The notes beneath the pieces were generated by a model. It searched no databases. It saw only the letters and a program-made list of their open reading frames with translations, and was not told the origin of the DNA. From Lachnospiraceae bacterium (GTDB taxonomy: Bacteria > Bacillota > Clostridia > Lachnospirales > Lachnospiraceae): DNA of 64,000 nt. The stretch covers positions 1-64,000 of the forward strand of contig CASJPF010000014.1 in the NCBI GenBank assembly GCA_949383255.1. The letters are read 5' to 3'. Positions 1-64,000 of the stretch are shown here, in pieces. Each line of letters starts with the position of its first letter. The stretch's first letter is position 1. The translations under genes were made by a program, and so were the position numbers.

Positions 1-100
1 CCGAATTAACGCCTGTGGAGATAGCAGGTAAACCAAACAAGTTTGGTTACGAGGTCGATGAAGCAGGAAGCCCATTGGCTTTAGACAATGGGGAGTTCAC
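1..100 (+). mobile_element. Right end of an IS200/IS605-type element
   Basis: The stretch ends in a hairpin, CCCATTG (71-77) with CAATGGG (86-92), followed by GAGTTCAC. This is the usual look of the right end of IS200/IS605-family elements, which overlaps the 3' end of tnpB and makes the 3' part of the omega/reRNA. If the element ends near position 100, the RNA guide would be the flanking bases just after it. Only the right end is in the window; tnpA, the left end and most of tnpB lie upstream. Family assignment is by pattern recognition only. Confidence 0.6.
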
Positions 101-110
101 AAAAGTATGA
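3..110 (+). CDS. TnpB-like RNA-guided nuclease, C-terminal end (partial)
   Basis: The open frame enters from the left edge and stops with TGA at 108-110. It encodes about 35 residues, including TPVEIAGKP near the start and a tail with DEAGSPLALDNG. A TPVE motif followed by a variable tail and an element-end hairpin is typical of the TnpB C-terminus in IS200/IS605 elements. The catalytic RuvC residues and zinc finger lie outside the window, so activity cannot be judged. The last codons run past the likely element end (about position 100), so the terminal residues would be encoded by host flanking DNA. Moderately sure of family, unsure whether the full gene is intact. Confidence 0.6.
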   Translation, partial: ELTPVEIAGKPNKFGYEVDEAGSPLALDNGEFTKV

Positions 111-137
111 CGTGGAAAAGGATTAGTACAAAGTAGA

Positions 138-366
138 CACTTTTCAGAGAGGGAATCATTTGGTGTGAGATTGCTAAGGAAAAGCTTTGGAACCTACCTT
201 GGAGTCCTGTATGAGAAAATTGATACCAACAATGCCAAGCATTGTTGATATCAATTTGGGAAATACAGCGTAGCGCCGGCGTTAACGGTAGGATGAGTGA
301 AATCAGGGTGGTAACGCCGCATGAAGGCCCCTATGGGAAGCGTGCAGTATTACCACCCTATTTTAT
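138..366 (+). promoter_or_regulatory. T-box riboswitch, proline type, upstream of proS
   Basis: A long leader precedes proS. It has a Stem I-like region (about 140-220) and the highly conserved T-box sequence AGGGTGGTAACGCCG at 305-319. The TGGT bulge would pair with the ACCA end of a tRNA whose discriminator base is A, as in tRNA-Pro. The T-box strand AGGGTGGTAA can instead pair with TTACCACCCT (350-359) to form a terminator, giving the classic antiterminator/terminator switch. A CCT proline codon at 206-208, just before the closing strand of Stem I, is the best specifier candidate; the exact Stem I fold was not computed. Uncharged tRNA-Pro should therefore raise proS transcription. Confidence 0.9.
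305..366 (+). terminator. T-box terminator hairpin
   Basis: AGGGTGGTAA (305-314) is perfectly complementary to TTACCACCCT (350-359), followed by ATTTTAT. The left arm is the T-box itself, so antiterminator and terminator are mutually exclusive. The U-run is short and interrupted. Confidence 0.8.
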
Positions 367-406
367 GCACAGATTCGTGTAAAAAAATTAGAGAGGATGA
401 GAAGAG

Positions 407-1846
407 ATGGCAAATGACAAGAAACTTGTGGAAGCGATTACTTCTATGGAGGAGGATTTCGCACAGTGGTACACAGACGTGGTGAAGAAAGCAGAGTTGT
501 GTGATTATTCGAGCGTGAAAGGTTGTATGATTATCAAACCTGCTGGCTATGCGATTTGGGAGCAGATTCAGCAACAGCTTGACACTGCATTTAAAAAGAC
601 GGGCGTGGAGAATGTGTACATGCCAATGTTTATACCAGAAAGTCTTCTGGAAAAGGAGAAGGATCATGTTGAGGGGTTTGCGCCGGAGGTTGCGTGGGTG
701 ACACATGGCGGACTTGAACCATTGCAGGAAAGACTTTGTGTGCGGCCGACGTCAGAGACCTTGTTCTGTGATTTTTATAAAAATGAAGTGCAGTCTTATC
801 GGGATTTACCGAAAGTATATAATCAGTGGTGTTCTGTGGTGCGCTGGGAAAAGACAACACGTCCATTTTTGAGAAGCCGTGAATTTCTGTGGCAGGAGGG
901 ACATACGGCACATGCGACGGCAGATGAGGCAGAGGAGCGAACCATTCAGATGTTGAATGTGTATGCGGACTTTGTGCGGGATGTGCTTGCAATTCCGGTC
1001 GTAAAAGGACAGAAGACAGACAAGGAAAAGTTTGCTGGCGCGGAGGCGACATATACAATTGAGGCGTTGATGCATGATGGCAAGGCGTTACAGTCTGGTA
1101 CAAGTCACAATTTTGGAGACGGTTTTGCAAAGGCATTTGGAATCCAATTTACGGACAAAGACAATACACTAAAGTATTGTCATCAGACTTCGTGGGGGTT
1201 GTCAACGCGCATTATCGGTGCGGTGATTATGGTGCATGGCGATGATTCTGGCTTGAAACTGCCACCAAAAGTAGCACCGACACAGATTATGATTATTCCG
1301 ATTCAGCAAAAGAAAGAGGGCGTGCTTGACAAGGCATATGCGCTAAAAGAGCGTTTGCTAGAGAAAGGTTTTCGGGTAAAAGTGGACGATTCAGATAAAA
1401 GTCCAGGCTGGAAATTTAGTGAGTGTGAGATGCGCGGTGTGCCGTTTCGGATTGAGATTGGACCAAAGGATATCGAGAACAACAAATGTGTCTTTGTGCG
1501 CCGTGACACAAGGGAGAAGATTGAGGTCAGTCTTGACGAGGTTGAGACAAAGGCGGCAGAACTTCTGGATACAATTCAGTCAGATATGTATGAGACGGCA
1601 AAGAAGCATCTGGAAACCCATATTTACAATGCAGTGACATGGGAGGAATTTTGCGATATCATCAACAATAAACCAGGATTTGTCAAGGCAATGTGGTGTG
1701 GGGATCGCACTTGTGAGGACAAGATTAAAGATGAGCTGGCGGCAACAAGCCGTTGTATGCCGTTTGAACAGGAGCAGTTGAGTGCAGCTTGCGTGTGCTG
1801 TGGCAAGCCTGCGAAGAAGATGGTTTACTGGGGCAGAGCGTATTAG
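407..1846 (+). CDS. proS: Prolyl-tRNA synthetase, short (archaeal/eukaryotic) form
   Basis: Charges tRNA-Pro with proline using ATP, in the cytoplasm. The 479-residue product matches the shorter ProRS class, which lacks the editing insertion of the long bacterial enzyme. Class II motifs are visible: RPTSETLF (about 105-115) and a motif-2 region with [20 protein letters not shown] (about 138-157). The C-terminal domain carries cysteines in WCGDRTCED and AACVCCGKP, a likely zinc site, and ends in WGRAY, as is typical of this class. The ATG at 407 follows GAGAGGATGAGAAG. The gene sits directly behind a T-box leader, which fits a tRNA-Pro-sensing control. No lesion seen. Confidence 0.97.
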
Positions 1847-1892
1847 AGTGTGTAACGTGGATAGAATGATGGAAAAAGTTAAAAATTTTTAT

Positions 1893-1906
1893 TGTAAGCG
1901 CTTTCA
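1893..1906 (+). promoter_or_regulatory. cre site (CcpA operator) upstream of ackA
   Basis: TGTAAGCGCTTTCA is an excellent match to the catabolite-responsive element bound by CcpA-HPr(Ser-P) in Firmicutes. A TATGAT/GATAAT -10-like sequence follows at 1925-1933. CcpA acting at ackA is well known in Bacillus, and hprK is also present in this window (14537). Whether this site activates or represses depends on the true start point, which was not determined. About 40 bp downstream the leader is interrupted by a family-1 repeat. Confidence 0.75.
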
Positions 1907-1946
1907 TTTTTTTGGAAAATAAGGTATGATAATGATGTATCATCGT

Positions 1947-2109
1947 TAGGAACTGTTCAAAAATAATTGATACATGTTGATTTGCCTATTTCTCCGATTG
2001 CACATATCAAAAAGCCTTTCTGTAGCCCGCTACGACTACGTTTTTTAATATGCACCCTCGAAGAAATATTCTGCGCAAGCTGTACATGTTATTTCTGAAC
2101 AGTTCCTTA
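1947..2109 (+). repeat. Family-1 palindromic repeat, copy A (in ackA leader)
   Basis: Imperfect palindrome of about 160 bp with terminal arms TAGGAACTGTTC and GAACAGTTCCTTA. The interior contains GCCTATTTCTCCGATT, a central TAGCCCGCTACGACTACG block and CTCGAAGAAATATTCTGCGCA. Related copies lie at 45160, 59198 (reversed) and 60158, with short deletion forms at 48794 and 13251. No coding capacity. It separates the cre/promoter region from ackA, so the ackA mRNA would carry it as a leader hairpin. MITE-like or REP-like. Confidence 0.85.
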
Positions 2110-2143
2110 AAGGCGGAAAAAGAAATTATGGAGGGATAATACA

Positions 2144-3346
2144 ATGAATATTTTAGTAATCAACTGTGGCAGCTCTTCGCTGAAATACCAACTGATTGAC
2201 AGCGATACAGAAGCTGTGCTTGCAAAGGGGCTTTGCGAGCGTATCGGGATTGATGGAAGTGTCCTTACACACACGCCGGCGGGGAAGGACAAGGTAACAA
2301 TTGAGACGCCAATGCCAAATCATACTGTGGCGGTCAAGCTTGTGATTGATGCGCTTACTGACGCAAATCATGGTGTGGTTCAGTCGCTGGACGAAATCAA
2401 TGCAGTCGGACATCGCGTGGTTCATGGTGGCGAGAAGTTTGCTTCTTCTGTCATTATCAATGATGAGGTTCTTGCGGCAATTGAGGAGTGCAATGACCTT
2501 GCACCGCTCCACAATCCGGCAAATCTGATTGGAATCAATTCCTGCAAGGAGATTATGCCCAATGTGCCAATGGTGGCAGTGTTCGACACTGCATTTCATC
2601 AGACCATGCCTGAGAAGGCTTACTTGTATGGACTTCCATATGAGTACTATGAAAAGTATAAGGTGCGCCGCTATGGTTTTCATGGAACCAGTCACGACTA
2701 TGTATCTGCAAGGGCAGCGGAGCTTCTTGGCAAGACTAGAGAGGAACTAAAAATTATTGTTTGTCATCTGGGAAATGGTGGGTCTGTATCTGCAGTTGAC
2801 CATGGAAAGTGTGTTGATACTTCTATGGGACTCACACCGCTTGAAGGTATTATTATGGGAACGCGTTCTGGCAGTATTGACCCAGCCATCTGTGATTTTA
2901 TCTGTCAGAAAGAAAAGATAACACCGGCAGAGATGAACACGATTCTAAACAAAAAGTCAGGTGTGCTTGGCATCTCAAAAGTTTCTTCGGATTTCCGAGA
3001 TATCGAGGCGGCAGCGGCGAACGATAATAAGCTTGCAAAGGCGGCTTTGGAGGCATTTTATTACAGTGTGGCAAAGTATATTGGCGCATACGCAGCGGCG
3101 ATGAACGGTGTGGATGCAATTGCATTTACGGCGGGAGTAGGAGAAAACAATATATCAGGACGTGCTGAGATTGCAGAATATTTGGGATATCTTGGCACAG
3201 AAATTGACGCGGAGAAAAACAATATTAGAGGTGAGGATAGAATAATCTCCACAGAGACAAGCAAGGTTGCACTCCTGTGTGTGCCAACAAATGAGGAACT
3301 TGCAATTGCAAGACAGACCGCGGCACTCGTATCCGTTACTCCTTAA
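2144..3346 (+). CDS. ackA: Acetate kinase
   Basis: Converts acetyl phosphate and ADP to acetate and ATP, the energy-yielding last step of acetate fermentation. The 400-residue length is normal. Family signatures include [11 protein letters not shown] at the N-terminus, [10 protein letters not shown] (about 180), the nucleotide-site block [15 protein letters not shown] (about 207) and [11 protein letters not shown], and FTAGVGENN near 325. The ATG at 2144 follows a GGAGGGATAA Shine-Dalgarno region. The usual partner pta is not adjacent here. Upstream lie a cre site and a family-1 repeat; a hairpin at 3379 probably ends the transcript. Confidence 0.98.
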
Positions 3347-3378
3347 TGCTTCTTAAAATATTTTAATTTTGAGTAAAT

Positions 3379-3406
3379 AATAAGCTTGCAATATTGCAGG
3401 CTTATT
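3379..3406 (+). terminator. Hairpin after ackA
   Basis: AATAAGCTTGCAAT pairs with ATTGCAGGCTTATT with a single mismatch. No clean U-run follows (GTTATAATT), so termination strength is uncertain. Confidence 0.55.
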
Positions 3407-3568
3407 GTTATAATTACAATAGCAACGATTCGGATACATAGATTCGATTGTGCAATATGTATGGGGTAAAAAAATTGTTTTGTATATATTGTATAGATAT
3501 TTATGATCTGAAAAATAAAATATCATTGGAGATTACGGCAACGGAATAGAACAGGAGGTTACATATTT

Positions 3569-5164
3569 ATGGGATTGGATGCAAAAAGCGCAATTGAGAG
3601 TGGCAGAACTGCACTTGGTATTGAGTTTGGATCGACCAGAATCAAGGCGGTTTTAATTGATGAGAATCATGAAGTGCTCGCCATTGGAAATCATGACTGG
3701 GAGAATCAGTTGGTGAATAATATCTGGACTTATAGTTTGGATGCCATCTGGAAAGGGCTTCAGGATTGTTATCAGGATCTGGCAAAGTCTGTGCAAGAAA
3801 AATATGGAACACAGATAAAGACGCTTGGCTCTCTTGGTTTTAGCGCCATGATGCACGGGTATATGGCATTTGACAAAGAGGGAGCACTTTTGGTGCCTTT
3901 TCGGACATGGAGAAACACGATTACGCAGGAGGCGAGTGAGAAACTCACAGCGCTTTTTGAATATCATATTCCACAGAGATGGAGTATTGCACATCTGTAT
4001 CAGGCAATTCTCAATGGTGAGGAACATGTCGGGAAGGTTGATTTCTTCACAACTCTTGCAGGCTATATTCATTGGCAATTAAGCGGTGAGAAGGTACTTG
4101 GCGTCGGCGAGGCGTCGGGTATGTTTCCGATTGATATTGACACAAAAAAATTTAATGAGCGTATGATTGGGCAGTTTGATGCGCTTGTTGCAGAGAAAAA
4201 TTTCTCGTGGAAACTTGCAGATATTATGCCGAAGGTATTGGTTTCTGGGGATAAGGCAGGCACTTTGACAGAGGCGGGCGCAAAGCTTCTTGATGTGACA
4301 GGTACGCTTCAGGCAGGGGTTCCAATGTGTCCTCCAGAGGGTGACGCAGGCACAGGCATGGTGGCGACCAACAGCGTGGCGCAGCGCACTGGCAATATTT
4401 CCGCAGGTACTTCTGTGTTTGCAATGGCAGTTCTCGAGAAGGATTTGTCGAAATCTTATGACGAGCTGGATCTTGTGACGACGCCCGATGGAAGCCTTGT
4501 GGCGATGGTACATTGCAACAATTGCACTTCGGACCTAAATGCGTGGGTGAATTTATTCAAGGAATTTCAGGAGACAATGGGGCAGAAAGTGGACATGAAC
4601 GAGCTTTATGGAACGCTGTACAGAAAGGCGCTTGAGGGTGATGCTGATTGTGGTGGACTTCTTGCATACGGTTACTTTTCTGGTGAACATGTGACAGGTT
4701 TTGAGGAGGGCAGACCACTTTTTGTGCGGACACCAGATGCGAAGTTCACATTGGCGAATTTTATGCGCGTTAATCTGTTCACTGCACTTGGCGCGATTAA
4801 GATTGGTATGGACATTTTATTTAAGCAGGAGAGTGTGACGCTCGACGAACTTCTCGGACATGGTGGATTGTTCAAGACAGAAGGGGTCGGACAGAAAGTT
4901 GTAGCAGCCGCTGTCAATGTTCCAGTGTCTGTTATGAAGACAGCGGGCGAGGGCGGTGCGTGGGGAATTGCAGTTCTTGCAAATTATATGATGAAAAAGG
5001 GTGCAAATGAGTCTCTCAGCGATTATCTAAACAATAAAGTATTTGCAGGTGAGGAGTCTGTGCGTGTGGAGCCAGATGCTGCTGATGTGGCAGGTTTTGA
5101 GACTTTTATTGAGCGCTATAAAAAGGGACTTGCTATCGAGCGCGCAGCAGTGGATAATCTGTAG
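3569..5164 (+). CDS. FGGY-family carbohydrate kinase (ribulokinase/xylulokinase-like)
   Basis: Predicted ATP-dependent kinase for a pentulose-type sugar. The N-terminal phosphate-binding strand [15 protein letters not shown] (about 18-32) and later segments [10 protein letters not shown] (about 278) and [12 protein letters not shown] (about 460) fit the FGGY fold; 531 residues is in the usual range. The next gene is a ribulose-phosphate 4-epimerase and a split transketolase follows, so L-ribulose or a related ketose is the likely substrate. Specificity cannot be read from the sequence. The ATG at 3569 follows ACAGGAGG. The spacing to the epimerase gene is only 31 bp, so the two are likely co-transcribed. 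Confidence 0.85.
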
Positions 5165-5195
5165 AAAATGTTGTAGCGAAATCTGGAGGATTGAG

Positions 5196-5891
5196 ATGTT
5201 AGAGGAATTAAAGAAAAAAGTGTATGAGGCAAATATGGATTTGCCCAAATATGGTCTTGTCACCTTTACGTGGGGCAATGTAAGTGCAATAGACAGGGAG
5301 AGCGGTCTGTTTGTCATAAAGCCAAGCGGCGTTGATTATGATTTGCTAAAACCTGAGGATATGGTTGTCATGGATCTAGAAGGTAATAAGGTGGAGGGGA
5401 AATATAATCCTTCGTCCGACACACCGACCCATCTGGAGCTGTACAAGGCGTTTCCAGAAATTGGCGGCATCGTACATACACACAGTACTTATGCTACAAG
5501 CTGGGCACAGTCAGGCAGAAGTATTCCCTGCTATGGAACGACACATGCGGACTATATGTATGGAGAAATCCCTTGTGCGCGCGTGCTGACACAAGAGGAG
5601 ATTGATGAAGGTTATGAGAAAAATACGGGAACGCTTATTATAGAAACTTTTAAAGAGAAAGATGTTATGGCAGTTCCGGCTGTACTCTGTAAGAATCATG
5701 GTCCGTTCGCTTGGGGAAAAGATGCAAAAGAGGCTGTGCACAATGCAGTTGTTTTGGAGGAAGTGGCAAAGATGGCTTTGTTCACAGAACAGTTAAATAA
5801 AGATGTAGAGCCGGCGCCACAGCGCATCCAGGACAAACATTATTATAGAAAACACGGCGCAAATGCATACTATGGCAACAAAGTTGAGTAA
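5196..5891 (+). CDS. araD: L-ribulose-5-phosphate 4-epimerase
   Basis: Class II aldolase-family metal enzyme that interconverts L-ribulose 5-phosphate and D-xylulose 5-phosphate. The 231-residue product from the ATG at 5196 is the standard AraD length, and GGAGG sits 7 bp upstream; the frame stays open upstream, but that extension would run into the kinase gene. Metal-ligand histidines are visible in [10 protein letters not shown] (about 95-97) and KNHGPFAW (about 171). N-terminal TWGNVSAID and KPSGVDYD form the phosphate/substrate site. Its product feeds the transketolase encoded just downstream. Confidence 0.95.
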
Positions 5892-6013
5892 TTAACGAAT
5901 GTTTAATTTGTAAGGTATTATTATCAAGTTTATATATTTACGAATAATTTATTATATGGTAGTTTAAAAAGGTATAAAAGTATACTGATTGACTTTGATT
6001 GGAGGAAAAAACA

Positions 6014-6847
6014 ATGACAAATTTGGAGCTTCAAAAGATGGCAAATGAAGTTCGTAAGGGTATCGTGACTGGCGTTCACGCTGCAAAGGCAGGACATCCG
6101 GGTGGTTCGCTTTCCGCAGCAGATATCTATACGTTTCTTTATTTTGAGGAGATGAACATTGATCCGAAGGACCCGAAGAAAGCGGACAGAGACCGTTTTG
6201 TTCTCTCCAAGGGACATACAGCGCCGGGACTTTACTCGACACTTGCAAATCGCGGATATTTTCCAGTGGGGGATTTGGTGACGTTGAGAAAGCTTGGTTC
6301 TTATCTGCAAGGACACCCTTGTATGCAGCATGTTCCAGGGGTTGATATGTCATCGGGTTCGCTTGGACAAGGGATTTCTGTAGCGTGCGGCATGGCGTTG
6401 GGCGCAAAGATGTCCAATGCAGATTATCGTGTATACACGCTGCTTGGCGACGGTGAAATTGAGGAAGGACAGGTTTGGGAGGCTTCTATGTTTGCTGGAC
6501 ACAGGAAGCTTGACAATCTTTGCGTGATTGTGGACAACAACGGTTTGCAGATTGATGGTAAGATTGAGGATGTATGTTCGCCATATCCAATTGACAAAAA
6601 GTTTGAGGCGTTTAATTTCCATGTGATTAACTTGGATGATGCACATGACTTTGACAAGATTCGTGCGGCATTTAAGGAGGCAAGAGAGACAAAGGGTATG
6701 CCGACAGCAATTATTGCGCATTCCTTGAAGGGCAAGGGCGTATCTTTTATGGAAGGAAGTGTAGATTGGCATGGCAAGGCTCCAAATGATGAGGAGTACG
6801 CAGTTGCTATGGCAGATTTAGAGAAGATTGCGCAACAGTTGGCATAA
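6014..6847 (+). CDS. Transketolase, N-terminal (TPP-binding) subunit
   Basis: Half of a two-subunit transketolase. With the next gene product it moves two-carbon units between sugar phosphates in the non-oxidative pentose phosphate pathway. The thiamine diphosphate/Mg motif GDGEIEEGQVWEAS to NNGLQIDG is clear (about 140-175), as are HAAKAGHPGGSLS near the start and SKGHTAPGLYS. The product is 277 residues, normal for the split form. The start is taken as ATG 6014 because GGAGG lies at 6001-6005; an in-frame TTG at 5999 has no ribosome site. Only 19 bp separate it from the C-terminal subunit gene. Confidence 0.96.
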   Translation: MTNLELQKMANEVRKGIVTGVHAAKAGHPGGSLSAADIYTFLYFEEMNIDPKDPKKADRDRFVLSKGHTAPGLYSTLANRGYFPVGDLVTLRKLGSYLQGHPCMQHVPGVDMSSGSLGQGISVACGMALGAKMSNADYRVYTLLGDGEIEEGQVWEASMFAGHRKLDNLCVIVDNNGLQIDGKIEDVCSPYPIDKKFEAFNFHVINLDDAHDFDKIRAAFKEARETKGMPTAIIAHSLKGKGVSFMEGSVDWHGKAPNDEEYAVAMADLEKIAQQLA

Positions 6848-6866
6848 ACGCAGAAGGGAGAAAAAA

Positions 6867-7826
6867 ATGGCAGACGTAAAAACGAACAAAGTCGTTTCAA
6901 AGATAGCAACAAGAGAGAGTTATGGAAATGCTCTTGTTGAGATGGGAAAAGAGAATCCAAATTTAGTTGTCTTGGATGCTGACCTTGCAGCGGCAACTAA
7001 GACAGGCGTGTTTAAGAAAGCGTTTCCAGAGAGGCATATTGACTGTGGAATCGCAGAGTGTAATATGGCAGGCGTAGCTGCTGGATTATCGCTTGCAGGC
7101 AAGATTCCATTTATGAGTTCCTTTGCAATGTTCGCGGCAGGACGTGCTTTTGAGCAGGTGAGAAACTCTATTGGTTATCCGCATTTAAATGTAAAGATTG
7201 GCGCGACACACGCCGGCATTACAGTAGGAGAGGATGGAGCATCACACCAGTGTAACGAAGATATTGCTTTAATGCGTACAATTCCTGGCATGGTTGTGAT
7301 GTGTCCGGCAGATGACATTGAGGCAAAGGCAGCGGTGCGCGCAGCAGTAGAATATGAGGGACCCGTTTATATCCGTTTTGGACGCGCGGCAGTTCCTGTT
7401 ATCAATGACAGGCCAGATTACAAGTTTGAGATTGGCAAAGGTACAGTTGTGAGAGAGGGCACAGATGTGACTATAGTAGCAACTGGTATCTGTGTGGATT
7501 CTGCACTTGGCGCGGCTGAAATGCTTGAGAAAGAGGGAATTCATGCAGAAGTGATTAACATCTGTACAATTAAGCCTCTGGATGAGGAAATTATCATTAA
7601 CTCCGCAAAAAAAACTGGCAAAGTGGTTACTGCTGAGGAGCATTCTGTAATTGGTGGGCTGGGAAGTGCAGTATGCGATGCACTCTGTAAATCTTATCCA
7701 GTACCTGTCTGCAAGATTGGTATGCAGGATGTATTTGGCGAGTCAGGTTCTGCGGCAGCGCTTGTTGAGAAGTACAAGCTCGATGCAAAAGGCGTGTATG
7801 AGCAGGTGAAAACATTCTTGGCATAA
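6867..7826 (+). CDS. Transketolase, C-terminal (pyrimidine-binding) subunit
   Basis: Second half of the split transketolase: pyrimidine-binding domain followed by the C-terminal transketolase domain, 319 residues. Visible signatures are LDADLAAATKT, DCGIAECNMAGVAAGLS (with the catalytic-type glutamate), THAGITVGEDGASHQ (about 117-131) and the C-terminal EEHSVIGGLGSAV. The ATG at 6867 is preceded by AAGGGAG; the open frame continues back to 6828 but overlaps the previous gene without a ribosome site. A strong terminator follows at 7844, closing the pentose operon. Confidence 0.96.
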   Translation: MADVKTNKVVSKIATRESYGNALVEMGKENPNLVVLDADLAAATKTGVFKKAFPERHIDCGIAECNMAGVAAGLSLAGKIPFMSSFAMFAAGRAFEQVRNSIGYPHLNVKIGATHAGITVGEDGASHQCNEDIALMRTIPGMVVMCPADDIEAKAAVRAAVEYEGPVYIRFGRAAVPVINDRPDYKFEIGKGTVVREGTDVTIVATGICVDSALGAAEMLEKEGIHAEVINICTIKPLDEEIIINSAKKTGKVVTAEEHSVIGGLGSAVCDALCKSYPVPVCKIGMQDVFGESGSAAALVEKYKLDAKGVYEQVKTFLA

Positions 7827-7843
7827 TATAGATTGAATGATTG

Positions 7844-7875
7844 CAGGCGTCATCTTTGTGGTGACGCCTGTTTTT
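7844..7875 (+). terminator. Intrinsic terminator after the transketolase genes
   Basis: CAGGCGTCA (7844-7852) pairs perfectly with TGACGCCTG (7862-7870), followed directly by TTTTT. Confidence 0.93.
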
Positions 7876-8110
7876 GCGGTTGTTTTGTGCAATGATAAGA
7901 ATACTTTTTGCACTTAAAATATTGTTATATCGCAGCGATAAGAAAAATATATATTACGACCTCCCATGCGAATGTGGTTTTATTATTTTTGAGAAATCTT
8001 TGTGTCATTGATTGGGGAATCTGCGGATCATGTGGAATGTGGGGCGGATAATATTTAAAATTTTTATTTCAACCTTATTCCTAATATGTTACAATTAAAA
8101 TGTTACTTTT

Positions 8111-8253
8111 CACGGGTCAGGAATGCGCATGTACTGCGTATTCCGTGAGAACATGATTCAGGTATGAGGGGCGATTTTGGCGTAGCAAAATTTTGTATAT
8201 CGCCCCGAATTGTTACTAGGAGCGGCTCTTATGCTGTGAATAGTAACAATAAG
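8111..8253 (+). repeat. Family-2 three-hairpin element, divergent copy upstream of pyrK
   Basis: Three consecutive stems: GGAATGCGCA/TGCGTATTCC (8120-8144), GGGGCGAT/ATCGCCCC (8168-8206) with an inner ATTTTG/CAAAAT, and TTGTTACTA/TAGTAACAA (8210-8249). The order, spacing and the GTGA after stem 1 match the copies at 23164 and 27021, although the stem sequences differ. It lies in the probable pyrK leader, so it could act as a regulatory RNA or be a mobile hairpin repeat. The rest of the 7876-8291 gap shows no gene; no PyrR-type binding loop was recognised. Confidence 0.6.
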
Positions 8254-8291
8254 AATATTGTAATATCGATAGTAAGGAAAGGAATGGTCAC

Positions 8292-9080
8292 ATGGAACAG
8301 AAAAAAAAAGAATCCGCCAAAGTTTACAAGCAACAACAAATTGCGCCAGGTATCTACGACATGTGGATCAATACCACATTAGCGAACCAGGCAAAGCCAG
8401 GGCAGTTTATCAGCGTGTACACGCAGGACAAGTCGTCACTTCTGCCGCGGCCAATCAGTATTTGCGAGACAGATGTCGCGAACAACCGGCTGCGTATCGT
8501 ATACCGTGTGGCAGGAAAGGGAACAGCGGAATTTTCAAGGTACAAAACAGGCCATCGGGTGGATATTCTCGGAACGCTCGGAAATGGTTTTCCGCTGGAA
8601 AAAGCAGAGGGAAAACGCCTTTTTCTGATGGGCGGCGGAATCGGAATCCCACCTATGCTCTCGGTCGCAAAAGCAATTAAAAATGTGGCGTCTGTCGATG
8701 TGATTGTCGGCTATCGAGACAAAGAACTGTTTCTGGTAGAAGATTTAGAAAAATATGCGTCAGTCCATGTCGCGACAGAAGATGGCAGTGTCGGCACAAA
8801 AGGAACTGTTATGAATGTTATCGAGGAAAAGAAGCTAGAGGCAGATATAATTTTTGCCTGCGGACCAATGCCAATGTTGCGAGTAATTAAAAAGTATGCT
8901 GCTGAAAATAAAATTGCGGCGTATATTTCCCTTGAGGAGCGGATGGCGTGCGGTGTGGGCGTGTGTCTTGGTTGCGTTGTAAAAACAACGAAGACTGACC
9001 ATCATTCTCATGTGAACAATGCACGGATTTGCACGGACGGTCCCGTTTATAATGCAGAGGACGTTGATATCGTTGACTGA
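8292..9080 (+). CDS. pyrK: Dihydroorotate dehydrogenase B, electron-transfer subunit
   Basis: Iron-sulfur flavoprotein that passes electrons from the PyrD FMN to NAD+, allowing NAD-linked dihydroorotate oxidation in pyrimidine synthesis. FAD-binding RPISICETD (about 53-61), the NAD-site LMGGGIGIPPML (about 115) and four cluster cysteines in CGVGVCLGC and ARICTDGP (about 217-250) are present. 262 residues is normal. The ATG at 8292 follows AAGGAAAGGAATGG. pyrD lies 129 bp downstream, the usual B-type pair. A structured element precedes the gene. Confidence 0.96.
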   Translation: MEQKKKESAKVYKQQQIAPGIYDMWINTTLANQAKPGQFISVYTQDKSSLLPRPISICETDVANNRLRIVYRVAGKGTAEFSRYKTGHRVDILGTLGNGFPLEKAEGKRLFLMGGGIGIPPMLSVAKAIKNVASVDVIVGYRDKELFLVEDLEKYASVHVATEDGSVGTKGTVMNVIEEKKLEADIIFACGPMPMLRVIKKYAAENKIAAYISLEERMACGVGVCLGCVVKTTKTDHHSHVNNARICTDGPVYNAEDVDIVD

Positions 9081-9209
9081 CGACAAAACGGCAATGACGC
9101 AAATATTTAGTATATAAGGAATTAAAAACAGTGTACGAATTGTTTGTTGTGCTGGAAAAAACAGGTGCGGATTAGTAAAGTCTATTTATATAAAATCGGA
9201 GGAGTAGAT

Positions 9210-10112
9210 TTGAATACAAAAATTACAATAGCGGGTGTTACATTTAAAAATCCGGTGATGACGGCATCGGGAACATTTGGTTCGGGTATGGAATACGCAG
9301 AGTTTGTTGATTTAAACTGTCTGGGTGCAGTCGTGACAAAAGGCGTTGCAAATGTGCCGTGGGAGGGAAATCCAACGCCGCGTGTGCAGGAGACTTATGG
9401 GGGAATGCTCAATGCAATTGGACTGCAAAACCCAGGAATTGATGTGTTTATTGAGCGGGATATACCATTTTTAAAACAGTATGATACAAGGATTATAGTC
9501 AATATTTGTGGGCGGTCTGTGTCAGATTATGTGGAAGTTGTGGAGAAGTTGGCAGACCAGCCAGTCGATATGCTTGAGATCAATGTTTCCTGTCCAAATG
9601 TGAAACATGGCGGAATTGCCTTTGGGCAGGACCCAAAATGTCTTTTTGATATCACAAAGGAAATAAAAGAAAAGGCAAAACAGCCGATTATTATGAAATT
9701 GTCTCCTAATGTAACAGATATCACAGAGATGGCAAAGGCAGCAGAGGCTGCCGGAAGTGATGCAATCTCACTGATTAATACTATCACTGGAATGAAGATT
9801 GATATTCATAAAAGAACCTTTGCGCTGGCAAATAAGACAGGAGGGCTGTCTGGTCCTGCGATTAAACCGGTCGCAGTGCGCATGGTTTATCAGGCGGCAA
9901 ATGCTGTAAAGATACCTATTATAGGTATGGGGGGCATCGCATGTGCGGAGGATGCGATTGAATTTCTGTTGGCAGGTGCGACAGGTATTGCTGTCGGTGC
10001 TATGAATTTTGTTAATCCTTATATAACAGCCGAGGTGGTAAAAGGCATTGAGGAGTATATGCGTGAGTATGATATTAAGGAGCTGACGGATATAATTGGC
10101 TCTGTAAAATAA
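9210..10112 (+). CDS. pyrD: Dihydroorotate dehydrogenase B, catalytic subunit
   Basis: FMN enzyme that oxidises dihydroorotate to orotate and partners PyrK. Family features: NPVMTASGTFGSG near the start, NAIGLQNPGID (about 69-79), the active-site region EINVSCPNVKHGG (about 125-137) with the class 1 cysteine, and GMGGIACAEDAIEFLLAGA (about 242-260) for FMN phosphate. I chose the TTG at 9210 because GGAGGAG lies 7-13 bp upstream and the protein then begins directly with the conserved N-terminus, giving 300 residues; the frame is open back to 9144. A hairpin right after the stop overlaps the ribosome site of the next gene. Confidence 0.95.
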   Translation: MNTKITIAGVTFKNPVMTASGTFGSGMEYAEFVDLNCLGAVVTKGVANVPWEGNPTPRVQETYGGMLNAIGLQNPGIDVFIERDIPFLKQYDTRIIVNICGRSVSDYVEVVEKLADQPVDMLEINVSCPNVKHGGIAFGQDPKCLFDITKEIKEKAKQPIIMKLSPNVTDITEMAKAAEAAGSDAISLINTITGMKIDIHKRTFALANKTGGLSGPAIKPVAVRMVYQAANAVKIPIIGMGGIACAEDAIEFLLAGATGIAVGAMNFVNPYITAEVVKGIEEYMREYDIKELTDIIGSVK

Positions 10113-10127
10113 AAAGTCATAACAAGT

Positions 10128-10177
10128 CCTCCCACAGCATACATTTTACTAGAGCGTGTACGCTGTTGGGAGGTTTT
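10128..10177 (+). terminator. Terminator whose 3' arm is the next gene's Shine-Dalgarno
   Basis: CCTCCCACAGCATACA pairs with TGTACGCTGTTGGGAGG (one bulge and a G-U pair), followed by TTTTT. The last arm, GGGAGG (10168-10173), is also the only ribosome site for the ATG at 10181. Read-through RNA would hide that site in the stem, so the spore gene is insulated from pyrKD transcription at both the RNA-synthesis and translation levels. Confidence 0.8.
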
Positions 10178-10180
10178 TAC

Positions 10181-11749
10181 ATGGAATTAATGAAGAAAAA
10201 TATCCATACAGAGCGGATAAAGTCAAAGGCGTTGTTGCAGGTGCCATTGGAGACGGATATTAATGTCTCTGATGCAAAGCCAGATGTCGCGAAAGTGATT
10301 TATGACTGTGGAAAGATTAAGGTGGATGAGATTAAGACTGGCATGAATAAAATCTGGGTCAAAGGGCGCCTGTGTTATCAATTCCTGTATCAAACAGAAA
10401 GCGAGGACAGAGCACTTGCCGGAATGGAGGGAGATATTCCTTTTATGGAGGAAATCTATCTCGACAAACTGGAAGGACAGGACAGGGTGATTTGCAAGAC
10501 GAGTCTGGATGATATGCGAGTGCATATTATCAATTCAAGAAAACTTAGCATTCAGGCCGTGATATCCCTTGAGCCAAGAGTGGAGGAGAGCATTGCCGAG
10601 GAACTATGTGTAGAGCTTGATAATTCAGGGGGGGCGGATCTTGAAAAACTAGAATATCGCAAAAAGAGTTTAGACTTTCTGGAAACAATTGTCAAGAAGC
10701 GGGATTTGCTGCGTATTCACGAGGAGACACGACTGCCTGCTGGAATGCCAGATATTGGTGCTGCTCTGTGGAAAAATATACAGATTAGTAGCATTAGTTT
10801 TCGTCCAATGGATGAAAAGCTTGGAATTACAGGAGAGATAAGCCTGTTTATTGTGTATCGAGAGGATGCTTCTGGCAGAATTAACTGGTACGAGACAATG
10901 ATTCCGTTTAATGGTTCTGTGGAATGTCAAAATAGCAGAGAGGGCATGATTGTCGATGTGACCTATGAGACAGGGCATGAGGAAATTACAGTGAGGGAAG
11001 ATTCTGACGGAGAGTTTCGGCTGATTGGAATCGAGATGACTATCGAGTTGGAGATTAAACTCTATGAGAGGGAAAGCACCTCTATTGTGGCGGATGTGTA
11101 TGGTGTGAGCTGTGAGGTGCAGGCAGGAATTGACAGCAAACAGTTTCGCAGTCTCTGTACAGAGTTAAACACAGAGGAAAAGTTGACGCGCAGTATTAAA
11201 ATTGAGGATGCCGATCCAAAAATTTTGCAAGTGTGCCACAGTGATGCGCGCGTAAAGTTGGAGGAGACAGCTTTTCGGGAGGGAATGCTGCGACTTGCCG
11301 GAGAGATTGAATTGCAAGTGCTGTATGCTTCCAATGAGAGCGGCGCAGGGCTTTATCCAGTGCGGAGTATTGTGCCATTTGAGATTGCAAAAGAACTTCC
11401 AGGTGTGGATGAGCGGCAGATTGATCAGTATTCCTTGTCTGTTCAGATACCACAGCAGACGGTGAGTATCAAGGATAGTTCACAGCTTGAATGGCGAGGA
11501 ACTATGAGTATTGAATTGCGGCTATACAGCGCAAACAGCGAAGATATCTTGACAGACTTGAGTATTACACCACTAGACGCAGAAGTGCTTGAAAAACTGC
11601 CAGGATTTGCGATTTACTATGTCAAACCAGGCGATTCCTTATGGCAAATTGGCAAAAAGTACTATGTAAGCGTAGGTAGAATTAAGGAGATGAATAACTT
11701 GACAGAGGATGAGATTAAGGCAGGGGATAAACTTTTAATTGTAAAATAA
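10181..11749 (+). CDS. SPOCS/LysM spore coat morphogenetic protein, SipL-like
   Basis: Predicted forespore-encasing protein. The 522-residue product has repeated SPOCS (DUF3794-type) segments, for example SKALLQVPLETDINVSDAKPDVAKV near the N-terminus and a second VEETAFREGMLRLAGEIELQVLY segment about 370, and a C-terminal LysM domain (YYVKPGDSLWQIGKKYYVSVGRIKEMN, about 475-520). This layout matches SipL of Clostridioides difficile, which works with SpoIVA to anchor the coat, and is functionally like Bacillus SpoVID. It stands alone rather than in an operon, as expected for a sporulation-timed gene. The start is ATG 10181 after GGGAGG. Naming as SipL is by domain layout and length, not by alignment. 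Confidence 0.82.
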   Translation: MELMKKNIHTERIKSKALLQVPLETDINVSDAKPDVAKVIYDCGKIKVDEIKTGMNKIWVKGRLCYQFLYQTESEDRALAGMEGDIPFMEEIYLDKLEGQDRVICKTSLDDMRVHIINSRKLSIQAVISLEPRVEESIAEELCVELDNSGGADLEKLEYRKKSLDFLETIVKKRDLLRIHEETRLPAGMPDIGAALWKNIQISSISFRPMDEKLGITGEISLFIVYREDASGRINWYETMIPFNGSVECQNSREGMIVDVTYETGHEEITVREDSDGEFRLIGIEMTIELEIKLYERESTSIVADVYGVSCEVQAGIDSKQFRSLCTELNTEEKLTRSIKIEDADPKILQVCHSDARVKLEETAFREGMLRLAGEIELQVLYASNESGAGLYPVRSIVPFEIAKELPGVDERQIDQYSLSVQIPQQTVSIKDSSQLEWRGTMSIELRLYSANSEDILTDLSITPLDAEVLEKLPGFAIYYVKPGDSLWQIGKKYYVSVGRIKEMNNLTEDEIKAGDKLLIVK

Positions 11750-11766
11750 AAGATAAGTACAAAAAA

Positions 11767-11793
11767 GAGTAGGGAAAAGAATCTTCCCTACTC
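11767..11793. terminator. Bidirectional terminator between convergent genes
   Basis: GAGTAGGGAA pairs with TTCCCTACTC. On the minus strand the stem is followed by TTTTTT, so it ends the 12464-11802 gene well; on the plus strand the tail is GAATTATTTTATT. The stem equals the second hairpin of the family-3 repeats. Confidence 0.85.
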
Positions 11794-11801
11794 GAATTAT
11801 T

Positions 11802-12464
11802 TTATTGCGCTCTTGCCACAACTGTTCCGTCTTCTGTTGTGGTTACAGTGTCCTTTGCGGACTCTTTGTCTTCAGTCTTTGGCTCCATCAACTTATCAAA
11901 TTTCTCAAGAACAGCGTCATAAGTTTTCTTTGAAATCTCAGGAAGTTTTCCGCCCCATGTCTTCTCCGCTTTCTCATATCCTTTTAAGAATGCATCACGC
12001 ATCTTTTCAAGCTGTTTGGAATCATTGCCTGCAAGTGCTGTCGCAAATGATACAATGCGGTCGGAAGTCTGTTTTACACCCCAGTAACCATCCTCGGAGA
12101 TAGCTTCCTGCGCTTTTTTCTGTGTTGCTGCATCAACAGTGTAATTTCCTTTTGAAAGGAACTGCCAGATATTGTTTGCCTCACCAAAAGTATTTGTCTG
12201 TGTATTGAGCATACTATGTACTAAATCTGTCAACTGGTTCTGGCGTTTTTCCTGATCTGCCTTAAGCTGGGCTACGATAGACTTTCTGTCCTCGTCTGAT
12301 AGTTTTCTTTTGTCATAGACAGCAGCCGGTTTCTCTTTTTCTTCTGTACCTGCAACGGCTTCATTCTTTGTAGAGTCAACCTTTGAAGAAGTATTTTCTT
12401 TTTTTTCTGCCTCAATAGCATACAAATCTGCTGTATTGTTATTTCCAATTCCTGATAAACTCAT
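11802..12464 (-). CDS. Conserved hypothetical protein, helical, function unknown
   Basis: 220 residues, no signal peptide or membrane segment. The N-terminal third is low-complexity and charged (Lys, Glu, Ser, Thr); the C-terminal half has a conserved-looking block with GYWGVKQTSDRIVSFATALA, a KLEKMRD-like helix and TWGGKLPEISKKTYDAVL. I recall similar blocks in DUF5610-type proteins, but this is an impression. I start it at 12464, where GGAAGGGAAGGG lies upstream; a longer frame reaching 12689 would run through a structured leader. A TGCTATAAT extended -10 sits about 215 bp upstream on the same strand. Confidence 0.7.
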   Translation of the reverse strand: MSLSGIGNNNTADLYAIEAEKKENTSSKVDSTKNEAVAGTEEKEKPAAVYDKRKLSDEDRKSIVAQLKADQEKRQNQLTDLVHSMLNTQTNTFGEANNIWQFLSKGNYTVDAATQKKAQEAISEDGYWGVKQTSDRIVSFATALAGNDSKQLEKMRDAFLKGYEKAEKTWGGKLPEISKKTYDAVLEKFDKLMEPKTEDKESAKDTVTTTEDGTVVARAQ

Positions 12465-12690
12465 ATGGTATCCCTTCCCTTCCCAATTAATAAATAATTT
12501 TGCGATCAGTACGCCAAGTGGCTGCATAGCAGACATTTGGCGAATGCTGCTAAGGTCACAGGTTTTGTGGATTGTTACAAAACTGTGATGCCCTCCATGG
12601 CTTTCACCAGCTATTATGCACACGGACACGCCTACTTGATTTTGACGTAGACATACTGGTTTTATGTTTATATCGGCATTATAGCACAAA
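12465..12690 (-). promoter_or_regulatory. Long structured leader of the 220-residue hypothetical protein
   Basis: On the minus strand a TGCTATAAT extended -10 (12678-12686) is followed by about 215 nt without a gene. The RNA would contain a strong stem CACAGTTTTGT/ACAAAACCTGTG (about 12557-12590), a GGTGAAAGCC GNRA-type hairpin, and a GCCAAATGTC/GCCACTTGGC region close to the start codon. The look is of a riboswitch-type leader, but it does not match the c-di-GMP-I or cobalamin consensus well enough to name. Plus-strand bases 12690-12897 hold nothing I recognise beyond AT-rich sequence. Confidence 0.4.
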
Positions 12691-12897
12691 AACTTAACTG
12701 TGAATAGACTTAATTCACTAAATTTTGGAAATGTATGAGGATAGGAAGAAAATAAATAGAAACTGTAATAAATATTCCTGTTTTTTGTAAAATTTACACA
12801 AATTTCTATTGTATATCATAGGATATTGTGATATAAATATAGCTATAAAGAAAGACATTCTTACTTTCTTTTAAGAGTTTTTGTAGGGGGAATTGCT

Positions 12898-13095
12898 ATG
12901 GATTTTGTCAGCGAAAAAGGTGCGGTTCGGATGGTGAGCACCTATGTTGAACATGAGGTGCCGGAGCATCGAAGAGTTACGGAAAAAGAACTCAATGCAG
13001 GGGGAATTGCTCCAGAGGCAAGGGCAGCTTTTAACAGAAAGCCATACTATGGTTCATCAGCAGTTAATTTTAAAAATCGTCCGGTGCTTAGATAA
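12898..13095 (+). CDS. Small hypothetical protein (65 residues)
   Basis: A short basic/acidic protein with no signal or membrane segment. It is supported as a real gene by AGGGGGAATTGCT just before the ATG at 12898, by an independent terminator starting 4 bp after the stop, and by balanced amino-acid use. The C-terminus is Arg/Asn/Tyr-rich (NRKPYYGSSAVNFKNRPVLR). I do not recognise a family. Neighbours are also unassigned, so context gives no role. Confidence 0.6.
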   Translation: MDFVSEKGAVRMVSTYVEHEVPEHRRVTEKELNAGGIAPEARAAFNRKPYYGSSAVNFKNRPVLR

Positions 13096-13098
13096 GCG

Positions 13099-13143
13099 GC
13101 CGCCTGGATCTGTGGAATAGATTCAGGCGGCGCTTTAAATTTT
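13099..13143 (+). terminator. Intrinsic terminator
   Basis: GCCGCCTG (13099-13106) pairs with CAGGCGGC (13124-13131), followed by GCTTTAAATTTT. Confidence 0.8.
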
Positions 13144-13250
13144 AAAAAGTTCTGTGGAAAGTCTTGTTGTAATATGTTATAATGACGACAGATATAGGAA
13201 ATGCAAATCTACTTGCGTTTTCTCGTGCCGACCACATGCTGTAAAGCAGC

Positions 13251-13275
13251 TAAGGAACTGTTCAGAAATTCCTTA
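13251..13275 (+). repeat. Minimal family-1 repeat remnant
   Basis: TAAGGAACTGTTCAG joined to AAATTCCTTA: only the two tips of the family-1 palindrome remain, forming a small hairpin. It lies inside a larger possible stem, GCTGTAA (13242) with TTACAGC (about 13296), upstream of the 13344 gene. Confidence 0.5.
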
Positions 13276-13343
13276 TGCGGTCGAGTGCATGATTACAGCA
13301 ACGATAAGGATCTACCCAAAAGATGTGGGAAAGGAGAAAAAGA

Positions 13344-14516
13344 ATGAAAGGCAAAACAAGATATCATAAAGGATTGGCAGCTTTGCTGGCACTGACATTG
13401 TCATTTCCTATCGTGCCAGAAATTCGGACAAAGGCAGCGGAAGAATCAGAGACCGAGTACACTACATTGGAAGAACTAGAAACGTTGGAGTCAGAAGACC
13501 CCACATGGGAAGCACTGGAAGATTTGGATCCAGATGACCTGATAGAAGAGCCAATGGAGTTGGAGACAGAACCGGAGACGGAAGAAATTACAGAGCAGCA
13601 GACAATACCTGGTACTTGGACTCATCTTGGTGATGGATGGCATTATCTTGATGGGACAGACATCAGAGTATATATGGACGGTGATATTATCCGACTTTGC
13701 GGTACAGGAGACTTTCCAGATGTGGATTACTGGAAATTGTATGAGCGGCCGTGGCACAGCTCGTCAGCACAACATCTAATTATTGACAGTTCCATTGCGT
13801 CTATTGGGGCATATGCATTTTATAAGTGCCCAAATATCAAGTATATTACGATTGCGACCAGTACTTTTATCAACAACAAAAATGCTTTTGAGGGAATCAA
13901 TATCAGTCCTGTTTTTAGAATTGTTGACGAGAAGGTACAGACGCGGATGTACGGAACAATACCTTATACCAGTCTGGACAGTATTCAGGCGTTTGCACAG
14001 TCCAATGCAATGGGGGCTTGTTATATCTTAGATGATAATAAGAAGGCAACTGCTTTTCAGGAGAGCACCAATCCGACAATTGGTAATGTGTATTCAGCGA
14101 AAAATACGAAAGCACCATGGAACAAGCTTTCAAAAAATGCAAATGGGCGAAAGGCAACTCCAATCTGCAAGCTGTCGCCTTTGACACCAGACCCGACGCT
14201 GAAGGTATCAGCACAGAGACTGTATCCGGGCACGGCTTGTTATGAGGTATATGCTGCATTTATAGAGGATTATACCTTTGCAACGACCTTCAATATCATG
14301 GTGGAGAAAGAGGAGCAACCTGTAAAAGAGACAGCCAGTGAACTGGATTATATCCTTACAATTCCGAAGGCGTACCGCCGTGCGGACAGGAGCTTCCGGC
14401 TGTTAGCAATCGGCGATGGTGAGGTTTACATTTATGATGACCTTGACTCATATGATGATAGGATGACTTTCCGTACCAAAAAACCGACGACAGCATATGC
14501 ATTGGTCTATAAGTAA
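13344..14516 (+). CDS. Secreted leucine-rich-repeat-like (BspA-type) protein
   Basis: 390 residues. A Sec signal peptide is clear: basic MKGKTRYHKG then a hydrophobic LAALLALTLSF stretch and a likely cut near TKAAEES. An acidic Glu/Thr-rich linker (about 32-95) follows. The middle, with IIDSSIASIGAYAFYKCPN and an IKYITIATSTF strand, matches one BspA-type LRR unit found in bacterial surface proteins. The rest is beta-rich without a recognised domain and there is no sortase motif. The ATG at 13344 follows GGGAAAGGAG. hprK begins 20 bp later, so read-through is likely. Role unknown; surface adhesion is only a guess from the family. Confidence 0.72.
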   Translation: MKGKTRYHKGLAALLALTLSFPIVPEIRTKAAEESETEYTTLEELETLESEDPTWEALEDLDPDDLIEEPMELETEPETEEITEQQTIPGTWTHLGDGWHYLDGTDIRVYMDGDIIRLCGTGDFPDVDYWKLYERPWHSSSAQHLIIDSSIASIGAYAFYKCPNIKYITIATSTFINNKNAFEGINISPVFRIVDEKVQTRMYGTIPYTSLDSIQAFAQSNAMGACYILDDNKKATAFQESTNPTIGNVYSAKNTKAPWNKLSKNANGRKATPICKLSPLTPDPTLKVSAQRLYPGTACYEVYAAFIEDYTFATTFNIMVEKEEQPVKETASELDYILTIPKAYRRADRSFRLLAIGDGEVYIYDDLDSYDDRMTFRTKKPTTAYALVYK

Positions 14517-14536
14517 AGAAACGAGGGAAAATAAAA

Positions 14537-15478
14537 ATGGCAAGTGTAAGCATTGAACAGTTAATTGAAAAGCTCAAACTTATCAATCTGACACCGCAGA
14601 TTGATGTGGCAAGTGTGAAGATTCATCAGCCGGATATCAACCGACCAGCGCTGCAGTTGGCAGGATATTTTGAGCATTTCGAGGAGACCAGACCACAAAT
14701 TATCGGTTTTGTAGAGTATTCTTATATGAAGAATCTTTCTGACGAGAAGAAAAAGGAGGTTTATCCGAGAGTTATATCCGAGAAGACGCCCTGCATTATT
14801 TTCTGCCGTAATTTGCAGCCAGATGAGATTTTTATGAAGGCAGCATTGGAGCATAATGTTCCGATTTTGGTTACAGGGAAACCGACATCTGCATTTATGG
14901 CAGAGATTATACGATGGCTGAATGTCAAGCTTGCACCGTGCATTTCTGTGCATGGTGTGCTGGTGGATGTATATGGAGAAGGCGTGCTGATTACAGGGGA
15001 GAGCGGTATTGGAAAGAGTGAGGCAGCGCTAGAATTGATTAAACGTGGTCATCGTCTAGTTTCGGATGATGTTGTGGAGATTAGAAAAGTAAGCGACGAT
15101 ACGTTGATAGGTTCTGCACCGGATATTACACGGCACTTTATTGAACTGCGCGGTATTGGTATTATTGATGTAAAGACACTATACGGTGTACAGAGCGTAA
15201 TGGATACTACAAATATCAATCTGGTTATCCGCCTGGAAGACTGGGATAAAGAAAAGAAATATGACCGCCTAGGACTGGAGGAGAATTTTACAGAGTATCT
15301 GGGCAATAAAGTAGTCTGTCATAATATACCAATTCGACCAGGCAGAAATCTTGCAATTATCTGTGAGTCCGCAGCAGTCAATTATCGTCAGAAAAAGATG
15401 GGTTATAATGCCGCACAGGAGTTGTATCAGCGTGTACAAAATTCTCTAGCAAAGCCGCGTGATGATGAGGAAGAATAA
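14537..15478 (+). CDS. hprK: HPr kinase/phosphorylase
   Basis: Phosphorylates HPr (PtsH) on Ser46 and removes the phosphate, setting carbon catabolite control through CcpA. The 313-residue protein has the Walker A GESGIGKSEAAL (about 153-164), the second conserved block HRLVSDDVVEI and the HprK signature ELRGIGIIDVKTLYG (about 202-216). The ATG at 14537 follows GAGGGAAAA. The cre site upstream of ackA in this window is a plausible downstream target. It leads a cluster with a glucokinase, a logical pairing for sugar-status sensing. Confidence 0.97.
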   Translation: MASVSIEQLIEKLKLINLTPQIDVASVKIHQPDINRPALQLAGYFEHFEETRPQIIGFVEYSYMKNLSDEKKKEVYPRVISEKTPCIIFCRNLQPDEIFMKAALEHNVPILVTGKPTSAFMAEIIRWLNVKLAPCISVHGVLVDVYGEGVLITGESGIGKSEAALELIKRGHRLVSDDVVEIRKVSDDTLIGSAPDITRHFIELRGIGIIDVKTLYGVQSVMDTTNINLVIRLEDWDKEKKYDRLGLEENFTEYLGNKVVCHNIPIRPGRNLAIICESAAVNYRQKKMGYNAAQELYQRVQNSLAKPRDDEEE

Positions 15479-15506
15479 AATTTATGAAAAGTACAAGGAG
15501 AATGCT

Positions 15507-16454
15507 ATGAGTAAATATTGTTTTGGAGTAGATTTAGGTGGAACTACAGTGAAAATCGGTCTTTTTGATACGCAGGGAACCGTGGTGGAAAAATGGGAGA
15601 TTTCAACGCGGAAAGAGAACAATGGAAGTCATATTTTGCCGGATATCGCAAAGGCGATACTAGACAAAATTGCACAGAAGCAAATCGCAAGGGAAGAGGT
15701 AATCGGTGTTGGAATTGGTGTTCCTGGACCAGTAGATGAGCAGGGGATTGTACATATGGCGGTCAATCTTGGCTGGGGTGTTATCAATATCAATGAGGTT
15801 CTTGGCAATCTGTTGCAAATACCTGTCAAAGCAGGAAATGACGCGAATGTGGCGGCACTTGGAGAGATGTGGTGCGGCGGCGGAAAGGGCTGTAGTGACA
15901 TGGTGCTTGCAACGCTGGGCACTGGCGTTGGCGGCGGCATTATTGTCAATGGGAAGATGGTGACAGGCGCGACCGGTTCTGGCGGAGAGATTGGACATAT
16001 CCATATTGTAGACGGAGAGCCTGATGTATGTGGCTGCGGCAATCACGGTTGTCTGGAACAGTATGCTTCCGCGACAGGCGTTGTGCGTCTGGCAAACAGA
16101 GCACTTGAAAATTCTGAACAGGAAAGTGTATTGCGTGCGGCTAAGGCAAACGGAAGACTGAGTGCAAAGACGGTTTTTGACGCTGTGAAGGAAGGCGATA
16201 GTCTTGCATGTGAAGTGGCGGAACAATTTGGCGCATATCTTGGAAAGGGACTTGCAATGATTGCCTGCGTTGTTAATCCAGAAGCAATTGTGCTTGGCGG
16301 CGGCGTCTCAAAAGCAGGAGAGATCCTATGCCAGTATGTTTCAAAATATTATAAAACATATGTTTTCCATGGGTGTAAGGAAGCGCAGTTTCGTTTGGCA
16401 ACGCTTGGAAATGATGCCGGAATTTATGGTGCGGCGAAGCTGGTATTGGAATAA
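15507..16454 (+). CDS. glcK: ROK-family glucokinase
   Basis: Phosphorylates glucose with ATP in the cytoplasm. The 315-residue protein opens with FGVDLGGTTVKIGLFD (ATP phosphate site), has the substrate loop GNDANVAALGEMW (about 108-120), the GTGVGGGIIVNG motif, and the ROK zinc/signature CGCGNHGCLEQYASATG (about 176-192). The start at 15507 follows AAGGAG; the frame is open back to 15459 inside hprK but without a ribosome site. It lies 28 bp behind hprK. Substrate is assigned by family; other hexoses are possible. Confidence 0.93.
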   Translation: MSKYCFGVDLGGTTVKIGLFDTQGTVVEKWEISTRKENNGSHILPDIAKAILDKIAQKQIAREEVIGVGIGVPGPVDEQGIVHMAVNLGWGVININEVLGNLLQIPVKAGNDANVAALGEMWCGGGKGCSDMVLATLGTGVGGGIIVNGKMVTGATGSGGEIGHIHIVDGEPDVCGCGNHGCLEQYASATGVVRLANRALENSEQESVLRAAKANGRLSAKTVFDAVKEGDSLACEVAEQFGAYLGKGLAMIACVVNPEAIVLGGGVSKAGEILCQYVSKYYKTYVFHGCKEAQFRLATLGNDAGIYGAAKLVLE

Positions 16455-16523
16455 ATGAGAAAAAAAGTATTACAATAAAAAATGTAAAATAGAACGATAT
16501 TATATTAAAAGAGGTTTCAGCAA

Positions 16524-17474
16524 TTGAAAATGGAGTTTGATCAGGAAGCAAAACAAAGACTCTACCAAAGACTGTCCGAAATCTTAGATTCGGAGCAAAT
16601 ACTGTTCAATGAGGAAATGTCAGCTCATACCACCTTTCGCGCGGGTGGTAAGGCTGACATATTTGTGGAGATTGATACTTCCGCACAGCTTGGCAGCGTG
16701 CTTGCGGCGTTGCGGGCGGAGGGGCTTTCTCGTCTGAACGAGGATTTTTATCTGTTGGGAAATGGCAGCAATGTGCTAGTCAGTGATGAGGGCATACGGG
16801 GTGTAGTGCTACATTTGTCAAAAGCATTTTCCAATATCACGGTGCAGAATAAAACGCTAGTCTGCGAGGCGGGGGCGACACTTGCGCAAGTTGCCCATAA
16901 AGCATGTGAGTACGCGCTGACAGGGTTTGAGTTTGCTGCTGGGATTCCTGGAAGTATTGGCGGCGCTATTGTAATGAATGCAGGGGCATACGGTGGAGAG
17001 ATGCGGCAGGTTGTAGAGCGAGTTCGGCTAATGACGTTTGATGGTACGCTGATTGAGAAAAGCGGAGCGGAAATGAACTTTGCGTACAGACATAGTTTGG
17101 TGAAAGAGCAACCGCTGATCGTTTTGGAAGTGACGCTTTCACTTGCACATGGAAATCAGGAAGAAATACAGGCAAAAATGGAAGACTTGGCAAGTAGGCG
17201 GCGGGAAAAGCAGCCGCTAGAATATCCGAGTGCAGGTTCCACATTTAAACGGCCGGATGGGTATTATGCGGGAAAATTGATTGAGGAGGCGGGGTTGCGC
17301 GGCTTCTCAGTGGGTGGTGCGCAGGTTTCTGAGAAACATTGTGGTTTTGTGATTAACAGGAACAACGCCACCGCTGCAGACATTCAGGCGTTGATTATGG
17401 AGGTGCAGAGGCGCGTATATGCATCTGCAAAGGTTGCGATAGAGCCGGAAGTGATCTTGCTGGGATTTGATTAG
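16524..17474 (+). CDS. murB: UDP-N-acetylmuramate dehydrogenase (MurB)
   Basis: FAD enzyme that reduces UDP-GlcNAc-enolpyruvate to UDP-MurNAc in peptidoglycan synthesis. The 316-residue product has NTTFRAGG-like TTFRAGGKAD (about 35), LGNGSNVLVSDEGIRG (about 78-93), the flavin loop GIPGSIGGAIVMNAGAYGGE, and the catalytic-serine region PSAGSTFKRPDGYYAGKLIE (about 239-258). TTG 16524 is chosen because GAGG lies 9 bp upstream; the ATG at 16530 would be 15 bp away. It sits between glcK and rapZ in one likely operon. Confidence 0.95.
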   Translation: MKMEFDQEAKQRLYQRLSEILDSEQILFNEEMSAHTTFRAGGKADIFVEIDTSAQLGSVLAALRAEGLSRLNEDFYLLGNGSNVLVSDEGIRGVVLHLSKAFSNITVQNKTLVCEAGATLAQVAHKACEYALTGFEFAAGIPGSIGGAIVMNAGAYGGEMRQVVERVRLMTFDGTLIEKSGAEMNFAYRHSLVKEQPLIVLEVTLSLAHGNQEEIQAKMEDLASRRREKQPLEYPSAGSTFKRPDGYYAGKLIEEAGLRGFSVGGAQVSEKHCGFVINRNNATAADIQALIMEVQRRVYASAKVAIEPEVILLGFD

Positions 17475-17488
17475 AAAGGGCTGATAGG

Positions 17489-18340
17489 ATGAGATTTGTG
17501 ATCGTTACTGGCATGAGTGGCGGTGGAAAGTCAACGGCGATGAAGATGCTTGAAGATGCAGGTTACTATTGCGCTGACAATATGCCAGTACCGCTGATCG
17601 AAAAATTTATGGAACTTTTGGCAATGCCAGACAATGGCATATTGAAAGTAGCATTGGGGTTGGATGTCAGAGCAGACCAGTCTTTTGAAGATGTCAATCA
17701 ACTTATCGCGCGCCTTCGGGAAAATTATGCCTTTGAGATTTTGTTTCTTGAGGCGGCGGACAATGTGCTGTTAAAACGGTACAAGGAATCGCGGCGTGTT
17801 CATCCGCTGTCGATGGATGGAGATTTGATGAGTGGAATCACACGGGAACGGGCATTGCTTGCAAGTATTAAGCAGGCGGCGGATTATGTGATTGACACGA
17901 CAAACTTGTTGACCCGGGAACTGAAAATGGAATTAGATCGCATATTTGTCAACAATCAATCTTATAATAACCTGATGGTCAATATTATGTCCTTTGGTTT
18001 TAAAAATGGTATTCCACAGGATGCAGATTTGGTTTTTGACGTGCGTTTTTTACCCAATCCTTTTTATATTGACGAGCTGAAACAAAAGACAGGACTGGAC
18101 CGCGAAGTACAAGATTATGTGATGAGTTTTCCAGAAGCACATGAGTTTGTGGAGAAATTGACGGATATGATTCACTTTCTAATTCCACACTATATTAATG
18201 AGGGAAAATATCAGCTTGTCATTGCGATTGGATGCACAGGCGGCCAACACAGAAGCGTGACGCTTGCGGGCGAACTTTATAACCGCATGAAGGACAAAGG
18301 CGATTATGGACTTACGCTGCGTCATAGGGATACAAAGTGA
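17489..18340 (+). CDS. rapZ: RapZ/YvcJ-type nucleotide-binding adapter protein
   Basis: P-loop protein of the RapZ (YvcJ) family, which binds nucleotides and, in enterobacteria, targets small RNAs to RNase E. Its Clostridial role is not established. Walker A is GMSGGGKST at residues 6-14, followed by the conserved DNMPVPLIEKF. The C-terminal domain keeps GCTGGQHRSVTLAG (about 247-260). Length 283 residues is normal. whiA starts 14 bp later, the widely conserved Firmicutes order, but the yvcK gene usually found between them is missing here. Confidence 0.95.
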   Translation: MRFVIVTGMSGGGKSTAMKMLEDAGYYCADNMPVPLIEKFMELLAMPDNGILKVALGLDVRADQSFEDVNQLIARLRENYAFEILFLEAADNVLLKRYKESRRVHPLSMDGDLMSGITRERALLASIKQAADYVIDTTNLLTRELKMELDRIFVNNQSYNNLMVNIMSFGFKNGIPQDADLVFDVRFLPNPFYIDELKQKTGLDREVQDYVMSFPEAHEFVEKLTDMIHFLIPHYINEGKYQLVIAIGCTGGQHRSVTLAGELYNRMKDKGDYGLTLRHRDTK

Positions 18341-18353
18341 AGTAGGTGGTTCC

Positions 18354-19241
18354 ATGTCTTTTTCAGGAGATGTAAAGGACGAATTGGTAAGGCTTGAAAA
18401 TGATGCGCGGCACTGTCAGATAGCGGAGCTTGCGGCAGTTTTAGTGTATGCAGGGACAGTCAAAACTGATGTTTTGGGAGTGCAGTGCATTGAATTGCCG
18501 TCGGATTCCCCTCTGGTGGTGCGAAGAGGTCATATGCTCTTTGACAGATTGTTTGGGGAACAGTTTTTCACGGAAAAACATCTGATACAAGATGAAATAT
18601 GTGTTCGCAAAGTGCTTCAGACGATAAAGTATAGCGGTGGTGAATTGCTGGTCAATCCACTGTTGATAAAGAGTTTCTGTTGTAAGCGCGCCTTTTTAAG
18701 GGGGACTTTTTTAGCCGTTGGTTCCATGAGTAACCCAGAAAAGGGCTATCATTTGGAATATGTGTGTGCAGATGCACAGCAGGCAGCGCAGATTATGGAT
18801 ACGCTATTGGCATATGGTATTCGCGCAAAGACTGTGGTGCGGAAAAAGTATCAGGTTGTGTATATTAAGGAAAGTGAGGAGATCGTGGAGTTGCTCAATG
18901 TGATTGGCGCCCATGTCTCTCTGATGAAGCTTGAAAATTTACGTATTTTTAAGGATATGCGCAATTCTATTAACAGGAAAGTAAACTGTGAGACTGCTAA
19001 TATATCAAAGACGGTTCATGCAGCCACAAAGCAGATTGCGGATATTCAATATATCAAAGAACATTATGGATTTGACAATCTAAAAGAAAATCTTAGGCAG
19101 GTGGCAGAGCTGCGCTTGGAATATCCAGATGCAGCGTTGAAGGAGTTGGGGGAATATTTGTCTCCACCTGTAGGGAAATCGGGCGTAAATCATAGATTGA
19201 GGAAATTGAGTGAGCTGGCAGAGAAGCTCAGGGGTGATTGA
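18354..19241 (+). CDS. whiA: DNA-binding protein WhiA
   Basis: WhiA combines a LAGLIDADG-homing-endonuclease-like fold with a C-terminal helix-turn-helix. It affects sporulation genes in Actinobacteria and division/chromosome segregation in Bacillus. The product is 295 residues from ATG 18354 (GTAGGTGG upstream); the frame runs back into rapZ without a ribosome site. Recognisable blocks are SFSGDVKDELVR at the start, CCKRAFLRGTFLAVGSMSNPEKGYHLE (mid) and RLEYPDAALKELGEYL with the HTH near 250-290. Its stop codon overlaps the next gene start by one base. Confidence 0.95.
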   Translation: MSFSGDVKDELVRLENDARHCQIAELAAVLVYAGTVKTDVLGVQCIELPSDSPLVVRRGHMLFDRLFGEQFFTEKHLIQDEICVRKVLQTIKYSGGELLVNPLLIKSFCCKRAFLRGTFLAVGSMSNPEKGYHLEYVCADAQQAAQIMDTLLAYGIRAKTVVRKKYQVVYIKESEEIVELLNVIGAHVSLMKLENLRIFKDMRNSINRKVNCETANISKTVHAATKQIADIQYIKEHYGFDNLKENLRQVAELRLEYPDAALKELGEYLSPPVGKSGVNHRLRKLSELAEKLRGD

Positions 19242-20170
19242 TGAATACAGATTTAGAACAAAAGGCATTATTTATAATCAATCCGCATTCGGGCAAGGGG
19301 CTAATAAAAAACAGTTTGCTGGGGATTGTGGATATTTTGGTAAAAGCTGGATATGAAGTGACAGTCTATCCCACACAAGGGCGAGGGGATGCTTGTCGCG
19401 CAATGCGTGAGCGCGATAAATCCTACAGTATTATCATATGTAGTGGCGGGGATGGCACACTAGATGAAATTGTGACTGGAATGATACAGTCTGGTTTTAA
19501 GACGACAATTGGTTATATTCCGGCAGGGAGCACAAATGATTTTGCAAATAGTTTAAAAATTTCTTCGACCATGAAACAAGCTGCGGAAACTGTGGTTCAT
19601 GGCACGGTATTTTCCTGTGATGTGGGCAGGTTTAATGAGGATGTCTTTGTGTATATCGCTGCGTTTGGTCTTTTTACAGAGGTCTCCTATGGAACACCGC
19701 AGGAGATGAAAAATATGCTAGGGCATATGGCTTATATTTTAGAGGGAGTGAAACATCTTCAAAATGTTAAATCGTATTGGTTAAAAGTGACAAGTGTGTC
19801 AGAAAATGGAGAAACGAAGATAATTGAGGATGACTTTATATTTGGCATGATTACAAACTCTTATTCGGTTGGTGGCTTTAAAAGTATTGCAGGCAATGTG
19901 TTTAAGGGCAAGATTTCGCTCAATGATGGACTTTTTGAAGTCACGCTCATCAAAATGCCAAAAAATCCTATGGAGTTAAATTCGATTCTGGCAGCGCTTG
20001 CCATTCAGAATATCGATACGGAGTATATGTATAGTTTTAAATCGGGAAAACTGATAATAGAGTCGCAGGAGGAAGTTGCATGGACACTTGACGGCGAGTT
20101 TGGCGGAAAGCATAAACTGGTCACGCTCACAGACGATATGCAGGCAATGGATATTATGATAAATCAGTAA
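19241..20170 (+). CDS. Diacylglycerol/lipid kinase (YegS/DgkB family)
   Basis: Cytoplasmic soluble lipid kinase that phosphorylates diacylglycerol, returning it to phospholipid synthesis in Gram-positives. The 309-residue product shows the N-terminal LFIINPHSGKG, the nucleotide-loop motif CSGGDGTLDEIVTGM (about 67-81) and GYIPAGSTNDFANSL. The ATG at 19241 shares one base with the whiA TGA, and AGGGG lies upstream, so translation is coupled. Substrate could also be a related lipid such as sphingosine-like or undecaprenol; DAG is the usual one in this family. Confidence 0.9.
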   Translation: MNTDLEQKALFIINPHSGKGLIKNSLLGIVDILVKAGYEVTVYPTQGRGDACRAMRERDKSYSIIICSGGDGTLDEIVTGMIQSGFKTTIGYIPAGSTNDFANSLKISSTMKQAAETVVHGTVFSCDVGRFNEDVFVYIAAFGLFTEVSYGTPQEMKNMLGHMAYILEGVKHLQNVKSYWLKVTSVSENGETKIIEDDFIFGMITNSYSVGGFKSIAGNVFKGKISLNDGLFEVTLIKMPKNPMELNSILAALAIQNIDTEYMYSFKSGKLIIESQEEVAWTLDGEFGGKHKLVTLTDDMQAMDIMINQ

Positions 20171-20247
20171 AAATTTCCATTGGGTATAGTATTTTGCAAA
20201 ATGCATAAAATAGAAACAATAGAATACTGTAGGCAGGTGATTGCCCT

Positions 20248-20931
20248 GTGAAAAAAATTCCGAGGCTGATTACTTTTATTGTATGTCTTCCTTTGATTGG
20301 AACAGTTTTTATCAAGCCAGATAAGGGGGCATGGAGAACAGAGGAGAGCGATGTGGGAGGCATGGATGACCGCTTTGTCATTCGTGTTGAGGAGGACATT
20401 GGAAGCTTTGTTTTTCAACCAGAACAGTTAATAGAATTTTTGATGTATAAGGCGGTTCCAGAGGATATGATATTTAGTTCTTCTGAGGATTATATTGCTG
20501 GGACGGATACCGTCAGGGACCCCGAACAGGAGTACTTAAAAGCGCTCGCAATTGTGTGTCGCAGCAATCTTGTAACGGTGTGGGAGGCAGAACAGTGCCC
20601 GGAGGTGCTTGATTATGAAAAGATGCACTTTGCGGCAAATTATTTTTATCGGATACATACAGAAGCTGCATCGGATTCCGATGCGCTTGTAAAATTAAAG
20701 GAAATAGAACATGCGGCAAAAGCCGTAAAAGGAGCTGTGATTACGAAGGATGGGAGCGTAAGCGCAGCTCCTTTTTTTACCACTTCGCCTGCGGGAATGC
20801 TTGTGTCTGAGGCAGGCGACCAGGTTGGTTTTTCACTCAATTACGCTTATGTGCTTGCGGCGCAAGGCATGGATTTTTATGAGATATTAAAATATTTTTA
20901 CGGTGATATCAGGGTCAATATTTATGAATAA
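20248..20931 (+). CDS. SpoIID-like protein, short form
   Basis: Predicted membrane-anchored or secreted SpoIID-domain protein of 227 residues. SpoIID is a lytic transglycosylase of the engulfment machinery. The N-terminus KKIPRLITFIVCLPLIGTVF is an uncleaved or cleaved membrane signal. The characteristic EYLKALAIVCRSN (about 92-104) corresponds to the E-x-LKAQA-x-A-RTY helix of SpoIID, and QGMDFYEILKYFYGD near the end matches the family C-terminus. It is about 110 residues shorter than Bacillus SpoIID and lacks its typical glycine-rich repeats. The start is GTG 20248 after CAGGTGA. The next gene is SpoIIQ-like, the expected partner. Confidence 0.7.
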   Translation: MKKIPRLITFIVCLPLIGTVFIKPDKGAWRTEESDVGGMDDRFVIRVEEDIGSFVFQPEQLIEFLMYKAVPEDMIFSSSEDYIAGTDTVRDPEQEYLKALAIVCRSNLVTVWEAEQCPEVLDYEKMHFAANYFYRIHTEAASDSDALVKLKEIEHAAKAVKGAVITKDGSVSAAPFFTTSPAGMLVSEAGDQVGFSLNYAYVLAAQGMDFYEILKYFYGDIRVNIYE

Positions 20932-21023
20932 AATCCTTCTGAGACGTCAATGCTATAGACAGGCAAAGGGTTTGTTGCAGTTTTGTCAGAGGCAGAACTG
21001 TTTGCCGGAAATGGAGGGAAAGG

Positions 21024-21911
21024 ATGAACAGACGAAACAACAGGCGTCCTGCCTTGCAGAGGGAAAAGATTAGTATTATCGCAGCATCAGTATTTGTATT
21101 GTCAGCACTTACTCTTGCGGGCGTGTATATGTCAAAGCAGGGCGAAGAGAAAAAAGAAGAAAATCGCATAGATTTTGCAAAGCTGGAACAGGAAAACACT
21201 ACATTGGAGGAAGGAGATACAGGTCTTGCGGACACCAGATTTGTATCCGGCAAAGCACAGTCAGAGACTTCTACAGAGAAAAAGAATCCGATAGACACCA
21301 GATTTGTGGATGAGGATATGTACGATCTGAGCGACAACAATGACATGGACGTTGATCCGGCCTTTACGGAGGCAAACTCAGGACAAGTGGAGAACACAAA
21401 GTTAAAGAACGCTCTTGAGGGGACAGACAAAGCAGCAGTATTTATGGATGGGCAGGAACAGTCACAGGAGCAAGATCTTGTGATGGATACGCCGTTGACT
21501 TTTTCTGATGAGGATTCCCTTGCGCTTCCGGTGATTGGTGATGTTTTGCTGGACTATAGTATGGACAAGGCAATCTATCATACTACGATGCAGCAATACT
21601 ATTATAATCCGGCGTTGGTCATTGCAGCGAGTGAAGGACAGACAATCACTGCAGCGGCTGATGGCGTGGTGACAGATGTATATTATGATGCTAAGACAGG
21701 CAACACAATTTGTTTTGACCTTGGAAACGGATACCTTCTTACGTATGGGCAACTCAGCGATATCAATCTAAAGAATGGTGATAGAGTTTCCGCCGGTGAT
21801 GTTGTAGGAAAAGTCGCAAAGCCAACAATTTATTATGCTGAAGAAGGAACAAACATTTATTATAAGCTTACTAAGGATGGAGTTCCGATTGACCCTCTGC
21901 ACAGGGGATGA
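21024..21911 (+). CDS. SpoIIQ-like M23 (LytM) domain protein with degenerate metal site
   Basis: 295-residue bitopic protein: short basic N-terminus, one membrane segment (ISIIAASVFVLSALTLAGVY, about 15-34), a long acidic linker with two DTRFV repeats, and a C-terminal LytM domain (about 165-290). This is the SpoIIQ layout, the forespore half of the SpoIIQ-SpoIIIAH channel. The usual zinc ligands are lost: the H-x3-D position reads NPALV, the Y-x-H-L position reads YGQLSD, and the H-x-H position reads NIYYKL. Like Bacillus SpoIIQ, it is therefore probably a structural pseudoenzyme. The ATG at 21024 follows GGAGGGAAAGG. It lies just after the SpoIID-like gene. Confidence 0.82.
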   Translation: MNRRNNRRPALQREKISIIAASVFVLSALTLAGVYMSKQGEEKKEENRIDFAKLEQENTTLEEGDTGLADTRFVSGKAQSETSTEKKNPIDTRFVDEDMYDLSDNNDMDVDPAFTEANSGQVENTKLKNALEGTDKAAVFMDGQEQSQEQDLVMDTPLTFSDEDSLALPVIGDVLLDYSMDKAIYHTTMQQYYYNPALVIAASEGQTITAAADGVVTDVYYDAKTGNTICFDLGNGYLLTYGQLSDINLKNGDRVSAGDVVGKVAKPTIYYAEEGTNIYYKLTKDGVPIDPLHRG

Positions 21912-21927
21912 AATAACATGGAAGGGC

Positions 21928-23166
21928 ATGGTTATTGACAATATGCTTTTATTAGAAAACGCGGCAATTCGCAGTATGAGTGACGCGGCAGGCGAACAAT
22001 ATAAGACGGATATCCTTGAGGGCAGCATACTTATAAAGGACGGAAAAATCCTTGAGGTGTCTCCGAAGATAGAACTCCCACAGTCTGCGGATTGCATGAA
22101 GATAGATGTGAACCATCATCTGGTTATGCCAGGAATTATTGAGGCTCACTGTCATATGGGTATCACCGAGGAGAAGAAGGGGCAGGAGGGAGACGACTGC
22201 AATGAGACAGTGCATCCTGTCACTCCAATGCTCCGCGCAATTGATGCTATCAATACGATGGATGCAGCTTTTGCCGACGCAGTAAGGGCTGGCATTACCT
22301 CTGCAAACATTGGTCCCGGCAGCGCAAATGTTGTCGGAGGCCAGTTTGCAGTTGTGAAGACTTACGGCAGAAGAATCGATGACTTGATTCTCAAATTTCC
22401 GTCTGCAATGAAAGTTGCGTTTGGCGAAAATCCCAAGGTAAATTATGCGGGAATGAATACATCGCCTGTAACGCGTATGGCGATTGCAGGAATGCTGCGC
22501 AATGAGCTTGTCAATGCAAGGCAGTACTTGGAAAAAAGTGATTGGGAAAACACAGATTTCAATTTGCATTATGAGGCGTGGCGGCCTGTATTTGAGAAAA
22601 GGATACCACTCAAGGCGCATGTACACCGCGTCGATGATATTTTTACAGCAATTCGTATTGCAAATGAATTTGGTTTGAATATGACGTTGGACCATTGCAG
22701 CGAAGGACATCTGATTGCACAGGAGATTGCGCAGTCTGGTTTTCCTGCCATTGTAGGACCAGATTTAGCCACTCGCAACAAGATAGAAGTGCAGAACGTG
22801 GCATTTAAGACAGCGGGCGTTTTGGCTGAGGCAGGTGTGATGATATCAATTACAACAGACCACCCAGTTTCTTTGATTCAGTCGCTTCCGCTGTGTGTGG
22901 GACTCTGTGTGAAACAGGGACTTTCTATAGAGGACGGATATCGCGCAATGACAATCAATGCAGCAAAAATCTGTGGAATTTCTGAGCGTGTGGGAAGTTT
23001 GGAATCTGGAAAAGATGCGGATATTGCAATCTTTAACGGAAATCCAATGGAGGTATTTACAAAGACGCTTATGACACTGATTGACGGGAAAATAGTGTAC
23101 CATGATCCGGCAGTTCCAGATGCGGATTCTGGTAAAATTGTGCTGCCACGTTACAGTTTAGCCTAG
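21928..23166 (+). CDS. Amidohydrolase, imidazolonepropionase-like
   Basis: Metal-dependent hydrolase of the amidohydrolase superfamily (HutI-like branch). The N-terminal metal motif EAHCHMG (about 68-74), the later KAHVHR histidine, LDHCSEGH and the ITTDHPV aspartate region (about 310) mark the TIM-barrel active site. About 412 residues. The substrate is unknown; no histidine-degradation genes are nearby. The start is uncertain: ATG 21928 lies 16 bp after the SpoIIQ-like stop with AGGGGATG rather far upstream, and ATG 21943 gives the more typical N-terminus MLLLENA. A family-2 hairpin element begins at its stop codon. Confidence 0.85.
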   Translation: MVIDNMLLLENAAIRSMSDAAGEQYKTDILEGSILIKDGKILEVSPKIELPQSADCMKIDVNHHLVMPGIIEAHCHMGITEEKKGQEGDDCNETVHPVTPMLRAIDAINTMDAAFADAVRAGITSANIGPGSANVVGGQFAVVKTYGRRIDDLILKFPSAMKVAFGENPKVNYAGMNTSPVTRMAIAGMLRNELVNARQYLEKSDWENTDFNLHYEAWRPVFEKRIPLKAHVHRVDDIFTAIRIANEFGLNMTLDHCSEGHLIAQEIAQSGFPAIVGPDLATRNKIEVQNVAFKTAGVLAEAGVMISITTDHPVSLIQSLPLCVGLCVKQGLSIEDGYRAMTINAAKICGISERVGSLESGKDADIAIFNGNPMEVFTKTLMTLIDGKIVYHDPAVPDADSGKIVLPRYSLA

Positions 23167-23290
23167 GACTTTGCATTTACTGCAAAGTCCGTGAAATAAC
23201 ATAGTGGCTGAGATACATCAAGCCACCACGGAGTGGTTTTGCATGGCTTGATGCTTGTAACAGGAAGCCGAAGGCTGAACTGTTACGCTG
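23164..23290 (+). repeat. Family-2 three-hairpin element, copy 1
   Basis: Starts inside the amidohydrolase stop codon. Stem 1 is GGACTTTGCA/TGCAAAGTCC (23166-23190); stem 2 is CATCAAGCCA/TGGCTTGATG with inner CCAC/GTGG; stem 3 is GTAACAG/CTGTTAC with inner AGCC/GGCT. A reversed, closely similar copy is at 27021 and a divergent one at 8111. No U-run, so it is not a simple terminator. Confidence 0.75.
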
Positions 23291-23735
23291 CCGCAATAGA
23301 TTTTATTTTAGTAGCTTTACTTGTGGATAAAATGCGTGTAGAATAAGAACAATAAGGGTTTGCTGTTTACTCGTCCAATAACATAGTGGAAATCGTGTGC
23401 CAAAATGCGTGCTCTTTCGCATTTTGTGTGCAAATAGGTTGCTGTTTACGTGTTCGATGCATAAAATTGTGCCAAAATTAGATGGGGCATGAACAGTGAC
23501 TAATAAGGGTTTGCTGTCCTGTGGAAATGCACAGCAGAAAAATACTGCGGAATTGTTTAGGCCATTGTTTGTCTCCTTTGCGAAGTTTCAGCACATATTT
23601 TCTTGGAAGGCGGCACAGACAGAGATCTTTGTACATATATTATGAAAGATATACAGCAGGCTATAGGTATAGTAAACGCAAATATTTTTGTGGTTTGCTA
23701 TAAATCAGCAATCAGGAGAGGAATGGTTAGAAATT
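23291..23735. other. Gene-free gap with short direct repeats
   Basis: AATAAGGGTTTGCTGT occurs twice (about 23349 and 23502), AATAACATAGTGG occurs at 23371 and also in the family-2 copy just upstream (23196), and CAAAATGCG...CGCATTTTG forms a stem near 23401. It looks like a pile of decayed repeat elements. A 60-residue open frame at 23521-23703 has no ribosome site and I do not call it a gene. Confidence 0.5.
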
Positions 23736-24773
23736 ATGAAAATTGTTATTTTGGCGGGTGGAACCAGTACGGAGCGTGATGTGTCGCTTGTAACAGGCTG
23801 CATGATCTATCATGCACTCAGAAAAAAAGGGCACCAGACAGTTCTTTTGGACTTGTATCTGGGATACGAACAAAAGTTTGAAAATATTTTTGCGTTGGAG
23901 AAAGATTGGAGTGAAAATTTTGGCAGCATTTCGGAAAGCTGTCCAGATATTAACGCGGTAAAGGCACTGCGAAAGGATCATCCAGAGTGCGCGATTGGTC
24001 CGCATGTCATTGACATCTGTCGTCAGGCAGATATTGTTTTTCTGGCACTTCATGGGCAGAACGGTGAAGACGGTAAGATACAGGCAATGTTTGATTTGTT
24101 GGATATCAAATACACAGGCACAGATTATATTTCTAGTGCGCTTGCCATGGATAAGGCAATTTCTAAGGAACTGTTTCACAAGTACAAGATACCGACACCA
24201 AAGGGAATCACTGTTTGCCGCAATGAGATACAGATTGTGGAAGTGTGGAATATCTTTCCATGCATTGTTAAAGTAAATTGCGGTGGTTCCAGTGTGGGAG
24301 TTTACCGGGCAGATGACAGACAGGAATTGGACAGTGCACTAGCAAAAGCGTTTGTGTTTGAGGATAGAATTTTAATAGAACAGTACATAGATGGGCGGGA
24401 GTTTTCTATTGGTGTTATTGATGGAGAAGCGCTTCCTGTCATTGAGATTGCGCCGAAGGTTGGTTTCTATGATTATAAAAATAAATATCAGGCAGGCACG
24501 ACAGTAGAGACTTGTCCGGCAGAGCTTGATCCCAATGTGACAAGAGCAATGCAGGCTTGTGCAGAGTCTGTATATCGGGCACTTCGGCTGAAAACATATG
24601 CGCGTATGGATTTTCGTATGGACAATCAATATCAGTTTTATTGTCTGGAGGCGAACACGCTTCCAGGTATGACGCCAACATCTCTACTTCCACAGGAGGC
24701 CGCAGCAGTCGGCATGGATTTTGCAGACTTGTGTCAGCGGATTATTGACAGTTCTATGCACAAGTATGCGTGA
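23736..24773 (+). CDS. ddl: D-alanine--D-alanine ligase family protein
   Basis: ATP-grasp ligase making D-Ala-D-Ala for peptidoglycan, the substrate of MurF encoded next. The 345-residue product opens with KIVILAGGTSTERDVSLVTG, has the conserved YTGTDYISSALAMDKAISKE (about 127-146), the nucleotide-loop VKVNCGGSSVGV and the C-terminal LEANTLPGMTPTSL (about 304-317) with the Mg-binding Glu and Asn. The ATG at 23736 lies 14-17 bp after AGGAGAGGAATGG, slightly long spacing. The first residues and a long insert near 50-85 differ from the shortest Ddl forms, so D-Ala-D-X specificity is not excluded. Confidence 0.9.
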   Translation: MKIVILAGGTSTERDVSLVTGCMIYHALRKKGHQTVLLDLYLGYEQKFENIFALEKDWSENFGSISESCPDINAVKALRKDHPECAIGPHVIDICRQADIVFLALHGQNGEDGKIQAMFDLLDIKYTGTDYISSALAMDKAISKELFHKYKIPTPKGITVCRNEIQIVEVWNIFPCIVKVNCGGSSVGVYRADDRQELDSALAKAFVFEDRILIEQYIDGREFSIGVIDGEALPVIEIAPKVGFYDYKNKYQAGTTVETCPAELDPNVTRAMQACAESVYRALRLKTYARMDFRMDNQYQFYCLEANTLPGMTPTSLLPQEAAAVGMDFADLCQRIIDSSMHKYA

Positions 24774-24843
24774 GATAAGGAGGGATTGGCCGCAGCGGTC
24801 TTGGAGATTCCGGTAGATTATTGTGGGAGAGGGAGAGACTGTC

Positions 24844-26241
24844 ATGAAAAATATGACATTAAAAAAGATAGCAGAAGCAGTAAATGGAGTGTTTCATACA
24901 GAGGCACTATCCGATCAATTTTCGATAGAGGCTGTGGAAGCAAACGGGGTGTTTCTTGATTCGAGGAAAGTTGGAGAAGGAGACATCTTTATTGCAACGC
25001 GCGGGGAACATGTGGATGGGCACAGTTTTATAGATAGTGTGTTTGATGCAGGGGCTTTGGGAGTAATTTGCGAACAGGCACCAAAAAACCCAAAAGGACC
25101 ATATATAGTCGTAAAAGATAGTTTTCAGGCACTTAGAGCGCTGGCGGAGTATTACAGGGCGCTGCTTCCAGTGAAAGTTGTAGGAATTACAGGCAGTGTT
25201 GGTAAGACCAGCACCAAGGAGTTTGTGGCAAGTGTTCTGTCAAAAAAATTTTGCGTCCTAAAGACAGAGGGCAATTATAACAATGAGATTGGGCTTCCGC
25301 TCACAGTCCTTCGCATACAAGCAGATTGTGAGATTGCAGTACTTGAGATGGGGATTAGCAATTTTGGGGAGATGCATCGGCTCAGTCGGATTGCAAAGCC
25401 AGATGTGTGTCTCATTACAAACATTGGGCAGTGTCATTTGGAAAACCTTGGTACAAGAGATGGGATTTTGCGAGCGAAGTCTGAGATTTTTGATTTTATG
25501 CAGGAAGGTGCAGGTATTTTTCTAAATGGTGATGATGACAAACTTGTCACAATTCGAGATATAAAGGGCAGCATTCCAGTGTTTTTTGGCAGCGGGAGCA
25601 AGAATGCTGTCTATGCAGACCAGTATGAAAACAGAGGACTCAATGGCAGCAGGGCGCGGATCCATATTGACCAAACAGCGTTTCCGGTGGAGATACCGCT
25701 TCCCGGGGAGCATATGCTGTATGATGCACTTGCTGCTGCAGCAGTTGGCGCGTTTTTTGGATTGACGCCAGCGCAGATTCAGGCAGGGATTCGGGAGGTG
25801 GAGGCTGTGGACGGCAGAAGTCATGTGATGCGTACCAGCCATTACACACTGATTGATGATTGTTACAATGCCAATCCAATCTCTGTAAAAGCTGCGCTTG
25901 ATTTGCTGAGTATGACAGATAATTCAGATAAAAGCGCACGAAAAATAGCGATTTTGGGAGATATGTTTGAGCTTGGCGCACAGGAGGAGGCACTGCACCG
26001 CGAAGTGGGGGTTTACGCGGCGCAGAAAGGGCTTGATGTGGTAATCTGTGTAGGAAAACTGTGCAAAAGTATGTTTGATGGTGCACAGAGCGTAGTGTGT
26101 GCCAACAGCACTTGTTATTACTTTGCAGATAAGGAAGCATTGTTTTCCGAGATTAGTAAAATAATCCAGAAAGGTGATCTTGTGCTTGTCAAGGCATCTC
26201 ACGCAATGCACTTTGAGGAGATTATCGCACGGCTCTCATGA
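24844..26241 (+). CDS. murF: UDP-MurNAc-tripeptide--D-alanyl-D-alanine ligase (MurF)
   Basis: Adds D-Ala-D-Ala to UDP-MurNAc-tripeptide. The 465-residue protein has the three Mur-ligase domains: N-terminal GVFLDSRKVGEGDIFIA, the P-loop GITGSVGKTSTKEF (about 114-127), the central LEMGISNFGEMHRLS and the C-terminal DDCYNANPISVKAALDLL (about 336-353). The ATG at 24844 follows GGGAGAGGGAGAG; an in-frame GTG at 24823 precedes the ribosome site and is unlikely. It forms a unit with ddl and converges on plsC with only 7 bp between stop codons; no terminator is visible there. Confidence 0.96.
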   Translation: MKNMTLKKIAEAVNGVFHTEALSDQFSIEAVEANGVFLDSRKVGEGDIFIATRGEHVDGHSFIDSVFDAGALGVICEQAPKNPKGPYIVVKDSFQALRALAEYYRALLPVKVVGITGSVGKTSTKEFVASVLSKKFCVLKTEGNYNNEIGLPLTVLRIQADCEIAVLEMGISNFGEMHRLSRIAKPDVCLITNIGQCHLENLGTRDGILRAKSEIFDFMQEGAGIFLNGDDDKLVTIRDIKGSIPVFFGSGSKNAVYADQYENRGLNGSRARIHIDQTAFPVEIPLPGEHMLYDALAAAAVGAFFGLTPAQIQAGIREVEAVDGRSHVMRTSHYTLIDDCYNANPISVKAALDLLSMTDNSDKSARKIAILGDMFELGAQEEALHREVGVYAAQKGLDVVICVGKLCKSMFDGAQSVVCANSTCYYFADKEALFSEISKIIQKGDLVLVKASHAMHFEEIIARLS

Positions 26242-26248
26242 CGGAAAA

Positions 26249-26983
26249 TTAGATATTTTCTTTATTCTTTTGATAGGTTTCTAAGATAATATTCTGTACA
26301 TAGGGCGCTAGTTTTTTCTGCTGTTCTTTTGGGAGCTCTTTGATATAGATTGGCTTGCCATACTCAATGATAACGTGTGCCTTTTTAATCCATGGATATT
26401 GGTTTTCAAAGACCGCTGCGCTATTGTTGATGGTCATGGGAATAATGGGACAGCCTGCCTTTACCGCAATCTTAAAGCTGCCTTCATGAAAGGGCAGAAG
26501 CGTGCCTTCTTCTTTATTTCGTGTCCCTTCAGGAAAGATACAGATGGATTTGCCATTTTTCATTAGGTCGATAGCGGCAAGGATAGTCTGCATACCTGCC
26601 TTGATATTCTCACGGTCAAGGAACAGACAGTGGAGGTTGCGCATCCAAATATTTAACAGAGGCACCTTTTCCATGCTTTTCTTGGCAATATAGCCAGTGG
26701 GGCGTGGAACACGAATATAGGTTAATACCACATCAAAAAAGCTTCTGTGATTGCCGATATAAAGCACGGGGGTATCTGTAGGAATATTTTCCTCTCCGAT
26801 ATAGTCCACCTTTGCGCCGGAAAGAAAGCGGATGCATCGAAATGCCCAGCTTACAATTGCCAGACTAGAGCGACTTTTGGCATCAGGGTTGTGTTTGCCA
26901 ATCAGCCATTCCACAAAAATGATAGGTGTACTCAGTATCAAAAAGAGAATGAGAAAACTTGCAACAAGTAGTAATCGAATCAT
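26249..26983 (-). CDS. plsC: 1-acyl-sn-glycerol-3-phosphate acyltransferase
   Basis: Membrane-bound enzyme that acylates lysophosphatidate to phosphatidate. The 244-residue product begins with a membrane helix (LLLVASFLILFLILSTPIIFV), then shows the catalytic NHRSFFDV (HX4D, about 77-84) and the substrate motif FPEGTRNKEEG (about 148-158), followed by IPMTINNS. The start at 26983 has AGGAAAGG upstream on the minus strand. A family-2 element lies in its upstream gap. Confidence 0.95.
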   Translation of the reverse strand: MIRLLLVASFLILFLILSTPIIFVEWLIGKHNPDAKSRSSLAIVSWAFRCIRFLSGAKVDYIGEENIPTDTPVLYIGNHRSFFDVVLTYIRVPRPTGYIAKKSMEKVPLLNIWMRNLHCLFLDRENIKAGMQTILAAIDLMKNGKSICIFPEGTRNKEEGTLLPFHEGSFKIAVKAGCPIIPMTINNSAAVFENQYPWIKKAHVIIEYGKPIYIKELPKEQQKKLAPYVQNIILETYQKNKENI

Positions 26984-27020
26984 AAAAGTACCATACCTTT
27001 CCTAATTTAATAAAAATTTA

Positions 27021-27143
27021 CGCGACAGTTCAGCCTTCGGCTTCCTGCTACAGGCATCAAGCCATGCAAAATCGCTTCGCGATGGCTTGATGCATCTTGG
27101 CCGCTGCGCTTTCTTACGGACTTTGCAGCGTAGTGCAAAGTCC
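27021..27143 (-). repeat. Family-2 three-hairpin element, copy 2 (reversed)
   Basis: Read on the minus strand: GGACTTTGCA/TGCAAAGTCC, then CATCAAGCCA/TGGCTTGATG with inner ATCGC/GCGAT, then a CAGGAAGCCGAAGGCTGAACTG hairpin core. The second inner stem differs from copy 1 (CCAC/GTGG there), a compensatory-type change. Lies upstream of plsC. The remaining bases of 26984-27320 are AT-rich without a gene. Confidence 0.75.
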
Positions 27144-27320
27144 TGCGCTAAACTGCAACAAATTTCGATTCCATTCTATTCTATACAGTATTGCGGTTAA
27201 AATCAAGGTTTTAAAGTATATCTTCCCCGGAAACAGCATAAATATAGATATAATATAAATAGTCTCTCGGAATATCAGGCATTAAAAATCCGAGTGTCTA
27301 TATCATTTTTAGGAGGCAGA

Positions 27321-27755
27321 ATGGACAAATTGGGAAAAAAGAAGAAAAGAATTACCATATTTGTGGCAACGTGTATTATGATGATGCTGTTTCTTGCGGG
27401 CTGTGCCGGTGAGTCAACGGAGGATGATAAACTAAAAGATATTGAATTTACTGTAATTGGGGAAGACCAGCAGCCGGATTCTCTTAAGGAGATTATTGCG
27501 GAAAAGTCTGCGCAGCCGTTTCAGATTAGTTATACGCTCGGGGAGGAGCTCTATATTGCTGTGGGATACGGTGAGCAGCCAAGCGGAGGATACAGCATCA
27601 GTGTAAATGCGTTTTATGAGACAGAGGAGTCCTTGGTGATTGACACAACGCTTATTGGGCCAGGAAAAGCAGAGAATGTGACCAACACGCCAACACAACC
27701 TTATGTTGTGATAAAGACGGAAAATATTGCGGATAAGGCAATTGAATTTAAGTAA
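27321..27755 (+). CDS. Lipoprotein with PrcB C-terminal-like domain
   Basis: 144 residues. The N-terminus is a type II signal: basic KLGKKKKR, hydrophobic IFVATCIMMMLFLAGC with the lipobox LAGC, so the protein is likely lipid-anchored on the outside. The rest, YTLGEELYIAVGYGEQPSGGYSI (about 73-95) and a beta-rich tail with PYVVIKTE, matches the PrcB_C-type domain (G-x-QPSGGY-x-I). That domain was named from a dentilisin complex subunit; its role in Clostridia is unknown. The ATG at 27321 follows AGGAGG. A family-3 hairpin element follows and may end the transcript. Confidence 0.8.
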   Translation: MDKLGKKKKRITIFVATCIMMMLFLAGCAGESTEDDKLKDIEFTVIGEDQQPDSLKEIIAEKSAQPFQISYTLGEELYIAVGYGEQPSGGYSISVNAFYETEESLVIDTTLIGPGKAENVTNTPTQPYVVIKTENIADKAIEFK

Positions 27756-27787
27756 GATAATGCACAATGGACTTTTCCAACCTTTTA

Positions 27788-27870
27788 TGTGCACGAGCGT
27801 CCAAATGAAATATGTCAGTAAGCTGACGGACGCTCGGCGTGCGAGTAGGGATAACTTTCCCTGCCTAATT
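27788..27870 (+). repeat. Family-3 two-hairpin element, copy A (before pyrC)
   Basis: Hairpin 1: GAGCGTCC (27795-27802) with GGACGCTC (27828-27835), inner TCAG-TAAG-CTGA. Hairpin 2: AGTAGGGA-TAACT-TTCCCTGC, after GCGTGC. Same layout as the copies at 35444, 36296 (reversed) and 48908. Located about 50 bp before pyrC. Confidence 0.7.
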
Positions 27871-27920
27871 AAGAAAGATTGTGAAAGTCTATTATATATA
27901 CAAAGAAAGGGATAAGAGCA

Positions 27921-29252
27921 ATGATGTTAATAGAAAACGGTATAGTGATAGATCCGGCAAATGGCATAAAAAAACAGGCATCTATCTTGATAAAAAACGG
28001 GAAAATTGCAAGGGTGATAGATAACAGAGAGGAGCTTGACACAATAGAAATCAATTCTTGTGATAGAATCAATGCTTTCGGCTGTATGGTGGCGCCTGGC
28101 CTGGTGGATGTACATGTGCACTTTCGCGATCCTGGGTTTACACATAAGGAGGATATTGAGACAGGAGCAGAGGCTGCGCTGAGAGGCGGTTTTACAAGCG
28201 TTGTGTTGATGGCAAACACCAATCCTGTTGTGGACAACACAGAGACACTAACTTATATTTTGGAAAAAGGCAAAAAGACAGATTTAAAGGTTTATAGCTG
28301 TGCTACAGTGACAAAAGGAATGGCTGGGACAGAACTGACTGATATGGAGCTGCTTCTTGAAAAGGGCGCTGTTGGATTTACAGATGATGGGAAACCCATT
28401 CTTGACGCTACAGTGTTAGAACATGCCTTGAAAAAAGTTGCGGCGCTAAAAGTGCCTGTCAGTCTGCATGAGGAAAACCCTGCGTATATTCAAAATAATG
28501 GTGTCAATGCAGGCAAAACAGCAGAATATTTTAAAATAGGTGGTTCGCCGCGTGAGGCTGAGATTTGTATGATAGAGCGTGATCTCCAGATTGCATTGGA
28601 AACCGGAGCGATATTAAACATTCAGCATATCAGTACTAAGGAGGGGGTCATGCTGGTTAGAGAGGCAAAGAGAAAGGCGGCAGAACTGGGATTCGATAAT
28701 ATCCATGCAGAGGCGACACCGCATCATTTTAGTTTGACGCAAGATGCAGTACTTCAATATGGAACTCTTGCAAAGATGAATCCGCCGCTGCGAGAGGAAG
28801 CAGACAGGCAGGCGATAGTCGAAGGGCTAAAAGACGGCACAATTGACATCATCGCAACAGACCATGCGCCGCATAGTGAGGAAGAGAAGGCAAAGTCCAT
28901 CACGGAGGCGCCAAGTGGCATTATTGGTCTGGAAACTGCACTGGCGCTCGGAATTACAAACCTTGTCAATACCAATCAGTTGCCGATAGAGATATTAATC
29001 GAGAGAATGTCAACGGCCCCAGCGCTCCTGTATGGGCTTTCGGCAGGAACTTTGTCAGAGGGGGCGCCAGCCGACCTAGTAATTTTTGATGCGGGCGCCT
29101 CGTGGACTGTCGGAGCGTTTGCATCAAAGTCTTCCAATTCTCCTTTTGCCGGGCATACACTCAAGGGGGCAGTGTGCTATACAATTGTAGACGGAAAAGT
29201 GGTATTTATGAATCGCGCATTGCGCTCGGCGTCATGCCATAAACTTTCTTAA
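27921..29252 (+). CDS. pyrC: Dihydroorotase
   Basis: Zinc enzyme that cyclises carbamoyl-aspartate to dihydroorotate in pyrimidine synthesis. The 443-residue type I form shows VDVHVHFRDPGFTHKED (metal histidines, about 57-73), LMANTNPV, the metal-binding QHIST, EATPHHF and the catalytic-aspartate ATDHAPHSEEEK (about 312-323). ATG 27921 is followed by a second ATG at 27924; AAAGAAAGG lies upstream. It is not next to pyrKD, 18 kb away. Its last 47 bp overlap the 3' end of the convergent AraC-type regulator gene, and the final residues NRALRSASCHKLS look added by read-through into that region. Confidence 0.96.
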   Translation: MMLIENGIVIDPANGIKKQASILIKNGKIARVIDNREELDTIEINSCDRINAFGCMVAPGLVDVHVHFRDPGFTHKEDIETGAEAALRGGFTSVVLMANTNPVVDNTETLTYILEKGKKTDLKVYSCATVTKGMAGTELTDMELLLEKGAVGFTDDGKPILDATVLEHALKKVAALKVPVSLHEENPAYIQNNGVNAGKTAEYFKIGGSPREAEICMIERDLQIALETGAILNIQHISTKEGVMLVREAKRKAAELGFDNIHAEATPHHFSLTQDAVLQYGTLAKMNPPLREEADRQAIVEGLKDGTIDIIATDHAPHSEEEKAKSITEAPSGIIGLETALALGITNLVNTNQLPIEILIERMSTAPALLYGLSAGTLSEGAPADLVIFDAGASWTVGAFASKSSNSPFAGHTLKGAVCYTIVDGKVVFMNRALRSASCHKLS

Positions 29253-31470
29253 AGGCACGCCGAAATGTATTTGCATTGTTATAACCTACAGAGAGGTAAA
29301 GTTCATTCAGGCTGATATCTGTCTCGCGTATCAGCCTAGCTGCCTCGCTCATACGCATATTTTCAAGGTACGTTGAGAAGTTTAAACCTTTTTTCTCTTT
29401 GAAAAGATGGGAGAAGTAACTCTCTGAAATCTGAAACTTGTCAGAAATCTTGTTCAATCCCATAGAAGGATCATTATAGTTTTCATGGATATATTTTTCA
29501 ATCATAGATATCAAATCGGAGTCGTTTGTCTTCTCTGTGAAAAGGGTACAGAGTTTGAGCGCAATATCTTCGCACAACATAAAAGAGACATGCTGGCTAA
29601 AGGCATCGTCCAGATTTTTAATGGTTTCTGCTGGCGTGTTTTGTGGCAGTGCAAAGCGCGCTTTGAGCAGCGTGTTTCGGATATCCGACAACAGAAACTG
29701 CAACATATTAATAGGAAGCGCGCGCTCCTCAATATTTTCTTGATGCAGCAGGCTAAAGAGTTCCATCACCTGTGATGTATTGCCTGTTGTGATAAAGTGT
29801 ACCAGCTTTGTAGAGAGCTCATTTGGATAGTAAAAGGCATTTGAGTTTTTCTTAATAAATTCATACGGAAAGAAAATATAATTTTTACTCGTGTAGTTAA
29901 CTGCCTCCATCGCTTGCTGATAGGACTCCCAAACATTCAAAATATCACTTGTATTCTTGCCAATTCCGGCAAACAGCCATATCCCATAAGTATCCAAAAG
30001 ATAATTATGTATTTTCACAATTTCTTCATTGGTCTTGATGATTAGGTCTTTCTCATCTTCTGGGTGACCAATAACAATCAGTCCATAGATACGGTCAGAA
30101 GGGCTAAAACAGAAGAGTGGGCTGCCTAGAAATTTTTCAAGTGTTTCCAATATAATTTTATGACATTCTTCGTGTGTAAGAAATCCTTCTGGATAAGTAT
30201 GATATTCATTGGCACTGTTGTAGGCGACAATATATAAACCATTGTAGAGAAGGTTTTCCTCTGTCAGTCCGAGAAATGTCTTGGCATAGGAAGCTTCCTG
30301 TGGAGAGAGAATCATGCCGCGCAAGAACTGGCGCACATAGGAGTGAAAAATAATAGGGCGCTGACTATCCATGACTTCCTGCAAATGACTTTTCTCCTGC
30401 TCTGTCACTTGTAGTTTTTGACCAAGCTGTATAATAGGCCGTATGTTTCGGGCAGAGAGCATGAAAATAAGGATAAGACCACCAATTAAAGTTGCCACAA
30501 ATAATGCAGCGTACAATATTTGTGGGGGTGCATTATTTGCGGTTGCCTCGTAGGAAGGATGGCTATAATAGTAGGTAAAGCCTGTATTTTCAGATAAATA
30601 GCTGTTCATGGTCATCTTGCAGGATTTCAAAAAGGTCTCCATCTGATTAAACTGCGCCTCTGCAATCATGCTGCTAAATATTTGGCTCTCCACAGTAAAA
30701 AGTGACAGGATACTATCCCCCTGCTCACTTTGGACAGAGAGAAAGCGATATGGCGCATCCATGTTCATACAGTCAAATAAGATGGAAAGTTCTTCCTTCT
30801 CAAGAACAAAGTAAGTGACGGCATGGACATCCATATAGTTGAGGTCATTCAGATCAATCACATACATATAGAAATCTTTGCCACTGCGTGGAAGAAACAT
30901 ATCCATGGGAATAAAATGATAGTAATATTCGGGTGTTGTCAGCACTTCCATAAAAATTTCGTGGACTTCTTCAGCATATCCCTTAATTCGTTTATAAAAT
31001 CTGTCCTGTTCGACATAATAACCAGAACCTAAGATATAGTCGGAGTTTGGAAAGTAACAGTAGACTTCGGTCATGGGTAGGAGTATCTGCGGATACACAT
31101 CAGTAGCTACAGAAGAAGCAACTGCATTGCCAAGAACAAGCAATTCATTGTCCACTTCTGCATTTCTAGCCAGAGTACGGAATCTTCCGTCTTGCAGAAG
31201 CTGGCGGCAGTATGTTTTCATAATATCAATATCTTTCTCAAACAATTCTACATTGCTCATAAGCGTCGCCTTTGCCTGCCAATTATACAGGCGCCGGGAG
31301 GCTCTTGCATCAGACACATACAGATAGGCACACAATAGTAAGATAATGAATAGAAAAATGCTATAAGAGGTTATCATTTTCAGCATAAGGGACTGTCTAT
31401 GATAGATATTATTTGCTTGATTTCTTGATAATTTTATGTCACTTTGTATATTTTTAAACGAAATATGCAC
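29206..31470 (-). CDS. Membrane-bound AraC-family transcriptional regulator
   Basis: 754 residues: a cytoplasmic N-tail, TM helix about 35-52 (YSIFLFIILLLCAYLYVS), a large outside sensor region to about 320, a second TM (ILYAALFVATLIGGLILIFML, about 323-343), a cytoplasmic middle part and a C-terminal AraC HTH domain (about 655-750, with ISESYFSHLFKEKKGLNFSTYL and VGYNNANTFRRAFKKVYG). This is the YesN/YtdP-like single-chain sensor-regulator type that sits next to oligosaccharide ABC transporters in Clostridia and Bacillus. GTG 31470 is the start, with GAGG about 9 bp upstream. It is divergent from the binding-protein gene, its likely target; pectin-derived sugar is the inferred signal. Confidence 0.9.
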   Translation of the reverse strand: MHISFKNIQSDIKLSRNQANNIYHRQSLMLKMITSYSIFLFIILLLCAYLYVSDARASRRLYNWQAKATLMSNVELFEKDIDIMKTYCRQLLQDGRFRTLARNAEVDNELLVLGNAVASSVATDVYPQILLPMTEVYCYFPNSDYILGSGYYVEQDRFYKRIKGYAEEVHEIFMEVLTTPEYYYHFIPMDMFLPRSGKDFYMYVIDLNDLNYMDVHAVTYFVLEKEELSILFDCMNMDAPYRFLSVQSEQGDSILSLFTVESQIFSSMIAEAQFNQMETFLKSCKMTMNSYLSENTGFTYYYSHPSYEATANNAPPQILYAALFVATLIGGLILIFMLSARNIRPIIQLGQKLQVTEQEKSHLQEVMDSQRPIIFHSYVRQFLRGMILSPQEASYAKTFLGLTEENLLYNGLYIVAYNSANEYHTYPEGFLTHEECHKIILETLEKFLGSPLFCFSPSDRIYGLIVIGHPEDEKDLIIKTNEEIVKIHNYLLDTYGIWLFAGIGKNTSDILNVWESYQQAMEAVNYTSKNYIFFPYEFIKKNSNAFYYPNELSTKLVHFITTGNTSQVMELFSLLHQENIEERALPINMLQFLLSDIRNTLLKARFALPQNTPAETIKNLDDAFSQHVSFMLCEDIALKLCTLFTEKTNDSDLISMIEKYIHENYNDPSMGLNKISDKFQISESYFSHLFKEKKGLNFSTYLENMRMSEAARLIRETDISLNELYLSVGYNNANTFRRAFKKVYGMTPSAMRDS

Positions 31471-31627
31471 GTTTGTTTACCTCTTTTTTAATGTTTTTAA
31501 TTAAAATTTAAACATAATTTCTTTTTTATATTATCAGCAAAATAAAAAAATTACAATATGTAAGTGTTTTCAGAGGTGCGAAAATAAAGGATTCTATTTT
31601 TTTGATGTGCAAAATATGCACGTTAGT
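31461..31627 (+). promoter_or_regulatory. Repeated 13-mer, candidate operator of the AraC-type regulator
   Basis: AAATATGCACGTT occurs at 31461-31473 (over the regulator's start codon) and at 31612-31624 (17 bp upstream of the binding-protein gene -35), same orientation, 151 bp apart. The second copy is part of the dyad GTGCA-N5-TGCAC (31607-31621). Such paired sites flanking a divergent promoter region would suit autoregulation plus activation by an AraC protein. Confidence 0.5.
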
Positions 31628-31640
31628 CAAAAATTGTAGC

Positions 31641-31670
31641 TTGAAATAGCAAAATGCACAATGCTATAGT
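31641..31670 (+). promoter_or_regulatory. Promoter of the solute-binding protein gene
   Basis: TTGAAA (31641-31646), 18-bp spacer, TATAGT (31665-31670); about 70 bp before the ATG at 31744. The 13-mer operator candidate lies just upstream of the -35. Confidence 0.6.
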
Positions 31671-31743
31671 ACGTTTAAAGAGATGCTGTTGGAAATCGGC
31701 ATCATTTCTTAGAGAAACTAATTTTTAAAAAGGGAGGAAGAAA

Positions 31744-33441
31744 ATGAAAAAGAAAGCATTATCCTTACTATTAGCATCGACAATGGTTATCTCATTGACT
31801 GCATGTGGCGGTGGCAACAATGAGACATCAAGTAACTCTTCATCTGGAAACAGTAATACTGCTTCAGCAGATAAGAATGGAGACGCTGCGTCATCTAATG
31901 ATAATACATCAGGGGAAACTGGTTCAGGGGACTATATTCTGACAGATGTTAAGATTATGGTGAATGGTACAGTAAACTCTGTAAAACAGGAGACAGAGGC
32001 ACAGCAGACAACAAGAGATGCGTTTATTCCACAGCTTGAAGCTGCGGTTGGCGAGGCAATTGGACATGAGATTAACATTGATTTTGAGGTTGCAAGCCAT
32101 TCAGATTATGCTGGTTATGTAGGACGTATGTTCGTTAGCGAGCAGTATCCTGACGTTATGATTATGAGCGCTGACATGCTCAAACAGTATGAGACAACAG
32201 GATTGTTGTGGGATATGGCAAACGCATATGACAATGCAGAGTTTCAGAATCGTATGAAGCTGCCTGGTATCAATGAAGGCTTAAAGGATGCGCAGGGACA
32301 TCTGTACGGATTTGCACCGACATACGGCAATGGATGTATTACATATGTAAAACAGGCATGGTTAGACAATCTGGGCATTAATGGCGACGATATTAAGACC
32401 TATGATGATTTTTATAATATGTTGGAGCGGTTTTCCAAGGAAGATCCAGATGGAAATGGCATAGATGGTGATACTTATGGATTTATTTCCGCAGGTTTGA
32501 TTGGAAGCGAAGCTCCCTGGATCAACTATGTGGCAGAGTTCTGGCAGGGAGCATATCCAAGCATTATTCAGGGTGAGGATGGCGTTTGGTATGATGGTTT
32601 TCAGGCGCCAGAGGCAAAGGAAGCGCTTCTTAGAATGCAGAAGGCATATCAGGATGGCGTGATTGACCCGGATAGTTTTACGGCAGGTACAAAAGATGCA
32701 CGTGAGAAATGGTTTGGCGCAGAACAGTCTGGTTCCGCAGGTGTATTTTCATACTGGGCTGGTACATGGTATCAGAACCTTGCAAACAACTTAGAGAAGA
32801 ACGGCGTGGACAATGAGGTGTATGAGTTAGCACCAATTAAGGAGATCACAGACACCTTTGGTGGTTATCTCAACAGAGAAGCTCCCGTTTGGGTTATCTT
32901 GGATGATGGTGATGGGGATGATTCTCGTGAGCAGGCAATCTTTACTGCAATCCTCGACACAATGCTTGACGGTGATAAAGTACAAACTCTGTGGACATAT
33001 GGTCCAGAAGGTATTGCATGGTCTACGGAGGCTGAGGACTTTGCACTTTATCCAGATGATCCTGATAAGAGAAAAGAGTACTCCTACAAAGATGGCGAGT
33101 TCCATATGCGTCCAGGTTTGGAGGATCCCAATGTTCTTGCAGTTAAGAATCATCTCGATCCGGCACTTGTTATCGCGCCACTCACAAACGGTTATGTCAG
33201 CAGCACAGATTTGCAGGATGTCAGCAATAAGTTCTTTACAGACCACTGTGTAGACGCTCCGTCAGCACCTGCTTCTGAGACATACAGTGAGCGTTCCGCA
33301 GAAATTATTGACGCGCGTGATGTAGTGATTGCGGAAGTTGTTGTTAATGGCGGTGATGTTGATGCTGCTATGCAGAAGTATACTTCAAGCGTTGGTAGTT
33401 TGGTTGACCAAATCTTAGAGGAACTCAATAGCGCTCAGTAA
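31744..33441 (+). CDS. Extracellular solute-binding lipoprotein (oligosaccharide ABC transporter)
   Basis: 565 residues. Lipoprotein signal with SLTACGGG lipobox (Cys at 21), then a Ser/Asn/Gly-rich linker to about 60, then a family-1 type binding fold (LplA-like, large form). Acidic DPDGNGIDGDTYGF (about 237-250) resembles the calcium-type loop common in this group. It supplies substrate to the two permeases downstream; no ATPase is encoded, so a shared MsmK-type ATPase elsewhere is expected. AAGGGAGGAAGAAA precedes the ATG. A strong terminator after the gene probably makes this protein more abundant than the permeases. Confidence 0.93.
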   Translation: MKKKALSLLLASTMVISLTACGGGNNETSSNSSSGNSNTASADKNGDAASSNDNTSGETGSGDYILTDVKIMVNGTVNSVKQETEAQQTTRDAFIPQLEAAVGEAIGHEINIDFEVASHSDYAGYVGRMFVSEQYPDVMIMSADMLKQYETTGLLWDMANAYDNAEFQNRMKLPGINEGLKDAQGHLYGFAPTYGNGCITYVKQAWLDNLGINGDDIKTYDDFYNMLERFSKEDPDGNGIDGDTYGFISAGLIGSEAPWINYVAEFWQGAYPSIIQGEDGVWYDGFQAPEAKEALLRMQKAYQDGVIDPDSFTAGTKDAREKWFGAEQSGSAGVFSYWAGTWYQNLANNLEKNGVDNEVYELAPIKEITDTFGGYLNREAPVWVILDDGDGDDSREQAIFTAILDTMLDGDKVQTLWTYGPEGIAWSTEAEDFALYPDDPDKRKEYSYKDGEFHMRPGLEDPNVLAVKNHLDPALVIAPLTNGYVSSTDLQDVSNKFFTDHCVDAPSAPASETYSERSAEIIDARDVVIAEVVVNGGDVDAAMQKYTSSVGSLVDQILEELNSAQ

Positions 33442-33466
33442 ATCCAGAAACAATATCGCATATATT

Positions 33467-33511
33467 CCCTGTACTGCCTGTGGGGCAGCCCCGGCAGCAC
33501 AGGGATTTTTT
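33467..33511 (+). terminator. Attenuating terminator between binding protein and permeases
   Basis: CCCTGTACTGCC pairs with GGCAGCACAGGG (one mismatch), followed by ATTTTTT. Partial read-through would feed the permease genes that start at 33553. Confidence 0.9.
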
Positions 33512-33552
33512 AACCAAAAAACAAGCATTTATTTAAGAAAGGAAGAGACGGT

Positions 33553-34518
33553 ATGAGCAATAATAATACAACCATGACTTCCGGCACTGTTCAGGTTCGC
33601 AAGAAACCATTGGGACTCCGTATCTGGAACAACCGTGGTCATTATATCATGTTTGTGCCCGTATTTATCTTTGTACTAATCCTAAACTACTGGCCTATGT
33701 TGGGTATTCGGTATGCATTTATGGAGTACAAGGCAGGCGGAACTCCCTCATGGACAGGTTTTACACATTTTGAAAGAATGTTTAGCACAAATGCCTTTTG
33801 GTCGGCGTTTGGCAATACGCTGGTACTAAGTCTTGTAAAACTGTTCTTGACCACCTTTGCATCGGTTATTGTATCTGTCTTCCTAAATGAAATGGGAAAT
33901 CTCTTTGTGAAGAAGACCTTACAGACCATTATCTATCTACCGCATTTTATGTCTTGGGCAGTGGTGGCTTCCATTTTCACTTTGATTCTGTCTCCTTCCA
34001 GCACAGGTATGATCAATGGTATGTTGCGGGATATGGGTATATTAGGACCAAATGACAGCAGCATCTATTTCCTGGCAGATTCCAAGATGTGGCGACCAAT
34101 ATTCTATATGATTAATATTTGGAAAGATACAGGTTGGGGAACAATTATCTTCCTTGCAACATTGTCCGGTATCAGTCCAGAGCTGTATGAAGCTGCTGAT
34201 ATTGATGGTGCGACACGTCTTCAGAAGATTCGTTATGTGACAATGCCGGCTCTTGCCAACACAATTATTACTGTTTTGATTTTGAATCTGGCAAAGGTTA
34301 TGAACTTGTTTGAGTCTGTATTCGTATTGTACAACAGTGCGGTGTATGACGTATCAGATGTTATTGGTACTTATATTTATCGCCAGACCTTTATGGTTGC
34401 TAGACCAGACTACGGTTACTCTACAGCAGTAGGTTTGTTCCGTTCTATCGTCGGCTGTATTTTGGTATTGATCTGTAATAAGGCGAGCAATAAAGTCCGT
34501 GGCCGCGGCATTGTATAG
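33553..34518 (+). CDS. ABC sugar transporter permease (LplB/YtmP-like)
   Basis: 321 residues with about six membrane helices; first helix HYIMFVPVFIFVLILNYWP (about 31-49). The ATPase-contact EAA loop reads YEAADIDGATRLQKIRYVTMP (about 215-235). This is the first permease of a CUT1-type oligosaccharide importer and pairs with the next gene. AAGAAAGGAAGAG precedes the ATG at 33553. Context with an SGNH rhamnogalacturonan esterase suggests pectin fragments as cargo. Confidence 0.92.
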   Translation: MSNNNTTMTSGTVQVRKKPLGLRIWNNRGHYIMFVPVFIFVLILNYWPMLGIRYAFMEYKAGGTPSWTGFTHFERMFSTNAFWSAFGNTLVLSLVKLFLTTFASVIVSVFLNEMGNLFVKKTLQTIIYLPHFMSWAVVASIFTLILSPSSTGMINGMLRDMGILGPNDSSIYFLADSKMWRPIFYMINIWKDTGWGTIIFLATLSGISPELYEAADIDGATRLQKIRYVTMPALANTIITVLILNLAKVMNLFESVFVLYNSAVYDVSDVIGTYIYRQTFMVARPDYGYSTAVGLFRSIVGCILVLICNKASNKVRGRGIV

Positions 34519-34529
34519 GAGGTGCGAAT

Positions 34530-35396
34530 ATGGCTGAAACAAAAGTGGCTTACAAAAAGCCTAAGACAAAGATTACTGTCTTTTCTGTGGTCAATTATAT
34601 TGTTTTTATCATTTTGGCACTGATTATTTTAGTACCAATGTGGAAAGTATTAGTGGACTCTTTTAATGCTGTGGGTGTGTATCAGTTCCGGTTGTGGCCG
34701 ACAGATTTTACTCTCGATGGCTATAAGGTTATTTTGGGAGAGCGTGGACTGTTAAGACCGCTTATCAATTCCTTTGTCACAACGATTGCAGGTGCATTGC
34801 TGGGGCTAGTACTCAGTACACTGGGCGGCTATGTTTTGATTCAGTTTGATATGCCTGGTCGTAATCTGTTGGCATACTTCCTGCTTTTTACCATGATTTT
34901 CTCCGGTGGTATGATTCCAGAGTACTTGGTAATGAGACGTTTGGGTTTGCTCAACAATATGTGGATTCTGGTAGTTAAGCATGGTATTAACGTGTCAAAT
35001 ATCGTTCTGATGAGAAACTTTTTTGAGGGGATTCCTGCAAGTTTGTTTGAGGCAGCGCGAATTGATGGCTGTACTCCAATGGGAATTTTTGTGAAGATTG
35101 TACTCCCACTCTCAAAGGCAGCGCTTGCTTCTATTGGTCTGATGTTTGCTGTGGCAGTGTGGAATGATTACTCTACAGTTCAGATTTACATAAACTCTCC
35201 AGATCAGGTAAACTTCCAGTATAAACTTCGTGTTATGATTATGGATGGCGACACGCCGCCTACCGCCTACCCGATTTCGCAGACAACTTTGTACAACGCA
35301 GGTATCATCGCGGCAATTCTTCCGTTTATGATTCTGTATCCATTCTTACAGAAATATTTTGTAAAGGGTGTTAATATCGGAGCTGTTAAGGAATAA
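34530..35396 (+). CDS. ABC sugar transporter permease (LplC/YtcP-like)
   Basis: 288 residues, about six membrane helices (first: VVNYIVFIILALIILVPMW, about 20-38). The EAA loop reads LFEAARIDGCTPMGIFVKIVLP (about 173-193). The ending PFLQKYFVKGVNIGAVKE is the typical C-terminal tail of CarB/LplC-type permeases. It starts 11 bp after the first permease (GGAGGTGCGAAT upstream of ATG 34530) and is followed by a terminator and two family-3 elements before the esterase gene. Confidence 0.92.
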   Translation: MAETKVAYKKPKTKITVFSVVNYIVFIILALIILVPMWKVLVDSFNAVGVYQFRLWPTDFTLDGYKVILGERGLLRPLINSFVTTIAGALLGLVLSTLGGYVLIQFDMPGRNLLAYFLLFTMIFSGGMIPEYLVMRRLGLLNNMWILVVKHGINVSNIVLMRNFFEGIPASLFEAARIDGCTPMGIFVKIVLPLSKAALASIGLMFAVAVWNDYSTVQIYINSPDQVNFQYKLRVMIMDGDTPPTAYPISQTTLYNAGIIAAILPFMILYPFLQKYFVKGVNIGAVKE

Positions 35397-35405
35397 AGTG
35401 CGAAG

Positions 35406-35444
35406 AGAACGCAGGCGAACTTGTTCGTTTTGCGTTCTTTATTT
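35406..35444 (+). terminator. Terminator after the permease genes
   Basis: AGAACGCA pairs with TGCGTTCT, with inner CGAAC/GTTCG, followed by TTATTTAT. Confidence 0.8.
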
Positions 35445-35526
35445 ATGCACAGCCCCGTACAGAGGAAAAAAGCCGCTAAAGCGGCGCACGGGTCGCGCGC
35501 GAGTAGGGGAAAGTCTTTCCTACTCG
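35444..35526 (+). repeat. Family-3 two-hairpin element, copy B1
   Basis: TATGCACAG lead-in, hairpin 1 CCCGTAC...GCACGGG with the inner stem GCCGC-TAAA-GCGGC and a conserved GAGGAAA on its 5' side, then GCGCGCGAGTAGG leading to hairpin 2 GAGTAGGGGAAAG/CTTTCCTACTC. Same order and lengths as copies A, C and D, with stem bases changed in pairs. Confidence 0.8.
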
Positions 35527-35528
35527 AT

Positions 35529-35596
35529 TGCACAGCCAGCACAGAAGAAATAAGCTGCTAAGGTGGCACATGGATCGTGTGGCTAGTAGGGAGGAA
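35529..35596 (+). repeat. Family-3 element, copy B2 (degenerate, tandem)
   Basis: Directly after B1: TGCACAGCCAGCACAGAAGAAATAA, inner stem AGCTGC-TAAG-GTGGC, then GTGTGGCTAGTAGGGAGG. Hairpin 2 is broken; its first arm AGTAGGGAGG has become the Shine-Dalgarno of the esterase gene at 35604. Confidence 0.6.
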
Positions 35597-35603
35597 ATCA
35601 AAT

Positions 35604-36293
35604 ATGGAAAGTACTACAACTAAAATTTATTGGGCAGCGGATTCTACTGTTCAGACAAATAAGATTACGACATATCCGCAGACGGGTATTGGACAAGTGT
35701 TTTCACTCTATACAAGGGAGGGTGTTGCGGTTATCAATCATGCTAAAAATGGCAGGAGCACGAAGAGCTTTATTGACGAAGGGCGTCTGGATGTAATTGA
35801 TGCACAGATTGGAGAAGGAGATTTTCTGTTTGTACAGTTTGGACACAATGATGAGAAAAGTGAGGACCCTGCACGTTATACAGAGCCGTTTTCTACCTAT
35901 ATGATGAATTTGAGGAGATATATTGATGTTGCGAGAAAACACAATGCATTTCCTGTACTGATTACGCCTTTGGAGCGCAGGTGTTTTGTGGATTCCAAAC
36001 ATCTAGGTTTGGGTGCGCATTCAGATTATGTGGCGGCGATGAAGCAGACAGCAGAACAAAATAATGTGCCGTTAGTGGATTTGTACAGCATGAGCCGCGC
36101 TGCACTAAAAAAGGCAGGAGAACAGGAGAGCCGCAAGTGGTATATGTATTTTATCCCAGGGATTTATGATAATTATCCAGAAGGAAAAGAGGATAATACG
36201 CATTTAAGATATGAAGGTGCTGTAAAATACGCGGGTCTGATTGCAGACGGTTTGCGTGAATTAGGTGGAATTTATAAAGATTTAGTATTATAA
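35604..36293 (+). CDS. SGNH-hydrolase, rhamnogalacturonan acetylesterase-like
   Basis: 229 residues without a signal peptide, so it acts on imported fragments. Block I is WAADSTVQTN (with the catalytic-type Ser; family motif ADST), block II NHAKNGRSTKSF, block III FVQFGHNDEK (about 81-90), and a C-terminal H in DNTHLRYEGA (D-x2-H). These are the four SGNH blocks as found in carbohydrate esterase family 12. It probably removes acetyl groups from pectic oligosaccharides brought in by the upstream ABC transporter. GGGAGG before ATG 35604 comes from a family-3 repeat remnant. Confidence 0.9.
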   Translation: MESTTTKIYWAADSTVQTNKITTYPQTGIGQVFSLYTREGVAVINHAKNGRSTKSFIDEGRLDVIDAQIGEGDFLFVQFGHNDEKSEDPARYTEPFSTYMMNLRRYIDVARKHNAFPVLITPLERRCFVDSKHLGLGAHSDYVAAMKQTAEQNNVPLVDLYSMSRAALKKAGEQESRKWYMYFIPGIYDNYPEGKEDNTHLRYEGAVKYAGLIADGLRELGGIYKDLVL

Positions 36294-36295
36294 AT

Positions 36296-36382
36296 CGAGT
36301 GGGGGAAGTAACCTTCCCCTACTCGCGTGACCTGTGCGCCGCCTTAGCGGCACATTTCCTCTGCACAGGTCTGTGCATAAAA
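36296..36382 (-). repeat. Family-3 two-hairpin element, copy D (reversed)
   Basis: On the minus strand: TTATGCACAG, hairpin 1 CCTGTGC...GCACAGG with GAGGAAA and inner GCCGC-TAAG-GCGGC, then CACGCGAGTAGGGGAAGG/CTTCCCCCACTCG. With copy B it brackets the esterase gene in inverted orientation. Relative to B1 the outer stem differs at paired positions (CCTGTGC/GCACAGG against CCCGTAC/GCACGGG). Confidence 0.8.
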
Positions 36383-36387
36383 AGAGT

Positions 36388-36421
36388 AGAGCTGTGCGCT
36401 GATTTTGCAGTGTACAGCTCT
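36388..36421. terminator. Terminator of the first chemoreceptor gene
   Basis: AGAGCTGT (36388-36395) with ACAGCTCT (36414-36421). On the minus strand the stem is followed by ACTCTTTTT, ending the 38153-36444 gene; it could also stop plus-strand transcripts. Confidence 0.8.
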
Positions 36422-36443
36422 ATTATATATAGTTTATCTAAGA

Positions 36444-38153
36444 TTAATCAGATGGCAGTGTAAATTTGCTGATTAGGGAATCCAACGTCATAGCCTGTGC
36501 AGAAAGTTCTTCGCTTGTTGCGGAAGCTTCCTGTGCTGTTGCGGAGTTCGACTGAACAACCTCGGAAATTTGGTTGACACCAAGTTCTGTCTGTTTCATT
36601 GCCTCTGCCTGTTCCGTCGCTGTCTCGCTAATGGTTTTAGAAGAACTTGCAATCAGCTCGATTCCCTCTACAACGCGGTCAATGGAGGCATTTACAACGT
36701 CAGCAGTCTTGCTGCCATCTGCGATTGCGCTCAGTGAGGTTTCAATCAGGGTTCTGGTTTCGGCAGCAGATTTCGCACTCTGTTCTGCCAACTGGCGAAT
36801 CTGATCGGCTACGACTGCAAATCCTCTTCCGGCTTCTCCGGCTCTTGCGGCTTCAATAGAAGCATTTAAGGAAAGCAGATTTGTCTGTGAAGCAATGTCC
36901 TCAATTTCGGAGATAATATTTCCAACCTGTTGAGATGCATCATTGATGCGAGACATTGCATCCATCATTGCTTTCATTTCTCTGTGGCTACGCTCTGCCT
37001 CATCTGCATATGTACGTGCTTGATTGTAAGATTCACCGGCATTGTTTGCAGTTGCGCGGATATCATCCGAGATGGTTGTAATGGTTGCCTGCATTTCTTC
37101 AACAGCGCCTGCTTGATCTGTGGCACCTTCTGCTAGATTCTGGGAGGCGTCCGCCAAGTTGCTGGCACCAGCAGCTACTTGGTTTGAAGCTTCACTGACT
37201 GCAAGTAAGGTCTCGGCCATCTGGCGTTTCAGCAGTCTCATTGCGGTCAGAATTGCCTCAAATTCACCAATATATCTACTTCTATCTTTGCTGACAACTG
37301 CAAAATTGGCATTCGCCATCTGATCAAGCACTTGCGCTACATCATGGATAATGAACTGAAGTGATGCGGCCATATTGGTCGTAACGGTAACCATATCAGC
37401 AAGTTCATCTTTCGTCTCAACGGTTGGGAACGGTGACGAAAGATCACCTTTTGCAAAGATATCCAGACGCGCTTTGAGCTGGTCAAGCGGAATGGCAATG
37501 CTATTTGCGATGCCCTTGCCAAGGGTAAGCGCAAAGATAATGGAACCTGTAATTATAATAATGATAACAACTGTCAATACAACAATAATTGTAGTAAGCA
37601 TATTGGACATTTCTTGGCCTTTATGTACCTTGATCTCCATGATTTGTGTCAGATCATCGTAGATTGAATTGTACATAGGGGCTAGTTCATTTAGCGCCTT
37701 GTCCTGCGCTAACTTACACTGTTCCTGGTCAGTAGTAGCACCTTGGTCAATAATTTCCTGCTCAAATGCCCAATAGTCATCAAGCTGATCTTCTATATCT
37801 TTGTATAGTGTTTTATTTTCCTGAGTAATCATACTAGATTCAAGATTGTCAAATTCTTTAATAAACTCAGATTTATAAGTTTCATGGTCTGATAGTATTT
37901 TTTGGATAGCATCTGGCTCGTCGTAGCCGATAATGCCGCGCATTGCGGAACGGGAATCAGCAAACTGTGACATTGCTCTGCCAATGTCACCCTGTGCAAA
38001 TCCATAATCAACGATGGTAGAAGCATAGATTCGTGACATAGCGATCATGGTGACCAAGACTACGGCTGAGACCATGGTCAGAATGACTGCAACCATAATG
38101 AAAGCTCTGGTGAGCCGGTCTCTGATTTGTAGATTATTCAGTTTTTTTAGCAT
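36444..38153 (-). CDS. Methyl-accepting chemotaxis protein (tandem paralogue 1)
   Basis: 569-residue chemoreceptor: short N-tail, TM1 about 15-37, an outside four-helix-bundle-type sensor (about 38-190) without the Cache look, TM2 ([22 protein letters not shown], about 190-212), HAMP, and a long signalling coiled coil with the hairpin tip [34 protein letters not shown]-type core (about 425-460). No C-terminal CheR tether. The start is ATG 38153 (AAGGAGAACG upstream); the frame extends to 38249 without a ribosome site. The N-terminal 220 codons are identical in DNA to the neighbour at 38374, while the C-terminal part differs at many silent sites. Placement by the pectin locus suggests, but does not prove, sugar sensing. 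Confidence 0.95.
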
Positions 38154-38266
38154 GGTTTTCGTTCTCCTTACTTTGTGGTGTAGTACAATATACTGCTTAC
38201 TTCTTCTGCGCATGTATAGACTGACAAGGAATTTATGTGCCCAGGACAAATAATATTTATATTAAA

Positions 38267-38296
38267 ATTATATAACTACTTATTGGTTTTGTCCAA
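38267..38296 (-). promoter_or_regulatory. Promoter of chemoreceptor 1
   Basis: On the minus strand TTGGAC (38296-38291), 18-bp spacer, TATAAT (38272-38267). The same promoter with the same spacing precedes chemoreceptor 2. GGACAAA and a matching TTTGTCC about 45 bp apart flank the -10 in both. Confidence 0.75.
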
Positions 38297-38311
38297 TATT
38301 TTTAGAATATA

Positions 38312-38359
38312 TTACAAAAATATAAGCCAATGCATATTACATTGACCTATATTTTTGTA
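38312..38359 (-). terminator. Hairpin after chemoreceptor 2
   Basis: TACAAAAATATA and TATATTTTTGTA arms with an inner CCAATG/CATTG stem, just after the stop of the 40083-38374 gene on the minus strand. It separates that gene from the promoter of chemoreceptor 1. Confidence 0.65.
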
Positions 38360-38373
38360 GTATTATGTACTAT

Positions 38374-40083
38374 TTAGATATTTGGGAGTTTAAATTTGCT
38401 GATTAAAGAATCCAGTGTCATTGCCTGTGCTGACAGTTCCTCGCTTGTAGCGGAGGCTTCCTGCGCAGTCGCGGAATTTGATTGGACAACCTCAGAAATT
38501 TGGCTGACACCAAGCTCGGTTTGTTTCATTGCCTCAGCCTGTTCATTTGCCGTTTCACTGATCGTCTTGGCAGAGTTTGCAATTCGTTCAATACCTTCCA
38601 CAACACGATCAATGGAGGCGTTCACGACATCTGCTGTTTTGCTGCCATCTGCAATTGCGCTCAGTGAGGTTTCAATCAGAGTTCTGGTTTCTGCAGCAGA
38701 GTTCGCACTTTGCTCTGCAAGCTGACGAATCTGATCTGCTACAACAGCAAAGCCCCTTCCGGCTTCTCCGGCTCTTGCTGCCTCGATTGAAGCATTTAAG
38801 GAGAGCAGATTTGTCTGTGACGCAATGTCTTCAATCTCAGAGATGATGTTTCCAACTTGTTGTGATGCATCATTGATGCGAGACATTGCATCCATCATTG
38901 CTTTCATTTCTCTGTGGCTGCGTTCTGCCTCGTCAGCGTAAGTGCGCGCCTGATTATAGGATTCGCCTGCGCTGTTTGCGGTTGAGCGAATATCGTCGGA
39001 GATGGTGGTAATAGTTGCCTGCATTTCCTCAACAGCGCCAGCCTGGTCAGTAGCGCCTTCGGCAAGGTTCTGGGAAGCATCTGCGAGATTGCTTGCGCCT
39101 GCAGCTACTTGATTGGAAGCTTCACTGACTGACTGCATTGTCTCGACCATTTGCTTTTTCAAAAGTCCCATTGCGGTTAAGATCGCCTCAAATTCACCAA
39201 GATATTTTGACTTGTTTGTGCTTGAAGCAGTAAAGTCTGCTGCAGCCATTTGATCCAATATATCTGCCACATCATGGATAATGAATTGAAGAGAAGCAGC
39301 CATATTGGTCGTAACGGTAACCATATCGGCAAGTTCATCTTTGGTTTCAACGGTCGGGAACGGAGATGAAAGATCACCCTTTGCAAAAATATCTAGACGA
39401 ACCTTAAGCTGGTCAAGTGGTACTGCAATGCTATTTGCGATGCCCTTGCCAAGGGTAAGCGCAAAGATAATGGAACCTGTAATTATAATAATGATAACAA
39501 CTGTCAATACAACAATAATTGTAGTAAGCATATTGGACATTTCTTGGCCTTTATGTACCTTGATCTCCATGATTTGTGTCAGATCATCGTAGATTGAATT
39601 GTACATAGGGGCTAGTTCATTTAGCGCCTTGTCCTGCGCTAACTTACACTGTTCCTGGTCAGTAGTAGCACCTTGGTCAATAATTTCCTGCTCAAATGCC
39701 CAATAGTCATCAAGCTGATCTTCTATATCTTTGTATAGTGTTTTATTTTCCTGAGTAATCATACTAGATTCAAGATTGTCAAATTCTTTAATAAACTCAG
39801 ATTTATAAGTTTCATGGTCTGATAGTATTTTTTGGATAGCATCTGGCTCGTCGTAGCCGATAATGCCGCGCATTGCGGAACGGGAATCAGCAAACTGTGA
39901 CATTGCTCTGCCAATGTCACCCTGTGCAAATCCATAATCAACGATGGTAGAAGCATAGATTCGTGACATAGCGATCATGGTGACCAAGACTACGGCTGAG
40001 ACCATGGTCAGAATGACTGCAACCATAATGAAAGCTCTGGTGAGCCGGTCTCTGATTTGTAGATTATTCAGTTTTTTTAACAT
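38374..40083 (-). CDS. Methyl-accepting chemotaxis protein (tandem paralogue 2)
   Basis: 569 residues, same layout as its neighbour: TM1, four-helix-type outside sensor, TM2, HAMP and signalling hairpin. The two proteins have the same sensor sequence; visible differences sit in and after the HAMP (for example [27 protein letters not shown] here against [27 protein letters not shown]). The last residues differ (FKLPNI against FTLPSD). ATG 40083 has AAGGAGAACG upstream. It has its own copy of the TTGGAC-N18-TATAAT promoter at 40187-40216, so the pair is a duplication including the promoter. Confidence 0.95.
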
Positions 40084-40186
40084 GGTTTTCGTTCTCCTTA
40101 CTTTTGTTATAGTACAATTTTTGTTTCATTCGTCTTCGCTTATCACTGGGAAAGGATTTGTGCGCAGAACAAATTATATATAGTGA

Positions 40187-40216
40187 ATTATATAACGATT
40201 TATTAAATTTGTCCAA
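40187..40216 (-). promoter_or_regulatory. Promoter of chemoreceptor 2
   Basis: On the minus strand TTGGAC (40216-40211), 18-bp spacer, TATAAT (40192-40187), duplicated from or to chemoreceptor 1. 40217-40478 upstream is AT-rich; a small stem AAATGCC/ACATTTTGGTA-like pairing is seen near 40328, otherwise nothing. Confidence 0.75.
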
Positions 40217-40478
40217 TATTTTTGGTGCATATTTGTATTATTTTGTGTTTTTGTTATAATTCACATTCTCGAAAAATTTAGTTTGTTTTAGGCTATTCTG
40301 GTGTAAATTATGACAATCTATGTATAAAAAATGCCAAAAAGTGACATTTTGGTATATAATTCCCACTATTTTAATGAACATATGAACTATAAATGTTTTT
40401 AATATAGATTATTAAAAAATGACTAATATGTACTAATATAGTGCATTATAATTTTGCATTTTACAATAGAATTGCTGA

Positions 40479-40509
40479 ATAAAAAGATGCGGCCTGCTAA
40501 AAAGCAGGC
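40479..40509 (-). terminator. Terminator of chemoreceptor 3
   Basis: GCCTGCT (40492-40498) with AGCAGGC (40503-40509); on the minus strand followed by CGCATCTTTTTATT. Confidence 0.7.
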
Positions 40510-40574
40510 TTCGTATAATGTAGATTCCTATGTACAATAATTTATATAGACAATGCAGCTATTTTCTATTGTGT

Positions 40575-42452
40575 TTATTGTGTCACAAGACCTAACAACT
40601 TTTCGGTAATTTCTGCCATGTTTGAGGAGACTTGTTTTGTATTTTGTGATATGCGGACATTTTCTTCCACAACGCCGGATATCCGTTCAATTTGACGAAC
40701 AGCATGTGACACAATATCTACATTTTGACGAACCATTCCAGTGACAGTCTCGATGCTATGGTTGGTTTTCTGAATATTTTCCACTACAATGTCGAACGCT
40801 TCCACAGTCTGGTCAGTAATCTGGCGCCCACTCTGCACTGCATTGATGGAGTTCATAATCAGTTCGTTGGTTTCTCTGGCGGCTTGTGCGCTTCTGGCTG
40901 CCAGTTCCCCAACCTGAGTCGCCACAACGGCAAATCCTTTTCCTTTTTCTCCGGCTCTTGCTGCCTCAATGGAAGCGTTTAGGGACAGCATATTGGTCTG
41001 CTGTGCAATGGAGTTAATCTCACCAATAATCTTTTCAATCTCTATGGACATATCACTGATTTTTTGCATGGAATCTGTCAGAAGCTTCATGCGGGACTGT
41101 GTTTGAATAATCTTTTCTGAGGTGGTTTCTGTCTCAGCGGTGGCGCTGACAGAAACCTGCACACTACTGTTTAGTTCCTCGGTTAGTTGCTGCATAATTT
41201 GCTTTAAGTCTTCTACAGCAGTTTCTTGTTCCCCCGTTCCATTATAGATGCTGTCAGCATTTTCAAGGGTTTTCCCGGATACTTGATTCAATTCGCTGCA
41301 GGAGTTCTTAACATTCTCGATCAGCAATTGATTGTGTTTCATATCCTGTTTCTGTTGTGCGATTAATTGTTCGTTTTCTCGAATGCTCTGACAGATACTT
41401 TGAACCATTTTATTGATACTGTCAGAGAGCATCACAAACTCGGGATTTCCAGTTTCGTGTACAGTAATCTCAAAATTTCCGCTTGCAATTGCGTGCATGG
41501 AACTGGAAATATGGTTGATTCCTTGCACAATCTTATCATCTACCATGCGGTTAATCATATATAGCAGTACACTAAATATAATGAGCATACTCAGAGAAAC
41601 GACAAAAGTTTGACTTGTACGACCAGCATAGTATTCGCTGGAGGGCATAAAAGTTCCAATAATTTGACCATTGGACTCTTCTGCTACATAATAACCTTTT
41701 TCACCATCAATAACTGCTTTTCCTTTGCCGACAAGTTTTGACGGGAATCCTACATCCGTGGCGCGTGTGCCAATCAGGGAAGAATTTTGATGTGCCAAGA
41801 TTAGTCCGCTAGTGTTATCAATTGCGTAGACATACCCCCGTTCACCAAAGTCAACATCTTTGAGTACAACAGAAATCTCTGTTCCAGCAAGCATATTTTC
41901 GAGTACTTCTGGGCGCACACCGACCTGTACAAGTCCTTTGTCGTCGGTTCTGGCAACACCAATGTACTGCATCACGATTCCTTCTGCCACATTTCTTTGT
42001 GGTTCTTGTACAATCTCAATAGAAGGATCGTTAGCAATGACCATAAAAGCATTGGACTGCTCGCCACTTTTCATGTCAAAACCAATGTATGCATCGATTG
42101 TGCTGCTGGTAATGATGCCGTTTTCATTGATAATATGCAGCTCGTTGACCATCAGTCGGTCTTTGACTGCATTGAGTTTATTTGTGTTTCCGTTGATGGA
42201 AGAATCTGCGGCAAGGATATCGGCAAAGGCTCTTGCTTTTACAAGATTATCTTGGCTTAGATTTTTGGTGAGTTGTGCAATGTTTGTCTCGTTGGCAGCG
42301 AGCTTTGAGCGAACATCTTCAAGCTTTGTCTGACTTGCAATCGTGTTGCTTGATTGGCTGACAAATGTCTGCAACGCAAAGACGGCTGTGATTGTGATGA
42401 GTAGTGCGACAAGCATATAGAAAAACAGCCGCTGCGTAAATATTTTTTTCAT
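40575..42452 (-). CDS. Methyl-accepting chemotaxis protein with Cache-type sensor
   Basis: 625 residues: TM1 (LFFYMLVALLITITAVFALQTF, about 9-30), a large outside region (about 31-280) with a Cache-like second half (KDVDFGERGYVYAIDNTSGLILAHQNSSLIGT, about 200-231), TM2 (TFVVSLSMLIIFSVLLYMI, about 285-303), HAMP-like linker, then the signalling domain with the tip [23 protein letters not shown] (about 480-502). Cache sensors usually bind small carboxylates or amino acids. ATG 42452 follows GGGAAGGAAGG. It is not a copy of the tandem pair: sensor and signalling parts differ throughout. Confidence 0.95.
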   Translation of the reverse strand: MKKIFTQRLFFYMLVALLITITAVFALQTFVSQSSNTIASQTKLEDVRSKLAANETNIAQLTKNLSQDNLVKARAFADILAADSSINGNTNKLNAVKDRLMVNELHIINENGIITSSTIDAYIGFDMKSGEQSNAFMVIANDPSIEIVQEPQRNVAEGIVMQYIGVARTDDKGLVQVGVRPEVLENMLAGTEISVVLKDVDFGERGYVYAIDNTSGLILAHQNSSLIGTRATDVGFPSKLVGKGKAVIDGEKGYYVAEESNGQIIGTFMPSSEYYAGRTSQTFVVSLSMLIIFSVLLYMINRMVDDKIVQGINHISSSMHAIASGNFEITVHETGNPEFVMLSDSINKMVQSICQSIRENEQLIAQQKQDMKHNQLLIENVKNSCSELNQVSGKTLENADSIYNGTGEQETAVEDLKQIMQQLTEELNSSVQVSVSATAETETTSEKIIQTQSRMKLLTDSMQKISDMSIEIEKIIGEINSIAQQTNMLSLNASIEAARAGEKGKGFAVVATQVGELAARSAQAARETNELIMNSINAVQSGRQITDQTVEAFDIVVENIQKTNHSIETVTGMVRQNVDIVSHAVRQIERISGVVEENVRISQNTKQVSSNMAEITEKLLGLVTQ

Positions 42453-42938
42453 TTTAGTACCTTCCTTCCCGGAGTTGGCAGGAAATGTTTGGAAGTAATT
42501 TCTAAACAGTCCTTTCAGTTATCATGTTATGGTATATATTGATTATTATAACTTTTTACATAAAATACATCAAGTCTTTTAGTATCGGTTTCTATAAGAA
42601 TTATTAATAGGTTACAATTCACACCCATGCCAGATTTCGTATTGATTTCGGATGATTGGGTGTGAATTGCAACAATTGATGCACACAAAATGCCACAAAG
42701 CGGGCATTTTGGCGCTGGATCTGACACTATGCAGCAAGTGCATGGTGCGGGTGTGAAAAGTAACATTAATAGACTCCAAAGTCTGTTATATTATAATAAG
42801 ATTGTAAATAATAAAGAAGTATGCTATAGTGATAATTGGTTAGTTGAAGCTAATCACTGCTTGTTGAATATTAATTACTGTTTGCACAATTTTTTCGTCG
42901 AAACATATATTATAAGGAAGAAAAAGGAGGAAGTTAGC
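42453..42938. other. Gap with two hairpins before the ZIP transporter gene
   Basis: CAATTCACACCCA (42616-42628) pairs perfectly with TGGGTGTGAATTG (42658-42670), and AAAATGCC/GGGCATTTT pair around 42688-42711, preceded by TGCACAC. Similar AAAATGC...GCATTTT stems occur near 23401 and 40328. No gene is supported; the frame open from 42690 lacks a ribosome site until 42939. Confidence 0.55.
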
Positions 42939-43733
42939 ATGGATATCAATCTGGATATCGGCGTGGCGGCGGGGGTAATGATACCATTTATCGGGACGAC
43001 GCTAGGTTCAGCTATGGTGTTTTTTATGAAAAACCAGATTAATAAAAAAATTGAGAAGCTGTTGATGGGGTTTGCAGCGGGTGTGATGGTGGCGGCGTCT
43101 GTGTGGTCACTGCTAATACCGGCAATTGACATGGCAGCAGAGCAGAATAAAGTTGCGTGGGTACCAGCAGCGGTAGGATTTATCCTAGGAATGGCGTTTT
43201 TGTTGCTTCTGGATAGTGTGATACCACATCTGCATCTTGACATGGAGAAGCCGGAAGGCATCAGAACGAAGGCAAAAAAGACCACAATGATGGTGTTTGC
43301 GGTAACGCTGCACAATATACCAGAGGGAATGGCTGTTGGCGTCACGTTTGCAGGAGCGCTGCTGGGCGATGCGCAGATTACAATGGCTGGCGCCTTCACG
43401 TTGGCATTGGGTATAGCGATACAGAATTTTCCAGAGGGCGCAATTATTTCAATGCCGCTAAAAAGTCAAGGCACTTCTAAGCGAAAGGCATTTGTGTATG
43501 GTGTACTCTCAGGGCTGGTGGAACCCATAGGTGCGATGCTAACGATTTTGCTCGCAGGATTGATTGTGCCAATGCTTCCCTATTTTCTGGCATTTGCAGC
43601 GGGCGCAATGATTTACGTCGTTGTCGAGGAGCTAATTCCTGAGTCGCAAGCAGGAGAGCACACAAATATAGGAACAATTGGTGTTGCGGTCGGGTTTGTC
43701 GTGATGATGGTGCTCGATGTGGCGTTGGGATAA
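42939..43733 (+). CDS. ZIP-family metal transporter (ZupT/GufA-like)
   Basis: 264 residues with about eight membrane helices. The two metal-site helices are clear: VTLHNIPEGMAVGVTFAGA (about 125-143) and ALGIAIQNFPEGAIISMPL (about 150-168), with the H-N-x-P-E-G and Q-N-x-P-E-G motifs. A His-bearing loop PHLHLDMEKPEG precedes them. Likely imports zinc or other divalent metals; direction and metal are by family. ATG 42939 follows AAAAAGGAGGAAG, a much better start than the open upstream frame. Confidence 0.93.
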   Translation: MDINLDIGVAAGVMIPFIGTTLGSAMVFFMKNQINKKIEKLLMGFAAGVMVAASVWSLLIPAIDMAAEQNKVAWVPAAVGFILGMAFLLLLDSVIPHLHLDMEKPEGIRTKAKKTTMMVFAVTLHNIPEGMAVGVTFAGALLGDAQITMAGAFTLALGIAIQNFPEGAIISMPLKSQGTSKRKAFVYGVLSGLVEPIGAMLTILLAGLIVPMLPYFLAFAAGAMIYVVVEELIPESQAGEHTNIGTIGVAVGFVVMMVLDVALG

Positions 43734-43798
43734 TGGTCTAAAGTTGACCTTTGGTGTCGCACTTTTACGTCTGTTAACGCAGCCGTTTCAGGTAGAAA

Positions 43799-44968
43799 TT
43801 ATTTTTTATCAGATTCTAATGATTTGTGTGTTAAAAATGTGCCCAATAACATAACAAAAAGCATGACACATAGATAATACGGAAAGAGTGCGACACTAAT
43901 AAACTGTGCAATTAAGCCGAACAGGACAGGGGCGAGCAGAATACTGATATAAGATGCGGACATCTGTATGCTCACAACCGCTTGTGACCGTTCTTTTCCA
44001 AAGGTTTCTGGTGTGAGATGAATCATGTTTGGAAAAATAGGACCGTTTCCCAAACCAATCAAAAATAGTGCACCGCCGACAGCAACAGGCGGGATGGGCA
44101 GGAGCAGCAGTGTGATGGCAGTCAGCGTGATGCACTGTCCTATTTTTATAATTTGCTGACTGGTGCATTTTAGGGCGAGAACACCGGAAGAAAAACGACC
44201 GAGTGCCATGCCAATATAATAAAACATAATGACTTTTGCAGCGCCATCCACTGCCATTTGTTTTTCATTGACTAGAAATGTACTTCCCCAGATACCGCAA
44301 GTGTACTCAATTGCGCAAGAACCAAGAAAGACAAGACAGACCCTGCGAACTTTTTGGTCTTTTAGCAAGTCAATGATTCCGACAACAAGTGCATTTTCTT
44401 CTTCGTAGGAATCTGCACTGTTGACTTTTTTCCACAATGGAATAGAAATAATTGTCATAATAGCAATTACCAACTGCACCCAGAAGACAGTCTGATAGCC
44501 TTGTCGCCAGTTGCCAGTTGCGGAGAGCATGAGTGACATAAGATAGGGGCTGAGCGAGACACCAATTCCATAAAAACAGTGTAGAAAGTTCATATGAATA
44601 GCCCGATAGTGTAGCGCAACATAATTGTTTAGTGCAGTGTCAATTGCACCAGCGCCAATTCCAAGCGGAACAGCAAAAAGGCACAGAAATAGTATGCTAG
44701 GAGCAACGGAGAAGCCAAGCAGTGCGCCGGCAGTTATAGCGGTGCTTGCGGCAGTGATTTTGGCGGTTCCAAAGTGCTTTATAAGCCTTGTGGATAGTAG
44801 GCTGGAGAGAATAGTTCCGCCAGAAATAATACTTGTCACAAAGTTTGCGTGGGAGATAGCGACGCCAAATGCTGGATAAATTGCGGGCCACGCAGTTCCA
44901 AATAGGGAGTCGGGTATTCCCAGACCAATAAAAGTGATATAGATAATAATTAAAAGTAGAGTGCTCAT
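43799..44968 (-). CDS. Major facilitator superfamily transporter
   Basis: 389 residues, about twelve membrane helices. Opening TLLLIIIYITFIGLGIPDSLFGTAWPAIY, with the G-x-P-D-x-x-x-G pattern seen in FucP/YfkF-like sugar permeases, then a loop RLIKHFGTAKITAAST after helix 2 and LFLIGLGNGPIFPNMIHLTPE (about 305-325) in the second half. Substrate not determinable. The start is ATG 44968 with CAGGAGAATTC upstream; the frame continues to 45043 without support. It stands alone between a ZIP transporter and a decayed ABC operon. The 44969-45159 gap shows no other feature. Confidence 0.88.
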   Translation of the reverse strand: MSTLLLIIIYITFIGLGIPDSLFGTAWPAIYPAFGVAISHANFVTSIISGGTILSSLLSTRLIKHFGTAKITAASTAITAGALLGFSVAPSILFLCLFAVPLGIGAGAIDTALNNYVALHYRAIHMNFLHCFYGIGVSLSPYLMSLMLSATGNWRQGYQTVFWVQLVIAIMTIISIPLWKKVNSADSYEEENALVVGIIDLLKDQKVRRVCLVFLGSCAIEYTCGIWGSTFLVNEKQMAVDGAAKVIMFYYIGMALGRFSSGVLALKCTSQQIIKIGQCITLTAITLLLLPIPPVAVGGALFLIGLGNGPIFPNMIHLTPETFGKERSQAVVSIQMSASYISILLAPVLFGLIAQFISVALFPYYLCVMLFVMLLGTFLTHKSLESDKK

Positions 44969-45159
44969 GGATTGAATTCTCCTGTGTAGTTGTATATTTT
45001 GTACGTTGATATAATTTGTGTGCATATGATAGAAAACTGTCACGAGAGCAGGTACAAGGCAGATTTAGCACTATTATATACATTCCACGAAATGACTGCA
45101 AGAAGTTTTTGGGAATAGAAAAAATGTAACCAAAAGGGCATCTGATTTGCATATATTAT

Positions 45160-45320
45160 AAGGAACTGTAGAAAAATAACTGACGCATCTTGACTTGGCT
45201 ATTTCTCCGATTATGCATGCCAAAAAGCCTCGCCGTAGCCCGCTACGCCTACATTTTTTGACATACCTCCTCGAAGAAATATCCTACGCAATCTGCATCA
45301 CTTATTTTCCTAATTCCTAA
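45160..45320 (+). repeat. Family-1 palindromic repeat, copy B
   Basis: AAGGAACTGTAGAAAAATAA to TTATTTTCCTAATTCCTAA ends. Interior contains GACTTGGCTATTTCTCCGAT, AAAAAGCCTCGCCGTAGCC and CCTCGAAGAAATATCCTACG. Nearly identical to copy D (60158) and to the reverse of copy C (59198). It lies 34 bp before the start of the broken binding-protein gene. Confidence 0.88.
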
Positions 45321-45353
45321 AGAGTCAAAAGTAGTGTGAACTGGAGGGCGAAT

Positions 45354-46661
45354 ATGAAGTGTTGTAGAAAAAAGTGTATAATAAATACATTGGGCATTTT
45401 GTTAACTGGAGTCACGCTGACAGGGTGTGGAAAGGCGGTTGAACAGAAAAATGATAGCCTCCATATCTATGCAAGTGGGAGTGATGTCATTATGGATTAT
45501 GCAGTGAAAGAGTTTCAAAGACGTTATCCAGATATTGATGTGGAGTATGCAGGACGCAAAATTATAGAAGACGCAGAGGAATTTTATGGATATAATCAAC
45601 AGCTTTCGGCGCAGTTGATGAGTGGGTCAGGAGCGGATGTATTCTTTATACAAGACTACTGGGATATAGACAAGCTAATACAGGCGGGGGCATTTGCGGA
45701 CCTAAGTGAAATTTATGACAACAGTGTGGTCTTTCAGGATGCCGATTTTTGAGAAGATATTATGAATGCAGGTATTTTTGATGGGAAACGATATTTTTTG
45801 CCAATGGAGTACAGACTTCCAATGATGATTTCTATACGCGAAGTATTAGATGAGGCAGGGTTTCATATTGAAAGTTGTACAGATTTTAACCGCTTTATGG
45901 AGGAGTCCAGCCGTTATCTAAACAGCGTCAATTATGATAGGCGCCTGTTCCGGATGGATGTGAGTGCGAGAAATTGTATCTTTTGGGCAGGGTATCCTAT
46001 TGTGGACAAGGGTGAAGTAGTCTGGGACATTGAGGAAACTAGAGAGTATTTTACATGGTTTAAAGATATCTATGCGCGCGGAACAGGAGAATATATGTTT
46101 GGAGATTTGTTTGGAGCGGCTGCAGTGCGTGATGGTGAGTGTCTTTTTGAGAGTTCTGGTTTTCTAAATACTGATTTAAATGCGATTCGAGCACTCTATA
46201 CTATTGGAACGCCAATCAGTGTTCCAATATATAATAAGGACGGCGGTGTTACTGCGTTGATTGAAAGAGCAGTGGCAGTGCACGCAAACAGTGAGAATAT
46301 GGACAATGTGAGAAAGTTTCTGGAAATCTTATTTGAAAAACAGATTATGGAACAGCCAGGGGCGTTGCGAGAAAATATCAGCGTGCGAAAAAGTGTGATG
46401 GAAAAGGAGTACGAATCCTATCTGATAGAATGCCCTTTTAAAGTTGCTATAAATGGATTTCCATTTGAAGTTCCGCCTTTGAAAAGAGAGGATTTTGACG
46501 CCTATCTTGCATGTGCGGACAAGGTGGATAAAATTGTTTACTGGTCCGCATGGAGACAGGATTTTTGGGCGGAGATAAATCCTTATCTGAAAGGAGAGGT
46601 TTCTTATGAGGAGGCAGCCAAGAACGCAAGAGACAAGCTGGAGTTTTATTTATCGGAATAA
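45354..46661 (+). pseudogene. Solute-binding lipoprotein gene with one in-frame TGA
   Basis: The frame from ATG 45354 (CTGGAGGG upstream) has a lipoprotein signal (TLGILLTGVTLTGCG) and a sugar-binding fold, then a TGA at 45750-45752 after DADF. The same frame resumes immediately as EDIMNAGIFDGKRYFLPMEY and runs to the stop at 46661, giving about 435 residues in total, a normal length. A TGG (Trp) to TGA change is the simplest explanation because DFWEDI fits the family. The downstream part has its own ATG (45762) but no ribosome site. It heads an operon in which the next two genes are also broken. Confidence 0.85.
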
Positions 46662-46679
46662 CGAATAGGAGTTTGCCTT

Positions 46680-47530
46680 ATGAAAAGAAAACGGACTGTG
46701 CAGGGGGTTTTGTTTGTTTTGCCGTTTCTGGCAGGATTTACATTATTTTTTTAGTTCCATTTTTGTGGAGTGTTGTCTATTCGCTGACGGGTGGCGTTGG
46801 TGGACTTGAGTTTGTTGGGTTAAAGCATTATCAGTCTCTTTTGCAGAGTAGGGCGTTTTTGCTGGCGGCAAAAAATACACTGCGGTTTCTGGCAGTTAGC
46901 GTACCGCTTGCAATGTTTTTGGGATTGGGGATTTCACTGGTGTTGTACGAAACATTTCAGGGGCGCTCTTTTTTGCGCGCTGTTTTTTTGTTTCCGCTGA
47001 CCGTTCCAATTGCTGCATTGATTGCTGCATTGCGTTTCTGCTTTGCACAAGATGGTATGCTAAATCGATTGTGTGCATTGATTGGCGTGGAGGGAAAGGA
47101 TTGGCTTGGCAGCGGAACGGCGTTTGGCGTACTGGTTTTGGTCTTTTTGTGGAAAAATTGTGGATACAATATGCTGCTGTTTTTGATGGGGTTATATGGA
47201 ATTTCAGATGAGTTTATCGGGGCTGCACGGCTCGAAGGAGCACATGCTGGGCAGGTGTTCTGGTATATTCGGGTGCCATTGTTGAGACCAACCTTCTTTT
47301 TTACAGCGGTTGTCTCGATTATGAATGCGTTTAAAATTTTTTGCGAAGCATATCTGATTGGCGGAGAAAGTCCACATGCGAGTATTTATATGTTGCAGCA
47401 TTTTATGAACAATAATTTCCAGAATCTAAACTATCAACGTCTTTCCTCAGCGGCGTTTTTTATTTTCTTGTTTGCCTGCTTGCTGGTTGGAGGATTATAT
47501 TGGCTGAAAAACAAAAGGGGGATTGTGTAA
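46680..47530 (+). pseudogene. ABC sugar permease gene with a frameshift in a T-run
   Basis: ATG 46680 with AGGAG upstream begins KRKRTVQGVLFVLPFLAGFT, a typical first helix, then meets TAG at 46752 after seven Ts (46746-46752). Adding one T restores FFLVPFLWSVVYSLTGGVGG and an intact six-helix permease ending at 47530, with an EAA loop EFIGAARLEGAHAGQVFWYIRVP. So one base was lost from a run of eight Ts, or the gene relies on slippage at that run. The longer frame that starts at 46673 gives a non-homologous N-terminus and is not the original protein. Confidence 0.85.
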
Positions 47531-47532
47531 TT

Positions 47533-48351
47533 ATGAGGGGGGCTGCTGTTAGAAAAAAACGGGTAAATTTCCTAATATTGTCTGGGTATATCTTTGTAAT
47601 TTTGCTGGCAGTAGTTGTACTGTTTCCGGTAGTCTATATGTTTGTTAACGCGTTTGCAAAAAATATTCCAGTGGAAACTACAAAAGGTTTTTTGCCTTCT
47701 GCGTGGGGACTTTCTGGGTTTTATGAGGTGTTTGTCCGCCGCCCAGATTATCTTATAAAATTTTGGAACTCACTTTTACTTTCCTGTGCGATTGTTGTGG
47801 GTTAGTGTGTGTTTTCTGCGCTGGCTGGTTACGGTTTTTCAAAATTTGTGTTTCCTATGCGAGAGACGATTTATTTTGTTGTTATTGTGCTGATGTTGAT
47901 GCCCTATCAGGTCACGCTGGTGTCAAATTTTTTGATAACAGAAGCACTACACCTAAACAATACCTACTGGGCAATTTTGCTGCCTGGGATTTTTTCGCCG
48001 TTTGGTGTCTTTCTGTTACGACAAGGATTTGATGCTATGCCAGAAGAAATCAGGGAGGCTGCTATGTTGGAAGGGTGTTCTCAGCTTCGTCTTTTAATAC
48101 AGATTGGAGTGCCAGTATGTAAGGGACCACTAACTGCATTGATTTTATTGAGTTTTGTGGATGCGTGGAATATGGTGGAACAGCCGCTTGTTTTTTTACA
48201 GGAAGCTTTTCGCTATCCAATTTCAGTCTTTCTGGCACAGATGGATGAGTCCAGAATTGATATTTTATGTACTTGTGGAATTTTGGTGCTGCTGCCGGTA
48301 TTATTGTTATTTTTATTCAGCGAGGAGGATTTGACAAAAGATTTGGCTTGA
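47533..48351 (+). pseudogene. ABC sugar permease gene with one in-frame TAG
   Basis: Starts ATG 47533, 2 bp after the previous stop. KKRVNFLILSGYIFVILLAVVVLFPVVYM is a normal MsmG-type first helix. The frame meets TAG at 47803-47805 after SCAIVVG and continues without a break as CVFSALAGYGFSKFVFP to 48351. The family usually has VGQ here, so CAG to TAG is likely. The EAA loop IREAAMLEGCSQLRLLIQIGVP is intact downstream. Total length about 272 residues would be normal. Confidence 0.85.
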
Positions 48352-48359
48352 GGTGCGTT

Positions 48360-48797
48360 ATGAGTGTGAGAAAAAAAAGCGTTTTGTACTGTGCTGTTGG
48401 TATTTTTATTCTATTGTGTGTGTTTACAGTTGTCTCGTATCAAACAAATATTCAATTTATGCCCCGAGTGGAGACATTTTCGTATACACCGCCTATTTTT
48501 CAGGCAGATGAGCGATTAAAATGGTATCTGCCGGAGGAATCCTTTTTTGTCAATGAACTGGGACATACAGTAGTGTATCGTGTAAAGGAGCGCGTCGGGC
48601 GTTTTGGCAAAGAATATTTTGTGCAAGAGATACAGCTTGATATTTATTCTGAAAATGGAAAAACAGAAGTTCGAGAAGATGGAGATATCCGTGTAATTGC
48701 GCCTGATTTGGAAGCGTGGGATAATCTGGTTTATAAGAGCAATCGTATATTTGCAGATGGGGATACTGTGGTGTGGGTAAATCCAAAGTTAGATTAG
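48360..48797 (+). CDS. Membrane-anchored protein resembling an adaptor C-terminal domain
   Basis: 145 residues: N-terminal membrane anchor (VLYCAVGIFILLCVFTVVSY, about 8-27), then a small beta-rich outside domain. The segment HTVVYRVKERVGRFGKEYFV (about 70-89) and the ending FADGDTVVWVNP look like the last domain of HlyD/RND-type periplasmic adaptor proteins. It starts 8 bp after the second broken permease gene and is the last, and only undamaged, gene of that operon. A family-1 repeat remnant begins at the stop codon, so the true C-terminus may have been replaced. Function unknown. Confidence 0.6.
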   Translation: MSVRKKSVLYCAVGIFILLCVFTVVSYQTNIQFMPRVETFSYTPPIFQADERLKWYLPEESFFVNELGHTVVYRVKERVGRFGKEYFVQEIQLDIYSENGKTEVREDGDIRVIAPDLEAWDNLVYKSNRIFADGDTVVWVNPKLD

Positions 48798-48854
48798 GAA
48801 CTGCTCAGAAATAATATGTACAGCTTGCGCAGAATATTTCTGAACGGTTCCTTA
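48794..48854 (+). repeat. Family-1 repeat, 61-bp deletion form (copy E)
   Basis: TTAGGAACTGCTCAGAAATA and TATTTCTGAACGGTTCCTTA arms are kept, with CTTGCGCAGAATATTTCTG as in copy A, but about 100 bp of the centre are missing. The first bases form the stop codon of the upstream gene. Confidence 0.7.
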
Positions 48855-48872
48855 GTAATTTCGCATATGTTA

Positions 48873-48909
48873 AAAATCCAGGCGGTGTTGCGTTACCGTC
48901 TGGATTTTT
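48873..48909 (+). terminator. Terminator of the decayed ABC operon
   Basis: AAAATCCAGGCGGT pairs with ACCGTCTGGATTTTT; both arms end in A/T runs, so it can act in both directions. Confidence 0.85.
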
Positions 48910-48996
48910 ATGCACACGGACGCGGAAAGGAAATATGCAGCTAAAGCTGCCTGCGTCCGGCGCGCAAGTAGGAGAAATAATTTTCTCCTACTCGAT
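48908..48996 (+). repeat. Family-3 two-hairpin element, copy C
   Basis: TATGCACAC, hairpin 1 GGACGC (48918) with GCGTCC (48953), GGAAAGGAAATA and inner GCAGC-TAAA-GCTGC, then GGCGCGCAAGTAGGAGAAA/TTTCTCCTACTCG. Lies after the terminator and before the 3' end of the TPR gene. Confidence 0.8.
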
Positions 48997-49027
48997 TGCA
49001 CATGGGTACCCAGAGGAAGTATATAGA

Positions 49028-51562
49028 TTATTGTTTGGATTTTATAATTTCTTGAATCGCTGCAATCCAGCTTGCAAAGGCAGGGGAAGATATCACCTGT
49101 CTGTAGCGAAGTTCTTGCTCATAAGGTGTGTACTGCTCGTCTTTTTGGTAGACTGTTGTAAACACTTCGGCATAGGAAGGAAGATGACTGCACATAAGTG
49201 TCTGCAAGGAATTAAAGTTTATATCGGCCTCGGAAAGCGCTTGGAAAAAATCTGCAATTGCACTGTAAAATGGGATATAGAGAGGATTCCATCTGAGGGG
49301 ATCGTCGTCATCTTCATCATCCTCTGTATTGCAAACGCTAAAATCGTCAAGTTCGTCGTTCTCATCATCGTCAAAATCAAATTTGCTGAATTCGTTATCA
49401 TCGCCCTCGTCAAAATCAAATTCGTCGAGTTCATCGTCATCCTTATCAAAATTGTCAAGTTCGTCTTTGTCATCTGAAAGATTTTCAGAGACATATGTCC
49501 AATAGGATTCACTGAAATCTGCCAATTGTTGCTCGCTGACTTCATTCTTAAAGTAGCCTTGTAATAGGTAAAGTGCATCTAAGATAATTCTGGGCACTTT
49601 CACACCTGTCCATTTTTCCCAATCTGTGCAGAATCGGAAGTAAATGTTCCATAAAATAATCCACTTATCCTGTAGTGCTGTTTTATCTAGGCGTCTGCGG
49701 ATAATTTGTGCAAAACGATTTACAAAATAGTTTTGTTCTTCACGAGTCAGCAATGGGTAGTCAATCTCTTCAAAAGGCAAAAAGAGTTGCTTATAGCCAA
49801 GTTCTAGCAGGTGACGCCGCACTTGCTGTTCCCATTCTTCACACTCTGCCGTCTCTGATTCAAATAGTGAGGCGCTACGTTCTCGCACTTTATTAAACGC
49901 TGCTACTGTGTGATAAGTATCCCATGCAAACAGATAGTAATGGACTGCTCTTTCCATAAAAGAAATCTTTTCGTAAGTTTGTGCTAGTGCTCTCATATAG
50001 TGAGCACGCTCAATGCCAGAATAATTACTCCGGGAATCATAGATTTCTAATGCCTCCTGAAAATTGGCAAATGCCTGCTCATACTCCTCTGCAATGAGAT
50101 GCATTCGGCCTGTGTGATAGAGGCATTCCTCATAGTTTGACAGAATGTTTTCTGCGTCGTCTGCATCCTCCTCCTGTGTTCGCAAAAGATACCCGCGATA
50201 ATTTTGCAGTGCATGCATATAACAACTTCTTGCTTCAGGATACTTTTTAGCACGCTCGTACAATTCTCCGAACATGTTATAGTAATCGGCTGCGACATCG
50301 CTGTCGTCCCCATACATCTCTACAAGAATATCAACTTTTTTCTGCCAATGTGCAATGGCCTGCTCAAAATTTCCAAGGTCCTCATAGGCTTCTGAAATAA
50401 GTCCGTGCATACTTTCCACAGTGTCTAAATCTTCCGCTTGTTTTGCTTCCTCTAATTGTTCAAGCAAAATATTAATTTTTTCTTCGTCGCCGGAAGATGC
50501 ATCAAATAGGGCAATATCCCCACGAATTTCATTTGCTTGTGGACTATCGCTGCCAAAGACTGTCTCTGAAAGTGACAGTGCTTTCTGATAACATGTAAGT
50601 ACATCTTCGCATGAAATATCATTTTCTGGGCAGCATAATTCAGATTTTATATGACCCATTTTTCGCAAAAGAATACGCAATATCTCAAAATATGCAACAG
50701 GGATACTCTTTATAAAACTGTCTGTCCAAGTCTCAGGATTTTGCAGGGAAACGTCCGAGGTATTAGTGGACCATTTCGAGAGTGTCTGGTCAGAAATGGT
50801 CTGTGCGTATTCTAGCATATCCAATGCACGAACAGGATCAGAGGAAATTTGAAATGTGGAGACCATTTCGTTTATACAGTTCAGCAGGCTTGTATTTTCC
50901 TGTGGAGATACCAATGGATCACAAGCATCACAGCGTTTTAGTAATAGGAGAATCGCTCGATATTGATAGAACAACGCTTGGTCTATATTTCCGTCAGCAC
51001 GTAATAAATTCTGTGCCCGATTGCGCAGATATTGAATTTCTCCTATAGATGGGGTATATCCCATGCGTTCCTTTAAATCTCTCTCAAGCCATTTGGACAT
51101 CTCATTTTGATAATGTTCCTCTAAAGTTGCGCGTATCTGTCGATAATGTTCTGATTCTCCCGCTGCATATTTTTGTAGAAAAGCGTCTTTAAAATAGTAG
51201 GAACAGCATCCGGAAAGATAATAGATGTTCTCCAGATAATCATTATAGATATGTTCTCCATAACAAAATATATTATAGGAAAACAATGATTGCTTTAGTT
51301 GGGAGAGGAAGTTCAAAAATAAAAGACAGTCTCTTGGTGGTGCGGTGTTGATGACCTTGCGGCATACTTTTAAAAATATTGTGAGGATTAGTGAAGGTTC
51401 TGCCGTATCTGTCAGAAGCAACGTCTTCCAACGCTTGAGACATATGTCTAGTGCATCGCCCGACAAAGATTCCAGATCTTGGCTGATGGAGGCCAGTTCA
51501 TCGGGGAGATCGTTTGGGAGGGTAAGGTTGTCTGTGTTAGAATAGTACTCTTTGTGGCTCAT
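49028..51562 (-). CDS. Large TPR protein with an acidic low-complexity stretch
   Basis: 844 residues, soluble, no signal peptide. Tetratricopeptide-type helix pairs are clear from about 370 to 560, for example EAYEDLGNFEQAIAHWQKKV, YYNMFGELYERAKKYPEARS and ALAQTYEKISFMERAVHYYL. A stretch near 705-770 is strongly acidic (runs of Asp and Glu with Phe, such as ELDEFDFDEGDDNEF), interrupting an otherwise helical C-terminal domain. ATG 51562 follows AAAGGAG. No partner is obvious; the bacteriocin/agr island starts right behind its 5' end in the opposite direction. Function unknown; TPRs suggest protein-protein contacts. Confidence 0.8.
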   Translation of the reverse strand: MSHKEYYSNTDNLTLPNDLPDELASISQDLESLSGDALDICLKRWKTLLLTDTAEPSLILTIFLKVCRKVINTAPPRDCLLFLNFLSQLKQSLFSYNIFCYGEHIYNDYLENIYYLSGCCSYYFKDAFLQKYAAGESEHYRQIRATLEEHYQNEMSKWLERDLKERMGYTPSIGEIQYLRNRAQNLLRADGNIDQALFYQYRAILLLLKRCDACDPLVSPQENTSLLNCINEMVSTFQISSDPVRALDMLEYAQTISDQTLSKWSTNTSDVSLQNPETWTDSFIKSIPVAYFEILRILLRKMGHIKSELCCPENDISCEDVLTCYQKALSLSETVFGSDSPQANEIRGDIALFDASSGDEEKINILLEQLEEAKQAEDLDTVESMHGLISEAYEDLGNFEQAIAHWQKKVDILVEMYGDDSDVAADYYNMFGELYERAKKYPEARSCYMHALQNYRGYLLRTQEEDADDAENILSNYEECLYHTGRMHLIAEEYEQAFANFQEALEIYDSRSNYSGIERAHYMRALAQTYEKISFMERAVHYYLFAWDTYHTVAAFNKVRERSASLFESETAECEEWEQQVRRHLLELGYKQLFLPFEEIDYPLLTREEQNYFVNRFAQIIRRRLDKTALQDKWIILWNIYFRFCTDWEKWTGVKVPRIILDALYLLQGYFKNEVSEQQLADFSESYWTYVSENLSDDKDELDNFDKDDDELDEFDFDEGDDNEFSKFDFDDDENDELDDFSVCNTEDDEDDDDPLRWNPLYIPFYSAIADFFQALSEADINFNSLQTLMCSHLPSYAEVFTTVYQKDEQYTPYEQELRYRQVISSPAFASWIAAIQEIIKSKQ

Positions 51563-51716
51563 TTTTTACTCCTTTGTGTGCGAAACAGTTTGTAAACGGT
51601 ATTATTACTTTTTATAATACAATATTTGACAGGGATTATCAATCTGGTTTTGTGTATTTGAACAAATAGTTTAGTATTCGATCTCCTGTGACAAGTCTTT
51701 TTTCTGAAGAAAGTTT

Positions 51717-51781
51717 TTGGTGGTCAGATTTTTGACTGTTGGTGGACAATAGAAACAAAAAAATTTTTAAAATGCTATACT
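51717..51781 (+). promoter_or_regulatory. Bacteriocin promoter with AgrA-type (LytTR) direct repeats
   Basis: TTGGTGGTCAGA (51717-51728) and TTGGTGGACAAT (51739-51750) are direct repeats with a 22-bp period, typical spacing for LytTR regulators such as AgrA. A poor -35 abuts the second repeat and TATACT (51776-51781) is the -10. The agrBD promoter at 58232-58294 has the same repeat sequence core (GTGGACAA), the same period and nearly the same distance to its -10 (25 against 26 bp). The 51563-51716 part of the gap shows no other feature. Confidence 0.7.
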
Positions 51782-51896
51782 CATAACATCAACAAAACTT
51801 ACCGAACAGACTTAATGACAAAGCAAGTACGTTGATGTGTTTTCTATAATATTTTGCATATATAAAATATGCACTGAAAAAATGGAGGTAGTATTT

Positions 51897-52316
51897 ATGT
51901 TCAGAAAAAAATTAGCGGCATTGGCAGTAGCAGCAACCATGATAGCAGCATCTGGGGTTCCAGTATATGCAGCAGAGGCGGATGCACCAATTGGAGGCGG
52001 TGAAGAGGTTGTTTTTGAGAATCAGGGTCTGATCGAATCCTTTGTGGACGCAGGAGCGGTTACATATGGAATTACAAGTGGAGAAGTTGATTCGGGAGAC
52101 AAACTGGGATATTGGATTCGCGGTGACAAGAAGATTGAAGGAGTAAAGAGTGTTTATTCCTCTTACAAAAATTATAAATATCAGGGGGCAGCGAGTGTAA
52201 CAAGTGGAACTGGTGTATATGTCGACGGAGGATATAAGCCTGCAGATACGATGAGTACAGCATACACCGAATGGACATTTTGGGGCACGAACAAAGCAAA
52301 TTATCGTTTCAAGTAG
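51897..52316 (+). CDS. Lactococcin 972-family bacteriocin precursor
   Basis: 139 residues with a clear Sec signal (FRKKLAALAVAATMIAASGVPVYAAEA, cut about residue 27). The mature C-terminal part, GYWIRGDKKIEGVKSVYSSY (about 79-98) and AYTEWTFWGTNKANYRFK at the end, fits the lactococcin 972 pattern of W-x-x-G, Ser/Tyr-rich centre and aromatic C-terminus. Family members block septum formation via lipid II. A 40-residue acidic segment lies between signal and core. GGAGGTAG precedes ATG 51897. A multi-span protein and an ABC ATPase follow, the usual immunity/export genes. AgrA-type repeats lie in its promoter. Confidence 0.82.
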   Translation: MFRKKLAALAVAATMIAASGVPVYAAEADAPIGGGEEVVFENQGLIESFVDAGAVTYGITSGEVDSGDKLGYWIRGDKKIEGVKSVYSSYKNYKYQGAASVTSGTGVYVDGGYKPADTMSTAYTEWTFWGTNKANYRFK

Positions 52317-52334
52317 TAGTTGTTCAATAGAATA

Positions 52335-52371
52335 CACAAAAAGATTGTCATGAAATGGCAATCTTTTTGTG
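52335..52371 (+). terminator. Hairpin after the bacteriocin gene
   Basis: CACAAAAAGATTG pairs perfectly with CAATCTTTTTGTG (inner CAT/ATG). It would partly stop transcription so that bacteriocin RNA exceeds that of the membrane and ATPase genes. Confidence 0.8.
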
Positions 52372-52397
52372 GGAAAGAGAGAAGGCATAAGGTATAG

Positions 52398-54542
52398 ATG
52401 AAAAAAATAATAGCGATTGTTTTAGTAGTGCAAAGTTTTTTGCTTACAATTGTTGGTTTGCAGGTTTTTAAAAACATAAACTATATAAAACTTCTTTATC
52501 GAAACAATAAAGCTGTCTTAGTTAGGGCTGATAATGGAGAAAATAATCGTGATGCAGCGGATGAATTAATCTCTTTTATGAAGGATCAGAAAATAAATCA
52601 GGATGTAACAATTTCTAAATATGTATATATTGATGATGATAACTTGGTAATTTATACGAATGATCTTTTGCTTGATGGAAAAATAAAACTTACTTTAGAG
52701 AATAATATTTCAACTGATATGTTCATTGCCAATTATGACAGTGGCAGTGAAGCTCAAATAGGAAAATTTTATATGTTTGTTCCAAAACTTAAAATAACAA
52801 TCTATCCGCTAGAACAGGCACAGAAGGTCGGTGTGGACGGAATATATTATATTACAGAAAGTGACGCAGGAAAAATCATTGCAGATATTAATAATGGATT
52901 TGGATATGCAGAAGTGTACAATGAATTTTCTGCTAATATAGAAACTTATTTAGAAGGCAGTATACAATTAATTGTTTGTATAGGAATGACAACTCTTATT
53001 TTAATGGTAGTTATAATGCATTATACTATAAAATCTGGAAAAAAAATAGGGATTTTAAAAATGCATGGTTTCGGAACATTGGAAATAATTAAAAATATAC
53101 TTATGGAATTATACCAGATGCTAATCTTAGTTTTGTTAGTTGGAATGATAATTTCGGGTGCTTATGGTAGTTATAATTATGGATGGGATTGTATTGCCAC
53201 AGTATTTAAAGGATATCTGTTGTCCTTTTTATTGACTATTTTTATAAATTGGATTGCTATATTATGTGTTCTCTTTTTACAAATTAAGTTGGGGAATATT
53301 GTTCCTCTAATTAAGGGAAAAAGACCTTTTGGAGTACTATTTGGAACCTATATTTTTTTAAAATGTGTGTTTTTTATTACTTTAATCATTGGCGGTATCA
53401 ATTTGATTTATCAGGTGCAATACTTACAAGTTCAGTATAATAACTTGGATATATGGAAAAAGGCGAAGGCAGTTTATTCTATTAATTTGAATTATGTCGG
53501 TGAGTCACGGGATTCGGAGATCAAATTAAAACAATTCTATGATCTGATAAATCAAGATGGAGGGTTTCTGATTGATGCACAAAATTATGTGTTGGTGGAT
53601 GGAGAAAATCATTTGTACGATTATAATGCTCCAGGAGAGGAAAGCTACTATGACCCATATGGAAGAACCATTACCATTAATGAAAACTATTTGAAAGTAA
53701 ATTCGATTACGTGCAATGGAAGTACTGAGTCGATTTTGTCTCAAATTGATGATAGGGATAATGTATGTAATATTTTAGTTCCATTTAACCTGAAAAAGTA
53801 TGAACCTAAAATACAAGAACGTTTTTTGGATGATTTTTATTTTAAGAAGATAGAAGTAGAAAATATCTATAATAAAGAAGAAGGTATATTGAATAATATG
53901 CCGAAAAGCGAACTAGCATTAAATATTATATATATAGATGATAATCAAGAGTATTTCACATACTCAAATATCGAGGATGATAATGGCTGTAAAATTATCA
54001 ACCCTATTGTAATTTTGGATACAGGCAATGTTGATTACAGTTATTACTTGTCATATTTATCCAGATGTGTTTATTTTCAGTATGAGGGAATGGATGTGTT
54101 TGATTATTTGGCGCCACTAATTAAGAAGGCAGATGTTTTGTCAGAAATTCAGAGCGTTACAGCCTTATATGACAACCATGGAAAACAGATTTATAATTTG
54201 GAAGTGAGCATAAATTGTGCAGTTATAGCGATTGTGGTAATAATGGGGTTATTTGCTATTATTGGATTTGTAATAATATCTGCATATTATCAGGAAAAGA
54301 AATATCAGATTTATATCAAAAAGGTTTTTGGATTCAGTTTGTTGCAAAGGATCAATAAGTTTTTAGCATTGATGTTTCTGCTTGATATAATCATATTAGG
54401 TGCTGTAAAATTGTATGAAGATAACACTCTTGTTTTGGCTTTTGGCGGTGTTATAGTATTAACAGATTTAATTGCGATATTAATAGAGGGAAAACGGTTA
54501 GATGAGAAAAATTTTAATATTATCATAAAGGGGGAGCATTGA
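52398..54542 (+). CDS. Bacteriocin-associated integral membrane protein (DUF1430/FtsX-like)
   Basis: 714 residues with a first TM at about 5-23, a block of helices about 190-340 and a last block about 600-700, an FtsX/MacB-type arrangement with large outside loops. The ending contains the family-like KKVFGFSLLQRINKFLALMF. Such proteins follow lactococcin 972 genes and pair with the ATPase gene next door; they are thought to give export or immunity. The gene is very AT-rich compared with the chromosome before 51 kb. Its TGA overlaps the ATPase ATG by one base. Confidence 0.82.
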   Translation: MKKIIAIVLVVQSFLLTIVGLQVFKNINYIKLLYRNNKAVLVRADNGENNRDAADELISFMKDQKINQDVTISKYVYIDDDNLVIYTNDLLLDGKIKLTLENNISTDMFIANYDSGSEAQIGKFYMFVPKLKITIYPLEQAQKVGVDGIYYITESDAGKIIADINNGFGYAEVYNEFSANIETYLEGSIQLIVCIGMTTLILMVVIMHYTIKSGKKIGILKMHGFGTLEIIKNILMELYQMLILVLLVGMIISGAYGSYNYGWDCIATVFKGYLLSFLLTIFINWIAILCVLFLQIKLGNIVPLIKGKRPFGVLFGTYIFLKCVFFITLIIGGINLIYQVQYLQVQYNNLDIWKKAKAVYSINLNYVGESRDSEIKLKQFYDLINQDGGFLIDAQNYVLVDGENHLYDYNAPGEESYYDPYGRTITINENYLKVNSITCNGSTESILSQIDDRDNVCNILVPFNLKKYEPKIQERFLDDFYFKKIEVENIYNKEEGILNNMPKSELALNIIYIDDNQEYFTYSNIEDDNGCKIINPIVILDTGNVDYSYYLSYLSRCVYFQYEGMDVFDYLAPLIKKADVLSEIQSVTALYDNHGKQIYNLEVSINCAVIAIVVIMGLFAIIGFVIISAYYQEKKYQIYIKKVFGFSLLQRINKFLALMFLLDIIILGAVKLYEDNTLVLAFGGVIVLTDLIAILIEGKRLDEKNFNIIIKGEH

Positions 54543-55159
54543 TGATCAAAGTGAGTAAGCTATCAAAAAAATTTGGTCAGCGAGAAATTTTTAATAATTT
54601 TTCATTTGCTATTGAAGAAGGTGAGTTTGTAGCAATTACCGGAGAAAGCGGAAGCGGGAAAACTACGCTTTTGAATCTGATTAGTCTGTTGGATCAGAAA
54701 TACAAAGGACAAATTGAAATTGATGGAAAAGCTGCTTTTTCTAGGAAAGAAATACAAACTATGCAGCGATATAAGTTTGCATACCTTTTTCAAAACTATG
54801 CATTAGTTGAAAATGAGACAGTACGACAGAACCTGCAGATTGCCTTAAAATATCGAAAAGATGCCAATCCCAATAACAGCATAAAAAAGGCGCTGAAACT
54901 TGTAGGGATGGAAGGCGCTGAAAACTATAAGATTTATGAGCTGAGTGGGGGAGAACAACAGAGAGTAGCATTGGCAAGGGTATATTTGAAGAAACCCAAA
55001 TATGTTTTTGCAGATGAACCGACAGGAAATTTGGATAAGCATAATAGAGATATTGTGTTTGGGTTGTTGAGGAAAATGAATGAGTTTGGCGCTACTATTA
55101 TATTTGTAACGCATGATATAGAATTGTCTCAAAGTGTTGGAAGGATTATTGCGGTATAA
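54542..55159 (+). CDS. Bacteriocin-type ABC transporter ATP-binding protein
   Basis: 205 residues. Walker A GESGSGKTTLL (about 35-45), Q-loop FQNYALVENETV, signature LSGGEQQRVALARV (about 136-149) and Walker B YVFADEPTGNLD (about 157-168) are all intact. MacB/LolD-like class that pairs with FtsX-like membrane proteins. Start and stop overlap with the preceding gene shows coupled translation. Together with it this is probably an efflux pump giving self-protection against, or export of, the lactococcin 972-like peptide. Confidence 0.9.
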   Translation: MIKVSKLSKKFGQREIFNNFSFAIEEGEFVAITGESGSGKTTLLNLISLLDQKYKGQIEIDGKAAFSRKEIQTMQRYKFAYLFQNYALVENETVRQNLQIALKYRKDANPNNSIKKALKLVGMEGAENYKIYELSGGEQQRVALARVYLKKPKYVFADEPTGNLDKHNRDIVFGLLRKMNEFGATIIFVTHDIELSQSVGRIIAV

Positions 55160-55236
55160 TACAGAAAGTATGAAGCCAGTTATAATGATTTGGTATTTTA
55201 GTAGTATTTGTGTTCTGCGCTAGGGAGGTAAATGCA

Positions 55237-55776
55237 TTGTATAATAATAACATACAACAATATGTGGAAGCAATTAAGTTGGCAGCAGGGAGTGTGCAAT
55301 ATAAAAATCTTTCTATAAAACAAACATTTTTTCTCAGTGTAAAACAGCTTTACGAATATTATATAAATATGAACAATGTGTGCTATTTGGAAACTGCAAT
55401 TCTCCACATTCAGGCGTATTTAGAAATGGGCTTTCCCTACGATGAAGGAAAAGAAATATTTGACCTTGTGATTGAAGGAACTGGAAGTGCGCAGGAACTT
55501 AAATTTCCTAATAAATTTTATGCTGCAAAAACGATTAAACTGAATAAGGCACAGGTCAGAAGTATGATTAGAAAATGGCCTCCTTCGTCGCATCAGGTAA
55601 TGAAAATAGATGAAGTAGTTGATGATATTATTTCAAAGGTGAGAAAAAAAGAGAACGGAATATTTTATTACAAGTGTGCTGCAACGAAGGATATTTATGA
55701 ATTGGTGATCAGTGAAAAAGAAACATTTTTCCACGATATGCAAATGGGAATATTTTATTCATTTTTGGGGGTGTGA
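55237..55776 (+). CDS. Hypothetical protein of the bacteriocin/agr island
   Basis: 179 residues, no signal or membrane segment; mostly helical, basic, with a central RSMIRKWPPSSHQVMKIDEVV stretch. I do not recognise a family. TTG 55237 is chosen because AGGGAGG lies 8 bp upstream; an in-frame GTG at 55210 has no ribosome site. It follows the ATPase gene by 77 bp in the same direction and converges on agrC (34 bp between stops). An immunity or regulatory role is possible from position only. Confidence 0.6.
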   Translation: MYNNNIQQYVEAIKLAAGSVQYKNLSIKQTFFLSVKQLYEYYINMNNVCYLETAILHIQAYLEMGFPYDEGKEIFDLVIEGTGSAQELKFPNKFYAAKTIKLNKAQVRSMIRKWPPSSHQVMKIDEVVDDIISKVRKKENGIFYYKCAATKDIYELVISEKETFFHDMQMGIFYSFLGV

Positions 55777-55810
55777 GGAGCACAAGCAATTTATAATATC
55801 AGGAATTTTT

Positions 55811-57106
55811 TTAAAAAAATAACACAATTTTAACTATAAATTGATTGTCTTTATTTACACATTTTAATGAACCATTATACTTTTGTACTGCGTCCATAAC
55901 ACTGGGAAATCCCCAACCATGTAAGTCTTTATTCTTTTTTGTTGTTTCTGGATAATAAACAAATTCTTCGTTGCGGTTAACACATGAATTTGATATCTTA
56001 ATCATTAAAAAGGAGTTGATTTTCCGAATGGTTAAGGATATTTTTCCAGGCTTCTCTAGAACACTTGCAGCCTCTATGGCATTGTCTAATAAATTTGCTA
56101 ATATAGTACACATGTCATGTGAAGAAATATTTGTATTTTGCGGAAACTCTACATTAATTTCAGAAGAAATTCCTTTTTCTCTCATTTTTTCAAGCTTGCT
56201 GTTGATTACTACATCGATTACATCTGCTCCTGTCCAAACTGTTTTGGATAATTTCATAATTGGTGTGCTAATATTCTTAATATATTCTTTTGCTTCATCT
56301 GTATTACCCGCTTCTAATAATTGATATAGTACATTTAAATGATTGTTCAAATCATGATGTAACTTGGCATTACTCATATAAATCTCATTGATTGTCCTAT
56401 AATTTTCTTCCAATAAATGATTTCGCATCTCTGAAAAATTAAGTTTCATTTTTTCTTCCCTTGTCACAACAATAAAGTAAAGAATAAATGATAGAAAAGC
56501 TAAAACAATAATGAAACTCACCCATAAACTTGATATAGTGTAATGAAATGCTTTCATAGTTTGATTTACTAAAAAAATAAATCCCAAAAAGCCTACACAT
56601 GAAATTGCAAGAACCGTGTAGGCATGGCTAATTTTTATAGAAAACTTATAATAAAATTTTTTGGTCAGGAAGTACAACATAATCCAAAAGAATTTAACTA
56701 CGATGACGATTATTGTACGCAGAACGCCCATCGTTGAAAGTACTTTTGATAAAGTTTCGCGTCCATTTCCAAATTCTGAAAACAAGGTAAGTACTAAAAA
56801 ATCAAAACAACTTAAACAAAGCAGATAAAAACTTCCCAAAGAAAAAATTGCAACAAAATTAACTTTATACAAAAAAGCAGATGATATGCTAATATACAAT
56901 ACAAAAATCAGCATCGTAAAATAGGAAAACAAAGAAATATGATTGCACATCCATATAATAATCGCTCCAACAACCGCCAAGACTACATCAATATGTTTGC
57001 TTTGAATACAACGATACTTGTAGAGAATAGCATTATATACTTTATATAAAACAAACATCTCTATAAAACATGCGATTATTTCAACTAATTCAAATATAAT
57101 ATTCAT
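55811..57106 (-). CDS. agrC: AgrC-like sensor histidine kinase
   Basis: 431 residues: an N-terminal sensor of about six or seven membrane helices (1-215), then a cytoplasmic kinase. The phospho-acceptor box is LHHDLNNHLNVLYQLLEAGN (about 255-274) and the GHKL ATPase N-box is ILANLLDNAIEAA (about 345-357); G-box GWGFPSV near 410. This is the HPK10 type that detects autoinducing peptides. ATG 57106 follows AAAGGAATTAAAG; the frame continues to 57226 across a MITE and is not supported. It lies about 400 bp downstream of agrD on the same strand, separated by a MITE and a hairpin. Confidence 0.92.
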   Translation of the reverse strand: MNIIFELVEIIACFIEMFVLYKVYNAILYKYRCIQSKHIDVVLAVVGAIIIWMCNHISLFSYFTMLIFVLYISISSAFLYKVNFVAIFSLGSFYLLCLSCFDFLVLTLFSEFGNGRETLSKVLSTMGVLRTIIVIVVKFFWIMLYFLTKKFYYKFSIKISHAYTVLAISCVGFLGFIFLVNQTMKAFHYTISSLWVSFIIVLAFLSFILYFIVVTREEKMKLNFSEMRNHLLEENYRTINEIYMSNAKLHHDLNNHLNVLYQLLEAGNTDEAKEYIKNISTPIMKLSKTVWTGADVIDVVINSKLEKMREKGISSEINVEFPQNTNISSHDMCTILANLLDNAIEAASVLEKPGKISLTIRKINSFLMIKISNSCVNRNEEFVYYPETTKKNKDLHGWGFPSVMDAVQKYNGSLKCVNKDNQFIVKIVLFF

Positions 57107-57122
57107 CTTTAATTCCTTTCGA

Positions 57123-57297
57123 GTACATCGAATAATAAATTTCTGATATATTGACGCAGCATGATTATTCCTATGCAAGGCGAGGGAATGAGTCGTAGCG
57201 ATGGCTACGGCGATTGACGACAACAAAAGGAATGCAGTCCTTTTGCAGATGGATAATCAGACAAGTCAAAATATCAGTTAATTATTATTCGATGTAC
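57123..57297. mobile_element. 175-bp MITE-like element between agrD and agrC
   Basis: GTACATCGAATAATAA (57123-57138) and TTATTATTCGATGTAC (57282-57297) are perfect 16-bp inverted ends. Further inward CTGATAT-A-TTGAC and GTCAA-A-ATATCAG also pair. The centre has a GTAGCGATGGCTAC hairpin and no open reading frame of note. One copy in this window. It enlarges the spacer between agrD and agrC and may weaken co-transcription. Confidence 0.85.
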
Positions 57298-57351
57298 TAG
57301 AGCCTGTTTGAAAAATGCTTTCTGTCTAATGTGTGTTACAATCTGTTGGAG

Positions 57352-57428
57352 ATTTGTACCAAATTAAAACGGCGTAGTAGATAAAATATAAAGGACAATG
57401 CTTTACGCCAACTGAATTTGGTACAAAT
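57352..57428. repeat. Long hairpin between agrD and the MITE
   Basis: ATTTGTACCAAATT (57352-57365) pairs perfectly with AATTTGGTACAAAT (57415-57428), with inner GGCGTA/TACGCC. It could end agrBD transcripts or be a small palindromic element. On neither strand is there a long U-run. The rest of 57429-57504 is featureless. Confidence 0.65.
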
Positions 57429-57504
57429 ATTATGTAAAGCAAGGCATGTATTTGCCATCTCAGAACATATAATGATTTCAAAATACATTTAGACATTGTA
57501 TAAC

Positions 57505-57609
57505 TTATTGTAATATTTCTGGGAGTTTAGGCTGATATGTCCCGCATACGGATACACAATTTGCGCCCATAATCGCACATAATTTAATGATTTTTGCAAG
57601 TAAAATCAT
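57505..57609 (-). CDS. agrD: AgrD-type cyclic lactone autoinducer precursor
   Basis: A 34-residue peptide: amphipathic leader MILLAKIIKLCAIMG, then a core NCVSVCGTYQ with two cysteines (18 and 22), then the charged tail PKLPEILQ. Leader, Cys core and a Pro/acidic tail with P-x-L-P-E are the AgrD pattern; AgrB would cut after the ring and close a thiolactone between a Cys and the new C-terminus. Which Cys forms the ring is not clear. GAAAGGAGGATATAAAGT gives a strong ribosome site before ATG 57609. The gene overlaps the 3' end of agrB by 26 bp, so it is translationally linked to its processing enzyme. Confidence 0.9.
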   Translation of the reverse strand: MILLAKIIKLCAIMGANCVSVCGTYQPKLPEILQ

Positions 57610-58207
57610 ACTTTATATCCTCCTTTCTCCTAAATCTTGCAAATATTGATTCATCAGCAATCAACATGAAAACGGCAATTAAACAAACACTTAATACAGC
57701 CATGCAAAATAGTTCTTTATTGGTATAAGATAATAAAAATATCCATAAAGTTTCAAAACATAAAATGATTTTTGTAATTTTTTTGCAGCGTTTTTTCTTA
57801 TATACGTTTATCGGCTGTGCTAGATTTTTTATGGGTGCCTTTACTATAATGAAGATATATGTTACAAATAATAAGCAATACCAATAAGGATATACTACAT
57901 ACTCCCACAATAGGTTTTTTATGCTTAAAACGAGAAGATAGGTTAAGTTACTTAAGATAAAACATCGACTATATGTAGTAGCATGGTATCCGCCCGTAAA
58001 CAATCTTAAAGGGACAAATGTAACAAGGAACACTAAACCTGATACAAAATCTGATAATATAGTAGATATAGTTACGATGGAAACAAAAAAACCAATAGTA
58101 GATATTATTAGTTCAAAACCATATGTGTATATATCTTCTTCTTGTTTATCTCCTTTTATTTTATACAATAAAAATTTTGATAGTTGAACAGAAACCTTAT
58201 TTAACAT
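57584..58207 (-). CDS. agrB: AgrB-like accessory gene regulator peptidase
   Basis: Membrane cysteine peptidase that processes AgrD. The 207-residue protein has about five or six membrane helices, and the catalytic pair is visible in LRLFTGGYHATTYSRCF: His75 and Cys82, seven apart as in Staphylococcus AgrB (His77/Cys84). The start is ATG 58207, 8 bp after AAGGAGGT; an in-frame ATG at 58231 lies upstream of that site. First gene of the agrBD unit, with AgrA-type repeats in its promoter. Confidence 0.93.
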   Translation of the reverse strand: MLNKVSVQLSKFLLYKIKGDKQEEDIYTYGFELIISTIGFFVSIVTISTILSDFVSGLVFLVTFVPLRLFTGGYHATTYSRCFILSNLTYLLVLSIKNLLWEYVVYPYWYCLLFVTYIFIIVKAPIKNLAQPINVYKKKRCKKITKIILCFETLWIFLLSYTNKELFCMAVLSVCLIAVFMLIADESIFARFRRKEDIKYDFTCKNH

Positions 58208-58231
58208 ATCAACAACCTCCTTGTAGTACAT

Positions 58232-58294
58232 ATTATCAAAATTATTGCGGTAGGTCTACAATTTGTCCACGAATCTTTGGATTTTTGTCCACGA
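58232..58294 (-). promoter_or_regulatory. agrBD promoter with AgrA-type direct repeats
   Basis: On the minus strand TCGTGGACAAA occurs at 58294-58284 and 58272-58262 (22-bp period, exact repeat). A weak -35 TTGTAG (58261-58256) abuts the second repeat, then an 18-bp spacer and GATAAT (58237-58232). Repeats next to a weak -35 are the arrangement of AgrA-activated P2-type promoters. The bacteriocin promoter at 51717-51781 has the same design. Confidence 0.78.
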
Positions 58295-58445
58295 GTTATG
58301 GATTGTAACATTTTCGTTTTATTGTTATTATTTTAGAATAAACTCCGTAATTTGTTTTTAAATAGCAAAAAAATAGTGATTTTATGATTGATTGTGATAT
58401 ACTGGTATAACGAATAAAAATTTTTAGTTTTAGGAGGGGAAAAGA

Positions 58446-59165
58446 TTGTTATATATTGCTATTTGTGACGACGATGAAAGAACAGTGAAAACATTTGAAA
58501 ATAAGGTTATCACATTCCTAAAAACAAACAATATTATTGCAGAAATTAAAACATATACGCAGAGTAGAATATTACAATATGATATTCAGGAAGGAAAATA
58601 TTTTGATTTCATTTTGTGTGATATTGAGATGCCAGATATTGATGGAATGAAGTTATCGGCTTATATCAAGAGACTTCTTCCAGATGTATTGATTATTCTT
58701 ATTACTTCGCATTTAAAATATGCAATAGATGCCTTTGAACTGTCGATATTCAGATATATTCCTAAAAATTCATTAGACATAAGGCTTGAGCATGCGCTGA
58801 AGGATGCTGTTAATATGATTCAGTTACAGGCGGATCAATATTATATGATAAAAATGCCAAGTCGGATAGAAAAAATTCAATATCATAGGATTTTATATAT
58901 TCAGCGAGATGGAAAAAATGCAGTTATTACATTAATTGATGGAACTTCGACAAAAGTAAGAAAAAGTCTGAGTCAGGTATACAATGAGCTAAACTCGGAA
59001 GACTTTATATATGTTGACCGTGGTGATATTGTGAATTTGAGTCATATTATAGGGATTAGAGAAGGTATTGTAGATTTGGGGAATGGAATCAGGATTCCTG
59101 CTAGTCATTCAAAATTGGAGTATATCAAAGAGAAACTAAATGATTTTTGGGGAGAACAAATATAA
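58446..59165 (+). CDS. agrA: AgrA-like LytTR response regulator
   Basis: 239 residues. Receiver domain with CDDDER (8-13) and the phospho-acceptor Asp in FILCDIEMPDIDGM (about 57-70), Thr/Lys positions in ILITSHLKYAID and PKNS. The C-terminal LytTR domain (about 138-235) has IQYHRILYIQRDGKNAVI and YVDRGDIVNLSHI. TTG 58446 with TAGGAGGGG just upstream is the start. Divergent from agrBD, so each arm has its own promoter; a TGATATACT extended -10 at 58399-58407 may serve agrA. Predicted to bind the 22-bp-period repeats at agrBD and the bacteriocin gene. Confidence 0.93.
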   Translation: MLYIAICDDDERTVKTFENKVITFLKTNNIIAEIKTYTQSRILQYDIQEGKYFDFILCDIEMPDIDGMKLSAYIKRLLPDVLIILITSHLKYAIDAFELSIFRYIPKNSLDIRLEHALKDAVNMIQLQADQYYMIKMPSRIEKIQYHRILYIQRDGKNAVITLIDGTSTKVRKSLSQVYNELNSEDFIYVDRGDIVNLSHIIGIREGIVDLGNGIRIPASHSKLEYIKEKLNDFWGEQI

Positions 59166-59197
59166 GTATTTGAGTTGACCTTGATTTCAAATTGGAT

Positions 59198-59360
59198 TAA
59201 GGAATTGTAGGAAAATAAGTGATGCAGATTGCGTAGGATATTTCTTCGAGGAGGTATGTCAAAAAACGTAGGCGCAGCGGGCTGCGGCGAGGCTTTTTGG
59301 CATGCATAATCGGAGAAATAGCCAAGTCAAGATGCGTCAGTTATTTTTCTACAGTTCCTA
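59198..59360 (-). repeat. Family-1 palindromic repeat, copy C (reversed)
   Basis: Reverse orientation of copies B and D with few differences (for example GCGCAGCGGGCTGCGGCGAGG against the complementary block in B and D). Follows agrA by about 30 bp. With copy D it brackets the nuclease-like gene in inverted orientation. A weak CATGAGACCT/GAGGTCGCATG stem follows at 59368-59396. Confidence 0.88.
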
Positions 59361-59427
59361 AAAAGACATGAGACCTGCAATTATGAGGTCGCATGAAAGA
59401 GATTTGTGAAACGAACAGCTAATTTCT

Positions 59428-59991
59428 TCATATAATAGGATTCACCCTTATGAATCGGTGGAGTATTAAAGGGTCAAGGTCAGAAATTGGTCTTAAATCC
59501 TTATCGTACATCACGTAGTTGTCTAAGTAACCTTGATTTTCAATTTGATTTTTTTGTATCATATCATGGAAAGTGTACCAGCCAACAAGCTTTACAGAGT
59601 TTGTTTCCCGAAATAGACGAACCGATATAAAAATATCTTTTGGATGTGTTTTTGCCTGTTCGACCATTTCTAAAGTCCGTTTGTGAAAATCTTCTGTTCT
59701 TGTCTTAACGTCAACTTTCAACTGTTCTGTCTTATTGACTAGAAGAAAGTCATATTCATCGCGCTCGTCATAGCCTGTGTGATCTTCGACAAATTGTATT
59801 TCGTTGTCAAGAAAGAATAATTTAACAGCTTTTTCTCCAAGCTTGCCCTCAAACATTTTCTTTTTTTTATTTTCTAATCCGCCAGAATGAAAGTCGTGAC
59901 GGTTTGAGGTAAATGCTTTGGAACGCTCGGCATACTGTAATGCCTCTTGGTATAAAAGGCCTGTTATAACATAATTTTCTCTGATTATCAT
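59428..59991 (-). CDS. PD-(D/E)XK nuclease-like protein
   Basis: 187 residues, soluble. The middle shows a PD-(D/E)XK-type core: GKLGEKAVKLFFLDNEI (helix with Glu), then DEYDFLLVNK (Asp) and, after a short strand, LKVDVKTRTEDFHKR (D-x-K, about 94-96). Such small stand-alone proteins are seen among restriction-type and phage/plasmid defence nucleases; no methylase or partner is next to it. ATG 59991 has AAAAGGAGT upstream; the open frame to 60042 has none. It is enclosed by inverted family-1 repeats, as a passenger gene might be. Family level is inferred from motifs only. Confidence 0.65.
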   Translation of the reverse strand: MIIRENYVITGLLYQEALQYAERSKAFTSNRHDFHSGGLENKKKKMFEGKLGEKAVKLFFLDNEIQFVEDHTGYDERDEYDFLLVNKTEQLKVDVKTRTEDFHKRTLEMVEQAKTHPKDIFISVRLFRETNSVKLVGWYTFHDMIQKNQIENQGYLDNYVMYDKDLRPISDLDPLILHRFIRVNPII

Positions 59992-60157
59992 TTGTATACT
60001 CCTTTTTTTCTTCTTTGGACTCTTAAAGTCTCTTTGTAACAAATATTGCGAGAAGCTATTTATATTATAACACCATATTACAGACTACACCAGTGTGTTT
60101 TATTAGTTTTTAGGAATGGGTAATCATTCAGGTAATTGTTCACGTTTTCTGTAATTT

Positions 60158-60321
60158 TAAGGAACTGTAGAAAAATAAGTGACACATCTTGACTTGGCTA
60201 TTTCTCCGATTATGCATGCCAAAAAGCCTCGCCGCAGCCCGCTACGCCTACGTTTTTTGACATACCTCCTCGAAGAAATATCCTACGCAGTCTGCATCAC
60301 TTATTTTCCTGCAATTCCTAA
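60158..60321 (+). repeat. Family-1 palindromic repeat, copy D
   Basis: TTAAGGAACTGTAGAAAAAT to ATTTTCCTGCAATTCCTAAG. Almost the same as copy B. It lies upstream of the nuclease-like gene. 60322-60471 is AT-rich and shows no gene. Confidence 0.88.
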
Positions 60322-60471
60322 GCTTTTCCTATTTGGAATATTTTATACAACACGATGAATTATAGGACTTTTTTAGGAATAAATTATTAGGAAGATTTCT
60401 TAATAATATGGCATTGATGTCTGAACAGTAACAATAGTGACAATAATGAACTTTTGAGAAGAACCTAACAA

Positions 60472-60500
60472 TTGACATCACAATTCCTGCGGGATAAAAT
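60472..60500 (+). promoter_or_regulatory. Sigma-A promoter of the double-GNAT gene
   Basis: TTGACA (60472-60477), 17-bp spacer, TAAAAT (60495-60500); 80 bp before the ATG at 60580. Confidence 0.8.
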
Positions 60501-60579
60501 AAAGATAGATATATGTTGGAGAGATAGAGATGAGCAATATTGTGTTTGCAGAAACAAATTAATGACGAGAGGAATTACT

Positions 60580-61761
60580 ATGAAAATAGAAACAAAGCGA
60601 TTATTGATTCGTACATTAAGAATAGACGATAAAAAAGCATTTGTGGAAATGGCAGCGGACGGAAGTCTAAAAGAGATCGGTTTTAGCAAAGATTGTGGCA
60701 ATTGGATTGCAAATTGGATTGTGGAGGCGAAGGAGCTTACAAAGAAGGACAATCCCCGCACGGAATATCTGGCGTATGTGATTACTTTAAAAGAGGAAAA
60801 GACTGTGATTGGTTCCGTGGGATGCTCTTACTATGAGGATCTACAAGAGACAGGTATCACATATTTTATTGGAACACAATATAGAAATCATGGCTATGCA
60901 ATTGAGGCAGTGCAGGCTTATGCACAGTATTTTTTACAAAATTATCATATTTCCCAAATGATAGCAACGGTCAAGGAGGAGAATGTGGCCTCATGGAAAG
61001 TAATTGAGCGGGCAGGTTTTCAATTGACTGAGAAAAAAATGTACAAGGACTTGAATGATGAGAAAGCGGAGTTATATCGCTTTTATTGCAAGCACAAAAT
61101 GAAAATGGGATTAGCCTATGATAATCATGATAGTCGTATCAAATACTATGAGCTGCTATTAGAACGCGATTTGGATAATCTTGCGCAATATGAACTGCCA
61201 GAGGGTTATCGCTTTGCGTTTTATCAGCATGGGGATTGCGATGCGTGGATTGCAATTGAGAAATCGGCAAAGGAATTTGAAAACTATGAGCAGGGATTGG
61301 CGGCGTGGAATAAATATTATGCGACCAAGGAACAGGAACTTGGCAACCGAATGGTATTTATAGAAAATGAAAAGGGTAAAAAGGTTGCGACAGCCACCGC
61401 TTACTATGATATCACAGGACGCGACCAGTCCGGTGCCGGTTGGTTGCACTGGGTTGCTGTGCAGCGGGAGTATCAGGGAAAAAGGCTGTCCAAGCCATTG
61501 ATTGCACATGTGTTGAACATTATGCGCGCGCTTGGATACACACACGCAAAAATACCAACACAGACTACGACTTGGCTTGCCTGCAAAGTATACCTTGATT
61601 TTGGGTTTCGCCCGCTGCCCCAAAATGCAGTCAACAGTAAGGAAGGGTGGCGGATAGTAAAAACAATTACCAATCACCCTGCACTAGACGCTTTTGACCC
61701 AGTTTCATTAAAGGAGATTGAAGATGAGGGAGAGGAAAATGACAGAACTGAAATTAAATGA
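60580..61761 (+). CDS. Tandem GNAT acetyltransferase (two fused domains)
   Basis: 393 residues. Domain 1 (1-165) is RimJ/RimL-like: IETKRLLIRTLRIDDKKAF, the acceptor strand and the acetyl-CoA loop QYRNHGYAIEAVQAYAQYF (about 105-123), then NVASWKVIERAGFQLTE. Domain 2 (about 185-375) is a second GNAT with WLHWVAVQREYQGKRLSKPL (about 287-306; V-x3-R-x2-G-x-G/K pyrophosphate loop) and AKIPTQTTTWLACKVYLDFGF. Substrates unknown; fusion suggests two acceptors or an internal pseudo-domain. ATG 60580 follows GAGAGGAATT. The next gene overlaps its 3' end by 23 bp. Confidence 0.88.
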   Translation: MKIETKRLLIRTLRIDDKKAFVEMAADGSLKEIGFSKDCGNWIANWIVEAKELTKKDNPRTEYLAYVITLKEEKTVIGSVGCSYYEDLQETGITYFIGTQYRNHGYAIEAVQAYAQYFLQNYHISQMIATVKEENVASWKVIERAGFQLTEKKMYKDLNDEKAELYRFYCKHKMKMGLAYDNHDSRIKYYELLLERDLDNLAQYELPEGYRFAFYQHGDCDAWIAIEKSAKEFENYEQGLAAWNKYYATKEQELGNRMVFIENEKGKKVATATAYYDITGRDQSGAGWLHWVAVQREYQGKRLSKPLIAHVLNIMRALGYTHAKIPTQTTTWLACKVYLDFGFRPLPQNAVNSKEGWRIVKTITNHPALDAFDPVSLKEIEDEGEENDRTEIK

Positions 61762-62203
61762 CACTTTTTTTGCGCTGAATACAAACACAAGAGAAACCGC
61801 TTTTTTCGTATTTCAAGATTCAGAGGACGGACTGGAATACAGCGTTGACTGTTGTTTTCAGGCAAATGAGTTTCAAGAGGAACGGGTAACACCTAAATTG
61901 GAATTGGGAATTATCGGTACATCAGTGCGACAGATTGAAGACATTGCCGGAATGACGTTTGTCGTGAAAAATATGGAGGAGGCATATAATAGAGAGGATT
62001 TATTTTATATTTTTGAGCATGAGCCGCTGATGAATTACCAACTTGCTATTCAGGAGTTCAAAGAGGATAGAGTACATATTTTATGCAGTGGAACAGCAGT
62101 GAATGACGGTTATGCAGACCCTGTTACAACTGCAACATTTGAAATTGACTGCTGGCTGCCAATTATCACAGATATAAAAGATTGGGAAAAGTACGGATTA
62201 TAA
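61739..62203 (+). CDS. Hypothetical protein coupled to the GNAT gene
   Basis: 154 residues, acidic, no signal or membrane segment, beta-rich by eye. I do not recognise a family. AGGGAGAGG within the GNAT gene's end gives the ribosome site for ATG 61739; earlier in-frame ATGs at 61718 and 61724 lack one. The 23-bp overlap shows translational coupling, so it may act with the acetyltransferase, for instance as its substrate or partner. A new promoter follows at 62226. Confidence 0.65.
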   Translation: MTELKLNDTFFALNTNTRETAFFVFQDSEDGLEYSVDCCFQANEFQEERVTPKLELGIIGTSVRQIEDIAGMTFVVKNMEEAYNREDLFYIFEHEPLMNYQLAIQEFKEDRVHILCSGTAVNDGYADPVTTATFEIDCWLPIITDIKDWEKYGL

Positions 62204-62225
62204 GAAAACGAGCGGTGTGTTGTCG

Positions 62226-62254
62226 TTGACAGGGGGAAAACAGTATGCTAAACT
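62226..62254 (+). promoter_or_regulatory. Sigma-A promoter of the tyrosine-repeat protein gene
   Basis: TTGACA (62226-62231), 17-bp spacer, TAAACT (62249-62254); about 130 bp before the TTG start at 62386. Confidence 0.7.
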
Positions 62255-62385
62255 GACTTTTAGAGTGGGTTAAACTGTCATGTGTATTGGATGAAAAATT
62301 GTCTCATAAAGTATCCCCGCTCAGATAATATGCTTTTGAATCGAAAAGTTTGATGAGAAAGTAGCAGCGTCAGAGGTGATGAGAC

Positions 62386-64000
62386 TTGGATAAATACGAA
62401 TACAAAGTTCGTTCAGAAGAAATTTCAAATTTGATCGAACAGGAAAAATATACAGAAGCCGTAAAAATAGCAGATACGATTGACTGGAGAAGAGTTAAGA
62501 GCGCGTCGATGTTGTTAAAGATTTCGGTATTATATCGAATCAACAGACGAAATGAAGAGGCTAGGGAAGTGCTGATGCTGGCATATGAGCGTTACCCCGC
62601 AAATCGTTCTGTTGTGTATTCCCTTTGTGAATTATCAATTGAGTTAGATGATGTTGTATCAGCGATTGAATATTATAAACAGTTTGTGAAGTTGGCACCG
62701 AAAGACAATGGTGTATTTACGCTTCGATATCGGATATTGGAGGCGCAGGAGGCGAGTCTTGAAGAGCGGATTGAGATTCTTGAAGAGTTAAAAAAGAAGG
62801 ATTATCAGGAAGAGTGGGCATATGAACTTGCCTATCTCTATCATAGAGTAGGGTTGTCTACAAAATGTGTGGAAGAGTGTGATGACATTATCCTCTGGTT
62901 TGGAGATGGCCCATATGTGATGAAGGCAATGGAGCTAAAAGCAGTGCATGTGCCGCTCTCTAGATCACAGCAAGAGAAATATGAGACTATGTTAAATCAT
63001 GCGTCGGATAATTATAGTGGTGATACAGAAGTTCAGGAGATGTATTCTGAGGAGGAATATGGAGTCGATAATATAGCGTACTATCCGAATCAGTATGCGG
63101 AGGAAGCATACGAAGATACAGGATATGAGCAGGAAAATTATTCGCAGGAATTGTATGACAACACAGGATACGATTCTCAAAGTTATCCCAACAGGAGTTA
63201 TGAAAACAGTGGGTATGATGCACAGAATTATGTAAATGAGTCGTATCAAAATACCGGCTATGACACGCAAAATTATCCCAATGAAGGATATGAAACTACA
63301 AACTATAATACGCAAGGCTATCCCAATGAAGGATATGATAATATCAGTTATGATACACAAAATTATCCCAGCGAAGGGTATAAAAATAGTAGTTACGATA
63401 CGCAAGCCTATTCAAATGGAGGATATGAAACTACCAGCTACGATACACAAAATTATCCCAATGAAACATATCAAACTACAGACTATAATGCACAAGGCTA
63501 TCCCAATGAGGAATATGCAAACACAGGATATGATACACAAAGTTATCCCAATGAAACATATGAAAACAGCGGATATAATGGACAAACCTATTCCAATGAA
63601 GGATACGAAAACAGCGGATATAATGCGCAAGGTTATCCCAGTGAAGGTTATGAAAACACACAGTATAGTCAAGAAACTTATGCCAGTGAGCCATATAATA
63701 TAGCGACTTATGCACAGGAAACTTATTCTGATTACGGTCAGAACGACTATGTAGAAGATGGCTATGGAAATATAAATTACACAAATAAAAGCAGTTATAC
63801 TGGCGAATTTTATGTGGAGCAGACTTATGATGAAAATGGGAATTTGATAGAGAACAGAACAGATACAAATAATCAGGAAATTGCTGGACGCGGTGGAGAG
63901 TCAGACAAGTCCTACCGCAATGGACTTTATCTGTATCAAAGCAATCCAGCACCTGCTGCAAATTTAGGTGATATGAGTGAGTACAACACAATCAATCTTC
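62386..64000 (+). CDS. TPR-like protein with a long Tyr-x4 repeat domain (3' end outside window)
   Basis: At least 538 residues, open at the right edge. TTG 62386 is the start, with AGAGGTGATGAGAC just upstream. Residues 1-210 are helical TPR-like repeats (for example ISVLYRINRRNEEAREVLML, YELAYLYHRVGLSTKCVEEC). Residues 242-447 are a tandem region in which every fifth residue is Tyr, 42 in a row, with a 15-residue higher period of the type YDTQN-YPNEG-YENSG. The part after 450 is Asn/Gly/Ser-rich. No signal peptide. I do not know a named family; the repeat may mediate self-association or be a phosphorylation platform, but this is inference. Confidence 0.8.
   Translation, partial: MDKYEYKVRSEEISNLIEQEKYTEAVKIADTIDWRRVKSASMLLKISVLYRINRRNEEAREVLMLAYERYPANRSVVYSLCELSIELDDVVSAIEYYKQFVKLAPKDNGVFTLRYRILEAQEASLEERIEILEELKKKDYQEEWAYELAYLYHRVGLSTKCVEECDDIILWFGDGPYVMKAMELKAVHVPLSRSQQEKYETMLNHASDNYSGDTEVQEMYSEEEYGVDNIAYYPNQYAEEAYEDTGYEQENYSQELYDNTGYDSQSYPNRSYENSGYDAQNYVNESYQNTGYDTQNYPNEGYETTNYNTQGYPNEGYDNISYDTQNYPSEGYKNSSYDTQAYSNGGYETTSYDTQNYPNETYQTTDYNAQGYPNEEYANTGYDTQSYPNETYENSGYNGQTYSNEGYENSGYNAQGYPSEGYENTQYSQETYASEPYNIATYAQETYSDYGQNDYVEDGYGNINYTNKSSYTGEFYVEQTYDENGNLIENRTDTNNQEIAGRGGESDKSYRNGLYLYQSNPAPAANLGDMSEYNTINL
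63109..63726 (+). repeat. 45-bp tandem coding repeats (15-residue unit)
   Basis: About 14 diverged units of 45 bp, each coding three Y-x4 pentads. Nucleotide drift among units is considerable, but Tyr codons at every fifth position are all kept. Because of the periodicity, other frames on both strands also stay open here; those are by-products. Confidence 0.9.

Follow-up and report, generated by a model that had tools for sequence, protein, structure and literature searches.

A putative agr-controlled operon for a divergent lactococcin-972-like peptide in a Lachnospiraceae bacterium, with paired repeats shared by both promoters

The window, by which we mean the whole stretch of 64,000 nucleotides analysed here, comes from an assembly of 4.38 Mb in 169 contigs that is 86% complete, with 6.85% contamination. 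Eight genes occupy 51.7–59.2 kb. The first four (bac, a DUF1430 gene, an ABC ATPase gene and orf179) lie on the plus strand; agrC, agrD and agrB follow on the minus strand, and agrA is again on the plus strand. The first gene, bac (51897..52316), encodes a 139-aa precursor that resembles, as a divergent relative, the lactococcin 972 (Lcn972) family, and its N-terminus looks by eye like a signal peptide. It is followed by the gene of a DUF1430 bacteriocin-associated membrane protein of 714 aa (52398..54542; PF07242 over the cut-off), presumed to confer immunity, and by that of an ABC transporter ATPase (54542..55159; Pfam match over the cut-off), which has TIGR03608 as its top NCBIfam match. 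The operon layout of the lactococcin 972 family, with a DUF1430 protein and an ABC ATPase, is thus present beside bac. Against the NCBIfam models TIGR03608 (Lcn972 exporter) and TIGR01654 (bacteriocin-associated membrane protein), the ATPase and the DUF1430 protein score 248.4 and 151.7 bits, below the cut-offs of 254.85 and 189.35, respectively. The last plus-strand gene of this group, orf179 (55237..55776; start codon uncertain), matches no family of Pfam (E up to 10) or NCBIfam, and its relatives elsewhere sit 5' of AgrA/AgrC-type genes.

The minus-strand genes are agrC (55811..57106), encoding a GHKL sensor kinase with PF14501 and PF14689, agrD (57505..57609) and agrB (57584..58207). AgrB matches PF04647 with E 9.7e-35, and its GGYHATTYSRC stretch carries the H-x6-C motif, the H and C being the catalytic residues of the AgrB peptidase family. 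The start of agrB is likelier at 58207, an ATG after AAGGAGG, because the ATG of the listed open reading frame at 58231 adjoins, by eye, the presumed −10 element. The 34-aa AgrD precursor, MILLAKIIKLCAIMGANCVSVCGTYQPKLPEILQ, was recognized by eye and by its conservation in two relatives; its reading frame overlaps the end of agrB, and no Pfam match was found at E up to 10. A ring of Ser plus four residues, SVCGT, would fit as the putative cyclic part. A repeat at 57180–57300 was seen by eye only. Divergent from agrB lies agrA (58446..59165), encoding a response regulator with receiver and LytTR domains; PF14501 in the AgrC-type kinase and PF00072 and PF04397 in the regulator are all over their cut-offs. 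A full set of AgrB, AgrD, AgrC and LytTR-type AgrA therefore stands beside the bac-DUF1430-ABC operon, just as the earlier note had placed an agrBDCA system next to a bacteriocin locus.

The peptide itself is divergent. No match to PF09683 (Pfam) or TIGR01653 (NCBIfam) was found at E up to 10, a PDB sequence search gave one irrelevant match (E 1.3), and the AlphaFold model, with a pLDDT of 32.8, was unusable. The comparison by hhalign with two annotated Lcn972 members only gave 38.5%, residues 61–139 compared with 12 Lcn972-type peptides gave 16.2% (E 0.0016), and the His-rich stretch of other Lcn972-type peptides is, by eye, missing. The family-model searches, these two values and the missing stretch would suit a protein that is some other secreted product, sharing the Lcn972 operon layout and not antibacterial. 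Against this stand the four-row bac alignment, which matched the 12 Lcn972-type peptides at 95.7% and E 8.6e-9 over the full length including the signal peptide, and the core profile score of 22.5, above the maximum of 17.4 that 40 column-shuffled controls reached. The genomic setting argues the same way, as bac precedes DUF1430-ABC and a homologue in another locus (L126), 42% identical and likewise without a family-model match, lies in the same layout; no agr genes were found in the flanking DNA examined at L126. We consider a non-antibacterial product rather unlikely and treat bac as a divergent lactococcin-972 relative, not a proven member, with a bacteriocin role predicted from sequence. 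The earlier description of the peptide as lactococcin-972-like is amended to that of a divergent relative overlooked by Pfam and NCBIfam.

Paired direct repeats with a 22-bp period precede both bac and agrB, as had been proposed, and both were read directly in the sequence. At bac they are TTGGTGGTCAGA (51717) and TTGGTGGACAAT (51739), spanning 51717..51750 on the plus strand, the presumed AgrA site; upstream of agrB they are CTCGTGGACAAA and TTCGTGGACAAA (58262..58295, minus strand), whose final 11 bases are identical. Each pair, with its halves about two helical turns apart, lies by a weak −35 element assigned by eye, and such a placement is in keeping with activation. The bac promoter (51753..51781, plus strand) consists of AAACAA (51753–51758), a 17-bp spacer and the −10 element TATACT (51776–51781), and the presumed agrB −10 element is GATAAT (58232..58237, minus strand). 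Between the second GGACA and the −10 element lie 27 bp at bac and 26 bp at agrB; the 26 and 25 bp from the repeat core given earlier agree with these values when the core is extended by one base. The spacing of N14 in the proposed search motif was wrong: it has no match in the genome, and the true spacing is N15. With that spacing, exact GTGGWCA-N15-GTGGWCA pairs occur in the 4.38-Mb assembly only twice, at 51720 (plus strand) and 58292 (minus strand). A sigma-70 scan was rejected as promoter evidence, with 47 promoter-like sites compared with 46.6 in shuffled sequences; it offers a rival TGGACA-17-AATAAT at agrB, so that the agrB −35 and −10 elements given here are provisional.

The unit is kept in close relatives. 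Among 38 genomes of the genus, AgrA was matched at E 1e-40 or better in 14; apart from the window's own, the regulators in genome G060 (contig C25) and on contig C39 of the window's assembly were 87% identical and all others 53% or less. G060 has all eight genes in the order and on the strands found in the window, and G021 has seven genes up to agrB, where the contig end precedes agrA. AgrD identity in the two relatives is 100% and 91%. The outer flanks vary, and the gene at 59.4–60.0 kb in the window lies upstream of bac in G060. When the bac promoters of the three species are aligned, each half-site has 11 of its 12 bases invariant and the spacer between them 7 of 10, compared with 6 of 33 just upstream of the site; in the 5' untranslated region the count is 44 of 78. 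From the site to the −10 element 27 of 32 bases are invariant, as are 18 of the next 20, and the −10 element TATACT is the same in all three species. The agrB sites are conserved as well, although one G060 half-site has AC in place of GT. Conservation of the motif where relatives keep both loci was a test set by the earlier note, and both G060, where AgrA was also seen, and G021 keep both sites. The agr locus on C39 was rejected as a second independent case: 6,855 of 6,907 bases are 99.6% identical to G060, and given this identity and the 6.85% contamination of the assembly, C39 was not counted and is probably contamination.

More distant loci were found by an alignment scan of named genomes for DUF1430, which gave 12 loci, including the G021 and G060 contigs. 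In the goat-colon metagenome-assembled genome RGIG2151 (L125), DUF1430, ABC, agrB, agrD, orf179, agrA and agrC follow one another on one strand, with identities to the window of 53%, 69%, 35%, 41%, 67%, 60% and 50%, respectively; no bac gene was found at this locus. An exact core pair, GTGGTCA-N15-GTGGACA, lies before DUF1430 (9817) and a looser one, ACGGACA-N15-GCGGTCG, before agrB (12836). When L125 was scored with a matrix derived from the three close species, its agrB site ranked top with 25.0, compared with a maximum of 19.3 in 200 random sequences, and the DUF1430 site ranked fourth with 18.99, just under that null maximum and after sites at 16371 and 1375. A matrix from the four agrB sites outside L125 ranked 1375 first, then 12833, then 9814. 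The site at 1375 lies before a secreted-protein gene, beside a second AgrA. Genome G253 (L157) carries agrB-agrD-orf179-agrA-agrC on a contig too short to show a bacteriocin gene, with TTCGTGGACAAA and TTCGTGGACATA at 22 bp upstream of agrB; TTCGGGGACATA was rejected as the second half-site there, as the sequence reads TTCGTGGACATA.

A search of 397 family genomes, scoring two candidates per genome, found DUF1430 at E 1e-10 or better in seven genomes and eight loci. The seven loci other than the window's were examined, and one of them, in genome G399 (L183), has the order agrA-agrC-agrD-agrB, followed after 42 bp by two PF09683 peptides (E 3.3e-12 and 1.1e-11), DUF1430 and ABC. The AgrA proteins of L183 and L125 share 28% identity, and repeats of CAAAATAAACA, two copies at 21 bp in an A-rich stretch upstream of agrD, had a p value of 0.04. 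PF09683 was found in one of five genomes of G399's genus, G399 itself, and across the class in 6 of 391 genomes at eight places (three in one genome), none with agrB in the DNA examined around them. Taken over 31 Lcn972/DUF1430 loci, agrB lies nearby in five, namely the window, G021, G060, L125 and L183, all labelled as Lachnospiraceae, and was not found in the flanking DNA examined at the other 26, which include G022 of the same genus; 5 of 31 is a lower bound because several contigs are short. Weak AgrA-like matches without agrB were seen at L185 and L199. TIGR01654 was found in 4 of 60 relatives. On plasmids, 81 records had DUF1430 matches, all below 60% identity, and three regions inspected had no annotated agr genes.

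To keep the scoring of the bac site free of circular reasoning, we trained the matrix only on sites of agrB promoters (window, G021, G060, L157 and L125). In the window the agrB site scored 38.0, being in the training set, the bac site 24.1 and the next best 11.9, and the maximum over 200 random 64-kb sequences was 20.2, below the bac site. Upstream of bac a clear peak appeared only at a period of 22, the best other period between 14 and 33 reaching 11.1. Looser searches gave no such signal: with up to two mismatches, the motif had three matches in the window (at least three in 8 of 100 shuffles) and 51 in the whole assembly versus 79 for a reversed control pattern, that is, no excess, and a relaxed form allowing Y had 30 matches in 18 of the 38 genomes of the genus, compared with 19 for the control; only five of these 30 lay at the units described here. 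By self-similarity, the agrB repeats of the window were significant (0 of 200 shuffles) and those of G021 (p 0.02) and L157 (p 0.025) weakly so. Not significant by this measure were the agrB repeats of G060 (p 0.21) and L125 (p 0.985), the L125 DUF1430 site (p 0.67) and the bac repeats of the window (p 0.255); in the bac regions of G021 and G060 another repeat was best (p 0.775 and 0.825). The significance of the bac site lies in its likeness to the agrB sites and in its conservation across species. A PDB sequence search with AgrA returned receiver-domain matches and one match in the LytTR region, with nothing on the site.

The gene orf179, modelled with a pLDDT of 59.1, has relatives well beyond this unit. 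An alignment search found it in 17 of 397 family genomes (19 rows), and we examined 15 places in 11 other genera, leaving out the partial or weak rows of G292 and G372; the other two rows belong to the window and to a further fragment of the G079 match. At all 15 places orf179 is followed on its own strand by an AgrA-like and then an AgrC-like gene (tblastn), an order shared by L125; in the window, G021 and G060, orf179 is instead the last gene of the bacteriocin operon. At 10 of the 15 places the kinase is followed by a lanthipeptide-like short peptide with CC at or near its end, nine of the 15 have a LanM-size gene after the kinase, and all four LanM candidates tested have DUF4135 and LANC_like. 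An eleventh CC peptide, at L167, was dropped, since it lies at a distance and is not followed by a LanM gene; at this place a LanM gene lies upstream. The sequences of L157 and L163 stop about 2 kb past orf179. On the 5' side of orf179 lie agrB and agrD in L157 and agrD in L162. Pairs of the TTSGNGGWCAAA type upstream of orf179 were clear at 3 of 13 sister places (L167, L168 and L171), had a p value of 0.033 at L170 and were not clear at the other nine; de novo repeats at 20–23 bp had p values of 0.01 or less at four of the 13 (L165, L166, L168 and L171) and 0.02 at L161, the other eight not being significant. In the genus of G253, orf179 was found in 1 of 28 genomes, G253 itself. The lanthipeptide genes after orf179, regulator and kinase link this regulator family with two unrelated classes of bacteriocin cluster. 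We tentatively suggest that orf179, a LytTR regulator and a GHKL kinase may form a portable bacteriocin-control module of Lachnospiraceae, in which orf179 stays with the regulator pair and the inputs and outputs are swapped: either an agrBD peptide or, perhaps, the lanthipeptide would serve as input, and the output would be a lactococcin-972-like bacteriocin or a class II lanthipeptide.

For the locus in the window, we think it probable that it is a quorum-controlled bacteriocin cassette in which AgrA activates both agrBDC and the bacteriocin operon by way of the sites they have in common. AgrB would mature and export a cyclic peptide from AgrD, which at high density would activate AgrC and lead to phosphorylation of AgrA. 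The regulator would then bind pairwise to the 22-bp-period direct repeats just 5' of the two weak promoters, giving positive feedback at agrBDC and, at bac, switching on bac, DUF1430, the ABC ATPase (immunity or transport) and orf179, presumably as a single transcript. The reading of the bacteriocin as being under agr control is supported, and the L125 rearrangement and the distant L183 operon add support for it; AgrA binding and dependence on density are what we infer from the sequences. Also in its favour are the two exact pairs, the score of the bac site above the null maximum, the L157 agrB repeats and the orf179 modules next to lanthipeptide-type genes. Weighing against it are the bac repeats, which do not stand out by themselves, the lack of a bac gene and the lower-ranked DUF1430 site in L125, the 26 loci with no agrB in the DNA examined, and the failure of bac in the curated models and in structure prediction. 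The earlier proposal that 51.7–59.2 kb forms one regulated unit gains from the conserved site pair shared by both promoters and is amended in that orf179 also belongs to the unit. The bac repeats could alternatively be the LytTR site of another regulator of the cell, with the likeness to the agrB repeats reflecting a general LytTR taste. With 22 LytTR matches in the assembly another regulator could act, and GGACA-type repeats also stand upstream of modules in other genera (L168, L171 and partly L167); the two exact pairs are, however, the only ones in the assembly, and in three species the two remain linked and similar, and we judge this explanation distinctly unlikely. That AgrA uses the site mainly for immunity or transport through DUF1430-ABC, or for repression, and not for induction of the bacteriocin, has in its favour that in L125 a site precedes DUF1430 directly, a bacteriocin gene being absent between them, but the site precedes bac in three species, two true Lcn972 genes lie 42 bp past agrB in L183 and a position 5' of a weak −35 suits activation, which makes it very improbable.

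Control of this kind is already known, since agr-type bacteriocin control exists in the Fsr system and its enterocin O16; Fsr is not known to have an Lcn972, DUF1430 or orf179 part. In Enterococcus faecalis, the LytTR regulator of Fsr binds upstream of fsrB and of the bacteriocin gene (PMC5454873). The likeness to the window lies in an agr-type peptide system and a LytTR regulator with its own operon and a bacteriocin gene as targets; the difference is that the enterocin gene is of another kind and about 800 kb from fsr (PMC5454873). A close counterpart in the gut Lachnospiraceae is mediterrocin of Mediterraneibacter gnavus, where, in a layout like that of the window, an Lcn972-family bacteriocin occurs with DUF1430 and ABC; it is annotated as a member of that family, unlike the window peptide, its cluster has its own transcription regulator, agr is absent from the main text, and the authors leave regulation for further study (PMC12345188). 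The LytTR systems HdrRM and BrsRM of Streptococcus mutans use paired direct repeats to activate bacteriocin promoters and also regulate themselves; they differ in having a membrane inhibitor instead of an agr peptide and repeats mostly 12 bp apart (PMC6193735). An agr system of Clostridium acetobutylicum adjoins and controls the LanM-like gene CA_C0082, whose product is described as an effector without catalytic residues and not a bacteriocin maker (PMC10301443). The lanthipeptide cluster of ruminococcin A, with its regulatory rumRK, is comparable to the orf179 sister modules (PMC6071512). In the available portions of two further papers, lactococcin 972 and agrB/LytTR are treated as separate gene clusters (PMC11161930), and a rumen bacteriocin survey names Lcn972-like peptides and no agr (PMC13289728). 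The earlier note knew of no described agr–lactococcin 972 pairing, and we found none in our searches of the open-licence literature.

The pairing and the sites, kept in two related species, suggest a weapon that would be made when enough of the producer's own kind is present. For the regulation of gut lactococcin-972-type bacteriocins, this unit gives a candidate answer in one lineage, namely control by a cyclic peptide. If this is true, a peptide signal could start or stop production of the bacteriocin within a gut community, and the orf179 module would predict which lanthipeptide and Lcn972 clusters of the Lachnospiraceae share one type of control.

Genes of the class II lanthipeptide type adjoin the modules of orf179 (the family of the window's 179-aa protein), regulator and kinase at L158-L161 and L165-L171, loci from several genera of Lachnospiraceae. 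At a further such module, L164, a 171-aa secreted-looking ORF follows the kinase gene in place of the lanthipeptide. The loci L165 and L166 also carry an exact repeat of ACTAATATGCA at 20 bp, about 65 bp upstream of orf179, which may be where a related regulator with a different sequence preference binds.

The DUF1430 and ABC pair is also carried by a Clostridioides difficile plasmid (NZ_CP149720.1), among whose annotations, in an incomplete gene table, no bacteriocin gene was found upstream of the pair. Within the window itself, a repeat of about 165 bp is present in three copies that are 95-97% identical (45155-45320, 59200-59364 and 60155-60319). On another contig of the same assembly, a 6.9 kb stretch (G000:C39:28000-34906) is 99.6% identical to G060, a close relative carrying the window's cluster, and probably represents contamination of the assembly.

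TGGTCA repeats are clustered upstream of a gene for a 264-aa lipoprotein-like protein at L065 (G003:C10:9688). At the goat-colon MAG locus L125, a second AgrA-like gene (557-1276) is followed by the paired repeats TTGGGGGACATG/TTCAGGGACAAG (1375-1408, 22-bp period), which stand upstream of a gene whose 143-aa product looks secreted; this gene may be a further target of AgrA-type control.
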